Shown piece after piece: positions 1-64,000 of a stretch of 64,000 nt of DNA. The translations under genes were made by a program, and so were the position numbers. The notes beneath the pieces are model-generated. The model was not told the DNA's origin and ran no database searches. It saw only the letters and a program-made list of their open reading frames with translations. Source of the stretch: a bacterium (lineage in GTDB: Bacteria > Auribacterota > Tritonobacteria > UBA1439); assembly GCA_028716845.1 (NCBI GenBank), contig JAQUPF010000007.1, positions 1-64,000 of the forward strand, read 5' to 3'. Each line of letters starts with the position of its first letter. Position 1 is the stretch's first letter.

Positions 1-430
1 CGCCGCGGTCGCGGCCGCCGCGGCGGTGCTCCGGCGCCGCCGGCGGCGGGGGCCCCCCGCCGCGCCGGCGCGGCCGGCGCACGAGATCGCCCTCGAGGAG
101 ATCGCGCGGCTCCTCGCGGCGGACCTGCCGGGGCGGGGGCTCGTGCGGGAATTCTACGCCTCCCTCTCCGACATCGTGCGGCGCTACATCGAGCGCCGCT
201 TCGGCCTCAACGCCCCCGACCGGACGACCGAGGAGTTCCTCCTCGAGGCGGGCGCCGCCGGCGGACTCCCGGAGCGCGAGCGCGGCCTCGTGGGGGATTT
301 CCTCGCGCGGTGCGACCTGGTGAAGTTCGCCCGGTACGGCCCCCGCGCCGGGGAGATCGCGGGGGCTGCCGCCGCGGCCCGGCGCTTCATCGAGGAGACG
401 AAGGCGGCCGACGCCGCGGGGGGAGGGTGA
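1..430 (+). CDS. DUF4381/Bat-operon-associated protein, C-terminal part (5' truncated by window)
   Basis: ORF open at window start; position directly upstream of batA; ...REFYASLSDIVRRYIERRFGLNAPDRTTEEFL... typical of the cytoplasmic domain of this family. Confidence 0.6.
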   Translation, partial: AAVAAAAAVLRRRRRRGPPAAPARPAHEIALEEIARLLAADLPGRGLVREFYASLSDIVRRYIERRFGLNAPDRTTEEFLLEAGAAGGLPERERGLVGDFLARCDLVKFARYGPRAGEIAGAAAAARRFIEETKAADAAGGG

Positions 431-434
431 GGCG

Positions 435-1433
435 ATGCAATTCCAGAATCCGGCATTCCTCGTCCTCATCCTCCTCGCCCCCGCCGCCGCGCTCGCGCGG
501 TCGAGGGCCCGCGGGGCCGCGGTGCGGTTCCCCGTCCTCGCCGGCCTCCGCCGGGTGCCGTCCTCCCGGCGGGCGCGGATCGGCCCGCGCCTCCTCGCCG
601 CGCTCTGGGCGGGCGCCGTCGCGTGCATCGCGCTCGCGCTCGCCCGCCCCGTGCGGGGGGCGGCGCACGCGAGGGTCTTCAGCGAGGGGATCGACATCGT
701 CCTCGCGCTCGACCTGTCCAGCAGCATGGATGCGCGGGACATGTCCCCCGATCTCCGCGTCAACCGGCTCGACGCCGCCCGGGAGGTCGTCAAGCGGTTC
801 ATCGCCGCGCGGCCGAACGACCGGATCGGCGTCGTCGCCTTCGCCCGGTACGCGTACACGCAGGCGCCGCTCACCCTCGACCACGAGGTGCTCGCCGGCC
901 TCGTGGACCGCCTCCGCATCGTCCCGCGGGGAGGGGAGGAGGACGGCACGGCGATCGGCTCGGCCATCATCACCGCCGCGGCGCGGCTGCGCGAGTCGGA
1001 GGCGACATCGAAGGTCATCATCCTCCTCACCGACGGCGTGAACAACTTCGGCGAGATCGGACCCGAGGACGCCGCCGAGGTCGCCCGAGCCCTCGGCATC
1101 AGGATCTACACGATCGGGGTCGGGACGAAGGGGACGGCGCCGTACCCGGTGCGGGTGGGCGGCCAGGTGCGCTTCGCGAGGGTCCAGGCCGACCTCGACG
1201 AGGAGGGGCTCGAGCGGGTCGCCGCCGCCACCGGCGGGCGGTACCACCACGCCCGGGACAAGGAGGCCCTCGGGGAGATCTACCGCCGGATCGACGAGAT
1301 GGAGCGGGTGCGCATCGAGGAGGAGAAGTACACGGAGTACAGCGACCTGTTCCCGTACGCGCTCCTCCCCGGCCTCGCCATGCTGCTGGCCGGCATCGCG
1401 CTCGAGGGGACGCTGCTCAGGAGGCTGCCGTAG
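435..1433 (+). CDS. batA: BatA-like VWA-domain membrane protein
   Basis: VWA MIDAS DLSSSMD, N- and C-terminal TM segments, first of tandem VWA genes. Confidence 0.9.
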   Translation: MQFQNPAFLVLILLAPAAALARSRARGAAVRFPVLAGLRRVPSSRRARIGPRLLAALWAGAVACIALALARPVRGAAHARVFSEGIDIVLALDLSSSMDARDMSPDLRVNRLDAAREVVKRFIAARPNDRIGVVAFARYAYTQAPLTLDHEVLAGLVDRLRIVPRGGEEDGTAIGSAIITAAARLRESEATSKVIILLTDGVNNFGEIGPEDAAEVARALGIRIYTIGVGTKGTAPYPVRVGGQVRFARVQADLDEEGLERVAAATGGRYHHARDKEALGEIYRRIDEMERVRIEEEKYTEYSDLFPYALLPGLAMLLAGIALEGTLLRRLP

Positions 1434-1434
1434 G

Positions 1435-2463
1435 ATGCACTGGGGATCGCCCTCGTTCCTCTGGCTGCTCGCGCTCGCCCCCGCGGTCGCCCTCTTCCTC
1501 CGGTGGGCCGACGGGCGGCGGCGGCGGGCCCTGGGCGTCTTCGCCGACGAGCCGCTCCACGGCGCGCTCATCCGGGGCACGCGCCGGGGCCTGCGGCGGG
1601 CGCGCGCCGCGGCGCTCGTCCTCGCCGTCGCGCTGGTCGCCGTCGCCCTCGCCGAGCCGAAGTGGGGCTACCGCTGGCGGCGGGTCGCGCGGCAGGGGAT
1701 CGACATCGTCATCGCCATCGACACGTCGAAGAGCATGCTCGCGACGGACGTGAAGCCGAGCCGGATCGAGCGGGCCCGGATGGAGGTGCGGGAGCTCATC
1801 GACCACCTCCGGGGCGACCGGGTGGCGATCATCGCGTTCGCCGGTGGCAGCCACGTCCTCTGTCCGCTCACGCTCGACTACCGGGCGGCGGAGCTCCTCC
1901 TCCGCGCCGTGCGGGTGGGGGGGGTGCCGCTCGGCGGGACGGACATCGCCGGCGCCGTCGACAAGGCGGTCCGGATGTTCGAGGGGAGCGAGCGGAAGCA
2001 CCGGGCGCTCGTCATCCTCTCCGACGGCGAGGACCACGGCGGCGACCTCCCCGCCGCCGCGGAGCGGGCGAGGGAACAGGGGGTCAGGATCTTCGCCGTC
2101 GGCATCGGCTCCGCCGGCGGGGAGCTCATCCCGGTCGAGGGCGCCGACGGCGGGAGGGAGTTCCTCAAGGACCGCGACGGCGCCGTCGTCCAGACGCGCC
2201 TCGACGAGCGCACCCTCCAGCACGCCGCGCTCGTCACCGGCGGGGCGTACGTCTATCCCGCCGGCGGCCGGCTCGGCCTCGTCGATCTCTACCGGGACAC
2301 CATCTCCGCGATGGAGAAGAAGGAACTCGGCGAGGCGCAGCGGAAGGTGTTCGAGAACAGGTACCAGTGGCCGCTCGCGGCGGCGCTCCTCCTGCTCTGC
2401 ATCGAGGCGGTCCTGCCGGCGGCGCGGCGCGGCGCCCGGCCGGAGGCGCGGGGGGCGGCCTGA
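1435..2463 (+). CDS. batB: BatB-like VWA-domain membrane protein
   Basis: MIDAS DTSKSM, paralogous to the preceding ORF, same operon. Confidence 0.9.
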   Translation: MHWGSPSFLWLLALAPAVALFLRWADGRRRRALGVFADEPLHGALIRGTRRGLRRARAAALVLAVALVAVALAEPKWGYRWRRVARQGIDIVIAIDTSKSMLATDVKPSRIERARMEVRELIDHLRGDRVAIIAFAGGSHVLCPLTLDYRAAELLLRAVRVGGVPLGGTDIAGAVDKAVRMFEGSERKHRALVILSDGEDHGGDLPAAAERAREQGVRIFAVGIGSAGGELIPVEGADGGREFLKDRDGAVVQTRLDERTLQHAALVTGGAYVYPAGGRLGLVDLYRDTISAMEKKELGEAQRKVFENRYQWPLAAALLLLCIEAVLPAARRGARPEARGAA

Positions 2464-3224
2464 TGAGGATCCGGGATCGCCTGGGCAGGGCGGCGGCGGT
2501 CGCACTCGCCCTCTCGTGCACGGCCTGGGCCGGGACGGCCGCGCGCCGGAACAGGGAGGGGACGGCGCTCTACGAGCGCGGCGAGTACGACCGGGCGCTC
2601 GAGAAGTTCACCGAGGCGACCGCGGACGCCCCGGAGCGGCCGGGGCTCATCTACAACATCGGGAACGTCCACTACCGGCAGTCGAAATACGACGACGCCG
2701 CCCGGTTGTTCGAGGGGGCGGCGGCCCGCGGCGATGCCCCGCTGCGGCAGCGGGCGTTCTACAACGCGGGGAACGCGAAATTCCGCTCCTGGCGGGAGGG
2801 GGGCGACAGGGGCCCCCTCCGCGAGGCGGCCGAGTTCTACATCCGGGCGCTCGAGATCGCGCCGGACGACGTGGACGCGAAATACAACCTCGAGCTCGCG
2901 CTCCGGGAGGCGGCCGAGGAGGAGCGGCAACGGGAGGAGCGGCCGGAGCAACAGGAGGGGGACGGGGAGGAGGGGGAGCGCGAGGAGGAGGAGCCGTCGC
3001 CCGGCGGGGAGGAAGAGGGGGAGCGGGAGGAGCAAGAGGAGGAAGAGGACCGCGGGGAGGAGGAGCCGCTCGAGTCGCCCGCCGGCGATCCGGAGGAGCG
3101 GGGTCTCACCGAGCGGGAGGCGGCCGAACTCATGCGGGCGCTGGAGCGGGAGGAGCGCGATCCGACCGATTTCATCCGGGCGCAGATACCGCCGGAGCCG
3201 AGGAGGGTGGAGAAGGATTGGTGA
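2463..3224 (+). CDS. batC: BatC-like TPR protein with Glu-rich tail
   Basis: ATG 2463 overlaps batB stop; TPR repeats then EEERQREERPEQQEGDGEEGEREEEE... acidic region. Confidence 0.8.
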   Translation: MRIRDRLGRAAAVALALSCTAWAGTAARRNREGTALYERGEYDRALEKFTEATADAPERPGLIYNIGNVHYRQSKYDDAARLFEGAAARGDAPLRQRAFYNAGNAKFRSWREGGDRGPLREAAEFYIRALEIAPDDVDAKYNLELALREAAEEERQREERPEQQEGDGEEGEREEEEPSPGGEEEGEREEQEEEEDRGEEEPLESPAGDPEERGLTEREAAELMRALEREERDPTDFIRAQIPPEPRRVEKDW

Positions 3225-3408
3225 GCACTACAGTTGAAAGGAGAAAGTTGAAAGTTCAATGCAATGGGGTCACCTTCACCATCAACGAAGGCCCGGACTG
3301 CCGTTGCTCGTTTATCGTTTCCCGGGGGAGCGGCTCGAGAGATAGAATAGGTGGTGGTTCCATGGCGTCATGCGAGATGATCAACATTCCGGCGGGTGCG
3401 TGCGGGTC

Positions 3409-5235
3409 ATGAGGGCGGGGAGCCGGCTGGTCGCGGCGCTCATCGCGGCGGCGGTCGCGGGGGACGCCGGGGCGGCCGAGATAGCGGCCTGGGCGAGCGC
3501 GCGGACGGTCGCCCTCGGCGAGCGGCTGGTGTTCAGCGTTCGGGTGTCGGGCGCCGAGCGGAGCGGCGCCCCCTCCCTTCCCGACCTCGACGGCTTCAGG
3601 TTGGCCGACACGGCCCACTCGACGCAGATCCAGATCGCCAACGGCGTCTCGTCCGTGAGCGCCCAGTACGACTACACCCTCGTCCCGCTCCGGACCGGGC
3701 GGCTGACCATCGGGCCGGTTCAGGTTGCGTACGGGGGCGGGACGCTCGCCACGGCGCCGGTGACGGTGGAGGTCGTCGAGACGGCCGACCGTGCCGCGCG
3801 CGCCGCGGCGGACGCGGCGGCCCCCGAACGGGCGGCCCGCGAGAACATGTTCGTCGAGCTCCTCGCCGACAAGGAGGAGGCCTATCTCCACGAGCAGGTC
3901 ACGCTCACCTTCAGGTTCCACCTCTCCGGCGTCAGCCTCGCCGAGCAGCCCTCCTACGAGCCGCCGCCCGCGGGCGGCTTCGTCGAGAAGCCGCTCGGCG
4001 CCGGCGGGAGCGCGAACTACGCGCGCGTCATCGGCGGCCGCCGCTACCAGGTGAGCGAGATCCAGACCGCCCTCTTCCCCTACCGGACGGGCGAGCTCGC
4101 CATCGGGCCGGCGCGCCTGTCGGGCGCCCTCCTCGAGGAGGCGCCGCGGCGGCGGACGGGATCGCGCGGGTTCTTCGACATCGACGATTTCTTCAGCGAC
4201 CCGTTCTTCGGGCGGTTCACGAGGAGGCCGTTCACGCTCCTCTCCAACGAGGTGAAGGTCAGGGTGAGGCCGCTCCCCGCCGAGGGCGCGCCGGCCGGCG
4301 AGGCGGCGGTCGGCCGGTACGCGATGGAGGTCGAGGCGAGGCCCCGCGAGGTGCGTGTCGGCGATCCGGTCACGGTGACGATGGTCGTGCGCGGCGAGGG
4401 GGATCTCGACAGGGTCCCGCCGCCGCGGATCGAGCGGCTCGACGGGTTCAAGAGCTACGACGTGACGAGCCGGACGGAGATGACGGGGCGGAGCGGCGTC
4501 ATCGAGGGGGTGAAGACGTTCGAGCAGGTCCTCGTGCCGCTCGATCCCGCGATCCGCGAGGTGCCGCCCGCCGTTTTCGACTCGTTCGATCCGAGGCGGG
4601 GGGCGTACGCCTCGCTCCGGGCGGGGCCCATCCCCCTCACGGTCCTCCCCGCGGAGGACGGCGACGCCGCGAAGCTCGTCAGTCTCCCTGCGGCATTCGA
4701 GGGGAGGCGGGTGGAGCTCCTCGAGCGGAACATCGTCTTCATCAAAACGGACCCGGGCGATCTCGCGAGGGAGCCGGGACGCCCGTCCGCGGTCTTCTGG
4801 ATCCTCCAGTGCGTCCCCCTCGCCCTCGTCCTTGCGGCCCTCGCCCACGCGCGACACGGGGAGCGGCTGCGGTCGGACCGCCGTTACGCGCGCCTGCACG
4901 GGGCCGGGAGGATGACCCGCCGCCGGCTCGCCGCCGCCCGGGCGGCGCTCGGGCAGGGGGATGTCGGCGGGTTCTACGGCGGCCTCGCGCGGGCGGTGAC
5001 GATGTACGTCGCCGACCGGATCGGCATCCCGACGGGCGGCCTCACCCCCGAGATCGTGCGCGAGCGGCTCCGCGAGCGGGGCATCCCCGCCGCGCTGCTC
5101 GACCGCGTCGACCGCTTCCTCCTCTCCTGCGAACGGGCGAGGTTCTCCCCGGGCGCCGGCGGCGCGGGCGAGACGGAGGCGGCCGCCGGCGAGGCGGCGG
5201 CCGTCATCGGCGAATTGCGGAGGAGCGGGCTGTGA
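3409..5235 (+). CDS. batD: BatD-like oxygen-tolerance family protein
   Basis: Signal peptide MRAGSRLVAALIAAAVAGDAGA; DUF7507/BatD-like beta domains; C-terminal TM; gene order. Confidence 0.85.
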   Translation: MRAGSRLVAALIAAAVAGDAGAAEIAAWASARTVALGERLVFSVRVSGAERSGAPSLPDLDGFRLADTAHSTQIQIANGVSSVSAQYDYTLVPLRTGRLTIGPVQVAYGGGTLATAPVTVEVVETADRAARAAADAAAPERAARENMFVELLADKEEAYLHEQVTLTFRFHLSGVSLAEQPSYEPPPAGGFVEKPLGAGGSANYARVIGGRRYQVSEIQTALFPYRTGELAIGPARLSGALLEEAPRRRTGSRGFFDIDDFFSDPFFGRFTRRPFTLLSNEVKVRVRPLPAEGAPAGEAAVGRYAMEVEARPREVRVGDPVTVTMVVRGEGDLDRVPPPRIERLDGFKSYDVTSRTEMTGRSGVIEGVKTFEQVLVPLDPAIREVPPAVFDSFDPRRGAYASLRAGPIPLTVLPAEDGDAAKLVSLPAAFEGRRVELLERNIVFIKTDPGDLAREPGRPSAVFWILQCVPLALVLAALAHARHGERLRSDRRYARLHGAGRMTRRRLAAARAALGQGDVGGFYGGLARAVTMYVADRIGIPTGGLTPEIVRERLRERGIPAALLDRVDRFLLSCERARFSPGAGGAGETEAAAGEAAAVIGELRRSGL

Positions 5236-6116
5236 CGCGCGCCTGTCGTGCCGGGCGGGCGGTGTCCCTCGCCGCGCTCTGCCTCCTCGCGGCGGCCGCC
5301 CCGGCGGCCGGGGCGGAGGAGCGGGGGGCGATGCCGCCCGAGGCCGTCACCCCCCTCGCGCCCGAGCGGATCGAACTCATCCCCGCCGGGAGCCCGGCGG
5401 CCGCGCCGTCGGGCGCCGGGCGGGAGGCGGATCCGAGGGAGCTGTTCGCCCGCGCGAACAGCCGCTACGAGGCGGGCGACTACGAGGCGGCGCGCGCGGC
5501 CTACATGGAGCTCGTCGACCGGGGATACCGGGGGGCGAACCTCTCCTACAACCTCGGCAACGCCCTCTTCAAACTGGACAGGAAGGGGGAGGCGATCCTC
5601 CACTACCGGAAGGCGCTCGCGCTCCGCCCCCGGGACGCGGACGCGCGGAGCAACCTCGACTACGCCCTCTCCCTCACGAGGGACCGCATCGAGCCGGCCC
5701 CCCGCGCCCGGCTCGCGCGATTCATCGAGGCCGCCGTCTCCCGGGCGACGCTCGCCGAGCTCGCGGGCGCGGCGGTGGCGGCCTACTGGCTCCTCGCCGC
5801 CCTCCTCATCGTCACGATCTACATCCCCTCCTGGCGGCCGTTCCTCGGCCGGGCCCGGACGGGGCTGGCCGCCGTCCTCGTCGTCGCGGCCGCCGCGGCG
5901 GTCCTCAGGGCGCGGCTCGACGCGCGGGAGGAGGCGGTCATCCTCGAGCCGGAGGCGAAGATCCGCTACGGCCCATCCGGGGACGACGTGGTCGCCTTCA
6001 TCCTCCACGAGGGGGCGGTGGTGCGGGTCAGGAACAGGAGGGACGGCTGGCTGCAGGTGGCGCTCCCCGACGGGAAGGCCGGGTGGGTCGAGGGGGAGCG
6101 GTGCGGCCTGATATGA
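5232..6116 (+). CDS. batE: BatE-like TPR-SH3 protein
   Basis: GTG start overlaps batD stop (GTGA); TPR, TM segments, C-terminal SH3 (KIRYGPSGDDVVAFILHEGAVVRVRNRRDGWLQVALPDGKAGWV). Confidence 0.8.
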   Translation: MTRACRAGRAVSLAALCLLAAAAPAAGAEERGAMPPEAVTPLAPERIELIPAGSPAAAPSGAGREADPRELFARANSRYEAGDYEAARAAYMELVDRGYRGANLSYNLGNALFKLDRKGEAILHYRKALALRPRDADARSNLDYALSLTRDRIEPAPRARLARFIEAAVSRATLAELAGAAVAAYWLLAALLIVTIYIPSWRPFLGRARTGLAAVLVVAAAAAVLRARLDAREEAVILEPEAKIRYGPSGDDVVAFILHEGAVVRVRNRRDGWLQVALPDGKAGWVEGERCGLI

Positions 6117-6122
6117 CCGCGT

Positions 6123-6147
6123 CCCCTCGCCGCGGACGGCGAGGGGG
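6123..6147 (+). terminator. GC-rich hairpin between batE and the next gene
   Basis: CCCCTCGCC-gcggac-GGCGAGGGG; no T-tract, so termination is uncertain. Confidence 0.4.
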
Positions 6148-6167
6148 GGAGGGGGGGAGGGGGGGGC

Positions 6168-8441
6168 GTGTCCGGATTCCTGAAGCGGGCCGCAGTGTTC
6201 CTCCTCGGGTCGTTCACCGTCGTCGCCCAGGTCACCTTCCTCAGGGAATTCCTCGTCGTCTTCCTCGGCAACGAGCTCTGCCTCGGCGTCGTATTCTCGA
6301 GCTGGTTTCTCGGCTTCGCGCTCGGTGCGGCCGCGGCGGCCCGCCCGGCCCGCCGGGCGCGCGCGGGGGAGCCGCTCTTCCCGCTCGTCGTCTCGGCCCT
6401 CCTGTTCCTCGCCCCCGCCGTCGTCCTCCTCATCCGGGCGTCGCGGCTGCTCCTCGCCGTGCCGCCGGGCGAGTACATCCCGTTCGCGCGGCTGCTCCTC
6501 GCGGCCTTGTGCCTCATCGTCCCGTTCAGCTTCCTCGTCGGTTTCGCGTTCCCGTTCGCCTGCCTCCTCGCCCTCGCGGGTGAGCGGCGGGGCGTCCGGA
6601 ACGTCGGCCTCGCCTACGTCCTGGACGCCGTCGGCTGCCTCGCCGGCGGGTCGATCTTCAGCTTCGCCCTCGTCGGGCGCGTCCCGCCGCTCCCGATACT
6701 CATCGGCTGGGCGGCGGCGCTCTTCGCGGTCCTCGCCCTCGGCGCCGGGCCGGCCGGGCGGCGGCGGGCGGCCGCCCTCGCCGTCGCCGTCGCCGCCTGC
6801 GCCGCCGCCCTCGCCTCCGGGGCCGCGCGCCGGCTCGACGAGTGGAGCGTCCGCGTCCGCTGGCGGAGCCTCAACCCGGACATGCCGCTTCTCCTTTCGA
6901 CGGACACGCGGTACGAGAACATCGCCGTCGCGCGCCGCAACGGCCAGTTCGACCTCTTCGGCAACGGCCAGTACTACTTCTCGTTCCCCGACCCGTACGG
7001 CGCGGCGGCCGCGGCGCACATGATCATGACCCAGCACCCGTCGCCGGGGCGCGTGCTGCTCATCGGCGGCGGGGCCGGCGGCATGGCGCGCGTCTTCCTC
7101 GAGCACGGCCTCGACCTGCTCCGGTACATCGAGCTCGACCCGGCGCTCATCCGCATCACCGAGGAGTGCCTCGGCGAGGAGGAGGCTCGCGTCTTCCGCC
7201 TCCCGCAGGTCCGGCTCTCCCACGGCGACGGGCGGCGCTTCATCAAGGAGACGGGGGAGCGGTTCGACATGGTCGTCGTCAACGTCCCCGACCCCTCCAC
7301 TGCGATGCTCAACCGCTTCTACACCCGGGAGTTCTACCGCGAGGCGCGGGCCGTCCTCGCCCCCGGCGGGGTGCTCGCGGCGCGCCTGAGCGCCCCCGCC
7401 GACTACTACGGCGGCGAGGTCGCCAGCTACGTCGGCTCCGTCTACCGCACCCTCCGGTCGGTCTTCCCGCACGTCCTCGTCGCGCCAGGGGAGGAGCACC
7501 ATTTCTTCGCCTCCGATTCGCCGGCGGGGGCGACCGCCGACCTCGGCGCGCTCGCCCGGCGCTGGGCGGAGCGGGGGATCGCCACGGACGCCTTCACCCC
7601 CCACCATTACCTCATCTGGTGGCTCCCGGAGCGGGTCGCCTTCACCCGGGAATCGCTCGAGGCGGCCGCGCGGGTCCCGCTCAACACGGACCTCAGGCCC
7701 GTGACCTACTACTTCAATCTGATCATCTGGGCCCGGCACTCGGGATCGGCCGTCGCCGGCGCCCTCCGCGTCCTCGAGCGCGCGGGGGCCGGCTGGTTCC
7801 TCGCCCCCCTCGCCGCCCTCCTCCTCGCGCGGCTCGGCTGGCTCCTCGCCTCCGGCCGGCGCGGCGCGCGGCAGACCGCCTTCCACGCCCTCCTGGCGGT
7901 CGGCGCGATGGGATTCTCCGCGATCGCCCTCGAGATCATCCTCATCTTCGCCTTCCAGAGCATCTACGGCTACGCCTACCAGATGATGGGGCTCATCGTG
8001 GCGCTCTTCATGGCCGGCCTCGCCTCGGGCGGATACTGCTCGACCCGCGTGGTCGCGCATCCCCGGCGGCGGACGCGCCCCCTCCTCGCGCTCGCGGCCC
8101 TCGCCCTCGGCCTCTACGCGGGGATCGTGCCGTCCATCCTGCGCCTCGTCGGCGCCTCGGGCGCGCGCTCGGAGTACGTCTTCGCGGCGCTCATCCTCGT
8201 CACCGGCTTCGTCGCGGGGCTGGAGTTCCCCCTCGCGGGCGCCCTCTACGAGCGGCACGCCGCGAGCATCGGCCGGACCGCGGCGCGGGCGGGCGCGGCG
8301 GATTACCTCGGCGCCTGCGCCGGGGCGCTCCTCACCGGCGTCGTATTCGTGCCGCTCCTCGGCATCGCGGCCGCCTGCCGCATCCTCCTCGCGCTGAACG
8401 CCGGCGTCGCCTTCCTTCTCCTCGCGGCGCGCGACGACTGA
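6168..8441 (+). CDS. Fused multi-TM/spermidine-synthase-like protein
   Basis: Multiple TM helices flank a central Rossmann domain (VLLIGGGAGGMARVFLEHG...YIELDPALI...DGRRFIKE). Confidence 0.8.
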   Translation: MSGFLKRAAVFLLGSFTVVAQVTFLREFLVVFLGNELCLGVVFSSWFLGFALGAAAAARPARRARAGEPLFPLVVSALLFLAPAVVLLIRASRLLLAVPPGEYIPFARLLLAALCLIVPFSFLVGFAFPFACLLALAGERRGVRNVGLAYVLDAVGCLAGGSIFSFALVGRVPPLPILIGWAAALFAVLALGAGPAGRRRAAALAVAVAACAAALASGAARRLDEWSVRVRWRSLNPDMPLLLSTDTRYENIAVARRNGQFDLFGNGQYYFSFPDPYGAAAAAHMIMTQHPSPGRVLLIGGGAGGMARVFLEHGLDLLRYIELDPALIRITEECLGEEEARVFRLPQVRLSHGDGRRFIKETGERFDMVVVNVPDPSTAMLNRFYTREFYREARAVLAPGGVLAARLSAPADYYGGEVASYVGSVYRTLRSVFPHVLVAPGEEHHFFASDSPAGATADLGALARRWAERGIATDAFTPHHYLIWWLPERVAFTRESLEAAARVPLNTDLRPVTYYFNLIIWARHSGSAVAGALRVLERAGAGWFLAPLAALLLARLGWLLASGRRGARQTAFHALLAVGAMGFSAIALEIILIFAFQSIYGYAYQMMGLIVALFMAGLASGGYCSTRVVAHPRRRTRPLLALAALALGLYAGIVPSILRLVGASGARSEYVFAALILVTGFVAGLEFPLAGALYERHAASIGRTAARAGAADYLGACAGALLTGVVFVPLLGIAAACRILLALNAGVAFLLLAARDD

Positions 8442-8509
8442 GTGTCGCGACGACTGAGGCCCGCTCCCCGGCCCCGCTGTGCTACAATAACGCCCCTAAA
8501 GGGGATTCC

Positions 8510-9586
8510 ATGCTCGCACGGCTCGCACGCTACGCGCGCGGGGCGAAGGACGTCCTGCTGAAGCCTCCGGGGGTGAGGGGGAACCCGCTCCACCTCATCC
8601 TGGAGACCACCACCGTCTGCCCGTTCGACTGCATCATGTGCTCGCGTTCCAAGGAGGTGACCGACCCCCATCACATGGCGTTCGGCTTTTTCGAGCGGAT
8701 TTTGGACGAGGTCTCCCCCCTCCACCTCTACTTCTCCTCGGCGGGGGAGCCGATGCTCCACCCCGAGCAGCCGCGGATGATCGCCCACGCCCGGCGGCGC
8801 GGCATAAAGACCTGCCTCGTCACCTCCCTCGCCGCCTCCGCCTTCCCCCTCGAGGAGCTCGTCACGAGCGGACTCGACCTCCTGAAGGTATCGATCGACG
8901 GGGCGACCGAGGAGACCTACCGCGCCATCCGCGGGACCGATTTCCACCCGCGGGTGCTCGCCCACATCGCCGAGATCGCCGCGATCAGGAGGGCCCGCGG
9001 GGCGGAGCGGCCGTTCATCCGGTTCCAGTTCGTCGTGCAGAAGGCCAACTACCGGGAGGCGCCCGACCTCGTCCGGCTCGCGGCCCGCTCCGGCGTGGAC
9101 GCCGTCTTCTTCAAGCCGCTGGAGGTGCTCCGCATCGAGGAGCGGATGGACGCGCTCATGGGCGGCATCCCGCCCGGCGGGATCGAGGCGTCCCTCGCCG
9201 AGGCGGGGCGCCTGGGCCGCCGGCTCGGCGTGAAGACGAACGTGGACGATTTCCTCTCCTACCAGCTGCCGAACCGCTCGAAGGTGTACGCCGGCGACCC
9301 GTCCTTCGAGCCGCTCTCGCGGCAGTGCGTCGTCCCCTGGTTCTCCGTCTACGTCCGGATCCACGGCGACGTGGCGTTCTGCTGCTACGGGAAGATCGAG
9401 CACGCGAGGGTGGACTCGATGCGCGAGAAGGGCTTCCGGGAGATCTGGACGGGGGAGCGGTACCGGGAGATGCGCTCCCGCCTCAGGGCGGGGGGCTTCC
9501 CGCTCCCGGACTGCCGGCACTGCGTGCCCCAGCGGCTCTCGCACCTCGTGAATTACCGGAAGATCCTGCCGGGGTACGGAAGATAG
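8510..9586 (+). CDS. Radical SAM protein with SPASM-like C-terminus
   Basis: TTVCPFDCIMCSRSK (CxxxCxxC), C-terminal cysteines CVVPW...CCYG...CRHC; promoter-like TACAAT upstream. Confidence 0.85.
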   Translation: MLARLARYARGAKDVLLKPPGVRGNPLHLILETTTVCPFDCIMCSRSKEVTDPHHMAFGFFERILDEVSPLHLYFSSAGEPMLHPEQPRMIAHARRRGIKTCLVTSLAASAFPLEELVTSGLDLLKVSIDGATEETYRAIRGTDFHPRVLAHIAEIAAIRRARGAERPFIRFQFVVQKANYREAPDLVRLAARSGVDAVFFKPLEVLRIEERMDALMGGIPPGGIEASLAEAGRLGRRLGVKTNVDDFLSYQLPNRSKVYAGDPSFEPLSRQCVVPWFSVYVRIHGDVAFCCYGKIEHARVDSMREKGFREIWTGERYREMRSRLRAGGFPLPDCRHCVPQRLSHLVNYRKILPGYGR

Positions 9587-9594
9587 CGGCCCCC

Positions 9595-12564
9595 ATGCCC
9601 GACTGCCTGATCGTCCACGTCCCGAAGTTCCAGAACCGGTACCGCCCGCTCGGGAACTACACGAGCACGCAGTGGATGGCGCTCGGGATCTTCGCCCTCG
9701 CCGACGCCGTCCGCGCCTCCGGCCGGTCCGCCCGGATCCTCCACCTCGGCCTGGAGCGCGCCCTCGACGATGACTTCACCCTCGACCGGTACCTCGCCGG
9801 GCAGCCGAGCCCCGTGGTCGCCTTCTCGATCCATTTCCACCAGCAGCTCTACGACACCCTCCGGGAGGCGCGGGAGCTGAAGCGGCACCACCCATCCGTC
9901 TTCGTGGTCGCAGGCGGCATGACGGCCTCCTTCTTCGCGGAGGATATCCTCCGCCAGTTCCCGCAGATCGACGCCGTCATCAGGGGCGAGGGGGAGCGGC
10001 CGCTCGAGCGACTCGTCTCGATCGCCGCGGCGGGGGGGCGGGACCTCTCCTCGGTCCCGAACCTCGTCTGGCGGAGGGACGGCGGCACCGCCGCGAACGA
10101 CCTCGCCTACGTGGCGACGCGGGAGGACCTCGACCGCCTCGACTTCTGCGACCTCACCCTCATGGAGAACCACGAGCGGTACGTCAGGATGCCGAAGATC
10201 ATCACCCACCTGCGGCTTCCCCCCGCCCTCCGGTGGCGCCTGTCGCGCGCCCTCTCCCGGAAGGAGTCGTCGATCTTCCACGCCCTCCCCGTCGGCCGCG
10301 GCTGCGTGACGAACTGCTTCTACTGCGGCGGCGGGCGGCGCGCCCACCGCCTCATCAGCGCGCGCGCGGAGATCGTCTTCCGCTCCCCCGAGAGGGTGCT
10401 CGAGAGCATCCGGGAGCTCGAGGGGTTCGGGTACGAGGGGGCGTACGTGAGCTTCGACCCGCCCCCCGACAGCGACGCCTACTACCGGACGCTCTTCGGG
10501 ATGATGCGCGCCGAGGGTATCCGCTTCGCCCTCCCGTTCTCCTCGTGGCGGCTCCCGTCGCGGGAGTTCATCGACGAGTACGCCCGGACGTTCGGCGAGT
10601 CCGGCTGCATCGCCATCAGCCCGGAGACGGGCAACGAGGAGATACGGCGGAGGATTCGCGGCCTCTTCTTCTCGAACGAGGAGCTTCTCGACACACTCCG
10701 GTACGCCGAGGAGCGGGGGGTGCGGACGACCGTCTTCTTCTCCCTGGGCCTCCCCGGCCTCGAGGGGGCGGTGTCGGAGGAGAGCGTGCGGCTGCGCGGC
10801 GAGATCATAAGGCGGTTCAGGCATTCGAGCGTCGACGCCTTTTCCATCGAGATCGAGCCGGGCTCGCCGTGGCACCTCGACCCGGGGCGGTACGGGATCG
10901 TCCTCTCGAGACGGACGCTCGACGACTTCATTCGCGAGCAGCGGGACCCCGCCTACTCCTCGATGACGAGTCTCGGGTACCACACGCGCGACTTTTCCTC
11001 CCCGAGGGCGGGGCGCGGAAAGGAGTACGCCCGGCGGGTCCTCCGGTCGAAGTGCCGGTTCTTCTGCGGCGAGCGGGCGCTCTGCGCGGTCTCGGCGGCC
11101 TTCTGGCGCCTCGCCGGCGCACTCGGCCTGGACGAGACGGTCCCGGCCGGCGAGATCGGGCAGATCGTCCCGCCGCTCGCCCGCCTGCGGGAGATCGTCG
11201 AGACCGGGCTCTGCCACCGGTGCGGCTCGTGCGCGGGGATATGCCCGGCCGGCGTCATCCGGCCCGGCGAGGATTCCTACCCGTCGTGGGACGGCTCGGA
11301 ATCGGCCTGCACCGGCTGCGGCCTCTGCGTCCGCGTCTGCCCCGGCCTGGCGTTCCCGTTCCCCGAGCAGACGCGCCTGCTGTTCGGCGACGGGGCGCCC
11401 GTCGGTGAGGCGCACGGCGTCTTCCGGAGGGCGTTCCTGGGCTACGCGACCGATCCGGCGGTGCGGGAGGGCGGCACCTCCGGGGGGATCGGGACGCAGA
11501 TGCCGCTGTCCATGATCGGGGCCGGGAAGGCGCGGGGCGCGTTCATCGTCGATTCCGATGACGAGCTGAAATGGCGGCCGAGGGCGGTGATCGCTCGGAC
11601 CCGCGAGGAGATCGCGCGGGGCGGCCTGTCGAAGTACCCCGCCTGCTCGATCAACCACCTCTTCGCGGGGATCGGGGACGGCGACGGCCCGTTCGTCTTC
11701 ACGGGGCTGCCGTGCCATGTCCACGGCCTGCGGAAGATGATCGAGCTGAAACCGGCGCTCGGTGAGAAGGTCGCCCTCACCGTGGGGCTGCTCTGCCATT
11801 CCTGCCTCAGCCACCAGGCGCTCAGGGACATATTCGAGACGTACGGGATCGACGGGCGCGCCGTCGAGCGGATCGAGTACAGGGGGGGGAAGCTGCCCGG
11901 CTACATCCGGGGGCTCCTGCCGTCGGGGGAGTGGGCCTACCTGCCGTATCCCCGGCTCGGCCCCGACCGCTACCGGCCGAACGCGAAGGAGTGCCTCACC
12001 CTCTTCTTCAAGTTCCATTCCCCGCCGCGATGCCGGCTCTGCATCGACGCGACGGCCGAGTTCGCCGACATCTCGATCGGCGACCCCTGGTTCAAGGGAT
12101 GGGAGGCCGAGCGGAGGCTCCCGCGCGGCTACAGCCTCGTCATCGCCCGGACGGAGCGGGGCCTCGGGGCGCTCGAGGAGGCGGAGCGGCGGGGCGAGAT
12201 CGCGCTCGAGCCGTTCCCGGAAGAGCAGGTCCGCATGAGCCACGCCCCGATGGTATTCCCGAAGCGGCGGCGGGCGTTCCACAACATCGCCCGGCGCCGG
12301 CGCGCGGGCCTGCCGGTCCCCTCGTACGGTTTCGAGCCGTCGTTCACCCCCCGTGAGCGGCTGCGGACGCGCATCCACGCGATGACGTACTTCGCCGCCG
12401 ACCGGCCGCGCCTCCGCCGCGCCCTCTTCAGGTTCCTCCTCTCCCGCGCGGGCCGTCCCGTCGTAGCGCTCGCCTTCTTCCGCAGGCGCGTCCTCCAGAC
12501 CTTCATGGAGCGGCTGAAGAAGCGCCTCGCGCGCCGGCCGGACGCCGGCACGCCTGTGGTATAA
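9595..12564 (+). CDS. B12-binding-like/radical SAM - 2x[4Fe-4S] ferredoxin - FrhB (coenzyme F420 hydrogenase beta subunit-like) fusion, 989 aa
   Basis: GRGCVTNCFYCGG; then CHRCGSCAGICPAG...CTGCGLCVRVCPG; then GTSGG...GLPCHVHGLRK...GLLCHSC... FrhB-like. Confidence 0.8.
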   Translation: MPDCLIVHVPKFQNRYRPLGNYTSTQWMALGIFALADAVRASGRSARILHLGLERALDDDFTLDRYLAGQPSPVVAFSIHFHQQLYDTLREARELKRHHPSVFVVAGGMTASFFAEDILRQFPQIDAVIRGEGERPLERLVSIAAAGGRDLSSVPNLVWRRDGGTAANDLAYVATREDLDRLDFCDLTLMENHERYVRMPKIITHLRLPPALRWRLSRALSRKESSIFHALPVGRGCVTNCFYCGGGRRAHRLISARAEIVFRSPERVLESIRELEGFGYEGAYVSFDPPPDSDAYYRTLFGMMRAEGIRFALPFSSWRLPSREFIDEYARTFGESGCIAISPETGNEEIRRRIRGLFFSNEELLDTLRYAEERGVRTTVFFSLGLPGLEGAVSEESVRLRGEIIRRFRHSSVDAFSIEIEPGSPWHLDPGRYGIVLSRRTLDDFIREQRDPAYSSMTSLGYHTRDFSSPRAGRGKEYARRVLRSKCRFFCGERALCAVSAAFWRLAGALGLDETVPAGEIGQIVPPLARLREIVETGLCHRCGSCAGICPAGVIRPGEDSYPSWDGSESACTGCGLCVRVCPGLAFPFPEQTRLLFGDGAPVGEAHGVFRRAFLGYATDPAVREGGTSGGIGTQMPLSMIGAGKARGAFIVDSDDELKWRPRAVIARTREEIARGGLSKYPACSINHLFAGIGDGDGPFVFTGLPCHVHGLRKMIELKPALGEKVALTVGLLCHSCLSHQALRDIFETYGIDGRAVERIEYRGGKLPGYIRGLLPSGEWAYLPYPRLGPDRYRPNAKECLTLFFKFHSPPRCRLCIDATAEFADISIGDPWFKGWEAERRLPRGYSLVIARTERGLGALEEAERRGEIALEPFPEEQVRMSHAPMVFPKRRRAFHNIARRRRAGLPVPSYGFEPSFTPRERLRTRIHAMTYFAADRPRLRRALFRFLLSRAGRPVVALAFFRRRVLQTFMERLKKRLARRPDAGTPVV

Positions 12565-12565
12565 T
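12560..12565 (+). promoter_or_regulatory. -10 box (TATAAT) for tRNA-Val, overlapping the upstream stop codon
   Basis: gtggTATAATcgattcccgagc, 14 nt before the tRNA. Confidence 0.6.
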
Positions 12566-12579
12566 CGATTCCCGAGCGC

Positions 12580-12656
12580 GGGCGGTTAGCTCAGTCCGGA
12601 AGAGCGCTACCCTTACAAGGTAGATGCCGCAGGTTCGAATCCTGCACCGCCCACCA
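12580..12656 (+). tRNA. tRNA-Val (TAC)
   Basis: GGGCGGT/ACCGCCC acceptor, loop CTTACAA, TTCGAAT T-loop, encoded CCA. Confidence 0.95.
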
Positions 12657-12660
12657 GCAC

Positions 12661-12904
12661 CAGAAGACTGGAAGACCATCTCATCGGGTCGGCGTCATCG
12701 ATCGACGCGAATATCGCGGAGGGGAGCGGCGTGTGCCGGGGAGCGGAGTTCGCGAGTTATCTCTGGATCGCGTTGGATTCAGCGTGCGAAACCGACAACC
12801 GGTTGCGGGTGTTCAGGGACGCTGGGTCATTGAACAGGGCTGTTGACGGCGGCCTTCTCATGTCGATAATTGCGCGAAATCACGAAGCCGTACAATGCCC
12901 ATGA
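12661..12904 (+). pseudogene. Remnant of four-helix-bundle / 23S rRNA intervening-sequence (S23/IVP) family protein
   Basis: Frame without start: RRLEDHLIGSASSIDANIAEGSGVCRGAEFASYLWIALDSACETDNRL...; SSI.ANIAEG is the family hallmark. Confidence 0.6.
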
Positions 12905-12981
12905 AACTCATCGACAGTATTGAAAGAAAAAGGCGGATAGAGTATACTGATAAACGTTAAGGCACTTTTCACTGCATTGCC

Positions 12982-13058
12982 GGGGACGTAGCTCAACTGG
13001 CTAGAGTATCGGACTGTCGATCCGAGGGTTGCGGGTTCGAGCCCCGTCGTCCCCGCCA
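12982..13058 (+). tRNA. tRNA-Asp (GTC)
   Basis: GGGGACG/CGTCCCC acceptor, loop CTGTCGA, encoded CCA. Confidence 0.95.
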
Positions 13059-13059
13059 G

Positions 13060-13097
13060 AAATCCGGTGAGGGGGACCATTCCCCCTCACCGGATTC
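13060..13097 (+). terminator. Inverted repeat just after tRNA-Asp
   Basis: AAATCCGGTGAGGGGGA-ccat-TCCCCCTCACCGGATT. Confidence 0.6.
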
Positions 13098-13099
13098 AT

Positions 13100-13202
13100 T
13101 GTGTGGACGGGGCGAGAACCCGCTTGCGGGTGAGCTTGTGCTGAGCGAAGCCCCAAACGGAGTGAGGGGCGCAGTCGAAGCAATCCCCGTCGTTCCCGCC
13201 AT
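13100..13202 (+). repeat. Copy A of a tRNA-tail-associated repeat (second copy near 20005-20106)
   Basis: gggcgagaacccgc..gggtgagcttgtgctgagcgaagcccc.aacggagtgaggggcgcagtcgaagcaa.ccccgtcg..cccgcca present at both places. Confidence 0.85.
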
Positions 13203-13386
13203 TACTACAGGGAGAAGGGATTAGGGGGAAAAGTAGTCCCCTAATCTCTAATCTCTTATACCTGTCTTTCCGAGATCTCGATTGCAGGCAGCTTCCTTGC
13301 TTGTCCCGAGCGTATCCGAGGGGGGCCTACCAAAGGGAGGTTGTCCAGATTTGACTGATATTTTCTATAGCCCTTTGGAAGCTATA

Positions 13387-13430
13387 CACCTTATAATGGG
13401 TGAAAATATGATTTCACCCTATACGAGGTG
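13387..13430 (+). promoter_or_regulatory. Pair of 16-bp palindromes upstream of the SatD-like gene
   Basis: CACCTTATAATGGGTG (13387-13402) and CACCCTATACGAGGTG (13415-13430); first contains TATAAT, second contains the SD-like GAGGTG. Confidence 0.75.
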
Positions 13431-13433
13431 TGC

Positions 13434-14105
13434 ATGAAGAATAGGCCTATCGCTGTCATAACTGCGGATATTGTGGGTTCAACGCGCCATGACACAAAGA
13501 ATCGAGAAATGCTTCGGCGTCTGGTGCAACGAGTGCTGAGTAAGATAAACAAGACGTATCAAAAAGAATTGGTTCTGCCGATTACGGTTACCCTGGGAGA
13601 TGAATTTCAGGGTGTCGTTTCCCCCCCTTGGAAAGCACTGACCCTGGCAGATCGTCTCCGCGGTTTGATGTGCTGTGGCGAAAAAAAATTGGCGGTCGAG
13701 CTCTATCTTTCTATCGGTATTGCACATGGCACTATTAAGAAAAAGCAGGAATCCAGGATGCAGGAAGGCATCGCCTTTTATCTCTCGCGCCGCGGCATTG
13801 ATGCTCTAAAAGAAAGCAGGTTCCGGAGAACGAAGTTGCTCACCCAGTCGGAAGATATTGATGAAGTGGCAGATCTGATTCTAAGTTATCAGGATATGAT
13901 CCTTTCTTCATGGACTCCAGCCCAATGGCAGGCTATCCTCATGAGAGATCAAGGATTAATTTTAAAGCATATCGGCAGGGGATTGGGAGTTGCTTATCAA
14001 AATATTCAAAAACGGCTAAAGGCCGCCAATTGGGAGTACTATATGCGGGGGAGATCCTACTTAACGGATCTACTCAGGAGGACACCCTTAAAAGGGTGTA
14101 TTTGA
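13434..14105 (+). CDS. SatD-family-like protein with C-terminal HTH-like segment
   Basis: AVITADIVGSTR N-terminus, TLGDEFQGV motif, C-terminal HIGRGLGVAYQNIQKRLKAANW. Confidence 0.7.
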   Translation: MKNRPIAVITADIVGSTRHDTKNREMLRRLVQRVLSKINKTYQKELVLPITVTLGDEFQGVVSPPWKALTLADRLRGLMCCGEKKLAVELYLSIGIAHGTIKKKQESRMQEGIAFYLSRRGIDALKESRFRRTKLLTQSEDIDEVADLILSYQDMILSSWTPAQWQAILMRDQGLILKHIGRGLGVAYQNIQKRLKAANWEYYMRGRSYLTDLLRRTPLKGCI

Positions 14106-14126
14106 AGATTCACCCTATATAAGGTG
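14083..14126 (+). promoter_or_regulatory. Second pair of 16-bp palindromes, upstream of the membrane gene
   Basis: CACCCTTAAAAGGGTG (14083-14098) and CACCCTATATAAGGTG (14111-14126); same 28-bp spacing as the first pair. Confidence 0.75.
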
Positions 14127-14139
14127 TACAGGTATCACT

Positions 14140-14505
14140 ATGAAGATAGTCTGGATCATCGCGAGTTATATTGTGGCATTATTTCCCGTCGGTTGGCTTA
14201 TCAATGCATTCCTATCACGTTACGAATTGGAGATCGAGCTAGAAAAGGGGTTGAAGAATGCTGGCAAATATATTGGCTTGCTGGAGCGATTTCTTATCGT
14301 CACATTAGTATGGGCAGGGGAAATATCAGCCGTAGGGTTTGTTATAGCGGCGAAATCAGTATTTAGGTTTGGTGAGATCAAAGATAAGGAGAACAGGAAA
14401 CTGGCTGAATATATTCTCATAGGGACTCTTGCAAGCTTTAGCCTTGCTCTGGCAATCGCATACATTTTTAGATGGATAAGTGTGGTGGGTAAAGCCGGGG
14501 CTTGA
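14140..14505 (+). CDS. Small membrane protein resembling the C-terminal half of DUF3307 proteins
   Basis: TM segments; LERFLIVTLVWAGEISAVGFVIAAKSVFRFGEIKD..AEYILIGTLASF. Confidence 0.6.
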   Translation: MKIVWIIASYIVALFPVGWLINAFLSRYELEIELEKGLKNAGKYIGLLERFLIVTLVWAGEISAVGFVIAAKSVFRFGEIKDKENRKLAEYILIGTLASFSLALAIAYIFRWISVVGKAGA

Positions 14506-14541
14506 CTTTTCCGCAGGGCCGATCTTCTCATACAATCCAAG

Positions 14542-15597
14542 GTGGGGTTCGACAAACTCAAGCGAGCCGGCTTCCTGGTTTATGTCCAACCAAGCGCACG
14601 CGGCATGAGTTATCCCTGTTTTGTCTCAGACTGCGATAACGGTTGCTCCATGGATGTGTTTAAAAAGGATGGCCAGTATTACGCCGTCTGCCCGGATGAC
14701 CGCATTGATCCCAAGCCCTTAACCGACGATGACATAGCCCGCTATCGCTTCAACTTGGATCCCCTGATAGAGAAAATCCGCAAGGCCAATGGCCTCGATG
14801 GAAGCGATTATTCATTGACGCCGCGCCTGTATTTCATCGGCGAGCGCCTCGTTTCCGACGTCAACACCGCCTTTGTCCTCGCTCTTTTCCCTGATATCGC
14901 CACCGCCGAGCCGCACCTTTTAAGCCTTTTGAGCAGGATTCCCTCGCATTGCCCCCAGACAGTCGTCGTCGCTCCCAGCTTATCCCTCACCTCCGAGCCG
15001 GTTTATTCCAAACTCATCTCTGCTGCGATATTCCCTGTTATTCTGCCGGGGGATTTCGGCAAAGGGGGATTCGGACTGAGCTACTTGGCGACAATGAGGA
15101 AGAAGATCCCGGTTGGCGCAGCGCCTAAGGTTTCTCCTCTGACGAAAAAGCAGGTTGCCGATAAAGAGAAATATGGGTATCGGTGTCAGGATCGAATTCA
15201 CATCCCCGGAACGACCCCGTCTGAGCGCAAGAACGAGGTTATAATCAACGGCCATAAGGTGTTTATCGGAGACAAGCTTTTCGCTCTCCTCTTGCGTTTG
15301 GTGGCGGAGCTTAAAAAAGGCAAGGGCGGCTGGATTGAAAGCGCCGATTTAGTGGCGGAACACTTCATCAACGACATCGAGCATCGCCAGCCCTTCAGCC
15401 ATCTCCGTCACGCTTTCAAGCCCTGGCTCATCGAAGGCGACGGGAAGCATCTGATCGAGTCCTCCCGCTCAAACCAATATCGCCTTTCCACCCATCCCGA
15501 ATTTGTTACCTGTGATATGAAGAAGCTACGAGCCCATCCTTATGACGACATAAAGAAACTTGCTGAAGCTTTACAGTCAGGAGTTTTTCAGAGATAG
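14542..15597 (+). CDS. Uncharacterised protein: N-terminal Cys cluster, C-terminal winged-helix-like region
   Basis: Long ORF (GTG start) in AT-rich island; YPCFVSDCDNGCSMDVFKKDGQYYAVC; C-terminal ..GHKVFIGDKLFALLLRLVAEL... Confidence 0.6.
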   Translation: MGFDKLKRAGFLVYVQPSARGMSYPCFVSDCDNGCSMDVFKKDGQYYAVCPDDRIDPKPLTDDDIARYRFNLDPLIEKIRKANGLDGSDYSLTPRLYFIGERLVSDVNTAFVLALFPDIATAEPHLLSLLSRIPSHCPQTVVVAPSLSLTSEPVYSKLISAAIFPVILPGDFGKGGFGLSYLATMRKKIPVGAAPKVSPLTKKQVADKEKYGYRCQDRIHIPGTTPSERKNEVIINGHKVFIGDKLFALLLRLVAELKKGKGGWIESADLVAEHFINDIEHRQPFSHLRHAFKPWLIEGDGKHLIESSRSNQYRLSTHPEFVTCDMKKLRAHPYDDIKKLAEALQSGVFQR

Positions 15598-15616
15598 TCG
15601 TTTTGGGAAGGAGTAT

Positions 15617-16336
15617 ATGAACATGAGCTTCTATGTTGAAATAATTAAGGCAGTTTCAATAATTACTGCATCAGCTACTGCGATTTACGGAGTTAACGCA
15701 TGGAGAAGAGAGTATGTAGGGAGACGCAGAATTGAATTGATCGAAGATGTTTTGACGCTTTTCTATGAAGCAAAATTAGCCATAAATTCTATAAGATGGT
15801 GTGTTCAGTTTGAAAATGAAGGTTCTTCCCGAAAGCCTAAGGAGGGCGAGACGCCGGAGGATAAGAAGGTACTGGATCTTGCCTATATTACTATAGAGCG
15901 GTATCTCAAACGCCAAGACCTTTTCGATAAGTTGTACGCATTGCGTTTTCGTTTTATGGCCTGTTTCGGGCGCCAAGTGGAAATACCTTTTCTTGATCTA
16001 AATAAAATCATTGGCGAAATTATGAATGCTTCACATGCGCTTGCACGACTATGGAAGCCTCCAAGTGATTCCCGCTCTATGACTGAGGATGCGATTAACA
16101 AAAGGGCAGAACAAATTCAGAAATATGAAGAAGTTATTTGGTGGAAAGGAACAAAACCTGAGGAAGATCCAATCGTTTTGCACCTTGACAGCATAATTAA
16201 AGAGATTGAAACGATCGCCGATAGATATATAAGGAGTGATATAGCTGCGAATAGGGCCATAAAAACACGATTGGCCGAGTTATCCGGCAAGATTAAGTCT
16301 GTTATTGAATGGTGCAAGAAGGCTCTGATGTCATAG
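15617..16336 (+). CDS. Uncharacterised N-terminally membrane-anchored helical protein
   Basis: One N-terminal TM (IIKAVSIITASATAIYGVNAW), RBS gggaaggag upstream. Confidence 0.6.
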   Translation: MNMSFYVEIIKAVSIITASATAIYGVNAWRREYVGRRRIELIEDVLTLFYEAKLAINSIRWCVQFENEGSSRKPKEGETPEDKKVLDLAYITIERYLKRQDLFDKLYALRFRFMACFGRQVEIPFLDLNKIIGEIMNASHALARLWKPPSDSRSMTEDAINKRAEQIQKYEEVIWWKGTKPEEDPIVLHLDSIIKEIETIADRYIRSDIAANRAIKTRLAELSGKIKSVIEWCKKALMS

Positions 16337-16371
16337 TGCGCCATGAAGCGATTGTTTCTAAAGGAATAGAC

Positions 16372-17718
16372 ATGAGTGAGATTGTAATTGATCCAAGAGA
16401 ATTTATTATGCCTCCGTATATTGACTGTCCTAAGTGCGGCAAGCAATTCTTTGGGGTCTTGATGATTTGTCCTGATAAGTATTTTCGGCGCTGCAAGAAT
16501 TGTTTTTACCCTCGTCCGAATGAATCTGGCATTAGCTATCCATTGCCTACCCTGAAAAAGAAGGTCATTTACATCGATCAATTTGCAATCAGCAATATGA
16601 TGCTGGCGCTTAATCCAGCTTCCAAGGCATTCCGAAAGGGAAATGTCGATCTTTTTTGGTCAATCCTTTTTGAAAAGTTAGATAGGCTGTGCAAGTTGCA
16701 GCTTATCGTCTGTCCAGATTCGAGTTATCATGCCAATGAATCTCTTGTGTCGCCATTTTATGCTGCGCTAAAGCGCATGTATGAGCAATTATCCTATGGC
16801 GTCTCATTTTATGCCTCAACGGAGATTAAGCTTCTCCAGATACATGAACATTGCACTCATTGGGCATCTGGCGACGCAGGAAAATCCCTAGATTTGGATG
16901 TAACAAGAGTTGTGAGCGGCGAGATTCATGCATGGCAAGAGAAGATGTATTTTTCAGTGAACATGTCATACAGTGAAGAAGATGCGGATGAAGTCAGAAA
17001 GGCTCGTGAAAGAATACATGTTGGTCTAGCCCGTGTTTTTCATCGTTGGCAGTCTGAAAAAGACAGGACATTCGATGATTGGTTTAATGAGGAAGCTTCT
17101 GCCTTTGGACAAGTTACCCTGCAAATCTTCAGAGATGCTGTGATACGGAGAGCCCGAATCCAGGCGGGTCAGATTGAGATGACAAGGAACGATCTCTATC
17201 CTCCTTATGAAGCCAGCGTTATCTTTACTATTCAAGATGTTCTCAAGGAACATGGGGTCCAACCATCGGAAATATGGCCTAAAACCATTGAGTATTTAAC
17301 ATCTCTTTATCTCAGAGATATCCCTTTTGTAAAGATCTCAAGTATGCTTGTTGCTGCCATTGCACGTAAGGCGGCATCGGGGATGAGAAAGCCGCCCAAT
17401 CAAGGTATGAATAATGATATAGGCGTAATTTCCGTTCTATTGCCGTATTGCGATGCCATGTTTATAGATAATCAATGTTGCTCTTTATTAAAGGAGAGAC
17501 CGCTTTGCGAGAGAATTGCTTATAACACGGATATATTTTGTCAGAATGCAAAAGATGATTTTATTTCATACTTGGATAGGATTGAGAAATCGGCTTCCCT
17601 CGGACATTTTACAAAAGTGAAAGAAGTATACGGTGATAATTGGCCGAAGCCGTACCATGCGCTCTATGAAGGAACCAAAGATCAAACCAACAAGAAAGGA
17701 GGAACTTATGTCGACTAA
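16372..17718 (+). CDS. Zinc-ribbon protein with PIN-like nuclease domain (putative)
   Basis: CPKCGKQ...CKNC ribbon; VIYIDQFAISN and NNDIGVISVLLPYCDAMFIDNQCCSLL resemble first and last acidic motifs of PIN-like domains. Confidence 0.55.
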   Translation: MSEIVIDPREFIMPPYIDCPKCGKQFFGVLMICPDKYFRRCKNCFYPRPNESGISYPLPTLKKKVIYIDQFAISNMMLALNPASKAFRKGNVDLFWSILFEKLDRLCKLQLIVCPDSSYHANESLVSPFYAALKRMYEQLSYGVSFYASTEIKLLQIHEHCTHWASGDAGKSLDLDVTRVVSGEIHAWQEKMYFSVNMSYSEEDADEVRKARERIHVGLARVFHRWQSEKDRTFDDWFNEEASAFGQVTLQIFRDAVIRRARIQAGQIEMTRNDLYPPYEASVIFTIQDVLKEHGVQPSEIWPKTIEYLTSLYLRDIPFVKISSMLVAAIARKAASGMRKPPNQGMNNDIGVISVLLPYCDAMFIDNQCCSLLKERPLCERIAYNTDIFCQNAKDDFISYLDRIEKSASLGHFTKVKEVYGDNWPKPYHALYEGTKDQTNKKGGTYVD

Positions 17719-18028
17719 GGCAACTCCGCCCAATGGGCATAGAAGGGTTTTGGAAAAATATGAGGCAATTTTGAGAGACCTAAGCAATGAAATCAATCAG
17801 CAACGAGAGTCCCTTGAGGCAGATAAGATTGAACGAGATATGTGGAAACTGTATCTGGCAACACAGAAGGCGCCTCCATGTTCACCTCAAACAGTGTATA
17901 CACCTATAGCGGATGAGGTGATTAGAAAAGCGGAAGTGGAAATAGCATCTAAAGAGCATGAACTTGCCTCTGTTTCATCGTTTGTAAGTTTCCTGAAGGA
18001 TTATTATCACAGAGAAGGATTACTATAG
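17708..18028 (+). CDS. Small coiled-coil hypothetical protein
   Basis: ATG overlaps end of preceding ORF; RBS aaaggagg; heptad-like helix. Confidence 0.6.
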   Translation: MSTKATPPNGHRRVLEKYEAILRDLSNEINQQRESLEADKIERDMWKLYLATQKAPPCSPQTVYTPIADEVIRKAEVEIASKEHELASVSSFVSFLKDYYHREGLL

Positions 18029-18056
18029 CCTATGAATTGACCATTATTACACGGTG

Positions 18057-18136
18057 GCCGTCCCGCACCGTATTGAAGGTTATCCTTAATACGTCAATAA
18101 TTGTCAACGCTCTGGGATATCCGTCATGCCCGCCAG
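18057..18136 (+). repeat. Dispersed repeat copy 1
   Basis: gccgtcccgcaccgtattgaaggttatccttaatacgtcaataattgtcaacgctctgggatatccgtcatgcccgccag. Confidence 0.9.
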
Positions 18137-18149
18137 ACTGATATCTCAG

Positions 18150-18635
18150 AGCGCGGGTAAAACCGCGCTCCGGGATACATTTAGACGGGTCGTAAACAAG
18201 GGCTAAATCATCGCTCAGATGGTTTAGCCCTATTTTTATGCTCTCCTCCCCGAGGTCCGCCCGCACCAGCACCAGCCGCATGAGCTCCCGCTGCTCGTAG
18301 GGTTTTATCCTGTTGAAGCACTCGTCAAATTGCTTCAAGCCCTCCCTGAGCGCATCCTCGTCAATCGCCTTCCGCTCAATCCTTTCAATCTGCCTGTCCA
18401 TTCCGCTGAGCGACTTCTCGATCTCCTCGCGCTTCCGGCCGAGCTCGTCAAGCTCCTCCCTCACGAACACCATCCCCGGCCCGCTGTCCCCAGGCACGAG
18501 CCGCTCCATGATCACCCTTGCCTGCTGTTTCAGGCCTTCCAGCTCCCTCGCCTGGAAGCGCCGCCGCTTGTAAAGCTCCGGCAGCTCCACCTTCAACCGC
18601 TTGTTGTTCTCCTTTACGAGCGTCCTCGGGAACAA
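18150..18635 (-). pseudogene. C-terminal fragment of a large serine recombinase
   Basis: ...EEIEKSLSGMDRQIERIERKAIDEDALREGLKQFDECFNRIKPYEQRELMRLVLVRADLGEESIKIGL; catalytic domain absent; truncated at the RAYT-element end. Confidence 0.65.
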
Positions 18636-18638
18636 CCG

Positions 18639-19289
18639 GGGTCAGACCTCTACTATTGACTAAAATGCGGCAGGTGGTATGATTGCAGCATGGCACGGCC
18701 ATTGAGGATCGAATATCCGGGGGCATGGTACCACGTCAGCAGCCGCGGGAACGAGCGAGGGAGGATATTCGGGGACGACAAGGACAGGCTGCGGTTTCTA
18801 GAGGCATTAGAAGAGAGCATCGAGAAGTTCGAGGTGGAAGTGCATTGCTACGTACTGATGGGCAATCACTTCCACTTTCTGTTGAGGACGCTGAAGGCGA
18901 ACCTGAGCAGGTTCATGCAGCGGTTCAACACGGCCTACACGGCATACTACAATCTGCGGCACCGCCGTGCAGGGCATCTGTATCAGGGGAGGTTCAAGGC
19001 GATCGTGGTGGAGGCGGATGAGTGCCTGAAGGATCTGAGCCGGTATCTGCACCTGAACCCGGTGCGGCTGAAGAAGTACAAGGAGCTGACGGTCGAGGAG
19101 AAGGCGAGGATACTGAAAGCGTACAGGCGGAGCAGCCTGCCGGGGTATATAGGATCAGGGAAGCGGGATGAATTCGTGAAGTATGATGCGGTGTTGGACT
19201 ATGCGGAAACGCATGTTGAAGGACAGGAGATTATCGAGGCGGGTAGAGAAGATTCACAAACTCTTTAGTCAATAGTAGAGGTCTGACCC
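18639..19289 (+). mobile_element. RAYT-type element with 26-bp terminal inverted repeats
   Basis: GGGTCAGACCTCTACTATTGACTAAA (18639-18664) and its exact reverse complement (19264-19289) bracket a Y1-type transposase gene. Confidence 0.9.
18690..19268 (+). CDS. REP-associated tyrosine transposase (Y1_Tnp), apparently C-terminally shortened
   Basis: MARPLRIEYPGAWYHVSSRGN...CYVLMGNHFHFLLRT...GHLYQGRFKAIVVE. Confidence 0.9.
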   Translation: MARPLRIEYPGAWYHVSSRGNERGRIFGDDKDRLRFLEALEESIEKFEVEVHCYVLMGNHFHFLLRTLKANLSRFMQRFNTAYTAYYNLRHRRAGHLYQGRFKAIVVEADECLKDLSRYLHLNPVRLKKYKELTVEEKARILKAYRRSSLPGYIGSGKRDEFVKYDAVLDYAETHVEGQEIIEAGREDSQTL

Positions 19290-19408
19290 TGTTGTTTTTG
19301 GCGCTAACGAGTTATGAAAGAGGACATTTCTAACGAGCTTTGACAATCCTGGAAGATTGTCTTGAGCGATATGTCACTTTAAGGCATACTAGTAATGGAG
19401 GTGAGCAT

Positions 19409-19618
19409 ATGACCTTCAAAACATTTACTGCTGTCCTTCATAAAGAAGCAGATATCTATGTCGCCGAATGCCCCGAAATCGGCACGGTAAGCCAGGGACA
19501 CAGCATCGAGGATGCAATCGCCAATCTCAAAGAAGCGACCGAGCTTTACCTCGAAGAATTCCCCCTTCCTGAGACGAGCCACCCCCTTGTGACCTCTTTC
19601 GAGGTTGCGCATGCCTAA
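19409..19618 (+). CDS. hicB: HicB-family antitoxin
   Basis: MTFKTFTAVLHKEADIYVAECPEIGTVSQGHSIEDAIANLKEATELYLEE. Confidence 0.9.
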   Translation: MTFKTFTAVLHKEADIYVAECPEIGTVSQGHSIEDAIANLKEATELYLEEFPLPETSHPLVTSFEVAHA

Positions 19619-19838
19619 ACTCCAGCGTGTTTCCGGCGGACAGGCTGTCCGCGCGCTGGAGCGTCTTGGTTTTATTCAGGCGAGACAGCGAGGTAGTCAC
19701 GTCGTTCTTAAGAAGAGGACACCGGAGGGCGATGTCGGTTGTGTGGTTCCCCTCCATAAGGAACTTGCGGTAGGTACCCTTCGTGGAATTCTCCGACAGG
19801 CAAAGATTGCGCCTGATGAATTCATGGAGAATCTCTAA
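19611..19838 (+). CDS. hicA: HicA-family toxin
   Basis: ALERLGFIQARQRGSHVVLKK...VPLHKELAVGTLRGILRQAKI; overlaps hicB by 8 nt. Confidence 0.9.
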   Translation: MPKLQRVSGGQAVRALERLGFIQARQRGSHVVLKKRTPEGDVGCVVPLHKELAVGTLRGILRQAKIAPDEFMENL

Positions 19839-19860
19839 TCTCGGCTAAGGCATATCCTCC

Positions 19861-19960
19861 TGTGCCCGTCCCGCACCGTCTTGAAGGAAATCCTCAATTC
19901 GTCAATAATTGTCAACGCTCTGGGATATCTCCGCCAGAGGCGGACAGGCGTCATGCCCGC
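19861..19960 (+). repeat. Dispersed repeat copy 2 (with internal insertion)
   Basis: tgcccgtcccgcaccgtcttgaaggaaatcctcaattcgtcaataattgtcaacgctctgggatat..cgtcatgcccgcca. Confidence 0.85.
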
Positions 19961-20004
19961 CAGAAATCCGGTGAGGGGGGAACATTCTCCCTCGCCGGAT
20001 TTTT

Positions 20005-20106
20005 TATATGGGGACTGGGCGAGAACCCGCAACGGGTGAGCTTGTGCTGAGCGAAGCCCCGAACGGAGTGAGGGGCGCAGTCGAAGCAAGCCCCGTCGGC
20101 CCCGCC
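20005..20106 (+). repeat. Copy B of the tRNA-tail-associated repeat seen at 13100-13202
   Basis: gggcgagaacccgcaacgggtgagcttgtgctgagcgaagccccgaacggagtgaggggcgcagtcgaagcaagccccgtcggccccgcca. Confidence 0.85.
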
Positions 20107-20159
20107 AGCTATTTTTAGGGGGAGGACTTAATACTATTCAGGTTCCTCCCCCTATGTTT

Positions 20160-20904
20160 TTACGCCTGATGAAGAGACGATCGACGTCTTCCACGTGCAT
20201 GCTGACGTGGCTGATGGATTTTAGCCCCGCCTTTAAGGAAATTACGCAGGGAGTCGGACTCGCTCTTCACGCTGTCGAGAACTTTCCTTCGCCATTTCCT
20301 CGGGAAACTTGAAAATATCTCCCGCATTCTCGACCGCTGAAGCGCATTACCCAGGATGAATTCCCCAAGTTCCTTTGCAGCGAGAAGGTCACGCTCCTCC
20401 TTCTCTCGCCGTGCCCTCCTTCGTGCGATGATGAACTTGTGCATCACATAGGCGGCTGGTTCGGGAAGCCGGACCGTAACACCGCCGTGTTTCGTCTCCA
20501 TCGTGTGATCTCCCAGAACAGTCAGAAATCTCAGAGGCTGCGCATTGATTCCCAGTGTGTCGATCCTGATCGGCCGGTCCGTCCCCTTCCCCCGCTCAGT
20601 TACGAGGAACTCGACCTCCAGATCGGGATGCCCGAACTTTACGAGGCCCGACGGATACTGCCTGACAGGCTCAAATCCCAACCTGCCGAGGATTGACGGG
20701 ATGTCGGCCTTCGCCTTCGCGAGTTGGCGCCCGGGAATCAGGAAGTCAAGGTCCAGGGTACGCACGAGGGGTATCTCCGGGGCATCATTGAAATAAGCCC
20801 GGTAAATAGTGGCACCAGCTCCCGATGAGGACGAGATTCTCCAAGACGCCCGCCTTCTGAAACTCCTTGAGGACCTTGAAGAAAAGCTGGCGTTGCTCAC
20901 TCAT
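20160..20904 (-). pseudogene. GSU2403-family-like nucleotidyltransferase fold protein, frameshifted near its N-terminus
   Basis: MSEQRQLFFKVLKEFQKAGVLENLVLIGSWC in one frame, IYRAYFNDAPEIPLVRTLDLDFLIPG... in another; break near 20808-20820. Confidence 0.7.
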
Positions 20905-21202
20905 GCAGGGCCTTTTTCAGCTCTTTGAGGTTGGCCTGAGCTTTTTTAAAAAGCAATTCAAGCCGTCTCCGGGACTGTATCCTCTCCCTGAGTTCCGCTA
21001 CTTTCGCCGACTGGACTCCTCCGAGGTATTTGAAGACGACTTTTCCTTTGGCTCTGTAAGCCAGATACGCGTAGAGACGACCTTTCCTTGCTTTTTCTGA
21101 AATAGACCCCTTGGGGAGCTTATCTATCTCTAACCGGTATTTATGGCAGAGTTGTTCAAGCCGCTGCTGTTCTTCCTTCAATATCGGCCTTAGTGCACTC
21201 AT
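20897..21202 (-). CDS. Small partner protein of the downstream nucleotidyltransferase (putative antitoxin-like)
   Basis: 101 aa ORF; stop overlaps the ATG of the NTase gene by 8 nt. Confidence 0.6.
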   Translation of the reverse strand: MSALRPILKEEQQRLEQLCHKYRLEIDKLPKGSISEKARKGRLYAYLAYRAKGKVVFKYLGGVQSAKVAELRERIQSRRRLELLFKKAQANLKELKKALHE

Positions 21203-21217
21203 TCTTTACCCCCGGCT

Positions 21218-21282
21218 GCCTAACATGTCGGAGAATATTCTACTTTGTTAGGCAACGCGCCGCAACACGAAGTTGCCTAACA
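21218..21282. promoter_or_regulatory. Nested inverted repeats upstream of the NTase pair
   Basis: GCCTAACA..TGTTAGGCAAC..GTTGCCTAACA plus AGAATATTCT palindrome. Confidence 0.5.
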
Positions 21283-21371
21283 GAAGTTACTCCCCCAGTC
21301 CGCGTAAGGCAACTGATGACTGATGTCCTGTACACCCGCCTTTTTCTCAGGCGGTAATTGCTATTTCCTCG

Positions 21372-21472
21372 GCACAGGCATATCCTCCTGTGCCCGTCCC
21401 TCACCGTTTTGAAGGATATCCTTAATACGTCAACAATTGTCAACGCTCTGGGATATCCGTCATGCCCGCCAG
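21372..21472 (+). repeat. Dispersed repeat copy 3
   Basis: ggcacaggcatatcctcctgtgcccgtccctcaccgttttgaaggatatccttaatacgtcaacaattgtcaacgctctgggatatccgtcatgcccgccag. Confidence 0.9.
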
Positions 21473-21478
21473 CTATTT

Positions 21479-21520
21479 CCGGGGGAGGACCTGTTGCTGT
21501 CAGGTTCTCCCCCTTTTTCA
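21479..21520 (+). terminator. Hairpin with T-tract after repeat copy 3
   Basis: cgGGGGAGgaCCTGttgctgtCAGGttCTCCCCCttttt. Confidence 0.65.
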
Positions 21521-21592
21521 TTCTGGGTGCACAGAATGCCGTTTGATAGGTGGTGGGGTGGTTACGCGGGTGGAGAGCGGCGTTGAAGCGAT

Positions 21593-21997
21593 TCAGCCCA
21601 CATGCGCCGAGACCCACCGATAGAATCTCGAGGCCGCTTTGACAATCTCCTCCGCCTCGGCCTTACGCATGGGGCGCCGCTCATATTGAATCATGTGCTT
21701 CCTGCCGATGATCCTCGAAAGTATCTTGGATTTCTCCCGGGCATCGGGGATAGTGATGGAAGCCACAAGCCCGCACACATCCCTGTGATCCTCCGAGGCG
21801 GAGCGAACTCTCTTCTCATGCACGCATATGGCATCGGCGGAGGATATCGCGCATTGCAGGGCAAGCGTCCCGGCCGCATTGTAATTCCCCGAATTCAAGG
21901 CGGCCACCATCTGGGAGTGGTTGTCTCCTGCCTTTCTGAGATAATCACAGGCCGCTGACGCGTCCTCCTGTCTTACTCTATGTCTTTCTGCGTTCAC
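21593..21997 (-). CDS. HEPN-domain protein
   Basis: GTG start overlaps MNT stop; all-helical; RSASEDH (Rx5H) motif; ends ..KAASRFYRWVSAHVG. Confidence 0.75.
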   Translation of the reverse strand: MNAERHRVRQEDASAACDYLRKAGDNHSQMVAALNSGNYNAAGTLALQCAISSADAICVHEKRVRSASEDHRDVCGLVASITIPDAREKSKILSRIIGRKHMIQYERRPMRKAEAEEIVKAASRFYRWVSAHVG

Positions 21998-22628
21998 TGG
22001 AGTCGCCGCCTCCCGGATCCATGCCGTGCACGACAAGATATGACCGCATGAGGGTTTCCACAGGGGGAAGGCGCCTCTGCATTCTTCGCACAAATTCGGC
22101 CGATGTTTTGATGTACGGGTCGAGATGCACCCCAAAATAGCCGAGGAACTTAGGGCAGATCTCATCTGCAAAGCACCGCTCGATCCGCGCCCTCGTCCGC
22201 GCGTCTCCGACAATCACGGCGACGTCGCAGTCGCTCCCCGCGCGAGTTGCGCCGTTCACAATGCTTCCATACAGCATCAGCGACTCGACGGCCGAGAGAA
22301 GCTTGTGCTTTCTCAGCTCAGTGACCAGGTAACGAGCCATGTCGTCCCGCAGCGCCCTTTCCTTGCCGAATGCGGGCGCGAGAATGTCCCTCACCGTGCG
22401 ATGGCCGTGGTTGAGGCGGTATATATGCTGCCGACCGATGATCTGCCGCTCCACGATGCGCTCGTCCAGCAGTTCCTTCAATGCGCTGTGCGCGGCGGGG
22501 GCGCTGAGCCTTGCGCGCCGCGCCACCTCCCTCCCCGAAGCCATGTAATCCTTGGTCCGTGACGTGAAATGGCGGAGTATTTTGACCTTGGCCCTTGAGT
22601 CTAGAACACTATCCAACTTGTCGTTCAT
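21978..22628 (-). CDS. wHTH-MNT nucleotidyltransferase (HEPN/MNT partner)
   Basis: N-terminal winged helix (SGREVARRARLSAPAAHSALKELLDERIVERQ) plus LYGSIVNGATRAGSDCDVAVIV. Confidence 0.85.
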   Translation of the reverse strand: MNDKLDSVLDSRAKVKILRHFTSRTKDYMASGREVARRARLSAPAAHSALKELLDERIVERQIIGRQHIYRLNHGHRTVRDILAPAFGKERALRDDMARYLVTELRKHKLLSAVESLMLYGSIVNGATRAGSDCDVAVIVGDARTRARIERCFADEICPKFLGYFGVHLDPYIKTSAEFVRRMQRRLPPVETLMRSYLVVHGMDPGGGDSSERRKT

Positions 22629-22800
22629 GGCAGTTCAAGTGTAATGTAATCCTTACAAGTGTAAAGTCTAGTTGACAATATCTCGGGGGTCAACAACAAT
22701 CTCAGCCGTATCGTTGCTATTGTCCTTCCAGGGCCATAATATCCCAAGGCTCGTCTTCCCCCATTTTTCCGCTCCGGGCAGCATCTGCCCTTACCCCTGG

Positions 22801-22900
22801 CACAGGCATATTCTCCGGCGCCCGTCCCTTACTGTTTTTAAGGATATCCTCAGTACATCTATGAATGTCAATGCTCCGGGATATCCGTCGTCCCCGCCAG
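22801..22900 (+). repeat. Dispersed repeat copy 4
   Basis: cacaggcatattctccggcgcccgtcccttactgtttttaaggatatcctcagtacatctatgaatgtcaatgctccgggatatccgtcgtccccgccag. Confidence 0.85.
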
Positions 22901-22906
22901 CTATTT

Positions 22907-22941
22907 CCGGGGGAGGCCTGAACGGCCTCCCCTTTTTCATT
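22907..22941 (+). terminator. Strong rho-independent terminator after repeat copy 4
   Basis: GGGGGAGGCCtgaacGGCCTCCCCtttttc. Confidence 0.8.
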
Positions 22942-22996
22942 GGGCGTTGAAAGATGCGTCATTTGAGGGCATGGTAATAGTTGTCGCGGGTGTTAT

Positions 22997-23053
22997 ATGA
23001 CCTCTAAGACTTTCACCGCGGTCCTGCACAAAGAGTCGGCCCCGCGAAGATTT
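22997..23053 (+). pseudogene. hicB 5' remnant
   Basis: MTSKTFTAVLHKES then divergence; matches intact HicB start MTFKTFTAVLHKEA at 19409. Confidence 0.7.
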
Positions 23054-23116
23054 TGCATTCCGGTGACAATTGAGTGACAACCCCGCTCGGGAGGAATCGG
23101 ATAATACGCGCCGAGG

Positions 23117-24346
23117 ATGAGTGATGCGCACATGCACGAGGCGCCGTTTGTGATGAGAGCCGCCCCCTTCGCCGTGCTCGCGGTTCTGCTCTCCGCCGTG
23201 ACGCCGACCGCCCGGGCCGATGCGGCGCGCGCCTATTCCAGCCCGCTGACCATCACCACCTACAAGACCAACAACGAGGGCCATCTGATCACCTTCCCCG
23301 ATGGGACCACCCTGGCGATAGACTGCGCGGACGGGGACATCGTCACCAAGTCCCACTTCCACGCCGACCACTGCGCTTCATGCGACAAGGTCGGCGATTA
23401 CCACAGGAACAACGTCATCCCCGGTGACATCCTCTACAGCAAGGACGGCGTGACGGTGCAGGTCGTCGCCGCCAACGCCAAGGTCATCGGTGAGGAGCGG
23501 GCGTTCGTGAATTGCCCCGCGAGCGACGAGAACAGGATGAGCATGGCCCTGCTCGTCAGCTACGGGGGATTTGACTATCTGACCGCCGGCGATCTGACGA
23601 GCCCCGTAGAAAACCGCCTGGGGAGAAAGCTCGCGGACATGGGCGTGGAGGTGGACGTCCTCAAGGTGAGCCATCACGGGAGCAAGTCCAGTTCAAGCCT
23701 GACCTTCCTGCAGGAGATCCTGCCCGAATACGCCGTCGTCGCCGGCAGTGCGTCCCAGCCCTACCAGGAGACGCTGGACAACCTGCGGGACGCCGGGGTG
23801 GAGCGGATCTACTACGCGTACGACTATCCCCTCGAAAACGACCGCGTCTTCAGGGCCAACAGCAACGTCACGATCACCACCGACGGCTACGAGTACACAT
23901 TCTCGGGCGATGGCTTCGAGCATGGCCCCTTCCCGGTGGACGAGGACGCCGAACCGATCCCCACCCCGGCTCCGGCTCCGGCGCAGCCCAATCGCATCCG
24001 GGTCGTGACGAATCCCTCGATCGCGCTGGCCGGTGACCCGTTCAGCGTACACGTGGCGGTGCAGCCGGTTCTTGACAGGCCGTTCGACGCCTACGTGGTG
24101 ATCCACGGCCCCGCGGGCGTCCACTCGGTCAGGTTCGGCAACTCCCTCGCACCCGGCGTGATCCCGATCGCGCAGAGGATCATCTTCCTGCCGACGGTCT
24201 ACTCCGAGACTCTGCTGCAGATGGCGATTCCGCAGGTGCCCCCCGGGCAGTACCACGTCGTCGCCGCCCTCGCCGACATGGGGAGGGGGGTGACGGGGGT
24301 CGGGGACACGTTCGAGGTGGACACGACGTCTTTCTGGGTGGAATAG
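23117..24346 (+). CDS. Exported metallo-beta-lactamase-fold (ComEC-like) hydrolase
   Basis: Signal peptide; KSHFHADHCASCD; YLTAGDL; KVSHHGSKSSSS. Confidence 0.8.
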   Translation: MSDAHMHEAPFVMRAAPFAVLAVLLSAVTPTARADAARAYSSPLTITTYKTNNEGHLITFPDGTTLAIDCADGDIVTKSHFHADHCASCDKVGDYHRNNVIPGDILYSKDGVTVQVVAANAKVIGEERAFVNCPASDENRMSMALLVSYGGFDYLTAGDLTSPVENRLGRKLADMGVEVDVLKVSHHGSKSSSSLTFLQEILPEYAVVAGSASQPYQETLDNLRDAGVERIYYAYDYPLENDRVFRANSNVTITTDGYEYTFSGDGFEHGPFPVDEDAEPIPTPAPAPAQPNRIRVVTNPSIALAGDPFSVHVAVQPVLDRPFDAYVVIHGPAGVHSVRFGNSLAPGVIPIAQRIIFLPTVYSETLLQMAIPQVPPGQYHVVAALADMGRGVTGVGDTFEVDTTSFWVE

Positions 24347-24537
24347 CCGTCACGCGCGGCTATGGCCGTGCCGCCCCCGCCGTCGCTCCAGGGATGGGCG
24401 ATCGGGGAGAACGCGGACCGCACCTTTGCCCCTCTTCCCATAGCACTGTGTGCCGCGCTAGCCCCTGATCCCTTATCCCCGCGTTATTGCCGGCCGCGCC
24501 CTCCTTTTGTTTGGTACCATGATGTTGCCGGGGCGAA

Positions 24538-25971
24538 ATGCGCGCCATGGAACGATCCATTGTCGCCGTCTTTCTGATTGCGGCGGCGATATGCACATCG
24601 TGTGCCCGCCGGGGGGCTCAGCCGACCGCGATGCAGCCACTGAGACGCTCCATCCACATCCATGCCACGCCGGACGACTGGATCGGCCGAGAGGCGGTCT
24701 CGTTCTCCCTCGATTCGAAGGCGGAGTTCGACGCCGCCGTCGCGAAGGCCGTCGGCGCGCTCGGCGACCGGGTGGAACTGCTCGGCATCGGCGAGCCGCT
24801 CCACGGCGGCGAGGAGATCCTCATCCTCCGCAACCGGCTCTTCCGGCGCCTCGCGGCGGCGCACGGCTTCACTGCCATCGCCGTCGAGAGCAGTTTCCCG
24901 CGGGGGCGCCTCGTGAACGGGTACGTGGCCGGCCGGGGGCCGGCGACCTACGACGAAATCCGAAACGACGGATTCAGCCACGGCTTCGGCCTTCTCGAGG
25001 CGAACCGGGAACTCGTGGAGTGGATGCGGGCGTACAACGCCGATCCCTCCCGCCGCGTCGAGCTCCGGTTCTACGGCTTCGACGGACCGCTCGAGATGAC
25101 CGTCGCCGCCAGTCCGGGCGTGGCCCTCCGTTCCGTCCTCGACTACCTCGAGTCGATCGATCCCGCCGCCGGCCGGAGGCATCGCGGGCGCATCGAGCCG
25201 CTCCTCGGCCGGGACGCCGACTGGGAGAACCCGGCCGCGGCGATGGACCCGACGAAGGCGGTGGGCCTGTCGTCGGCGGCGACCGCCCTGCGGATCGCGA
25301 CGGAGGATCTCATCACGGAGCTGCGCATCCGCCGTCCCGAGCTTGCGGCGGGGAGCGGCGGGGAGCGGCTCGCGGAGGCGCTCCACGACGCCTCGATGGC
25401 GCGGCAGCTGCTGAACTACCACGCCGCGCTGGCGCGGGAGTCGGACGAGCGCCTCAACGTACTGCTCGGCATCCGCGACGCGATCATGGCGGACAACCTG
25501 GTTCACATCGTGTCCCGCGAGCGGGGGCGGGGGAAGGTGCTGGCCTTCGCGCACAACGCCCACCTCCAGCGGGGGATGGCGACGATGCAGCTCGGCCCGC
25601 ACTCGTGCGCCTGGTGGCCGGCGGGGGCGCACCTCGACGCCATCCTCGGGACGCGCTACGCCGTCATCGGTTCGGCGGTGGGTGTCTCGGCCGAGAACGG
25701 CATCGGCCGGCCCGAGGAAGGCACGCTCGAGGCGCTCCTCACCGCCGTGCCGGGGCCGGCGCTGTTCATCCCGACGCACGCGGGGAGCTGCCTTCCCCCC
25801 GCGGTGGTCGCGGCCCTCCCGACCCGATCGGGCAGCGCGAGGAACCCGACCTATTTCGCCCTCACCCCCCGGAGCCTCACCGATTTCGACTGGCTGGTCT
25901 TCATGGATGCAATGGCCTACACCCGCGGCGGTCCCTCGCTGCCGGAACCGGACGGCGGCACGAAGCAGTAG
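24538..25971 (+). CDS. Erythromycin-esterase-family lipoprotein
   Basis: Lipobox-like ICTSC; LLGIGEPLHGGEE, IAVESSFPRGRLVNGYV, AFAHNAHLQRG. Confidence 0.85.
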   Translation: MRAMERSIVAVFLIAAAICTSCARRGAQPTAMQPLRRSIHIHATPDDWIGREAVSFSLDSKAEFDAAVAKAVGALGDRVELLGIGEPLHGGEEILILRNRLFRRLAAAHGFTAIAVESSFPRGRLVNGYVAGRGPATYDEIRNDGFSHGFGLLEANRELVEWMRAYNADPSRRVELRFYGFDGPLEMTVAASPGVALRSVLDYLESIDPAAGRRHRGRIEPLLGRDADWENPAAAMDPTKAVGLSSAATALRIATEDLITELRIRRPELAAGSGGERLAEALHDASMARQLLNYHAALARESDERLNVLLGIRDAIMADNLVHIVSRERGRGKVLAFAHNAHLQRGMATMQLGPHSCAWWPAGAHLDAILGTRYAVIGSAVGVSAENGIGRPEEGTLEALLTAVPGPALFIPTHAGSCLPPAVVAALPTRSGSARNPTYFALTPRSLTDFDWLVFMDAMAYTRGGPSLPEPDGGTKQ

Positions 25972-26057
25972 ATCCACGTCCCTCGGGATACTGAACTGCG
26001 ACCGCTTCCGTCGCGGCTCCCGACCGTAACCTGGTGGATAGATTGATCTCATGCCCT

Positions 26058-26080
26058 GACAATGGTATATTTCCATTGTC
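26058..26080. promoter_or_regulatory. 8-bp inverted repeat upstream of DUF5666 gene
   Basis: GACAATGG-tatattt-CCATTGTC. Confidence 0.5.
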
Positions 26081-26103
26081 TGTGAAAGAGACGGGAGGTG
26101 TGC

Positions 26104-26601
26104 ATGAAGGCGTTTGCCATCGGTGTGGCGGCGACGCTGTGCCTTGCCGCCCGGGGCGGCCCTGACAGCGTGCAGGGGAGGATCACCCTCATCGACCCGG
26201 CGGCGGGGATCCTCGAGATTTCGGGCGTCAGGATTATCGCGAAGGACGCCGTTGTGGAGAACCTCGCCGACCAGCGGGTCACGCTGGCCGATCTGAAGGC
26301 GGGGGACAGCGTGGACGTGGACGGGTCTTTCTCGGGGCCCGGGGAAATGACGGCCGTCAAGATAGAGCAGGAGGTTTCCGTCACCGACGAGGTCGAGGGG
26401 AAGATCGCTGCGGTCGACGCGGCCGGCGGGACGATCACCATCGGCGGCGTCACCGTGAAGGTCCCCGCCGGCGCCGTCATCGAGGACGGCAACGACATGC
26501 CGACCGCGTTGGAGCAGCTCAAGACCGGAAGCCGCGTCGACTGCGAGGGGACCTGGACGGGGGATCGGGAGCTCACCGCGGTCAAGATCGAGATCGACTG
26601 A
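26104..26601 (+). CDS. Tandem DUF5666-like protein
   Basis: Two repeats QGRITLIDPAAGILEISGVRI.../EGKIAAVDAAGGTITIGGVTV..., each ending E(M/L)TAVKIE. Confidence 0.75.
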   Translation: MKAFAIGVAATLCLAARGGPDSVQGRITLIDPAAGILEISGVRIIAKDAVVENLADQRVTLADLKAGDSVDVDGSFSGPGEMTAVKIEQEVSVTDEVEGKIAAVDAAGGTITIGGVTVKVPAGAVIEDGNDMPTALEQLKTGSRVDCEGTWTGDRELTAVKIEID

Positions 26602-26641
26602 GCCGCCGCGCTGATTGAGCGGCGGCGCCCCGCCGCGTCGT

Positions 26642-26678
26642 GATCGGGGGAGGCCCGGACGGCCTCTCCCGATTTTTC
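26642..26678 (+). terminator. Rho-independent terminator
   Basis: ATCGGGGGAGGCC-cggac-GGCCTCTCCCGATttttc. Confidence 0.8.
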
Positions 26679-26745
26679 GTGTTGCGGCCGGTCGCCGTTA
26701 TGCCAGTATAGCCGCACGATATCGGTATTCGATATAATGAGTGCC

Positions 26746-27048
26746 ATGATCGGAGAATTCTTCATCGGCTTCATCAGGATTCACATCCTCTACCATGCGT
26801 CGAAGGAGGAGGTCTTCGGCGTCGCGCTCATCAGGGAGCTCGCGCGTCATGGGTACCACACGAGCCCGGGCACCCTCTATCCGATACTGCACCGTCTCCG
26901 GGGCGACGGCTACCTCTCATCCCGCGCGATGGTGGTCAACGGGAAGATGCGCCGCTACTACAGGATTACCAGAAAGGGCGCGCGGGTCCTCAGCGAGTGC
27001 AAGGGCAGGATTCGGGAGCTTGTGGACGAGGTCATTCTGGAGAAGTGA
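26746..27048 (+). CDS. PadR-family transcriptional regulator
   Basis: FIRIHILYHASKEEVFGVALIRELARHGYHTSPGTLYPILHRLRGDGYL. Confidence 0.9.
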   Translation: MIGEFFIGFIRIHILYHASKEEVFGVALIRELARHGYHTSPGTLYPILHRLRGDGYLSSRAMVVNGKMRRYYRITRKGARVLSECKGRIRELVDEVILEK

Positions 27049-27286
27049 GCTGATCCAGGCACGGTCTCGCGCTGGCGCTGAACGGCTGCGGGATGTCGGT
27101 GTGGATTGCCGTTCGGCGCAGGGGAGATTCCGCATGGGCGAAAGCCGTTACCGTCGCGTTCGTTCTCCTGTACGCGGGCATCTTTGCGGCCACGATGGCC
27201 GCATGGCGACTCCTCTCGTGCGACTCCATGGTGGACACCGGCGGCGAAGGCATTCGGGTTCGATGTAGAGAGGAGGCCATTCCCAA

Positions 27287-28006
27287 ATGGCAACAATCGC
27301 CATCGGATTGCTCACTGTTCTCGCCGCCACCGTCGGCACGATCACCGGCTTTGGCACATCCACGATCATGATCCCAATCCTGGTCCAGTTCATGCCTCCC
27401 GTGGAGGCGATCTTCCTCGTGGCCATCATCCACTGGTTCGGCGACATATGGAAGGTGGCGCTCTTCCGGTCCGGTGTGCGGGCACGGTTGATTCTCCTCT
27501 TCGGCATCCCCGGTCTTCTGGCGGGCTTTGGCGGCGCCTCGATCACGCTCGAGGCGGACCAGGCGGTGCTGCTCAAGATCTTGGGAGGATTCATCGCCGC
27601 ATATGCGCTGTTTCTCCTGCTGCAAAGAAGCTTCAGGGTCCCGGCCAACACGGCTACGGCGCTCGGCGGCGGCGCACTGTCCGGCTTTTTCGCCGGGGTG
27701 TTCGGAATCGGCGGGGCGATTCGGAGCATGTTCCTGTCCGCATTCGACCTGCCGAAGGAGGTGTACATCGCCACCGCCGGGGCCATCGGGCTCATGGTGG
27801 ACGCCATGAGGATCATCACCTACATCGCGGGCGGAACGACGTTGCCGCGGCATCTGTGGCACGGTCTTCTCCTTTTCATCCCGCTCTCGTTCCTGGGCGC
27901 CGGCATCGCCAGGAAGGTCGTCGGCATGATCCCCCAGAACAGGTTCCGCCTCGTCGTGGGGGCGTTTCTCTTTGTCATCGGCGCGAAGCTGATGCTGTGG
28001 GCATGA
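27287..28006 (+). CDS. TauE/SafE-family membrane protein
   Basis: Multi-TM; GFGTSTIMIPIL..., GFFAGVFGIGGAI. Confidence 0.85.
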   Translation: MATIAIGLLTVLAATVGTITGFGTSTIMIPILVQFMPPVEAIFLVAIIHWFGDIWKVALFRSGVRARLILLFGIPGLLAGFGGASITLEADQAVLLKILGGFIAAYALFLLLQRSFRVPANTATALGGGALSGFFAGVFGIGGAIRSMFLSAFDLPKEVYIATAGAIGLMVDAMRIITYIAGGTTLPRHLWHGLLLFIPLSFLGAGIARKVVGMIPQNRFRLVVGAFLFVIGAKLMLWA

Positions 28007-28254
28007 CCCCGCCGATGGGAGCGGTGCGCCGGAGGCACGGAAATGAGGTTGTACGACATTGCCATGTCGGTCGAAAGGTCGAACGGAAAGAAGGGAGGTG
28101 ATCGCGCATGCGTAATGACCGGGCCACCCGGGATGTTCTCTCGAACGTATGCGTCTTCCTGTCGGGGAGGGGAGTTGAAATCGACGCGCAAGGACTACTA
28201 CGAAATCGTGCGGGATTCGGATAAGATTGTGACGGTTTGAGAAAGGCCCAATCG

Positions 28255-28587
28255 ATGCAGATTCTCGTCAAGGCGGTCGTGAGCCTGGGGATCATATTCG
28301 CCGCCACCGCGGTCGCGAGGAGGTGGCCCTCCGCCGCGGGCCTGATCGCCGTCATGCCGCTCACGGGGGCGCTCGTCCTCGTCTGGGTGCATGTCGAGAG
28401 CGGGGGCGATCCCCGGGTCATGGGGAGATTCACGCGGGGGGCGCTGTGGGGGATCCTGCCGAGCATCCTCTTCTTCCTCGTCGCCCTCGTGTGCTTCAGG
28501 AGGAACCTTCCCCTTTCGATCGTCCTCGCGGCGAGTTTCGGCGTCTGGCTGTGCGCGGCATTCATCCACCAATGGATGCTCGAGTAA
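28255..28587 (+). CDS. DUF3147-like small membrane protein
   Basis: Four TM helices, ~110 aa, ..GLIAVMPLTGALVLVWVH. Confidence 0.65.
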   Translation: MQILVKAVVSLGIIFAATAVARRWPSAAGLIAVMPLTGALVLVWVHVESGGDPRVMGRFTRGALWGILPSILFFLVALVCFRRNLPLSIVLAASFGVWLCAAFIHQWMLE

Positions 28588-28606
28588 AGTCGACCCCAGG
28601 AAACGA

Positions 28607-29602
28607 TCATCCATATATCCTTTTGAGCACGCGGCAGATCGCCAGGCCCACCCACGGCTTCATCTCCCGCGCCCTGGCCGATCCCCTCCCCGCCGGTTTC
28701 ATGGAGGAGACCCTCCACAGCCCGCCCGGTTCCTGATGGTCGATGAGCCATGCCGCCGCGCGGCCGATCTGTTCGTCATCCGCCGAGCATCCCATCAGGG
28801 AGAGGGAATCGAGCGCCGCCACCAGATTGTTCCACCAGAACGGATGCTCGAACCTGAGCCAATAGCCAGCCGCCCGGTAGGACGTGTACGAGTCCGGCTG
28901 GAAGAACCTGGATTTGAGCAGACGCGCCGCGGCGCGCGCCGCCCCGGAGCTCCTGTATACCGGGTGGGCCGCGAAGGCACGGAGGACCATTCCCGTCCAG
29001 TTGTGCGAGAACGGCCTTGAACGGTCGGGCTCGACCGGTTTCGCGTGCCGGCTGGTCAGGCGGTACTGTGTCGCCCGGTCAAACCTGTGCGTGAGGAGGG
29101 GGATGGTCCAGCCCCCGTCGGATTGCCGCATCGCCAGCAGCCACCGGAACCCCCGCTCGATGCGCGGATCGTCCGCGTAACCGGCCTGGATGAGGAGCGC
29201 CATGATCGCGCCGGTGTAGTAGGTCGCGTACTGGTCCGCGAGGATGCCGCGGATGTCCCCCTCCTCCGTCTGGCAGGAGAAGATGAACTCCGCCGCTCGC
29301 CTGGCCCGGGGATGCGCGCGCGTAAAGCCGTACCGTTCGACCAGGAAGCGGAAGTGCCGCCAGGTTTCGACGAGACGATAATTGACGGCGGGATGCTTGT
29401 GCGCCCCGGCCCGGGGCCAGCTCCCGTCGGGAAGCTGTTTCCCGATTATCTTCAGCGCGCCGGGCAGCCGCCACAGGCGGCCGATCGGGCCGGCATCCTC
29501 GCCGAGCAGGTCGCGCCGCGCGAAGTACTTGAGCGCCTCGTCCCCGGAGGAGAGGAGGGGCGGCAGCGGATCGGACTTCAGCCGTTCCCGCCATCCGGTC
29601 AC
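28607..29602 (-). CDS. Terpenoid-cyclase/prenyltransferase-fold protein (squalene-cyclase-like)
   Basis: LPDGSWPRAG, FRWLLAMRQSDGGWTIPL repeat motifs; GTG overlaps upstream stop. Confidence 0.65.
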   Translation of the reverse strand: MTGWRERLKSDPLPPLLSSGDEALKYFARRDLLGEDAGPIGRLWRLPGALKIIGKQLPDGSWPRAGAHKHPAVNYRLVETWRHFRFLVERYGFTRAHPRARRAAEFIFSCQTEEGDIRGILADQYATYYTGAIMALLIQAGYADDPRIERGFRWLLAMRQSDGGWTIPLLTHRFDRATQYRLTSRHAKPVEPDRSRPFSHNWTGMVLRAFAAHPVYRSSGAARAAARLLKSRFFQPDSYTSYRAAGYWLRFEHPFWWNNLVAALDSLSLMGCSADDEQIGRAAAWLIDHQEPGGLWRVSSMKPAGRGSARAREMKPWVGLAICRVLKRIYG

Positions 29603-30297
29603 GGCCGCCCTTTCCCGCGGACGCGCAGCCTCCGCCGCGCCGCCCCGCTCCCGAGCTCCCTCGCCGCATCGGCGGCGATCCAGCGGGCCGCCCTCGAGTC
29701 CATCCGGCCGATCTCCTCCGCGAGCGCCGCCGCCGCCGCGCGCAGGTTCCGGTTCCGCTTCCCGATGCCCCGGATCGCCCAGCTCACCGCCTTCTTCACA
29801 TAGTGCCGCCCGTCTCCCGCCCCCCGCCGGATCGCCGGGAACAGCCGGATGAACTTCCCGTCCGCCGCGCCCTTGTCGTGGCACGCCAGGCAGGCGATCA
29901 GCGCGTACGCCGCCCGCCGCACGTACTCCTCCTCGCGGGCGGACCACTCGACGATCTTCCTCCACGCGAGCGGGCTCCTGTCGAACAGGTTCATGCACGC
30001 CTGGTCGCAGACGTCCCAGGAGTTCATCCCCGCCGCCCACTCATCCATCTGCTCCGCGGTGAGCTCCCAGGGGATGGCGACCATCGAGGCCAGGATCCTC
30101 GCCTCGGGTATCCCCGTCCGCCACAAACCAAGGGCGAGCCGGTGGTCCTTCCCGATCTCTCGCGCCAGCTTCCGCATCTCGGGGACGGAGACCCCCAGCC
30201 GCCGTTCGGCGGTCAGCCCGTTCCGGGCCATGCCCCCGACCCGGTCGGGCCGCGCCATCGCCTCCAGCCGCCGCACGACCTCCGCCACGGAAGCCAT
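29599..30297 (-). CDS. AlkD-like DNA alkylation repair protein
   Basis: GLTAERRLGVSVPEMRKLAREIGKDHRLALGLWRTGIPEARILASMV. Confidence 0.85.
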   Translation of the reverse strand: MASVAEVVRRLEAMARPDRVGGMARNGLTAERRLGVSVPEMRKLAREIGKDHRLALGLWRTGIPEARILASMVAIPWELTAEQMDEWAAGMNSWDVCDQACMNLFDRSPLAWRKIVEWSAREEEYVRRAAYALIACLACHDKGAADGKFIRLFPAIRRGAGDGRHYVKKAVSWAIRGIGKRNRNLRAAAAALAEEIGRMDSRAARWIAADAARELGSGAARRRLRVRGKGRP

Positions 30298-30397
30298 TCA
30301 TTTCCTCCTCGCCGCCGGTGTCCATGCCGTCCGGTGCCGCTCATGGGCGGCGCTCCGTGCTCCGCGCCCGCAGTTAATAGTGAAGATCTGACGCCAA

Positions 30398-30640
30398 TCA
30401 GCCGGCGATGGAGAGGGCGATGAAGGGGACGAGGTTGAACATCAGGACGATGATCTTCATCAGGCCGAGGAAGGAATAGATCGCCACGTTGAACGCCTCC
30501 CGGGGGATGGGGAACCACCTGCCGTGCATCCGGTGGATCCATTCGCCGGCGCAGGCGCAGATCAGGGACGAGAGGATCAGCAGCGCCCCGTTCAGGATCG
30601 TGCACCACATGAAGAACGCCCGGGCGGTCTCGATGCTCAT
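30398..30640 (-). CDS. Small membrane protein (DUF6868-like)
   Basis: 80 aa, MHGRWFPIPREAFNVAIYSFLGLMKI. Confidence 0.65.
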   Translation of the reverse strand: MSIETARAFFMWCTILNGALLILSSLICACAGEWIHRMHGRWFPIPREAFNVAIYSFLGLMKIIVLMFNLVPFIALSIAG

Positions 30641-30954
30641 GGGGTCCCTCCTTTCCCGCCGCGAACGCGGCGCGTGATGCGGGTGGTGCCCGCGAAAGTT
30701 CGCTTCTCGAAGGAATCGGACGGCGGTTCGGCGGACTTCCTCCCCCGCACCATGATCTCGATCTCGTCCAGCTCGATGGCGTGCCGGCCCGTTCCGCACC
30801 CCACGTCCAGAACTGACATCCCCGGGAGGAGGCCAAGCTCGGCGATCAGGAAATCCACCTCCGCGACGGTGTTCTTCGTGAAGCAGTTGTCCTCATAGAC
30901 CGGCGCGTGCCCGTCGAAGAAGGCCGCCCACTCCGGCATCGAGTCAGTTGTCAT
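30637..30954 (-). pseudogene. SAM methyltransferase with internal deletion
   Basis: N-terminal SAM motif VLDVGCGTGRHAIEL runs directly into a C-terminal-like tail; only 105 aa. Confidence 0.55.
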
Positions 30955-31232
30955 GCGTCTTTCCCGGCTCGATCAACCCGGCACGGCGATCGAGCGGCCC
31001 CTGATTCAACCAGGGCCGTTCGCATTGAAATCCGGGTGGCGAGCCATACTCCTTGCATACGATAATAAACTCGCTTGGTCAAGTAAGTATTTTTATTTGT
31101 TTTTAGGGAAACGGTTATGAATGCGCGATATAATGGAACCGTCTTTACGGTCGGTCGATTGCGGCCCTCCCGGCGGCGGGGCGAATACGTGCGTAATATT
31201 TTCTGGCGGAAGGTGATAGGTACAACGTCTCC

Positions 31233-32828
31233 ATGAAGAAGCGGCGGCTGTTCAGGATGGTCATTCCGATGTATCCGGCGTTCAACGTCTACTCGTTCAT
31301 CGCCGACAAGACGACGTCCCTCGGCGCCGTCTCCGTCGCGACCGCGGCCCGCGAGGCGGAAGGGTGGGAGGTCGAGGTCATCGACGAGAACAACCTCCGC
31401 CGCTTCGGCCCCCGGCACGCCGACGGCGGCGCGGACCACGCGCTGATCCAGAGACTGCGGCCCGCGGACGCGGTCGGCTTCTACGGCGGCCTCACGAGCA
31501 CGATCCCCCGACTCTACAAGGTGGCGCGGCTCTACAGGGAGGCGGGGGCGATCACCATCGCGGGCGGCCAGCATTTCGTCGAGGAGACCATACCGGAGGC
31601 GTTCTCATCGGGCATTGATTTCGTCGCGACGGGGGAGGGCGAGGAGACGATCAGGGAACTCCTCTGCGCCCTCCGGCACGGGGAAGACCCGCGCGCGGTC
31701 CCCGGCATCGCCTACCGTGAGAACGAGAGTGTCGCCTACTCCCCCGCGCGACCCCCCATACAGGACCTCGACGCCCTGCCCCTGCCAGATTTCTCCCTCC
31801 TCCGGTACGCCAATATCATCCTCTACCCGGTGGGGCGGGTGCGCGGCTGCGGCATGAACTGCGAATTCTGCAGCGTGAAGGGGGCGCCGCGGTACGCCTC
31901 CGCGGAGCGCCTGGTCGAGCAGATCAGCAGGGTGGTGGAGACGACGGGGCGGCGGCAGTTCTTCATCGTGGACGACCTGTTCGGACAGGATCGAGACGAG
32001 ACGCTGCGGATGTGCGCGCTCCTGAAGGAGTACCAGGAGCACATCGGGAAGCGCCTGCGGATCACCGCGCAGATCCGACTCGACAAGGCGCGGGACACCG
32101 CGCTCCTCACGGCGATGCGGCAGGCGGGCGTGAGCGCCCTCGCCATCGGGTTCGAATCGCCGATCGCCGAGGAACTGAGGGCGATGCGCAAGGCCCTCCG
32201 CCCGGAGGAGATGATCGCGCTCACGAGGATAATCCATCAGTTCGGTTTCTTCATCCACGGGATGTTCATCTTCGGCTACCCGATGGAGGACGGCGTCCGG
32301 TTCGAGATGCCGGCCGCGGAGCGTGCGCGGCGGTTCCGGTCGTTCATACGGAAGGCGAGAATCGACACCATCCAGGTGGTGCTGCCCGTTCCCCTTCCCG
32401 GAACGCAGCTGCGGGAGCGGCTCGCCCGCCGGGACAGGATCTTTCCGCGCGAGGTCCTGGGCTGGGAGTACTACGACGCCGGCTTCCCGCTCTTCGAGCC
32501 CGACCCGCCGCTCACCGCCGAGGAGATGCACCGCGCGGGGCTGATGATCATGGGCCGCTTCTACCAGGGGCGCTACCTGTTCCTCTTCCTCCTCAATCTT
32601 TTCACCATACCGTACCTCGCGCTCCACGTCTTCGACATCAAGTCGGGATGGCGGCGGTGGTACCGGCGGTGGCGCAACTACTTCTTCCGCTTCACCGGCT
32701 CGAAGGTCCTCGACAAGTGGACCTCCCAGCTCCAAAAGGGGAGGTTCAGCAACAAGCTGCGCGAGGCCGGACGGCGACTGCGCGCGGGTCAGACACCCCC
32801 TCCGGACTGCACGCGGGCCTCCCGCTGA
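31233..32828 (+). CDS. B12-binding domain radical SAM protein
   Basis: VRGCGMNCEFCSVKG (CxxxCxxC), VFFYGG/IAGGQH B12-binding-like region, GFESPIAEELRAM. Confidence 0.85.
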   Translation: MKKRRLFRMVIPMYPAFNVYSFIADKTTSLGAVSVATAAREAEGWEVEVIDENNLRRFGPRHADGGADHALIQRLRPADAVGFYGGLTSTIPRLYKVARLYREAGAITIAGGQHFVEETIPEAFSSGIDFVATGEGEETIRELLCALRHGEDPRAVPGIAYRENESVAYSPARPPIQDLDALPLPDFSLLRYANIILYPVGRVRGCGMNCEFCSVKGAPRYASAERLVEQISRVVETTGRRQFFIVDDLFGQDRDETLRMCALLKEYQEHIGKRLRITAQIRLDKARDTALLTAMRQAGVSALAIGFESPIAEELRAMRKALRPEEMIALTRIIHQFGFFIHGMFIFGYPMEDGVRFEMPAAERARRFRSFIRKARIDTIQVVLPVPLPGTQLRERLARRDRIFPREVLGWEYYDAGFPLFEPDPPLTAEEMHRAGLMIMGRFYQGRYLFLFLLNLFTIPYLALHVFDIKSGWRRWYRRWRNYFFRFTGSKVLDKWTSQLQKGRFSNKLREAGRRLRAGQTPPPDCTRASR

Positions 32829-32837
32829 AAATAGTTA

Positions 32838-32865
32838 TTGATAATAGTAATCATTCAATTATAAT
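32838..32865 (+). promoter_or_regulatory. Promoter with overlapping Fur/PerR-like 7-1-7 box upstream of ferritin-like gene
   Basis: -35 TTGATA (32838-32843), 16 bp, -10 TATAAT (32860-32865); TGATAAT-A-GTAATCA (32839-32853). Confidence 0.65.
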
Positions 32866-32965
32866 ACCTCCACGATGGAAACGCCCGCTCGGGGAGGAGG
32901 CGACGGAAAGGTCCAATGCGGGGGGAGGCGGGGAGGTTTCAACCAACCGGGAAAGGAGTGCTGTC

Positions 32966-33517
32966 ATGGCGAAGGTCGCGATTGAGATGGTGAAGAAGGC
33001 GGGGGTGAACCTCGACCAGCTGGTGGAGCTCCTCGTGAAGAACGCGTCGGCCGAGCTCACCACCTACTACTACTACACGATCCTGCGGGTGAACCTGATC
33101 GGGCTCGAGGGCGAGGGGATCAAGGAGATCGCAGAGACGGCGCGCATCGAGGACCGGAACCATTTCGAGGCGCTCGTGCCGAGGATCTACGAGCTCGGCG
33201 GGGAGCTGCCCGGGGACATGAAGGCGTTCCACGACATCTCCGCGTGCCCGCCGGCGGGCCTCCCGAAGAACCCCGCCGACGTGAAGGCGATCCTGGAGGT
33301 CCTCGTCGGGGCCGAGCGGTGCGCCGTCCGCGGCTACACCCAGATCTGCAACATGACCGCGGGGAAGGACCACCGCACCTACGACCTCGCCCTCGCGATC
33401 CTCAACGAGGAGATCGAGCACGAGTCGTGGTTCTCCGAGTTCCTCGGCGAAGGGCCCTCGGGCCACTTCATGCGGAGGGGGGAGACCTCCCCGTTCGTCG
33501 GGAAGTTCCTGCGGTAG
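32966..33517 (+). CDS. Ferritin-like Dps-family (DpsL-type) protein
   Basis: ASAELTTYYYYTILRVNLIG...EDRNHFEALVPRIYELGG...EEIEHESWFSEFLG. Confidence 0.8.
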   Translation: MAKVAIEMVKKAGVNLDQLVELLVKNASAELTTYYYYTILRVNLIGLEGEGIKEIAETARIEDRNHFEALVPRIYELGGELPGDMKAFHDISACPPAGLPKNPADVKAILEVLVGAERCAVRGYTQICNMTAGKDHRTYDLALAILNEEIEHESWFSEFLGEGPSGHFMRRGETSPFVGKFLR

Positions 33518-33574
33518 ACGGGCCGGTGGGGGGGGCAGCCCCCCTCCCGCCCGCCGGCGGGGGAGTCGACGGCC

Positions 33575-33814
33575 ATGCGGACGTTCACGCGGGAGGAGCT
33601 CGCCCGCTGCAACGGCAGGGACGGGGCGCCCGCCTATGTCGCCTACAGGGGGACGGTCTACGACGTCTCGAAGGCGTTCCTGTGGATGGGCGGGCGGCAC
33701 CAGGCGCTCCACGAAGCCGGAATGGACCTCACCGAGGCGCTCGACCGGGACGCCCCCCACGGCGCCGAGTTCCTGGAGCCCTGCCCGCGAGTGGGGCGGC
33801 TCCTCCCCGGCTGA
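33575..33814 (+). CDS. Cytochrome b5-like heme-binding domain protein
   Basis: FTREELARCNGRDGAPAYVAYRGTVYDVSKAFLWMGGRHQALHEAGMDLTEAL. Confidence 0.8.
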   Translation: MRTFTREELARCNGRDGAPAYVAYRGTVYDVSKAFLWMGGRHQALHEAGMDLTEALDRDAPHGAEFLEPCPRVGRLLPG

Positions 33815-34130
33815 TCGCCCCGCCGCGGGCACGATGCACCAATTCACCGCGGATGGACACGGATAATCACGGATAGGGAAACAATCCGTGCAGATACGGG
33901 AATGAAGTGAAGATTTTCGCCACAGAGAACACAGGGGTCGCAGAGAGCGAATGTAGCTACAAGGGGAAAGCCGACTGATTCATCAACTGGTTTCTCCGTG
34001 TCCTCTGTGAACTCCGTGGCTTGTTCGGCCGCCTTCCCCTCGTCGCTCGCCGCTCCTCCCGGGCTTTGCGGTTGACCCCCCGCGCGGCGTGTGGTAGGGT
34101 GCGCCGTCCGGCCCTTCACCGGAGGGGACC

Positions 34131-34676
34131 ATGCCAGGCGGCGACGACATCGGCAGGATCGTGGGCGAGGTCATGCGCCGGTACCCGGCCGCGGCCCCCG
34201 CGGAGGAACCGGCCCCGTCGCCCCGGGAGCGGGTCCGGAAGGTCGCCCTCGCGGCCGACCACGGCGGGCTCGATCTGAAAAACATCCTCCGCGGCTACCT
34301 CGAGGACCTCGGCTACGCGGTGAAGGACTTCGGCACCTACACGAAGGAGTCCGTCGACTATCCGGACTACGCGGCCGCGGTCGCGCGGGCCGTCGCCGCG
34401 GGACAGTACGACCGGGGGATCGTCGTCGACGGGGCGGGGATCGGGTCGTGCATGGCGGCGAACAAGGTGCGCGGGGCGCGGGCCGCGATGTGCTACGACC
34501 TGAAGACCGCCCTCAACAGCAGGGAGCACAACGACGCGAACGTCCTCACGCTCGGCGGGCCGCTCATCGATGCCGGCGCCGCGCGGGAGATCGTGAAGGT
34601 GTGGCTCGAGACGCCGTTCGCCGGCGGGCGGCACGCGCGGCGGGTGGACAAGATCATCGCGCTCGAACGCGGCTGA
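34131..34676 (+). CDS. rpiB: Ribose-5-phosphate isomerase B with N-terminal encapsulation-peptide-like extension
   Basis: VALAADHGGLDLKN...GIVVDGAGIGSCMAANKV...NSREHNDANVLTLGG; N-term MPGGDDIGRIVGEVMRRYPAAAPAEEPAPSP. Confidence 0.85.
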   Translation: MPGGDDIGRIVGEVMRRYPAAAPAEEPAPSPRERVRKVALAADHGGLDLKNILRGYLEDLGYAVKDFGTYTKESVDYPDYAAAVARAVAAGQYDRGIVVDGAGIGSCMAANKVRGARAAMCYDLKTALNSREHNDANVLTLGGPLIDAGAAREIVKVWLETPFAGGRHARRVDKIIALERG

Positions 34677-34712
34677 ACGACGGCGTGCGCGCGTTGCCGA
34701 ACGGGGGAGGGT

Positions 34713-35594
34713 ATGGATTCCGCTGAAATCGCACGGCTCGTGACGAGGGAGGTGCTCGCGCGGCTCTCCGGGAGGCAGGCGGCGGGCGAGGGCCCGACGT
34801 GCAGCCTCGCGGACATCTGCTCGTCGTGCGGGAAATGCGCGACCGAGCGGGTGGAGACCGTCCGGCAGCTCGTGCGGAACGGCGCCTCCCGCATCTCGGC
34901 GGCCGGCGGCGTCGGGAAAGTCGCGGACGACCTCGCCCGCAAGATCGACCACACGCTCCTCAAGCCCGACGCGACCGTGGCGCAGGTGGAGAACCTCTGC
35001 CGTGAGGCGGCGGAGTACATCTTCGCCTCTGTCTGCGTGAACCCGTGGTTCGTCCCCGTCTGCGCCCGGATCCTCCGGCGGAGCCCCGTGAAGGTCTGCA
35101 CGGTCATCGGCTTCCCCCTCGGCGCCACGACGCCCGAGGCGAAGGCGTACGAGACGAGGGACGCGATCGGGGAGGGGGCGCAGGAGGTGGACATGGTCAT
35201 CAACGTCGGCGCGCTGAAATCCGCCCGGTACGACATCGTCGAGAAGGACATCCGCGGCGTCGTGCGGGCCGCGCGCCCCGCCACCGTCGTGAAGGTCATC
35301 CTCGAGACGTGCCTCCTGACGGACGAGGAGAAGGTGAAGGCCTGCGAGCTCGCGAAGCGGGCGGGTGCGGATTTCGTGAAGACCTCGACCGGCTTCTCCT
35401 CGGGAGGCGCGACGGCGGAGGACATCGCCCTCATGCGGAGGACGGTGGGGGCGGAAATGGGGGTCAAGGCCTCGGGCGGCGTCCGGTCCCGCGAGGACGC
35501 CGAGAAGATGGTGGCGGCGGGGGCGAGCCGCATCGGCGCGAGCGCGAGCGTGAAGATCGTCTCGGGGAAGGGAGCGGCCGCGGAGAAATACTGA
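34713..35594 (+). CDS. deoC: Deoxyribose-phosphate aldolase with N-terminal encapsulation-peptide-like extension
   Basis: [20 protein letters not shown]...[11 protein letters not shown]...[13 protein letters not shown]...[29 protein letters not shown]-term [20 protein letters not shown]. Confidence 0.9.
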
Positions 35595-35612
35595 ACGCGG
35601 GCGGAGAGGATC

Positions 35613-36191
35613 GTGCGGAGCGCGTTCGTGCCGGTCATATGCGCCGCGGCGGGAGCGGTCTTTCTCGCCTCCTGCGCCTCCACGGAGGATACGGGCATGC
35701 CCGTCGAGCCGATCGCCGTCATCGAGACGGGCATGGGGACCATCGCCTTCCGGTTCTTCCCCGACCGGGCGCCGAAGGCGTGCGAGAACTTCATGACGCT
35801 CGCCGGGCGGGGCGCCTACGACGGGGTCGTCTTCCACCGGGTCATCGACGGCTTCATGATCCAGGGCGGGGACCCGACGGGGACCGGCCGCGGCGGGCGG
35901 AGCGCCTGGGGCGTCCCGTTCGGGGATGAGATCAGCCCGGGTCTCGCGCACGACAAGGCCGGCATCGTCTCGATGGCGAACGCCGGCCCGAACACGAACG
36001 GCAGCCAGTTCTTCATCACGCTCGGTCCCGCCCCGTGGCTCGACGGCCGGCACACCATCTTCGGCGAGGTCGTCGAGGGGATGGACGTGGTCGGGCGCAT
36101 CGGGAAGGTCCGGACCGGTGCGGCGGACCGACCGCTCTCGGATGTGGTGATGGAGCGGGTCCGGATCGAGCAGCGGAAGCCGGTCCGGTGA
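35613..36191 (+). CDS. Cyclophilin-type peptidyl-prolyl isomerase (lipoprotein)
   Basis: Lipobox FLASC; VVFHRVIDGFMIQGGDPTGTG..; NGSQFFITL. Confidence 0.9.
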   Translation: MRSAFVPVICAAAGAVFLASCASTEDTGMPVEPIAVIETGMGTIAFRFFPDRAPKACENFMTLAGRGAYDGVVFHRVIDGFMIQGGDPTGTGRGGRSAWGVPFGDEISPGLAHDKAGIVSMANAGPNTNGSQFFITLGPAPWLDGRHTIFGEVVEGMDVVGRIGKVRTGAADRPLSDVVMERVRIEQRKPVR

Positions 36192-36225
36192 CGAAGGGGC
36201 CCCGCCACCGCGGCGGCCGGCGACC

Positions 36226-36330
36226 ATGCGGATCAAGGCGAAGATCGTCCTGTGGGGATGCGTCCTCTCCCTCCTTCTGCTCCTCGTCGTCATGCTCGGA
36301 CTGTATTCGGCCCTGCGGGTGAGCCTGTGA
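36226..36330 (+). CDS. 34-aa single-TM peptide
   Basis: MRIKAKIVLWGCVLSLLLLLVVMLGLYSALRVSL; stop overlaps next start. Confidence 0.4.
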   Translation: MRIKAKIVLWGCVLSLLLLLVVMLGLYSALRVSL

Positions 36331-38120
36331 GGCCGGAAGGGCGCGGTCCCCGCCCGCCCCGGCGCCGCGCGATCCGGCGGGCGGCCGTCGCCGCCGCGGC
36401 GCTCGCCGTCCTCGCGGCGGCCCAGGGGGCCGGCCGGCGGGGCGCCGGCCCGGGCCTCCGGTTGACCTATCCTCCGGAGGGACTGGTCACGGGCTTCACG
36501 CGCGTGCGGATCGCCGGCGGCTGCGATCCCTCCTCCCGCGCGACCGTCCGCGGCGAGCCGGTCAGGGTGTATCCGACGGGTGCGTTCGTCGCGCTCGTCC
36601 CGCTCGCGGCCGGCGAGAACGTCATCGAGGTCGCCGCCGAGAAGGGCGGCCGCCGCGAGGCGGTCCGCCGGACGGTCATCTGCCGCGACCCCGCGGCCAC
36701 CTCCCCGGTCTCACCGCTCACGATCGACGCGCGGCCGCGCGAGCCGTCGGTCGACACCGTCCTCGGGCCCGGCGACGAGCTCGCCGTCCGCGTCAAGGGG
36801 AGCCCGGGGATGCGGGGATCGTGGTCGCTCGCCGGCGCGGTCCTGGACGCGCCGCTCGTCGAGGCGCCGCCCGCCGCCGAGGGGGAGCTCCGGGGGGTCG
36901 CGGGCATCTACGCGGGGACCTATGCGATCAGGGGCGGGGAGCGGGCGGAGCGCGGCCGCGTCAGGTTCAGGCTCGTCTCGCCGGCGGGCGAGACGGTCGA
37001 GGCGTCTTCGGCGGGGCGCGTGACCATCCACCCGGTCGAGCGGCTCGCTCGGGGGGAGGTCGGTCCCGGCGGCGCCGCCGTGCGCCGCGAGCCCGACGGC
37101 GCGCGCCTCTGGTCGCTCGACCCGGGCGCGCGGGTGACCATCTGCGGGGAGGCGGGCGACCAGTACCGTCTGCGCCTCTCCGGCCGCGAGCGCGCCTGGG
37201 CGCCGAAGGACGCCGTCAGGCGGGTGAAGGGACGCGGCGGGTGGGAGGAGACCGCCGCGGGCGCGCCGCGGGTCGATCCGTCGGCGGGCGGCGCCCGGCT
37301 GGTCGTGCCCGTCGCGGCGGCGGTGCCGTTCCGGCTGACGCAGGACGAGGGCGGCACGGCGTGGGTCCTCGACGTCTTCGGCGCGGCGGGGGCTCCGCCC
37401 TTTTCCCTCGCGGACGGCCCGCCGCCGCTCGGGATGGTCGAGGCGTCTTCGGCCGGGGAGGGCGTCGTGTCTGTCCGCGCGGCGGTTCGCGGCACGTCCT
37501 GGGGATGCGCGAGCGGGCGGACCGACGAGGGGATCGCCCTCGTTTTCCGGCCGCCGCCGGGCCGGGGAGGGGAGCCGGTCACGGTCGTCCTCGACCCCGG
37601 CCACGGGGGCGCGCAGGACGGCGCCGTGAGTCCCACCGGCCTCAAGGAGAAGGATGTCAACCTCGAGGTCGCGCGCGCGGCGGCCGCCGCGCTCGCCGCC
37701 GCGGGCGCTCGGCCCGTCCTTACGCGGGACGGCGACGCGACACGCTCGCTCGCCGAGCGGATCGAGACGGCCCGGTCGGCGGGGGCCGACCTCTTCGTGA
37801 GCATCCACCACAACTCCCGCCCCGGCCACGCCGATCCCCTCTCGCGCCGCGGCGCGGATGCCTTCTACGCCGTCCCGCAGTCCGCGCCGCTCGCGCGGCG
37901 CATCCTCGCCGAGCTCGGCCGGGCGGGCGTCGCGACGAACGAATGCCGGCGGGAGGGGTTCGCCGTCATACTGCCGACCGACTTTCCGGCGGTCCTCGTG
38001 GAGTGCGCCTACCTGTCGCACCCCGGGGACGAGGAGATGGTGCTGCACCGGCGATGGCCCGGGCGGGCGGGCGGGGCGATCGCGCGGGGGATCATGGCGC
38101 ACGTGCGGGAGGAGGGGTGA
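36327..38120 (+). CDS. N-acetylmuramoyl-L-alanine amidase (Amidase_3)
   Basis: VVLDPGHGGAQDGAVSPTGLKEKDVNLEVA; LFVSIHHNS; VLVECAYLSHPGDE. Confidence 0.9.
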   Translation: MRPEGRGPRPPRRRAIRRAAVAAAALAVLAAAQGAGRRGAGPGLRLTYPPEGLVTGFTRVRIAGGCDPSSRATVRGEPVRVYPTGAFVALVPLAAGENVIEVAAEKGGRREAVRRTVICRDPAATSPVSPLTIDARPREPSVDTVLGPGDELAVRVKGSPGMRGSWSLAGAVLDAPLVEAPPAAEGELRGVAGIYAGTYAIRGGERAERGRVRFRLVSPAGETVEASSAGRVTIHPVERLARGEVGPGGAAVRREPDGARLWSLDPGARVTICGEAGDQYRLRLSGRERAWAPKDAVRRVKGRGGWEETAAGAPRVDPSAGGARLVVPVAAAVPFRLTQDEGGTAWVLDVFGAAGAPPFSLADGPPPLGMVEASSAGEGVVSVRAAVRGTSWGCASGRTDEGIALVFRPPPGRGGEPVTVVLDPGHGGAQDGAVSPTGLKEKDVNLEVARAAAAALAAAGARPVLTRDGDATRSLAERIETARSAGADLFVSIHHNSRPGHADPLSRRGADAFYAVPQSAPLARRILAELGRAGVATNECRREGFAVILPTDFPAVLVECAYLSHPGDEEMVLHRRWPGRAGGAIARGIMAHVREEG

Positions 38121-38123
38121 GGG

Positions 38124-39683
38124 ATGAGGGGCGGGACGATGCGGCGGTTCGGCGAGCGGTTCATGTTCGGATTCGACGGGACGACGATCACGGGCCTCGT
38201 CGAGGACATGGTGGTCGAGCGGCGGGTGAGCGGCATCATCCTCTTCTCGCGCAACATCAGCGACGCGATCCAGGTCGCCGGCCTCTGCAGGGAGCTCCAG
38301 GAGCTCCGGCGGCGCGTGAGCGAGCTGCCGCTCCTCATCGCCGTGGACCAGGAGGGGGGCAGCGTCAACCGTGTCGCGGACGGCGTGACGCATTTCCCCT
38401 CCGCGATGGCGATCGCGGCGACCGGCGACCCCCGGCTCGCGGCCCGGGCGGGATACTGCATGGGCCGGCAGCTCGCCGAGCTCGGCATCAACATGAACTT
38501 CGCCCCCGTGCTCGACATCAACACGAACAGGAACAACCCGATCATCGGCGTGCGGTCGTTCGGCGACGATCCCGCGCGCGTGGCGGCGTTCGGCGCCGCC
38601 GCGATCGGCGGCCTCCAGCGGGCGGGCGTCGCCGCCGTCGCGAAGCACTTCCCCGGCCTCGGCTTCGCCGGTGAGGACGCGCACGTGGAGCTCCCCCTCA
38701 TCGCGAAGGACGCCAGCGAGCTCGAGGCGGAGGACCTCGTCCCCTTCAGGGGGGCGGTCGCGGCGGGCGTCGCGGGGGTGATGGTCGGGCACGCCCGCTA
38801 CCCGGCGCTGTCCGCGCGCCCCGCGAGCCTCTCGAGGAACATCGTCTGCGATCTCCTGAAGGACGGAATGGGGTTCGAGGGCGTCGTCGTCACCGACGAC
38901 CTGGAGATGGGGGCGGTGAGCATCCACCGCGGCGTCGGTGACGCCGCGGCCAAGGCGTGCGGCGCGGGGGCGGACCTCCTCCTCGTCTGCCACACGAGCA
39001 GCGAGCAGATCAACGCCCTCGGCGACGTCGCGAGCGCCATCACGTCGGGCAAGCTCCGCTCGGAGAGGATCAGGGGGAGCCTCTCGCGGCTCCGCGCGCT
39101 CAAGGAGCGGATCGGGGCGTGGGCCGCGCGGCCGCCGGCGGAGGATTTCGAGGACGGAGAGGGCCTCGCGCGGGAGATCGCCGAGTCGGCGATCACGCAC
39201 GCGGGCGATCCGAAGGCGATCCTGCCGCTCGCCCCCCCGGGGAGCGGGAAGGTGCTCCTCCTCATGCCGAGGATGGAGATCCTCACGCCCGCGGAGAGCG
39301 CGGCGGGATCCGCCGGCCCCCTCGTGGAGGAGTGCAGGAGGCGGTTCCCGCGGACGGAGCTCGTCGAGTTCGACCTCCGGCCGCCGCGCGGCGCCGTCGC
39401 CGAGGCCGCGGCGGCGGTCGGGGGGGCTGAGGTCGTGGTGCTGGGGACGTGCAACGCGCACCTCTACGCAGAGCAGGCGCGCCTCGTTGAGGAGGTCGCC
39501 GGCGCCGGGCGGCCGGCGGTCTATTGCGCCTTGCGGAACCCGTACGATATCGAGCTCTTCCCCGCGGACGGCGCCCGGCTCGCCTCCTACGGCTCCGACC
39601 CGCACAGCATGCGCGCCCTCTCCCGGGTGCTCTTCGGGGAGATCAGCCCCCGGGGGCGGCTCCCGGTCGCCCTCAAGCTGTGA
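38124..39683 (+). CDS. nagZ: Glycoside hydrolase family 3 (beta-N-acetylhexosaminidase-like)
   Basis: IAVDQEGGSVNRV; NFAPVLDINTN; AKHFPGLG; GVVVTDDLEMGA. Confidence 0.9.
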   Translation: MRGGTMRRFGERFMFGFDGTTITGLVEDMVVERRVSGIILFSRNISDAIQVAGLCRELQELRRRVSELPLLIAVDQEGGSVNRVADGVTHFPSAMAIAATGDPRLAARAGYCMGRQLAELGINMNFAPVLDINTNRNNPIIGVRSFGDDPARVAAFGAAAIGGLQRAGVAAVAKHFPGLGFAGEDAHVELPLIAKDASELEAEDLVPFRGAVAAGVAGVMVGHARYPALSARPASLSRNIVCDLLKDGMGFEGVVVTDDLEMGAVSIHRGVGDAAAKACGAGADLLLVCHTSSEQINALGDVASAITSGKLRSERIRGSLSRLRALKERIGAWAARPPAEDFEDGEGLAREIAESAITHAGDPKAILPLAPPGSGKVLLLMPRMEILTPAESAAGSAGPLVEECRRRFPRTELVEFDLRPPRGAVAEAAAAVGGAEVVVLGTCNAHLYAEQARLVEEVAGAGRPAVYCALRNPYDIELFPADGARLASYGSDPHSMRALSRVLFGEISPRGRLPVALKL

Positions 39684-39718
39684 GGGGGCGCACGATCACC
39701 GCGGTGGGGGGTCCGTTC

Positions 39719-40609
39719 ATGGAAGCGGCGGAGGGCGGAGCGGTGCGGGTCGGTCCCGCCGGCTGGTCGTACGCCGACTGGGAGGGGACCGTCTATCCGC
39801 GGGAGGCGGCGGGGAAGGACCGGCTCGGGTACCTCTCGCGGTTCTTCGACTGCATCGAGATCAACAGCAGCTTCTACCGCATCCCCGCCCCCCGCGTCTG
39901 CGCCGGCTGGGCGGAGCGGGTGGCCGGGCGCGACCGGTTCCGCTTCACGGTCAAGCTGTACAGAGGATGCACGCACGGGGATGGCGCGCCGGAGGAGGCG
40001 CGGCTGTTCCGCGATGCCGTTTCCCCGATCGCCGAGGCGGGCCGGCTCGGCGCCGTGCTCATGCAGTTTCCCTGGTCGTTCAGGAACGGCCCCGACAACC
40101 GCCGGCGGCTGGAGCGGCTCGCGGACGCGCTCGAGGGGCTGCCGCTCGTGATCGAGGTGCGGCACGCGAGTTGGGACGAGCCGGCGTTCCACGATTTCCT
40201 GCGGGGGCGCGGCATCGGCTTCTGCAACATCGACCAGCCGCTCTTCCGCGGATCCATGGGGCCGTCGGCCGTGCGCACGTCGGCGGTCGGCTACTTCCGG
40301 CTCCACGGCAGGAACCGGGAGAACTGGTTCCGGGAGGACGCCGGACGGGACGAGCGCTACGACTACCTCTACTCGGCGGAGGAACTCGCGGCATGGGCGG
40401 CGCGGATCGAGGCGGTGCGGACCGGCGGCCTTCCGGTCTACGTCATCTTCAACAACCACTACGGCGGGAAGGCGGCGTGCAACGCCCTCCAGCTCTCCTC
40501 GATGCTCCTCGGGAAGGCGGTGGACGTGCCACCCTCCCTCGCCGTGGCGTTCCCGGCCCTCGGGCGACTCAGCGCCCCGGCGGCGGGCCAGGGCGACCTG
40601 TTCGACTGA
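39719..40609 (+). CDS. DUF72-family protein
   Basis: VGPAGWSYADWEGTVYPREAAGKDRLGYLSRFFDCIEINSSFYR; VYVIFNNHYGGKAACNAL. Confidence 0.9.
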   Translation: MEAAEGGAVRVGPAGWSYADWEGTVYPREAAGKDRLGYLSRFFDCIEINSSFYRIPAPRVCAGWAERVAGRDRFRFTVKLYRGCTHGDGAPEEARLFRDAVSPIAEAGRLGAVLMQFPWSFRNGPDNRRRLERLADALEGLPLVIEVRHASWDEPAFHDFLRGRGIGFCNIDQPLFRGSMGPSAVRTSAVGYFRLHGRNRENWFREDAGRDERYDYLYSAEELAAWAARIEAVRTGGLPVYVIFNNHYGGKAACNALQLSSMLLGKAVDVPPSLAVAFPALGRLSAPAAGQGDLFD

Positions 40610-40862
40610 TAAATGCAAACCGCACCACGGATTCCCGCGGGTTGTTGACGGATATACACGGATTCTTCTTGAGATTCATCCGCGTGGATCCGCAGTGATC
40701 CGTGCCCATCCGCGGTTGCTTGTTTCTTCGCCGCGGCGGCGGGACCGGTTTCACCTTGACCGCCCCCGGACGAGGTGCTACAGTGTCCACGATCCCGACG
40801 CAGCCCGTTCCGGCGCAGTATGATGCCAACGGCGGTCGGCGGCGCGGGAAGGAGGCGGAGCG

Positions 40863-41348
40863 GTGATCGACCCGGTCCTGGAAGAGCAGAGTGGGTCCGT
40901 CGGGGACGCCGTCCGGCTCCTCGAGAACATGGCGGGGATGCTCGACGAGGCGCGCCGGACGAAGACGGCCGGCGACGAGGCCGAGCGGGCGTTCAAGACC
41001 GCGCGCGAGGAGTTCACCGGCCGGCTCGCGGCGCTCCTCGATGGGCTCGAGATCTCCCCGCGAGAGGGGGAGGAGATCGTGGAGGCGATGGGCAGGATCG
41101 GCTCGCTCGGGGTCGCGGCGGCGATGTCCGAGATCCAGTGGCGGCGGTTCGCCGACGCCCGCGGGGCGGCGGAGATGCGGCTCCGCGGCCTCGCCGGCGT
41201 CCTCGACGGCCGGCGGCGGCACATGGCGGCCATCCGCCGGTCGCGGCTGATCACGCGGCAGGTGCTCCTCTCCTGGCCGCTGAAGCTCGCCTACCTCACC
41301 GCCGCGATCCTGATCGTTTTTGCCGTTCTTGAGGCGATTGTCGTATAA
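40863..41348 (+). CDS. Hypothetical protein with C-terminal TM
   Basis: Helical, LKLAYLTAAILIVFAVLEAIVV. Confidence 0.55.
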   Translation: MIDPVLEEQSGSVGDAVRLLENMAGMLDEARRTKTAGDEAERAFKTAREEFTGRLAALLDGLEISPREGEEIVEAMGRIGSLGVAAAMSEIQWRRFADARGAAEMRLRGLAGVLDGRRRHMAAIRRSRLITRQVLLSWPLKLAYLTAAILIVFAVLEAIVV

Positions 41349-41378
41349 TGCCGCGGCAGGCGGCCCGGAGGAGGGGAC

Positions 41379-41663
41379 ATGACAAAACGGGAACTGGCGA
41401 TGCGGATCGCCAAGGAGATGGATCTCACGCAGTTCGTCGTCAAGGACATCATCCAGAAGACGCTCGACTACATCATCGAGGCCCTCGAGCGGGGCGACAC
41501 GGTCGAGCTCAGGAATTTCGGCGTATTCAAGGTGCGCACCCGGAAGGCGCGTCTCGGCCGCAACCCGAACAGGCCTGAGCAGGAGGTGCGCATCCCCGCC
41601 AAGCGGATCCCCGACTTCAAGCCCGGGAGGATCATGAAGGCGAGGGTGGAGCGGCCCGTCTGA
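41379..41663 (+). CDS. HU/IHF-family DNA-binding protein
   Basis: MTKRELAMRIAKEM...VELRNFGVFKVRTRKARLGRNPN. Confidence 0.95.
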   Translation: MTKRELAMRIAKEMDLTQFVVKDIIQKTLDYIIEALERGDTVELRNFGVFKVRTRKARLGRNPNRPEQEVRIPAKRIPDFKPGRIMKARVERPV

Positions 41664-41757
41664 TGCGGCACCCCGTCGCGCCCGACCGCCCCGGATGCAC
41701 CCCGCCCCTCCGCGGCGCCGGTCCCGCGCGGGGCGCGCCCCCCCCGTGCACGAAGCC

Positions 41758-43062
41758 ATGAGCATCCAGCGGCTGAGGGGAACGGCGGACATCCTCCCGG
41801 ACGAGGCCCCGCTCTGGCGGCGGATCGAGTCGGCGGCGCGCCGCGAGGCGCGGCTCTACGGCTGCCGGGAGATCCGGACGCCGGTCTTCGAGCGCACGGA
41901 GCTGTTCAGCCGGAGCGTCGGCGAGACGACCGACATCGTCTCGAGGGAGATGTACACCTTCCCGGACCGCGGCGGGCGGAGCGTCACGCTCCGGCCCGAG
42001 GGGACGGCCCCCGTGGTGCGGGCCTACCTGGAGAACGCCCTCCACCGGACCGCGCGCGAGGCGCGGCTCTACTACCTCGGCCCCATCTTCCGGTACGAGA
42101 AGCCGCAGGCGGGCCGGCAGCGGCAGCACCACCAGTTTGGCGTCGAGGCGTTCGGCGACGGCGGGCCCGCCATCGACGCGGAGGTCATCGAGCTGCTCAT
42201 GCGGTTTTACGAGGAGCTCGGGATGCGGGACCTCTCCCTCCTCGTCAACACCGTCGGCTGCGCGGCGTGCAGGCCCGCCTTCAACGGGCGGCTGGCGGCC
42301 TTCCTCGCGAGCCGTCGGCCGGACATCTGCGAGGACTGCCGGCGCCGTTCGGACGGGAATCCGCTGCGGGTCTTCGACTGCAAGAGTGCCGGCTGCGCGG
42401 CCGTCATCGCGGAGGCGCCCCGGGCGATCGAGAGCGTCTGCCCCGCCTGCCGGGTGCATTTCGACGGCCTCCGGGCGCTCCTCGATGAGGCGGGGATCGC
42501 GCACACGGTGAGGCCCGAGCTCGTCCGCGGCATCGACTACTACACGCGGACGGCGTTCGAGGTCCTCGCCGGCGGCCTCGGGGCGCAGAACGCGGTCGGC
42601 GGCGGCGGGCGGTACGACGACCTCGTCGAGTCGCTCGGCGGGCCGCCGACGCCGGCGGTGGGGTTCGGGACCGGGATCGAGCGGATCGTCATGGTCATGG
42701 CGGCGCAGGGGATCGCCGCCCCTCCCCCCGACGGGGCGGTCGTCTCGGTGATCGCCTGGGAGCCGGAGGGGATCGCCGCCGGCCGCCGGGCGCTCCGGTC
42801 GCTCCGCGGGGCGGGGATCCCGGCGGAGATGGACCACCGGGGCGGCAGCCTGCGCTCGCAGCTGCGGCGGGCCCACCGCGCGGCGGCGGCGTACGCGCTC
42901 CTCGTCGGCGCCGCGGAGTGCGCGCGCGGCGCGGCGCGGCTCAAGGACATGCGGACGGGGGAGGAGCGCGAGGTGCCGCTCGAGGGGATCGGGGCGGCGA
43001 TGGGGCGTCTCGCGCCCGCGGAGAACCGGACCGGCGTCCCGGGCGGCCGCCGTCCATCATGA
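41758..43062 (+). CDS. hisS: Histidyl-tRNA synthetase
   Basis: RLRGTADILPDE; LRPEGTAPVVRAY; VRGIDYYTRTAFEV. Confidence 0.95.
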   Translation: MSIQRLRGTADILPDEAPLWRRIESAARREARLYGCREIRTPVFERTELFSRSVGETTDIVSREMYTFPDRGGRSVTLRPEGTAPVVRAYLENALHRTAREARLYYLGPIFRYEKPQAGRQRQHHQFGVEAFGDGGPAIDAEVIELLMRFYEELGMRDLSLLVNTVGCAACRPAFNGRLAAFLASRRPDICEDCRRRSDGNPLRVFDCKSAGCAAVIAEAPRAIESVCPACRVHFDGLRALLDEAGIAHTVRPELVRGIDYYTRTAFEVLAGGLGAQNAVGGGGRYDDLVESLGGPPTPAVGFGTGIERIVMVMAAQGIAAPPPDGAVVSVIAWEPEGIAAGRRALRSLRGAGIPAEMDHRGGSLRSQLRRAHRAAAAYALLVGAAECARGAARLKDMRTGEEREVPLEGIGAAMGRLAPAENRTGVPGGRRPS

Positions 43063-44822
43063 AGACCACGATGCGGACGCACACCTGCGGCGAACTGGGC
43101 GCCGCGGCGATCGGGACGAGGGCCGTGCTCTGCGGATGGGTGCACCGCCGCAGGGACCACGGCGGGCTCATCTTCATCGACCTCCGCGACCGGTGGGGGC
43201 TCACCCAGGTCGTCTTCAACCCGGCGGTCGCGGGCCCGGTCCACGAGCGCGCCGGGACGCTGCGCGCGGAGTACGTGCTGAAGGTGGCCGGCGAGGTCAG
43301 GCGCCGTCCCGCGGGGACCGAGAATCCGAAGCTCGCGACGGGCGAGGTGGAACTCGCCGCCGACGAGGTCGAGGTCCTCGCCCCGTCCGCGTCGCCCCCG
43401 TTCACGATCGAGAGCGACGCCGAGGCGGGGGAGGAGGTGCGGCTCACGTACCGCTACCTCGACCTGCGGCGTCCCGACCTCCAGCGGGTGCTCGCGATGC
43501 GCCACCGGGCCATGCTCGAGGCGCGGAACTACTTCGACGCGCGCGGCTTCCTCGAGATCGAGACCCCCGTCCTCTCCAAGAGCACGCCGGAGGGCGCCCG
43601 GGACTACCTCGTCCCCAGCAGGACGCAGCCGGGATCGTTCTTCGCCCTCCCGCAGTCGCCGCAGCTCATGAAGCAGCTCCTGATGGTCGCGGGCGTGGAC
43701 CGGTACGCGCAGATCTGCAAGTGTTTCAGGGACGAGGACCTCCGCGCGGACCGGCAGCCCGAGTTCACGCAGATCGACATGGAGATGAGCTTCGCGGGCG
43801 AGGAGGACGTCATCGAGACGATCGAGGGGCTCATGGCGCGCCTCTTCCGCGCGGTGCGGGGCGTGGAGATCCGCCTCCCCCTCCCGCGGATCACGCACGC
43901 CGAGGCGCTCGAGCGGTACGGGACGGACAAGCCGGATCTCCGCCTCGGGATGGAGATCAGGGACGCCGGGGACGCCGTCCGGGGGTCGTCGTTCAACGCC
44001 TTCGAGGCCGCGCTCGCGGCGGGCGGCTGCGCGAAGGGGATCGCGGTCCCCGGCGGGGCGTCGTTCACCCGTTCGCGCCTCGACGGCCTCGTCGCCCTCG
44101 CCGTCGGGCAGGGGGCCGCGGGGCTCGCCTGGTTCAAGGTGACGGCGGGCGGCCTCGAGTCGCCGGTCGCGAAGTTCCTGCGGCCCGGGCAGGCGGAGCG
44201 GCTCCGGGAGGCGTTCGGGGCATCGCCGGGCGACCTGCTCCTCGTCGCCGCGGACCGTCCGCCGGTCGCCCGCGCGGCGCTCTCGGCGCTGCGGCTCCGG
44301 CTCGGGAGGGAACTCGGCCTCGCGCGGGAGGGCGATTTCCGGTTCGCCTGGATCGTCGAATTCCCCCTGTTCACCTTCAACGAGGAGGGGGGGCGCCTCG
44401 AGAGCGAGCACCACCCGTTCACCGCCCCGCGCGAGGAGGACATCCCGCTCCTCGACACGGAGCCCCTCCGGGCGCGGGCCTCGTCGTACGATCTCGTCCT
44501 GAACGGATCCGAGGTGGCGAGCGGGAGCGTCCGGATCCACCGGGAGGATCTCCAGCGCAGGGTCTTCGGCCTCCTCCGGATCGGGGAGGAGGCCGTCCGG
44601 GAGCGGTTCGGGTTCTTCCTCGAGGCGCTCCGCTACGGCGCCCCCCCGCACGCGGGGATCGCCGTGGGGCTCGACCGGCTCGTCATGCTCATGGCGGGGA
44701 GGGACACCATCAGGGACGTCATCTGCTTCCCGAAGACGCAGAAGGCGTCGTGCCTGATGACCGGATCGCCGTCGGCGGTGGCGCCGGAGCAGCTCAGGGA
44801 GCTGCACATACGGACGGTATGA
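43059..44822 (+). CDS. aspS: Aspartyl-tRNA synthetase (Asp/Asx type unresolved)
   Basis: RTHTCGELG; YLDLRRPDLQRVL; QSPQLMKQLLMVAGVDRYAQICKCFRDEDLRADRQPEFTQIDMEMSF. Confidence 0.95.
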   Translation: MKTTMRTHTCGELGAAAIGTRAVLCGWVHRRRDHGGLIFIDLRDRWGLTQVVFNPAVAGPVHERAGTLRAEYVLKVAGEVRRRPAGTENPKLATGEVELAADEVEVLAPSASPPFTIESDAEAGEEVRLTYRYLDLRRPDLQRVLAMRHRAMLEARNYFDARGFLEIETPVLSKSTPEGARDYLVPSRTQPGSFFALPQSPQLMKQLLMVAGVDRYAQICKCFRDEDLRADRQPEFTQIDMEMSFAGEEDVIETIEGLMARLFRAVRGVEIRLPLPRITHAEALERYGTDKPDLRLGMEIRDAGDAVRGSSFNAFEAALAAGGCAKGIAVPGGASFTRSRLDGLVALAVGQGAAGLAWFKVTAGGLESPVAKFLRPGQAERLREAFGASPGDLLLVAADRPPVARAALSALRLRLGRELGLAREGDFRFAWIVEFPLFTFNEEGGRLESEHHPFTAPREEDIPLLDTEPLRARASSYDLVLNGSEVASGSVRIHREDLQRRVFGLLRIGEEAVRERFGFFLEALRYGAPPHAGIAVGLDRLVMLMAGRDTIRDVICFPKTQKASCLMTGSPSAVAPEQLRELHIRTV

Positions 44823-45808
44823 GCGCGCGGGCCGCCGGGCGGAGGGACGGGTCGACGATGACGGAGATACGCCTCGAGTTCGAGTCGCCGCGCGAGGTGA
44901 CCGCCCTCTTCGGCGACCGGGAGGAGAACCTCAGGATCATCGAGACGTCGCTCGGCGTGTCGGTCGTCCCCCGCGCGAACTTCATCAAGGTGTCGGGCGC
45001 CGGGGAGGCGGTCGGGCGGTGCAGGGCACTCTTCGAGGAGCTCGCCGCCGCGACGCGGGAGGGACGCGCCATCCGCGCGCACGAGCTCAAGTACGCCGTA
45101 CGGGCGGTCATGCAGCGCGGGGGGGACGCGGTCCGCTCCTTCCTGGCGGACCGGATCAGGGTCTCGTCGAAGAAGCTGTTCGTCACGCCGAAGACGGAGG
45201 GGCAGAAGGCGTACGTCGACGCCATCAGGCGGCGCGACATCGTCTTCGGCATCGGGCCCGCGGGCACCGGCAAGACCTATCTCGCCATGGCGATGGCGGT
45301 CGAGGCGTTGATCGAGGAGCGGGTGAGCCGCATCATCCTCACGCGGCCGGCGGTCGAGGCGGGCGAGTCGCTCGGCTTCCTCCCGGGCGATCTCTACGAG
45401 AAGATCACGCCGTACCTCCGGCCGCTCTACGACGCCCTCTACGACATGATGGAGGCCGGAGAGGTGCAGCGGCGCCTCGACCGCGGGATCATCGAGATCG
45501 CGCCGCTCGCCTACATGCGGGGCCGCACCCTCAACGACTCATTCGTGATCCTCGACGAGGCGCAGAACAGCACCGGCGAGCAGATGAAGATGTTCCTCAC
45601 GCGGCTCGGCTTCGATTCGAAGGCCGTCATCACGGGCGACATCACCCAGGTGGACCTGCCCGGGCACCGCCCCTCGGGCCTCGTCCAGGTGCGGACGATC
45701 CTCGACGCGGTCGTCGGGATCGAGTTCGTCTACTTCACGGAGCGGGACGTGGTCCGCCACGAGCTCGTGCAGGAGATCATCAGGGCTTACGAGCGGGCGA
45801 ACCGCTGA
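44819..45808 (+). CDS. PhoH-family ATPase
   Basis: GIGPAGTGKTYLAMAMAVEAL; LTRPAVEAGESLGFLPGDL; FVILDEAQN. Confidence 0.95.
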   Translation: MSARAAGRRDGSTMTEIRLEFESPREVTALFGDREENLRIIETSLGVSVVPRANFIKVSGAGEAVGRCRALFEELAAATREGRAIRAHELKYAVRAVMQRGGDAVRSFLADRIRVSSKKLFVTPKTEGQKAYVDAIRRRDIVFGIGPAGTGKTYLAMAMAVEALIEERVSRIILTRPAVEAGESLGFLPGDLYEKITPYLRPLYDALYDMMEAGEVQRRLDRGIIEIAPLAYMRGRTLNDSFVILDEAQNSTGEQMKMFLTRLGFDSKAVITGDITQVDLPGHRPSGLVQVRTILDAVVGIEFVYFTERDVVRHELVQEIIRAYERANR

Positions 45809-45823
45809 GACGGAGCACATGCC

Positions 45824-48127
45824 ATGAGGCCATTCGGGAAACTGCGCACGGCGAAATCCGGAGGGGGCGGAAAGCGGCCGCGGCGGCAGGCCGCTGCGGG
45901 GCGCCTCCGCACCTTCCTCGAGCAGAGCCGCGCCGTCAAGGGCCTCATCACCGCCGCGACCTGCGCGGGGATCGTCGCCATCGTCGCGATGGGCCGGACG
46001 CCGCACCGCGAGCTGGTCGATCTCTACGTCGGGCAGCCCGCCTCGCGGGACATCTTCGCCGACATCGAGTTCACCTACGTGAACAGGGGGCAGACGGAGC
46101 GGCTGCGGGGGGAGGCGGCGCAGAAGGTCCTGCCGCGCTACGCCTTCTCGGCGGCGCGGCTGGCCGATTACGCGCGCACGGTCAGGGAGCTGCTCGGCCT
46201 GGCCGAGGCCGCGGAGGCGGTGGAGGCCGCCGCGAAGGGCGATACGCCGCGCCCCCCGATCCTCTCGGCGAAGGACCTCGAGCCGATCCGGGGGCTCCCC
46301 GACCCGGCCGGCCTCGCCGCGCAGATGGAGTCGCTCCTCGCGGAGCTCGCCGGGCCGCGGGCGGCGGCGGCGGCGGAGCGGACCCTCTCGGAGGGCAGGG
46401 GCGCGCCCGGGGTCGAGCCGCACCTCGCGGCGCTGCTCAAGGCCGCGCAGGAGCAGGTCGACCGCTGGGCGAACGAGCGGTTCCCGAGGGACAGGCGGGC
46501 CCGCGACGCCGCGGCGGCCGTGCTCCGGACCTGCGCGGAGGCGGCCGTCGAATACGACGAGGCGACGACGCGGCGGCTGAAGGAAGAGGCCGCCGCCCGG
46601 GTCCGGCCGGTCGTCACGCGGGTCCTCCCCGGCAAGAAGATCGTCGACAGGGGGTACGAGGTCACGCCGGAGCAGATGGACGCCTACCTCGCCTACATCA
46701 CCCGGCGGGAGCAGGAGGAGCCGGCGGTCGTGAAGATGCGAGAGCGGCTCTCCTACCTCCTCGGCCTGACCCTCATGGTCGTGATGTTCATCATCGTCTC
46801 GCGCCGCTACCTCATGTACTACCAGGAGCGGGTGTACCGGAGCAACTCCACGCTCTGCATGGTGGCGCTCATCGCCCTCGGCTCGCTCCTCATGTCGCGG
46901 GCGATCACCTTCATCCCCTTCGGGACGATCCAGTCGGCGTGGAACAACCTCTTCTTCTACGGCGCCATCGTCTCGGTCCCGATGGCGGCGATCCTCATCA
47001 CGCTCCTCGTCAACCGCACCCTCGCGCTCTTCCTGTCGATCCTCATCGGCATCTTCGTCGGCGTCATGCGGGGCATGAGCCTCCCGTACACCCTCGTGAG
47101 CGCCGTCGGGGGGGCGATCGCCGTCTACTCCACGATCGGCGTGCGGCGGCGGAGCCAGCTCGTCAGGGCGGGCGCCACGATCGGTCTGGCGAACGTCATC
47201 ACGATCGGCGCCATCGACGCGATCGGCAACGTCAACATAATCTCCGCCTCGGTCGGCTTCCGCGTCGCGGGGGGATACCTGCTGGGGATCCTCTCGGCGT
47301 TCTTCGCGGCGAGCCTCCTGCCGCTGTTCGAGCACGTCTTCAATGTCGTCACGGACATCCGCCTCCTCGAGCTCTCGGACCTCAACCACCCGCTCCTGAA
47401 GCGGATGTTCATCGAGGCGCCCGGCACCTACCACCACAGCCTCATGGTCGGGAATCTCGCGGAGGCCGCCGCGGAGGCCGTCGGCGCCAACCCGCTCCAG
47501 GCGCGGGTCTGCGCCTACTTCCATGACATCGGGAAGATGGGGAAGCCGGAGTATTTCACGGAGAACCAGACCTACGGCGCGAGCAGGCACGACAAGCTCA
47601 ACCCGCAGATGAGCAGTCTCGTCATCCGCTCGCACGTGAAGGACGGCCTGGACATGGCGCTCCGGTACAAGCTCAGCCGCCCGATCATCAACGCGATCCG
47701 GGAGCACCACGGCACCGGCCTCGTCTACTACTTCTACCGCCGGGCGGAGGAAGAGGCCCAGGCGGAGGGGGAGGAGGTTGCCCAGGAGGATTATCGCTAC
47801 GGCGGGCCGAGGCCCAGGAGCAAGGAGACGGCGATCCTCCTGCTCGCGGACGCGGTGGAGGCCGCCTCGCGCAGCCTCGACCGGCCGACCCCCTCGCGCG
47901 TCACGCAGCTCGTCTGGAAGATCATCAGTCAGCGCATCGTCGACGGCCAGCTGAACGAGTGCGACCTGACCTTCAACGACATCCGGCTGGTCGCCGAGCG
48001 GTTCGAGCACATCCTCAACAGCACGTTCCACACGCGGGTGAAATATCCGGAGCGCGGGGAGCCCTCCGGCGCGGGGACCGCCGATGAGAGTGTGGGTGGG
48101 GAGCCGGCTGCGGCGCCGGAGGATTAA
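45824..48127 (+). CDS. 7TM-HD (PgpH/YqfF-like) HDIG phosphohydrolase
   Basis: TM cluster; GTYHHSLMVGNLAEAAAEAVGAN...YFHDIGKM. Confidence 0.9.
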   Translation: MRPFGKLRTAKSGGGGKRPRRQAAAGRLRTFLEQSRAVKGLITAATCAGIVAIVAMGRTPHRELVDLYVGQPASRDIFADIEFTYVNRGQTERLRGEAAQKVLPRYAFSAARLADYARTVRELLGLAEAAEAVEAAAKGDTPRPPILSAKDLEPIRGLPDPAGLAAQMESLLAELAGPRAAAAAERTLSEGRGAPGVEPHLAALLKAAQEQVDRWANERFPRDRRARDAAAAVLRTCAEAAVEYDEATTRRLKEEAAARVRPVVTRVLPGKKIVDRGYEVTPEQMDAYLAYITRREQEEPAVVKMRERLSYLLGLTLMVVMFIIVSRRYLMYYQERVYRSNSTLCMVALIALGSLLMSRAITFIPFGTIQSAWNNLFFYGAIVSVPMAAILITLLVNRTLALFLSILIGIFVGVMRGMSLPYTLVSAVGGAIAVYSTIGVRRRSQLVRAGATIGLANVITIGAIDAIGNVNIISASVGFRVAGGYLLGILSAFFAASLLPLFEHVFNVVTDIRLLELSDLNHPLLKRMFIEAPGTYHHSLMVGNLAEAAAEAVGANPLQARVCAYFHDIGKMGKPEYFTENQTYGASRHDKLNPQMSSLVIRSHVKDGLDMALRYKLSRPIINAIREHHGTGLVYYFYRRAEEEAQAEGEEVAQEDYRYGGPRPRSKETAILLLADAVEAASRSLDRPTPSRVTQLVWKIISQRIVDGQLNECDLTFNDIRLVAERFEHILNSTFHTRVKYPERGEPSGAGTADESVGGEPAAAPED

Positions 48128-48524
48128 CCGGCGCGCGGTCGCCCGCTTCGCCGCCTTCGCCATGCGGCGGGCCGGTTTCCCGGCCGGCGCCGAGCTGAGC
48201 GTGCTCTTCGTGGGGGGGCGCGCGATGCGGCGGCTCAACAGGACGTACAGGGGGGAGGACCGCGACACGGACGTCCTCGCCTTCCCCATGGGGGGAGGTC
48301 GGGGCGGGCCGGCGGGGGACGTCGTCATCTCGATCGACGCGGTCCGGCGGGGGGCGCGGCGGTTCGGCACCGGGATCGAGCGGGAAACCCGCCTCTGCCT
48401 CGCCCACGGGATTCTCCACCTGCGGGGGTTCGAGGACCGGACGCCGCCCGGGGGGGCGGCGATGGCGCGCCGGCAGGAGGCGATCGTGCGCGCGGCGGGA
48501 GGGCGATGGAACGTCACCGGCTGA
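48084..48524 (+). CDS. ybeY: YbeY endoribonuclease-like
   Basis: LNRTYRGEDRDTDVLAFP; GDVVISIDAV; LAHGILHLRGFED; gene order. Confidence 0.85.
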   Translation: MRVWVGSRLRRRRINRRAVARFAAFAMRRAGFPAGAELSVLFVGGRAMRRLNRTYRGEDRDTDVLAFPMGGGRGGPAGDVVISIDAVRRGARRFGTGIERETRLCLAHGILHLRGFEDRTPPGGAAMARRQEAIVRAAGGRWNVTG

Positions 48525-49216
48525 TTGAGAGCTTCAACTGCGCGATCGAGGGCATCCTCTACGTGCTCAAGACGCAGCGCAACATGCGCATCCACTTCGG
48601 CGCGAGCGGGGCGATCATCGTCCTCGCGATCGCGCTCAACCTCTCGCGCACCGACCTCCTCTTCATCTGCCTCGCCGTCTTCTTCGTCCTCTTCGCCGAG
48701 ATGGTGAACACCGCCGCGGAGCTGACCATCGACCTCATCAGCGACACCTTCCACCCGCTCGCGCGCCTCGTGAAGGACATCGGCGCGGGGGCCGTTCTCA
48801 TCGCCTCGGTCAACTCCATCGTCATCGGCTACCTCGTCTTCGCGCGGCACCTCGAGCGGCCGGTGCTGCTCGGCGCCGACTCGCTGCGCCAGGCGCCGAT
48901 GCACATCACCTTCCTCGCCCTCCTCGCCGTCATCGTCGCGTCGGTGATCCTGAAGATCGCCCTCCACCGGGGCACGCCGATGCGGGGGGGGATGCCGAGC
49001 GCGCACAGCGCGGTGGCCTTCTCGGCGGCGACGATCGTGCTGCTGCTCGCCCCCTCCTCGTTCCTCGTCATCATGCTCGCCTACCTGCTCGCGCTCATGG
49101 TGGTCCAGGGGAGGGTGGCGGCGGGGTTCCACACGTTCCCGGAGGTCGCCCTCGGGGCGCTCCTCGGCTCGGCGATCACGCTGCTCCTGTACCAGCTCTA
49201 CCGCTCGGTCGCATGA
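48506..49216 (+). CDS. DgkA - PAP2-like phosphatase fusion
   Basis: RIHFGASGAIIVLAIALNLSRTDLLFICLAVFFVLFAEMVNTAAELTIDL; then GGMPSAHSAVAFSAA...VQGRVAAGFHTFPEV. Confidence 0.85.
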   Translation: MERHRLIESFNCAIEGILYVLKTQRNMRIHFGASGAIIVLAIALNLSRTDLLFICLAVFFVLFAEMVNTAAELTIDLISDTFHPLARLVKDIGAGAVLIASVNSIVIGYLVFARHLERPVLLGADSLRQAPMHITFLALLAVIVASVILKIALHRGTPMRGGMPSAHSAVAFSAATIVLLLAPSSFLVIMLAYLLALMVVQGRVAAGFHTFPEVALGALLGSAITLLLYQLYRSVA

Positions 49217-49268
49217 TACGAACGCCCCCTCCCGCCGCCCGGACGGCGCCGGGGGGAGGCGAAGGGGG

Positions 49269-50531
49269 ATGCCCGACATGCTCATCTGGCTCCTGGTGCT
49301 GCTCCTCCTCTCGGTGACGTTCTTCTGCACGCTCGGGAGCGGGGCGCTCCAGTCGATCCCGCTCGAGCGGCTGTGGAGGCTGCGGGAGGGGGGCGGCAGG
49401 ACCGCCGCGGGCGTCGAGTACTGGATCACGCACGCCCAGCAGATCACTTGGTCGTTCAGGGTCGTGAGCCGCGTCTCCTGCGTCGCGCTCGCCCTCGCCC
49501 TCATGACCGCCGTCTCGGGCGAGATCCTGCCGCTCTACGCCTTCCTCATCGCCCTCATCGTCGCCACCCTCCTCGTCGCCCTCCCCGGGAGCCTCATCCC
49601 GTCGGCGTGGGCGCAGATGGCGGGGGAGCGGCTCGGCCTGAGCCTCCTCCCCTTCATCAGGGTCTTCGGCATCGTCCTGACGCCCCTCGCGGCGGCGGGC
49701 CGCTCGATCCTCAACGTCCTGCTGAAGCCGTTCGGGGTGCCGCCGCTCACCTTCGCCACGATCCACCTCAAGAGCGAGGTGGAGCAGTGCGTGGGGGGGA
49801 TCGAGCGTTCCGGGCGGCTCAACGACGAGGAGAAGAAGATGATCCGCCGCATCTTCGCCTTCGGCGGCCTCGAGGCGAGCGACATCATGACGCCGCGGAT
49901 CAGCTTCCGCTGTGTCGACGACGGGGACACCATCGGGCGGGCGGCCGAGCTGCTCCGGGACGAGCAGTACTCGCGGTTCCCGGTCTGCAGCGGCGGGACC
50001 GAGAACGTCGTCGGCATCCTCCACGTGAAGGACCTCATCGCACCCCTCGCCCTGGAGGGGGGGCGGGAGCGGCCCGTCGGCGAGATCATGCGCGCGCCGA
50101 TCTTCGTGCCGGAGGCGACGAAGGCGAGGGATCTCTTCTACGAGATGCGGAAACGCCAGGGGCACATGGCGATCGTCGTCGACGAGTACGGCAGCGCGAC
50201 GGGGCTCGTGACGATGGAGGACATCCTCGAGCGCATCGTCGGTGAGATCCGGGACGAGTACGACACGGGCGAGCCGAAGCCGTATGAGAAGGTGGCCGCC
50301 GGGGTCTACCGGGTGGACGCCCGCCTCTCCGTGAGCGACGCGCGCGAGGAGCTCGGCCTCGCCCTCCCCGACCGGCACGAGTACGACACCCTCGCCGGCT
50401 TCGTCTGCTCCCTCCTCGGCAGGGTGCCGGCGGCGGGCGAGTCGATCTCCTGGGGCGGGCACACGATCCGGGTGCTCGAGGCCACGGACATGGGCGTGCG
50501 CCGCCTGGAGATCCGCATGGCGCGGCGATGA
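49269..50531 (+). CDS. CNNM/CorC-family (hemolysin-C-like) CBS-domain protein
   Basis: DUF21-like TM region, CBS pair (MTPRISFRCVDDG, LFYEMRKRQGHMAIVVDEYGSATGLVTMEDILERIVGEIRDEYD). Confidence 0.9.
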   Translation: MPDMLIWLLVLLLLSVTFFCTLGSGALQSIPLERLWRLREGGGRTAAGVEYWITHAQQITWSFRVVSRVSCVALALALMTAVSGEILPLYAFLIALIVATLLVALPGSLIPSAWAQMAGERLGLSLLPFIRVFGIVLTPLAAAGRSILNVLLKPFGVPPLTFATIHLKSEVEQCVGGIERSGRLNDEEKKMIRRIFAFGGLEASDIMTPRISFRCVDDGDTIGRAAELLRDEQYSRFPVCSGGTENVVGILHVKDLIAPLALEGGRERPVGEIMRAPIFVPEATKARDLFYEMRKRQGHMAIVVDEYGSATGLVTMEDILERIVGEIRDEYDTGEPKPYEKVAAGVYRVDARLSVSDAREELGLALPDRHEYDTLAGFVCSLLGRVPAAGESISWGGHTIRVLEATDMGVRRLEIRMARR

Positions 50532-51163
50532 GGGAGGCCTCCATGGCGTCCGGATCGAGGCTCCGGAGGGATTTCATCGCCGGGCTCCTCGTCGTCCTGC
50601 CGGTCATCGGCACCGCGTGGATCCTCCTCAGGATCTTCCTCGCCATCACCGGCGTCGTCTTCGACGTCGTCCACATCATCCAGCCGATCGACACGATCGG
50701 GCTCGTCATCCTCGTCCGGGTCGCCTCGCTCGCGCTGCTCGTGGCGGGGATCCTGTTCGTCGGCTTCCTCGCCCGCAACGTCTTCGGGAGGAGGCTCCTC
50801 TCGGTGCTCGAGGCCGTCTGCGACCGGATCCCCGTCTTCAACCGGCTCTACCACGCGATCAGACAGATCCTCCGCGCGATCGTCGCCGAGGACCGGGCGG
50901 TCTTCAAATACGTCGTGCTGGTCGAGTATCCCCGGCCGGGGATCTACGCGGTCGGCTTCGTGACGGCCGAGGGGAGGGGCGAGGTGCAGCAGAAGACCGC
51001 CGCCGACCTCGTGAACGTCTTCATCCCGACGACGCCGAACCCCACCTCGGGCCTCCTCATCCTCGTCCCGCGCGGGCAGCTGATCCGGCTCGGGATGTCG
51101 ATCGAGGAGGGGATGAAGCTTGTCATCTCCGGCGGCACGCTCGTGCCGGGCGCCCCGTCATGA
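50528..51163 (+). CDS. DUF502-family membrane protein
   Basis: FIAGLLVVLPVIGTAWIL; IPVFNRLYHAIRQI; VFIPTTPNPTSGLLILVPRGQ. Confidence 0.9.
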   Translation: MREASMASGSRLRRDFIAGLLVVLPVIGTAWILLRIFLAITGVVFDVVHIIQPIDTIGLVILVRVASLALLVAGILFVGFLARNVFGRRLLSVLEAVCDRIPVFNRLYHAIRQILRAIVAEDRAVFKYVVLVEYPRPGIYAVGFVTAEGRGEVQQKTAADLVNVFIPTTPNPTSGLLILVPRGQLIRLGMSIEEGMKLVISGGTLVPGAPS

Positions 51164-51915
51164 TCCGCACCGTCCGCGGCGTCGTCATCCGCAGGCGCGA
51201 GGTCACCGAGTCGAGCCTGATCCTCACCGCCTTCACCGACCGGGCGGGCCGCCTCACGCTCCTGGCGAAGGGCGCGCGCCGGGCGAAGAGCCCGTTCAGG
51301 GGCCGCCTCGAGCTCTTCTCGCTCTGCGATCTCACCTACTACGAGCACACGCGGCGGGGGCTCAACATCCTCAGGGAGTGCGCGGTGGTCGATCCGCACG
51401 CCGAGTTCCGAACGGACGTGGGGCTGTTCATCACCGCCGCATCGTTCGCCGAGCTCGTCGACATGGGGACCTGGCCCTCCCCGCGGGGGCGGGGCATCTT
51501 CATGCTGCTGACCGAGTCGCTCGACGCGGCCGCCGCCTGCCCGGCGGCGGAGCTGCTCCGCCGGCGCTTCGAGATCAGGTTCCTGTCCCTCCTCGGCTAC
51601 TCGCTGCGACTCGACGCCTGCGCGGCCTGCGGGTCCGGTTCCGCGCCGCTCGAGCGCTTCTCGGCGGCCGCCGGCGGGATGGTGTGCGCCGCGTGCGAGC
51701 CGAAGGACGGCGGCGCGATCACGGTCTCGCAGGGGACGCGCGCCGCCCTCCGCTACCTCCGCGCCGGACCCCCCGAGTCCGCGGGCCGCATCGCCCTGAA
51801 CGCCGCGCAGGCCGCGGAGGCGAGGGAGGTTTTACGGCGGGCGATCTCCTTCTACCTCGAGCGGTCGCCGCGGACCCCGGCCGCCGCCTCCGCGTGGGAC
51901 CCCTGCGCGGGATAG
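51160..51915 (+). CDS. recO: DNA repair protein RecO
   Basis: GVVIRRREVTESSLILTAFTDRAGRLTLLAKGARRAKSPFRGRLELF; CAACGS..CAACE. Confidence 0.9.
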   Translation: MIRTVRGVVIRRREVTESSLILTAFTDRAGRLTLLAKGARRAKSPFRGRLELFSLCDLTYYEHTRRGLNILRECAVVDPHAEFRTDVGLFITAASFAELVDMGTWPSPRGRGIFMLLTESLDAAAACPAAELLRRRFEIRFLSLLGYSLRLDACAACGSGSAPLERFSAAAGGMVCAACEPKDGGAITVSQGTRAALRYLRAGPPESAGRIALNAAQAAEAREVLRRAISFYLERSPRTPAAASAWDPCAG

Positions 51916-51939
51916 CGCCTCCCGCTTCACGCATCGGAT

Positions 51940-52145
51940 CAAGGAACCGATCCACCACTGATTCGCACGGATCATTACGGATGACACCACGGTCGGGTGT
52001 TCAGGATCCAAGGCAAAGAGCAACAGCGTCTCCGCCGCGGATGCGCGCGGATCCACGCGGATCGAATGGACAGTGAGAAGGGGGGAGGTGCCGCGGGCCG
52101 CATGGTGTCCGCGGTAATCCGCGCGAATCCGCGGCGGGGAGTTCG
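51940..52145 (+). repeat. Cluster of GCGGAT/ATCCGCG dispersed intergenic repeats
   Basis: ccactgattcgcacggatcattacggatgac...ccgcggatgcgcgcggatccacgcggat. Confidence 0.8.
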
Positions 52146-52250
52146 TCGATGCCGGACCGGGGGGGTTTCCTCCTTGCCGGGCGCGGCCCTTTCGGCTATT
52201 CTTGCACCTCGCGGTCGCACAGCACACCCCACCGGATGGAGGCGGTCGAA

Positions 52251-54980
52251 ATGCGGAAGCACGTCTATTACTTCGGCGGCGGGAGAGCCGATGGCAACGC
52301 CCGGATGAAGGACCTGCTCGGCGGGAAGGGCGCCAACCTCGCCGAGATGGCGAACCTGCGGATACCCGTCCCCGCCGGCTTCACCATCACCACCGAGGTC
52401 TGCACCTATTACTATTCCCACCGCGGCGCCTACCCGCGGGGGCTCGACGGCCAGGTCGGGAAGGCGCTCGCGCGGGTGGAGCGGGCGATGGGCGCCCGCT
52501 TCGGCGATCCCGAGCGGCCCCTCCTGCTCTCGGTCCGCTCCGGCGCGCGCGCGTCGATGCCCGGGATGATGGACACGGTCCTCAACCTGGGGCTGAACGA
52601 CCGGACCGTCCGCGGCCTCGCCGAGGCGACCGGGAACGAGCGGTTCGCCTACGACTGCTACCGCCGGTTCGTCCAGATGTTCGGCGACGTCGTCCTCGGG
52701 CTGCGGCCCGAGCGCAAGGACGACGTCGATCCGTTCGAGCGGATCATCGAGGAGCGGAAGCGGGCGCGGGGGTTCCGCCTCGACACGGAGCTCACCGGCG
52801 ATGACCTGCGGGAGCTCGTCGCGGCGTTCAAGGAGGCGATCCGGGAGAAGACCGGCCGGCGCTTCCCGGAGGACCCCCGCGAGCAGCTCTGGGCGTCCAT
52901 CGGCGCGGTCTTCGGATCGTGGAACAACCCGCGCGCGATCGCCTACCGGCAGATCAACAGGATCCCCGACCACTGGGGGACCGCCGTGAACGTCCAGGCG
53001 ATGGTCTTCGGCAACATGGGGGACGACTGCGCGACGGGCGTCGCCTTCACCCGCGACGCCGCCACCGGCGAGAAGCGCTTCTACGGCGAGTACCTCATCA
53101 ACGCGCAGGGGGAGGACGTCGTCGCGGGGACCCGGACGCCGCGCCCCATCGAAAAGCTGAAGGAGGAGATGACGGCCGCCTACGCCGAGCTCGAGCGCAC
53201 CTACAGGCGGATCGAGCGCCACTACCGCGACATGCAGGACATCGAGTTCACGATCCAGAAGGGGAAGCTCTGGATGCTCCAGACGCGCGCGGGCAAGCGG
53301 ACCGGCTTCGCCGCGATCCGGATCGCGGTGGACATGGTCGGCGAGCGGCTGATCAGCAGGGAGGAGGCGCTCCTCCGGATCGATCCGCTCCAGCTCAACC
53401 AGTTCCTCCGCCCCGTCTTCGACGCCGGCGAGAAGCGGCGCGCCCTCGAGGGGGGGCGCCTGCTCGCCCGCGGCCTCAACGCGGGGCCCGGCGCGGCGGC
53501 GGGGAGGGTGGTTTTCAACGCGGAGGACGCGGTGGCGTGGGCGGCGAGGGGCGAGCGGGTGATCCTCGTGCGGATCGAGACGTCCCCCGAGGACATTCGC
53601 GGCATGACCGCGGCGGAGGGGATCCTCACCGCCCGCGGCGGGATGACCTCGCACGCCGCGCTCGTCGCGCGGCAGATGGGCAAGGTGTGCGTCGTCGGAT
53701 GCGGCGCGCTCGAGATCGACTACCGCGCGCGCCTGATGCGGGCGGGCGGAACGACGGTGCGGGAGGGGGACGCGGTCTCGATCGACGGGGCGACCGGCGA
53801 GGTGATCCTCGGAGAGATCAGGACCTTCCCGTCGGAGGTGCTGCGCGTCCTGCTCCACCGGACGATGGATGCGAAGGAGTCCTCGGATTACCGCTCCTAC
53901 GCGAAGATCATGGCGTGGGCCGACCGGTTCAGGCGTCTGCGGATCCGCACCAACGCCGACCAGCCCGACCAGGTCCGCAACGCCATCGCCTTCGGCGCGG
54001 AGGGGATCGGGCTGTGCCGAACGGAGCACATGTTCTTCGGCGGCGAGCGGATCGCCGCGATGCGGGAGATGATCCTCGCCGAGGATTCGGAAGGGCGGCG
54101 CCGGGCGCTCGCGAGGCTCCTCCCGATGCAGAAGGAGGACTTCAAGGCGATATTCAGGGAGCTGGCGGGTCGGCCGGCGACGATCCGCACGCTCGACCCG
54201 CCGCTCCATGAATTCCTCCCGCACGGCGAGCGGGAGGTCGGGGACCTCGCCCGGCAGATGGGCGTCGAGGAGGAGCGGATCAGGGCGAAGATCGCCTCCC
54301 TGCGCGAGGCGAACCCGATGCTCGGCTTCCGCGGCTGCCGGCTCGGCATCGCCTACCCGGAGATCACCGAGATGCAGGCCCGTGCGATCCTCGAGGCGGC
54401 GTGCGAGGTCGCCGCGGAGGGGATCAGGGTGCGCCCGGAGATCATGATCCCCCTCGTCGGAACGCTCGCGGAGTTCGAGGCGCAGAAGGAGGCGGTCGAC
54501 CGGGCCGCCGCCGAGGTGTTCGCCGCGCAGGGGCGGCGGGTCCGCTACGCGACCGGGACGATGATCGAGCTGCCGCGGGCGGCGATCACGGCCGGGGCGA
54601 TCGCGCGCGCGGCGGCGTTCTTCAGCTTCGGGACGAACGACCTCACGCAGACGACCTACGGAATGTCGCGCGACGACGCCGGGCCCTTCCTCGTGCGGTA
54701 TCTCGAGGAGAAGATCATCCCCGAGGACCCGTTCCAGTCGGTGGACCGGGAAGGGGTCGGCTATCTCATGCGCATCGGCGTGGAGCGGGGGAGGGCGACG
54801 CGACCGGAGCTCAAGGTGGGCATCTGCGGCGAGCACGGGGGCGATCCGGCCTCGGTGAAGTTCTGCCACGAGATCGGCCTCGATTACGTGAGCTGCTCGC
54901 CGTTCCGGGTGCCGATCGCGAGGCTCGCCGCGGCACAGGCGGCCATCGGGGAGGGGCGGCGGCGCGCGCGTCGGCGGTGA
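52251..54980 (+). CDS. ppdK: Pyruvate, phosphate dikinase
   Basis: [82 protein letters not shown]. Confidence 0.95.
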
Positions 54981-54998
54981 CCGCCGGGCCAGGCACTC

Positions 54999-55829
54999 AT
55001 GCCGGGCAAGGATACCATTCAGCTCTACCTCAGGGACATCGGGGAGATCCCGCTGCTCACGAGGGAGGAGGAGAGGGCCCTCGCCCGGAAGGTGGCGGGG
55101 GGGAACGCGCAGGCCCGCCACGCCCTCATCAAGGCGAATCTCCGGCTCGTGGTGAAGATCGCCCGGCGGTATGCCTACATGGGGCTCCCCCTCCTGGATC
55201 TCATCGAGGAGGGGAACCTTGGCCTCATGCGCGCGGTCGAGAAGTATGACCTCCGCAAGGGGACCAAGCTGAGCACCTACGCGGCCTGGTGGATACGGCA
55301 GTTCATCCTCCGGGCGATCGCCAACCAGGGGAAGATGATCCGCATCCCCGTGTACATGATGGAGAAGATCCATCGAGTCCACAGGACGGAGGCGGAGATC
55401 ACGCAGGAGCGCGGCAGGCCGGCGCAGCCGAGGGAGATCGCGCGCGCCCTCAGGATGCCGGTGGAGAAGGTCCGGCAGCTCCTCGAGATGGACAGGGAGC
55501 CCCGTTCGCTCTTCGCCCCGCTGGACGGGGAGGGGCTCATCGATCTGATCAAGGTGGTCGAGGACGTCAAATCCGCCCCCCCCTCCCAGCGCATCTCCGA
55601 CCAGGTGCTCCGATCGCACATCGCGGACCTGCTCGGCAGCCTCACCGAGCGGGAGGCGGGTGTCCTCTCGATGCGGTACGGACTGAAGAGCGGAACGCCG
55701 ATGACGCTCACCCGGATCGGGAAGCGGTACCGGATCACGCGGGAGCGGGTCAGGCAGATCCAGGAGGCGGGCCTCAGGAAGCTGAAGGCGGTGCTGGAGG
55801 AGCGGAAGAGCGGCTTCCACGACTTCTGA
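54999..55829 (+). CDS. RNA polymerase sigma-70 factor (RpoD/RpoS-like)
   Basis: [55 protein letters not shown]. Confidence 0.95.
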
Positions 55830-55870
55830 CGGCGCGGCGCCCGCCGGCCGCTGAAAGGGGGGACAGGGCG

Positions 55871-56413
55871 ATGACCATCGATGTCCAGGAGATCAAGAAC
55901 GCGATCCGGAGCATACCGGATTTCCCGAAGCCCGGGATCGTCTTCAGGGACATCACCACGCTCATCGGGGACGGGCGTCTCTTCCGGAAGACGGTGGACG
56001 CGGTCTGCGACTGGTGCGCGGGCCGGGGGATCGAGACGGTCGTCTGCATGGAGTCGCGGGGGTTCATCTTCGGCGCCGCCATCGCCTACCGGCTGGGGGC
56101 GGGCGTCGTGCCGGTGCGGAAGAAAGGGAAGCTCCCCCACCGGACGCACACGGCCGAGTACGAACTCGAGTACGGGACCGACTCCCTCGAGGTCCACGTG
56201 GACGCCATCGCGCCCGGGAGCGCCGTCCTCATCGTGGACGACCTCCTCGCGACGGGCGGCACCGCGGCGGCGACGGCCAGGCTCGTGCAGGCGCTCGACG
56301 GCAGGATCGCGGGCTTCGCCTTCGTCATCGAGCTCTCCTTCCTCAGGGGGCGGGAGAAGCTCGCGGGGCACGACATCCTCTCGCTCGTGCAGTACGAGTC
56401 GGAGGCGGACTGA
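55871..56413 (+). CDS. apt: Adenine phosphoribosyltransferase
   Basis: [42 protein letters not shown]. Confidence 0.95.
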
Positions 56414-56480
56414 ACGGGCGGCTCAGCCGCTCGACCGCGGCCGGGCCGTGTGGTATCATGTATTCGTTCCGTTCGGCGGG

Positions 56481-56557
56481 GCGCCCGTAGCTCAGCAGGA
56501 TAGAGCACAAGATTCCTAATCTTGGGGCCGCGCGTTCGAATCGCGCCGGGCGCACCA
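56481..56557 (+). tRNA. tRNA-Arg (CCT)
   Basis: GCGCCCG/CGGGCGC acceptor, loop TTCCTAA, encoded CCA. Confidence 0.95.
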
Positions 56558-56562
56558 GGACT

Positions 56563-56611
56563 ACAGTTCAAAGTTGAAAGTTCAAAGTTGAAAGTTCAAG
56601 GTTGAAAGTCA
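56563..56611 (+). repeat. Short tandem repeats of GTTGAAAGTTCAA
   Basis: agttcaaagttgaaagttcaaagttgaaagttcaaggttgaaagt; related stretch at 3229-3262. Confidence 0.85.
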
Positions 56612-56668
56612 AGGCGGATGCGGCGATGGGGACGGGCGGCGCGATGAGAACGCGCGGAGCGCGCGAGT

Positions 56669-57340
56669 ATGATTGATTTCCACACGCACTCGCTCCTCAG
56701 CGACGGCGATCTCCTGCCGTCGGAGCTTGCGCGCCGGGCGGCCGTGGCCGGCTGCCGCGCCCTCGGCATCTCAGACCACGTGGACGCGTCCAACGCCGAT
56801 TTCGTCGTCCCCCGCCTCCTCGCCGTGTGCGGGGAGCTCGGCGGAGCGGCGGGGATCGAGGTCTTCGCGGGCGTGGAGGTCACGCACGTCCCGCCCCCCC
56901 TCATCGGGCGGATCGTGGAACGGTGCAGGGGGCTCGGCGCAGAGTTCGTCATCGTGCACGGCGAGACGCCGGCGGAGCCGGTGCAGGCGGGGACGAACGC
57001 GGCCGCCATCGACGCGGGGGCCGACATCCTGTCGCACCCCGGCCTCATCTCGTCCGATGAGGCTCGGGCGGCGGCGGCGCGCGGCGTCCACCTGGAGATT
57101 TCCTGCCGCGCCGGGCACTGCCTCGCGAACGGCCACGTCGCCCGCGCCGGCGCGGCGGCGGGGGCGCTGCTGCTCATCGGCTCGGATGCGCACGCCCCGT
57201 CCGATCTCGTGGGCCGCGAGCGGGCGGCGCGGGTGGCGCGCGGGGCGGGGCTCGGCGAGGAGGAGGTGGCGGCGGCCTTCCGGAACGCGGAGGCGCTGCT
57301 CCGGGCGATCAGGGGGAGGCGCGGCCATGTCGCGACGTGA
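56669..57340 (+). CDS. PHP-domain phosphoesterase
   Basis: MIDFHTHSLLSDGDLLPSELARRA; SDHVD; EVFAGVEVTHV; LLIGSDAHAP. Confidence 0.9.
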   Translation: MIDFHTHSLLSDGDLLPSELARRAAVAGCRALGISDHVDASNADFVVPRLLAVCGELGGAAGIEVFAGVEVTHVPPPLIGRIVERCRGLGAEFVIVHGETPAEPVQAGTNAAAIDAGADILSHPGLISSDEARAAAARGVHLEISCRAGHCLANGHVARAGAAAGALLLIGSDAHAPSDLVGRERAARVARGAGLGEEEVAAAFRNAEALLRAIRGRRGHVAT

Positions 57341-58004
57341 CCGTTTCGACCGGCGGCCGGAAGACCCGTTCGTGCGGCGGGTGTTCGGGTGCATCGATTT
57401 CATCTCAATCCACCGGACGGCGTTCGCCCTCGTCCTCGTCGCCGCCGTCGCCGCGTCGATCGCCGCCGTCGCGTACTGGAACCACCTCCGTTCGTACGAC
57501 AGGAGCGCGCTCATCGCGCTCGAGTCGGCCGCGAGCGAGGAGGAGTACAAGGGCGTGGCGGATTCCTACCCCGGCAGCGCGGCCGAGCCGATCGCGCTCT
57601 TCCTGCGGGGCCGGCTGCTCATCGACGCGAGGAAATTCGCCGAGGCGGAGGAGACCTTCTCATCCTTCGTCCGTTCGTTCCCCGAGCACGCGCTCACCCC
57701 CCTCGCGCAGACCCTCAGGGGGATGGTCCTCGAGCAGGAACGGCGGTTCGAGGAGGCGGCGGTCAGTTACCGGGCCCTGGTCGACGGGCACCCCCTGTCG
57801 TTCATCGCCCCGCTCGCCCTCCTCCACCTGGGGGGCTGCTACGAGCGGCTCGGGAGGATGGAGGAGGCGCAGAAGGCCTACGAGCGGGTCGTCGCGGAGC
57901 ACGATGCGAGCGCGTGGCGGGCCAAGGCGCAGCAGCGGCTCGGGAGGCTCGGCGCCGCCCGCGCCCCCCGGACCCCCGCGGCCGCCGAAACGCCGTCCCC
58001 GTGA
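57327..58004 (+). CDS. Membrane-anchored TPR protein (YfgM-like)
   Basis: N-terminal TM, TPR repeats; ATG overlaps PHP gene. Confidence 0.75.
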   Translation: MSRRDRFDRRPEDPFVRRVFGCIDFISIHRTAFALVLVAAVAASIAAVAYWNHLRSYDRSALIALESAASEEEYKGVADSYPGSAAEPIALFLRGRLLIDARKFAEAEETFSSFVRSFPEHALTPLAQTLRGMVLEQERRFEEAAVSYRALVDGHPLSFIAPLALLHLGGCYERLGRMEEAQKAYERVVAEHDASAWRAKAQQRLGRLGAARAPRTPAAAETPSP

Positions 58005-58044
58005 CGGGCTCCCCTCCGGCCAGCGTCCTTATTGCACCCCGGGA

Positions 58045-58240
58045 GAACCAATCCACCGCGGATTGACGCGGATTATCGCTGATCAAACGCGGATGGAGCA
58101 GCTTGCCCTTCTTTCACTCCATCCAATCCGCGTTCATCCGCGTGCATCCGCGGCAAAGCGATATTCTGCCGCCGCAGGGCCCGTGCGCTGCCGCGCCGCA
58201 ATCCGTGTGCATCCGTCAATTATCCGTGTTGATCCGTGGC
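58045..58240 (+). repeat. GCGGAT/ATCCGCG dispersed intergenic repeat cluster
   Basis: ccaccgcggattgacgcggattatcgctgatc...atccgcgttcatccgcgtgcatccgcgg. Confidence 0.8.
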
Positions 58241-58332
58241 AGTGTGTGCGTATTCGGATGGGGGCGATTGACAGGGAGGGGCGGAGGGTGTACTATAATC
58301 GGCACGCGGGGCGTGGTCCCGCGGGGGAGACG

Positions 58333-58383
58333 ATGGACGACGCGGTGACGGAGATCAGCGGAGAGATCTGGATCAGTTTCTGA
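58333..58383 (+). CDS. 16-aa leader-like ORF upstream of hpt
   Basis: MDDAVTEISGEIWISF; preceded by gggggaga SD-like, followed by terminator. Confidence 0.35.
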   Translation: MDDAVTEISGEIWISF

Positions 58384-58408
58384 ACGCGGCTGGCATGCGC
58401 CCGCGATC

Positions 58409-58439
58409 CGGGGATCCAGGCGCAATCCCCGCTTTTTTT
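58409..58439 (+). terminator. Rho-independent terminator/attenuator-like hairpin upstream of hpt
   Basis: CGGGGAT-ccaggcgca-ATCCCCG c TTTTTTT. Confidence 0.8.
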
Positions 58440-58464
58440 CCGTCGCCGCGCGCGGGGCCGCTCG

Positions 58465-59037
58465 ATGGCAATCGCGAAAATCATCAAGGACGTGCTCTTC
58501 ACCGAGGAGCAGATAAAACGGCGCGTCTCGGAGATGGTGAAGCGTATCGACGAGGATTTCCGGAGCAAGGACCTCGTCGTCATCGCCGTGCTGAAGGGGA
58601 GCGTGGTCTTCCTCGCCGACCTCGTGCGGGGATTCACGAGGCCGCTCGCGTTCGACTTCATCGGCGTGAGCAGCTACGGCAACAGCACGAGCTCCCCCGG
58701 CCTCGTGACGCTGGAGAAGGGGATCACCGTCGACGTCGCCGACAAGAGCGTCCTCGTCGTGGACGACATCCTCGACACGGGCCGCTCGCTCTGCTTCGTC
58801 AAGACGCACCTCCAGCGGTTCAAGCCGCGGGAGATCAAGATCTGCGTCCTCCTCGAGAAGAAGGGGACGCGGATCGTGGACGTGGAGGCCGACTACGTCG
58901 GGTTCGAGATCCCGAACGTCTTCGTCCTCGGCTACGGCCTCGACTACGAGGACAGGTACCGGCACCTGCCCTACATCGCGTCGCTCAGGGAGGAGTATTA
59001 CAACGAGCTGAGGAGGAAGGGGATCGGGCCGATCTAG
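58465..59037 (+). CDS. hpt: Hypoxanthine phosphoribosyltransferase
   Basis: VIAVLKGSVVFLADLVRG; VLVVDDILDTGRSL; ADYVGFEIPNVFVLGYGLDY. Confidence 0.95.
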   Translation: MAIAKIIKDVLFTEEQIKRRVSEMVKRIDEDFRSKDLVVIAVLKGSVVFLADLVRGFTRPLAFDFIGVSSYGNSTSSPGLVTLEKGITVDVADKSVLVVDDILDTGRSLCFVKTHLQRFKPREIKICVLLEKKGTRIVDVEADYVGFEIPNVFVLGYGLDYEDRYRHLPYIASLREEYYNELRRKGIGPI

Positions 59038-59068
59038 CGGCCCCGGGATCGGCCGCCTGATTGTGCGC

Positions 59069-59142
59069 TGCGGGATCGTCTAACGGTAGGACGGCTGGCT
59101 CTGGACCAGTTAGTCCAGGTTCGAATCCTGGTCCCGCAGCCA
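59069..59142 (+). tRNA. tRNA-Gln (CTG)
   Basis: TGCGGGA/TCCCGCA acceptor, loop CTCTGGA, encoded CCA. Confidence 0.95.
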
Positions 59143-59151
59143 TTCATCACG

Positions 59152-59216
59152 GTTGATCGTTTCTCGTTGAGGAGCTGCCTTCCCCCGAGAAACGATCAAC
59201 GAGAAACGAGCAACGC
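59152..59216. repeat. 15-bp perfect inverted repeat element between tRNAs
   Basis: GTTGATCGTTTCTCG (59152-59166) / CGAGAAACGATCAAC (59186-59200); reverse complement of the unit resembles 3302-3336. Confidence 0.8.
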
Positions 59217-59222
59217 CAGTAG

Positions 59223-59300
59223 GGCGCCATCGTCTAGTCTGGCCTAGGACGCCGGGTTCTCAACCCGGTAACCGGGGTTCAAATCCCCGTGGCGCTACCA
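59223..59300 (+). tRNA. tRNA-Glu (CTC)
   Basis: GGCGCCA/TGGCGCT acceptor, loop TTCTCAA, encoded CCA. Confidence 0.9.
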
Positions 59301-59337
59301 TCGCGGCCCCGGCCCGTCGCGCACGGGCCGGGGCCCG

Positions 59338-60543
59338 TCACTCCCGCATCCTCCTGATCCGATGCCACATCCGCTTCTTGCGGATCCGCTCCCGCAGAAC
59401 GTGGTCGTCCCCCGCCGGCCGGATGTCCCCCCCGAAGTATTGTTCGATGTAATAGGAGGCGCTCTCCATCTCCCCGAGCTCCTCGTACAGCGAGGCGAGG
59501 CGGTGCCGGAGGCGCTGGGCCGTGACGGGCGGCGCGCCGCGGAGGGCGCTCTCGTAGCGGCGGATCCCCGCGCGCAGCGCGCCCTCCTCGCGGAGGAAGC
59601 CGTCGTGGAGGGCGCCGAGCCGGAAGTGCGGCAGGTAGCTCTCGGGGAACTCCGCCGCGGCCGAGCCGTAGAGGGCGGCGGCGTCCCGGTACCGTCCGAG
59701 CCGCGTCAGGTGGACGCCGCGATCGAGCATCTCCCCCAGCCGTTCCGGGATCTCCATGCCGGGAGGGTACTCGCTCTGCTCCCGCAGGAGCCCGAGCTCG
59801 AACTCGGCCGCTCCCGCGGCGCGCGGATCCCGGGGCCCCCTCCCCAGGAACGTCTGCCAGAGCTTCATCGCCGCATCGTAGTCCCCCGTGGCCCTGTACG
59901 ACTCGGCGAGCCGACCGTGGGTGGCGAAGTCGCTCCTGTACGGCTCCGAGTTGATTGCGAGGTTGTAGTAGAAGACCGCCTCCCGGTGGTCGCCGAGGCG
60001 CTCGCAGACGGAGGCCATCCGCACCTGGAGGTCGTGGTTGTCCGGGTTCATGAAGAGCGCCGCCCTGAAGCGCTCCTTCGCCTCTCCGAGCGCGCCGCCC
60101 GCGAGGAGGCGGTTCCCCTCCTCGATGAGGGCCTCCAGGTCCCGCTCCCCTGCCTGGAAGGGAGCGGGGCGGGGCAGGAAGATCGCCATCTCGCCGATGG
60201 CCCGCTCGCGCGCCGCCCCGCTCCCGGGGGAGATCTCAGCGGCGCGCCGGTACAGTTCGTACGCCTCCTCCTCCCGGCCGAGGAGCTCCAGGCAGATGCC
60301 CTCGCGGACGTGCGCGGCCGCCTCAAGGTCTCCCCCGGGAGCGGCCGCCGCCGCCGCCCGGTACGCTTCGATCGCCGCCTGGAGGTCGCCGAGTCCGATC
60401 TCCCTGTAGAGGCCGAGGAGGACGAGGTCGCCGGCGCCCGCCGGAGGGGAGGGGCCGGGCGGCTGCGCCGCCGCGAGCGCGATCGCGCACGCCGAGGCGG
60501 CGAGCGTCGCCGGTATCTTCCGCCCGCGCGCCATGCGCATCAC
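59338..60543 (-). CDS. Exported TPR-repeat protein
   Basis: Signal peptide, many TPR units. Confidence 0.8.
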   Translation of the reverse strand: MMRMARGRKIPATLAASACAIALAAAQPPGPSPPAGAGDLVLLGLYREIGLGDLQAAIEAYRAAAAAAPGGDLEAAAHVREGICLELLGREEEAYELYRRAAEISPGSGAARERAIGEMAIFLPRPAPFQAGERDLEALIEEGNRLLAGGALGEAKERFRAALFMNPDNHDLQVRMASVCERLGDHREAVFYYNLAINSEPYRSDFATHGRLAESYRATGDYDAAMKLWQTFLGRGPRDPRAAGAAEFELGLLREQSEYPPGMEIPERLGEMLDRGVHLTRLGRYRDAAALYGSAAAEFPESYLPHFRLGALHDGFLREEGALRAGIRRYESALRGAPPVTAQRLRHRLASLYEELGEMESASYYIEQYFGGDIRPAGDDHVLRERIRKKRMWHRIRRMRE

Positions 60544-61223
60544 CCCGTGAACTTGTACCCCGCCCCGTACACCGTCTGGATGAGGCGCGGCGCGGAGGGA
60601 TCCGCCTCGATCTTCTTGCGGAGCTTCATGATGAGCGTGTCGACCGTCCTCGTCGTCGGGAAGACATCGTAGCCCCAGATCTCGTCGAGGAGCTTCTCCC
60701 TCGTGACGACCTCGTTGCGGTGGGCGATGAGGTAGCGCAGGATCTTCGTCTCCATCGAGGTGCAGGTGACGGCCTCCCCCCCGCGGACGACCTGGTAGCT
60801 CTTCAAATCGATGGTGACGTCCCCGGCGACGTACCGCTCGATCTCCGCCCCGTCGCCCGCGTCGCCCCGCCGGCCGAGGGCCCGCACGCGGGCGAGGAGC
60901 TCCCTGACGCCGAACGGCTTGGTCATGTAGTCGTCCGCCCCGAGCTCGAGGCCGAGCACCTTGTCCATCTCCTCACCCTTCGCGGAGAGCATGAGGATGC
61001 GGGCGGCCGCGGTCTTCTCCTTGATCTTCCGGCAGACGTCGTAGCCGCTCATGTCAGGGAGCATGATGTCCAAAATGACGATCTGCGGCGCCTTCTCGGC
61101 CGCGAGCCGGATCCCCTCGCCGCCGGTCCCGGCGCGGAAGACCTCGTAGCCCTGCGTGCGGAAGAAATCCTCCAGGCTGACCGCCAGCCTCCGCTCGTCC
61201 TCGATGATCAGAATGCGATCCAT
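60540..61223 (-). CDS. OmpR/PhoB-family response regulator
   Basis: RILIIEDERRLAVSL...VILDIMLPDMSGYDVC...KPFGVRELLARV; winged helix C-term. Confidence 0.95.
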   Translation of the reverse strand: MDRILIIEDERRLAVSLEDFFRTQGYEVFRAGTGGEGIRLAAEKAPQIVILDIMLPDMSGYDVCRKIKEKTAAARILMLSAKGEEMDKVLGLELGADDYMTKPFGVRELLARVRALGRRGDAGDGAEIERYVAGDVTIDLKSYQVVRGGEAVTCTSMETKILRYLIAHRNEVVTREKLLDEIWGYDVFPTTRTVDTLIMKLRKKIEADPSAPRLIQTVYGAGYKFTG

Positions 61224-61242
61224 GGGCTCCTCCCTGCGGGCG

Positions 61243-63432
61243 CTAACGGGCGGGGAGGACGATGGTGAAGGTGCTCCCCTCGCCGGGGACGCTCCGCACC
61301 TCCACCCGTCCGCCGTGCGCCTCGGCGACGCTCTTGACGATGGAGAGGCCGATACCCGCGCCCTTCCGCGCCGTCCCCTCCGCCCCGTCATGGCGGTAGA
61401 ACATTGAAAATATCCTTTCCAGGTCCTTCCGGTCAATGCCGATTCCCCTGTCCCTGACCGCGAGGGTGATCTCGCCGCCGTCCCTGCCGAGCTCGACCCA
61501 TATCGTCTTGTCGTCGCGGGAGAACTTGACGGCGTTGTCCATGAGATTGATGAGCGCCTGGCTGACGGCGTCCTCGTCCGCGGGGACCTCGCCGATGTCC
61601 CCGGCGGCGCGGAAATTGATCTCGAACCCCTCCGCGGTGACGTACTGCCGGAAGGCGCTCACGGTCGCGGCGACCGTGCGGGCGAGCGGGACGGGCCTGA
61701 TCTGGTACGTCCGCTTCCCCGCGCCGATCCTCGAGAAGTCGAGGACGTTTTCGATCAGCCGCGAGAGCCGCTCGCTCTCGCTCGTGATGAAACTGAAATA
61801 CTCCTTCTCCCGCTCCCTGCTCGAGACGGCGCCGAGTTCGAGCATCTCCCCCACGGCGCGTATCGTGGCGAGCGGCGTTCGCAGCTCGTGCGAGACCCTC
61901 GACACGAAGTCGCTCTTGAGTCTCGCGATCTCGTGGTCCTTGCGGATCGAGCGGTACGAAACCGAGAGGCCGAGGAGGACGATCGAGGCGAGGAGGGCCA
62001 TGTAGGTGAGCCATGTCCGCCGCTCCTTCACCTCCCCGAGGAGGAGCGGGCCGTCGCTCCGGTAGGCGAGCGACAGGGTCCAGAGGGGGAGGGCCGGACC
62101 GAGCGGCCGCCGCGCCTCGAAGCGTGAGCGCGGTCCATCCCCCTCGGCGAGGACAATCTCCCCTCCGCCGTCCGTGACCGTCAGGGAGACGTCCCATCCC
62201 GGGTCGAAGGAGGCGCGGAGTGCCTCGAGCATCTCCTCCCGCAGGGCCTCGCCGTCGAGGAGGACGGCGAGGAGGACCGGGGCATCCGCCCCGCCGAGCG
62301 CGGTGAGGCCGCAGGCGAGGATCGTCCCGCCGTCGCCCGGCATGATCCGGAAGCGGTCCCCGCCCCTCGAGGCGAGGATCTGCCGGAAATCGGCCTGCAG
62401 CGATTGTCGCATCTCCTCCATCAGCGCGGCGGTGCGATCCGTCCGCCGCCATCGTCTCCATGCCTCCTCGAAGGCGCGCGCCTGCGAGGGGGAGAGCCCG
62501 TCATCGGCCGCGAGCGCCTCCATCTCGCCCCGCACCATCCGCGCGTAGAACGCGGCCTCACGGCGGCTGCCGGCCCCTCCGCCATCCGCGAGCCCGCCCA
62601 TGATGCCGATGAGGATATCGGCGGCCATCGATGCCTCGCCGCGGGCGCGCTCGGCGGCCGCCGTCCGGTACCGGACGAGGAGGGGAAGGGAGAGGCCGCC
62701 GAAGAGGAGATCGCCCGAAAGGCCGGTGAGCCCCTCCCGGCCGATCCTCGCCGCCTCGGCGTACCGGCCCGCCTTCATCGAACAGCGGGCGGCGGCCGCG
62801 AGGGCGACGGCGCGGGCGTGCGCGCTCCCCGCGTCCGCCGCCGCGGCCTCATACTCGCCGACGGCGCCGGCGGGATCGCCCTCGATGAACTCCCTCCTGC
62901 TGCCCGCCTTCATCCTCCGCGAGAACTCCACGAGACGCTCGTCCGTCCTTCCCCCGATGGGAATGTCGATCCGCCACTCCTCCACGGGGGACGGGAAGGG
63001 GAAGACGGGGCGGAGGTCGCCGTCGAGGATGAAGAAGCCCTCGATCGCCGCACAGGCCCGCTCCGCCTGGCCGATGCCGTCGGCGAGCTCGACGAACGGC
63101 ATCCCGGGCCGTGCCCGATGGGCGAGGGCGTCCAGGCAGGCGAGGGCGGGCTGCCCGGCGGCGGCGGCGAGCGAGCCGGCGAGCGCCTGGAGGCGGCCGT
63201 TCACCGTCTCGGCGACCTGGGCCGGCTCCGCGGCGATGGACTGGAGCGTGCGGGAGGCGAAGTAGACGAGCGGCAGCGAGGGGAGGATGACGGAGAAGGC
63301 GAAGAGGAAGAGGAGGCGGCCCTTCCTGAGCGTGGCGAACGCCGCCGAGAGACGTCGAGGGATCAATGCGCCCGTTGCTCCGTGCAAGCGAAGGTCATGC
63401 CGCCCCGCCCGGAGGAGACAGCGCGGCCTCAT
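61243..63432 (-). CDS. Sensor histidine kinase
   Basis: SRVSHELRTPLATIRAVGEML; LINLMDNAVKFSRDD; VRDRGIGIDRKDLERIF; GAGIGLSIVK. Confidence 0.95.
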   Translation of the reverse strand: MRPRCLLRAGRHDLRLHGATGALIPRRLSAAFATLRKGRLLFLFAFSVILPSLPLVYFASRTLQSIAAEPAQVAETVNGRLQALAGSLAAAAGQPALACLDALAHRARPGMPFVELADGIGQAERACAAIEGFFILDGDLRPVFPFPSPVEEWRIDIPIGGRTDERLVEFSRRMKAGSRREFIEGDPAGAVGEYEAAAADAGSAHARAVALAAAARCSMKAGRYAEAARIGREGLTGLSGDLLFGGLSLPLLVRYRTAAAERARGEASMAADILIGIMGGLADGGGAGSRREAAFYARMVRGEMEALAADDGLSPSQARAFEEAWRRWRRTDRTAALMEEMRQSLQADFRQILASRGGDRFRIMPGDGGTILACGLTALGGADAPVLLAVLLDGEALREEMLEALRASFDPGWDVSLTVTDGGGEIVLAEGDGPRSRFEARRPLGPALPLWTLSLAYRSDGPLLLGEVKERRTWLTYMALLASIVLLGLSVSYRSIRKDHEIARLKSDFVSRVSHELRTPLATIRAVGEMLELGAVSSREREKEYFSFITSESERLSRLIENVLDFSRIGAGKRTYQIRPVPLARTVAATVSAFRQYVTAEGFEINFRAAGDIGEVPADEDAVSQALINLMDNAVKFSRDDKTIWVELGRDGGEITLAVRDRGIGIDRKDLERIFSMFYRHDGAEGTARKGAGIGLSIVKSVAEAHGGRVEVRSVPGEGSTFTIVLPAR

Positions 63433-63499
63433 TCATGCTAGTATGAATACGTGGCGATGTCAATGAACGCGCCGCGCGTCGCGAAGGGAGAGTGAACAG

Positions 63500-63703
63500 A
63501 TGCAGGTCGTCCATCGATTTCACAAGAAGCTGTGCACATTCAAGGGGGCGGAGGTGAAGGTGGGCTACGAGGGGATCCGGGAGCGCGGGAACCCGAACGT
63601 CAACTGGCACCCGACCGAGTGCCTCAACATGACCGAGCCGTGCGTCGAGGCGAAATGCCGTTTCACGAAAAAGCCGGGCGCGAACAGGAACTACCTCCGC
63701 TGA
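63500..63703 (+). CDS. 67-aa Cys-containing small protein
   Basis: RBS gggagag; MQVVHRFHKKLCTFKGAEVKVGYEGIRERGNPNVNWHPTECLNMTEPCVEAKCRFTKKPGANRNYLR. Confidence 0.6.
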   Translation: MQVVHRFHKKLCTFKGAEVKVGYEGIRERGNPNVNWHPTECLNMTEPCVEAKCRFTKKPGANRNYLR

Positions 63704-63728
63704 CGCGCCCCGCCCGGACGCAACGCCG

Positions 63729-64000
63729 ATGAGAACCGCACTCCTCCTCGCGCTCGCGCTCGCCGCCGCCCCGCTGCCCGCCGCGGCCGACTACTACTAC
63801 TCCTCCGGCAGGAGGCACCGCCTCTCCCGCCTGCCCGGTCTCTGGGCGGCGTCCTCGGAGGCCGACGGGAGGGCCGGCGCGCGGCGGCCGCACAGGATCG
63901 TACGGGCCCCCGACAGGGCCGCGGCGGCCGCCTCGCTCCCGCGCGGCGTCCCGCGGCGCTTTCTCAATCCCGTCTTCGACGACGGGGGCGGGAGGCCGCT
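63729..64000 (+). CDS. Exported protein, N-terminal part (possibly subtilase propeptide)
   Basis: Signal peptide MRTALLLALALAAAPLPAAA; truncated by window end. Confidence 0.5.
   Translation, partial: MRTALLLALALAAAPLPAAADYYYSSGRRHRLSRLPGLWAASSEADGRAGARRPHRIVRAPDRAAAAASLPRGVPRRFLNPVFDDGGGRP

Follow-up and report, generated by a model that had tools for sequence, protein, structure and literature searches.

Two pairs of 16-bp palindromes with the same internal spacing are found around a satD-like gene in the window, the 64,000-nucleotide stretch of an Auribacterota contig (JAQUPF010000007.1) analyzed here. One pair stands before this gene and the other before the gene of its membrane partner. 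The question raised by this locus is which factor reads these palindromes and what they control. We have no binding data. The answer which the comparative evidence makes likely is that they are the local version of a switch by which SatD controls itself, spread over many bacterial phyla.

Paired palindromes at the satD locus

The original prediction, made from sequence alone, had proposed four 16-mers with a 28-bp spacing in both pairs. This held, and all four lie at the positions it gave (Table 1). The four sites are CACC-N8-GGTG palindromes, with start-to-start distances of 28 bp in each pair; the palindromic core is CACC...GGTG and symmetry of the inner bases is only partial. The second pair had been placed before the membrane gene, which is correct with one qualification: O3 overlaps the 3' end of satD (stop codon at 14103-14105) and hence precedes the membrane gene from within the satD coding sequence, not from an intergenic region. 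Its bases also encode conserved C-terminal PLKG residues of SatD. In the loci L017/L028 and L216 the third site takes in part or all of the satD stop codon (1344-1346 in L028).

Table 1. Coordinates of the features discussed, in positions of the window.
Feature	Positions	Strand	Description and basis
Putative operator site O1	13387..13402	.	CACCTTATAATGGGTG; sequence match and genome-wide double-site search
Putative operator site O2	13415..13430	.	CACCCTATACGAGGTG; 28 bp from O1; conserved in relatives
satD-like gene	13434..14105	+	223 aa from ATG; PF16264 E 2.5e-18
Predicted HTH segment of SatD (residues 162-197)	13917..14024	+	DSSP helices in model; base-3 covariation
Predicted recognition helix (residues 188-197)	13995-14024	+	includes K193 and R194
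Putative operator site O3	14083..14098	.	CACCCTTAAAAGGGTG; within the last satD codons, encodes ..TPLKG..
Putative operator site O4	14111..14126	.	CACCCTATATAAGGTG; 28 bp from O3; between satD and the membrane gene, just upstream of the latter
Membrane partner	14140..14505	+	121 aa; four helices in model; own-profile match to full-length partners

Two further claims, a TATAAT sequence in one site and a Shine-Dalgarno-like GAGGTG in the gene-proximal site, were also confirmed. A perfect -10 hexamer TATAAT is located at 13392-13397 inside O1, and a promoter-like TATACA-N18-TATGAT (13383-13412) extends across O1 and the interval separating it from O2. The end of O2 is 3 bp away from the satD ATG, and the GAGGTG of O2 doubles as a Shine-Dalgarno-like stretch. 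An alternative GTG start at 13428, inside O2, would extend the protein to 225 aa.

The degenerate pattern CACCYTNNNNNRRGTG, allowing at most one mismatch, has 16 matches in the window where 3.65 are expected, a number reached by no shuffle. The double site CACC-N8-GGTG-N12-CACC-N8-GGTG occurs without mismatches at these two places only in the 2.68-Mb genome, and all other listed double-site matches require 3 mismatches. Single CACC-N8-GGTG sites are frequent (about 108 per genome); since single sites are common and double sites are not, pairing is the special feature. Random scattering of the motif over the genome, which would have refuted the original prediction, was therefore not found for the exact double site, which is confined to this locus.

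One alternative is that the repeats act in RNA, as hairpins attenuating transcription or hiding ribosome-binding sites. O2 overlaps the Shine-Dalgarno region, and O3 and O4 lie at the end of or between genes, as this explanation would have it. Against it, O1 holds the -10 hexamer and would stay untranscribed from that promoter, the sites of other clades reach to about -90 from the start codon, and a fixed centre spacing of 28 or 29 bp is unexpected for hairpins. We regard the RNA explanation as very unlikely. Hairpins were also rejected as candidates on folding, as the predicted RNA structures do not exceed shuffles in stability (z -0.54 and -1.07).

SatD matches were detected in four of 44 searched genomes of the window's phylum, one of them labelled Candidatus Auribacterota. 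A relative with a 77% identical SatD keeps all four sites, with pairs before both genes, and one from another family of the phylum (53% identity) keeps three, the fourth being degenerate (CTCCCCTTAGGGGGTG). O1 is identical to that of the window in L017/L028 and reads CACCCTAATATGGGTG in L018/L029. The second pair at the satD stop is also present in L017, L018 and the Acidobacteriota locus L216. In L216, SatD has 33% identity, and CACC operators 28 bp apart stand before satD and again at its stop codon. A search upstream of orthologous gene pairs, the check proposed for the original prediction, thus found the motif in orthologues and, as described below, across the SatD family.

In the window tRNA-Val and then tRNA-Asp(gtc) stand before satD, which begins shortly after the latter (12982-13434), and the same order was observed in G006, a genome from another family of the phylum (L022, 8920-9830). 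This shared order could be old synteny, or insertion may have happened repeatedly at this tRNA. GC content is 0.40-0.57 over positions 13000-19500, down from 0.69-0.76 at 11.0-12.5 kb, giving an island-like appearance. ORFs at 14542-18025 (351, 258, 469 and 131 aa) have no Pfam match, and a REP-associated tyrosine transposase gene is present at 18690-19268. G006 carries a second, divergent satD (L024, G006:C199) with a TTGCA-type operator of 29-bp spacing, for which an ORF scan at the locus found no downstream partner of at least 60 aa.

Tandem geometry across the SatD family

The wider SatD set was assembled from a species-genome scan and from PF16264 searches in Bacteroidota, Actinomycetota, Pseudomonadota, Acidobacteriota and Spirochaetota; Firmicutes, including the Streptococcus type member, are outside this sample. 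It comprised 172 proteins, 137 at <70% identity, and 136 of these had enough upstream sequence. In each of these regions, all pairs of similar palindromes were scored as a function of their separation.

Of the 136 satD upstream regions, 87 contain 14-18-bp palindromes arranged in tandem with a centre-to-centre distance of exactly 28 or 29 bp. Such pairs were found in 2/225 upstream regions of other ORFs at the same loci, in 1/136 satD gene bodies and in about none of the shuffles, and other centre distances in satD upstream regions accounted for 2-6 of 136 each. Broken down by distance, a 28-bp spacing was seen at 49 loci and a 29-bp spacing at 45, whereas shuffles gave 0.0 and neighbouring distances 0-4. 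Additional peaks at 56, 57 and 58 bp represent third copies, and loci carry 2 to 5 palindromes. The window pair has a score of 16, just below the strict threshold; a slightly looser threshold admits the window and one further relative.

Pairs with this spacing were present in Bacteroidota (66/83 loci), Actinomycetota (7/21), Pseudomonadota (5/10) and Acidobacteriota (4/8), with single positive loci in Spirochaetota, Calditrichota and Auribacterota. In about a third of the loci, mostly from divergent clades, the threshold applied reveals no clear pair. The pair is absent in Caldisericota, Planctomycetota, Verrucomicrobiota and one Chlorobiota representative, and mostly absent in Calditrichota. 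Examples from Bacteroidota are TTGCA-N7-TGCAA, TTGTA-N7-TACAA, TTTCA-N7-TGAAA and TTTCC-N7-GGAAA; Actinomycetota provide TGAAG-N7-CTTCA, Pseudomonadota GAACC-N6-GGTTC as well as GACCC-N6-GGGTC, and Auribacterota and Acidobacteriota L216 CACCY-N6-RGGTG. The half-site varies by clade and the 28/29-bp spacing stays. The analysis goes beyond the original prediction at this point: CACC is the sequence of one clade and the tandem geometry is general. Whole-genome searches of six Bacteroidota found the double TTTCA operator, exact or with one mismatch, at one place in each genome.

The tandem palindromes could instead be iterons, partition sites or recombination sites of a mobile element. The window locus adjoins tRNA-Asp in a low-GC stretch, and satD is patchy among genomes and present on plasmids. 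However, the sites stay with the satD start codon in many phyla and on many chromosomes, among differing neighbours, and they have no tie to replication or recombination genes. A role as mobile-element sites is consequently very unlikely in our view, and operators remain the preferred reading.

The centre of the proximal site has a median position of -26 from the start codon (IQR -44 to -15), and in most loci this site overlaps the promoter, the ribosome-binding site or the start codon. Since this is the usual position for repression, repression by SatD is favoured. Another possibility is that SatD binds and activates, or toggles between activation and repression with its nucleotide state. Distal sites lie around -60 to -90 in many loci and a nucleotide-binding fold could drive such a switch. 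The placement of the proximal site is, however, typical of repression, and we consider activation or such a switch unlikely.

New data came from 20 Bacteroidota DUF3307 genes (L223-L242) in genomes without a Pfam-detected satD. A divergent SatD was identified just upstream in 20/20 of these loci using a family HMM (E 2e-30 to 2e-59), and 18/20 of these newly fetched loci have a 28/29 pair with a score of 18-20. Given that PF16264 missed SatD in all 20, the protein is probably much more common than annotated. Pfam-detectable satD is present in about 22% of sampled Bacteroidota genomes; a spirochaete survey gave SatD in 1/198 genomes, and a scan of viral contigs found no SatD relative. On plasmids the 28/29 operator was detected in 2/4 distinct loci (five loci, two of them near-identical from Salinivibrio), with perfect 28-bp pairs in Vibrio lentus (three copies) and Pseudoalteromonas. 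The sites are degenerate in the two Salinivibrio loci, and no pair was found in the Segatella plasmid locus. The Vibrio lentus locus (L219), on the conjugative plasmid p1, carries a satD-DUF3307 pair and three TAGCC-N6-GGCTA palindromes 28 bp apart. In the high-GC Blastococcus locus L037, the SatD match lies within a 1242-codon stop-to-stop frame (850-4576), which is probably an open-frame effect and not a fusion.

SatD, its recognition helix and the membrane partner

The window SatD matches PF16264 with 66.9 bits (cut-off 29) over model positions 2-211 of 211, and the same model is matched by 59/60 aligned members of the SatD family. Its AF2 model has a pLDDT of 95.4. HTH, sigma-70 region 4 or GerE models match SatD family members, and DSSP assigns helices H177-184 and H188-197 in the model, K193 being in the second HTH helix.

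A relationship of the N-domain to nucleotide cyclases was not part of the original prediction. In Foldseek searches the best match was Rv1900c (1ybu, E 9.1e-5), followed by CyaC and Ma1120, at a TM-score of about 0.5 by target length and, for Ma1120, an rmsd of 3.3-3.7 A over about 130 columns. A profile search gave 1ybt at E 2.1e-5, with DIVGS and GDEFQG of SatD aligned to DIVGST and GDGFVA. D12 and D56 are invariant in 129/129 sequences and align with DIVGST and the GD of Rv1900c. The Arg-119 column is 67% Arg, and the position four residues before, which we take to be the site of the usual transition-state Asn, is F, L or W and not Asn. Modeling thus predicts that SatD combines a class III nucleotide-cyclase-like N-domain with a C-terminal HTH; cyclase activity and nucleotide binding are not shown. 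The invariant metal-site aspartates suggest that this domain may bind or turn over nucleotides, an inference from fold and aspartates only.

If SatD reads the palindromes, its recognition helix should change with them. Plain mutual information over all alignment columns was discarded as a measure: N-domain columns scored as high as HTH columns, and the measure is confounded by shared ancestry. The replacement tests control for N-domain distance and use a tree of the N-domain alone. The K193-aligned column shows a partial r of 0.82 with half-site base 3, compared to 0.18 for the best N-domain column. Among 47 proteins with an aromatic-[RK]-[RK] motif, Arg in this column goes with G in 20/21 and Lys with T or A in 26/26. 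Taken together this is 46/47, and the half-site of the one exception, L050, had been mis-called and in fact reads TTGCA. Operator sequence covaries with the SatD recognition helix; direct binding is not shown.

Several limits apply to this result. The residue in the K193 column changes 11 times on the N-domain tree. All three independent pairs on strongly supported branches are concordant, which gives p 0.25 and is too few for significance alone; phylogenetic support rests on the 11 less well-supported changes. At half-site bases other than base 3, several columns of the N-domain show correlations too, which we attribute to shared ancestry. The covariation is not significant when only even-length operators are considered, and the contacts in the window's own clade are therefore inferred from the rest of the family.

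It could be argued that a different transcription factor, for example of PadR or GntR type, binds the sites and that SatD is merely its target. Known PadR and GntR sites are also palindromes of about 16 bp, many families use such sites, and genomes generally encode many HTH regulators. We looked for a conserved regulator among the neighbouring genes and found none; the genes upstream of satD differ by clade, and therefore no other regulator is a constant companion. Such a factor would also have to account for sites whose changes between clades follow the recognition helix of SatD but, at base 3, not its N-domain, and for exact double sites at satD only. We find this alternative very unlikely. 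Autoregulation by the HTH protein, as originally predicted, is supported by the family-wide motif and the helix covariation, in the absence of binding data.

An ORF with at least two predicted TM stretches follows satD in 109/131 loci, and its start usually overlaps or abuts the satD stop. Full-length satD partners in other loci match PF11750 (DUF3307), and PGAP names agree on plasmids. The window partner (AF2 pLDDT 89.9) has no PF11750 match, the DUF3307 domain itself being absent. Its own profile matches the full-length partners L019/L023 (E 1.5e-25), aligning to their C-terminal part only, and it retains the GxxIGxLER...AAKSxxRF...AEYxLIGTL region of that part alone. A PDB fold search with the partner gave no match (best E 0.68).

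A proposed self-control switch and comparison with known systems

We propose that SatD is a dedicated autorepressor of satD and its membrane partner, acting via its own palindromes, a reading which we consider likely (probability roughly 0.83). The data show the sites with their geometry and conservation, their restriction to the satD locus and the operator-helix covariation; physical binding, repression as opposed to activation, and cooperativity are inferred. The HTHs of a SatD dimer would read both half-sites of each palindrome, and adjacent dimers would sit in tandem 28-29 bp apart on the 2-5 copies, probably cooperatively. Covering the promoter, ribosome-binding site and start codon, they would repress satD and the co-expressed membrane gene. 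The second pair before the membrane gene in the Auribacterota clade and Acidobacteriota L216 may represent an extra, independent control point. A step of 28/29 bp is about 2.7 helical turns and may bring neighbouring dimers into contact, possibly via their cyclase-like domains; such domains dimerise in known cyclases. A nucleotide ligand or product would be the obvious candidate for the relieving signal, again by inference.

A bolder reading, which we hold to be less likely than not, would have SatD act together with its DUF3307-type partner as a toxin-antitoxin-like or guard module of wide distribution; toxicity of the partner is hypothetical. A nucleotide-binding or nucleotide-making SatD would silence transcription via the 28/29-bp operators and restrain the membrane effector, which would be released on loss of SatD or of its nucleotide state. 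Streptococcus pyogenes strains of types emm1, emm28 and emm49 cannot do without satD, but the gene occurs in only about 71% of genomes of the species (PMC11323703). A gene essential where present but dispensable species-wide is the pattern expected if SatD is a repressor or antitoxin and its loss frees a harmful partner, and we regard this as an indirect lead. The module might explain this puzzling essential-but-accessory status.

PF16264 and DUF3307 are uncharacterised families found in many phyla. The literature searched describes no operator, DNA binding or cyclase relationship for SatD, and on SatD regulation or DUF3307 function only mentions of expression, proteome and essentiality were relevant. 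Our results offer a first mechanistic handle in the form of a predicted DNA-binding activity, predicted clade-specific operators, a residue-to-base rule and a likely nucleotide-linked sensor domain.

Among known families, the window protein matches SatD (PF16264; Streptococcus 'secretion and acid tolerance' D) over its whole length. DUF3307 (PF11750) is the domain of full-length satD partners elsewhere, and the window partner corresponds to their C-terminal region only. The fold and two aspartates are common to SatD and class III nucleotidyl cyclases (Rv1900c CHD 1ybt/1ybu, Ma1120, CyaC); in SatD, unlike in these, the N-domain is fused to an HTH. Panoptes (mCpol and 2TM-beta) and Pycsar resemble the satD locus in having a cyclase-type gene beside a membrane-protein gene, and Panoptes works like a toxin-antitoxin pair of a nucleotide-cyclase-type enzyme and a membrane toxin (PMC12657230), a precedent for the logic of the module suggested above. 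PADLOC models for Panoptes/Pycsar-type defence matched neither SatD nor its partner, and no HTH or operator of the SatD kind is described for mCpol in PMC12657230. Tandem-palindrome autorepressors, as a general kind, are like SatD as proposed here in being small HTH proteins with sites over their own promoter and start and in controlling themselves and one partner. SatD differs from them in following one spacing rule (28/29 bp) across phyla with a half-site that diverges with the HTH, and in having a sensor-like domain with a predicted nucleotide-cyclase fold.
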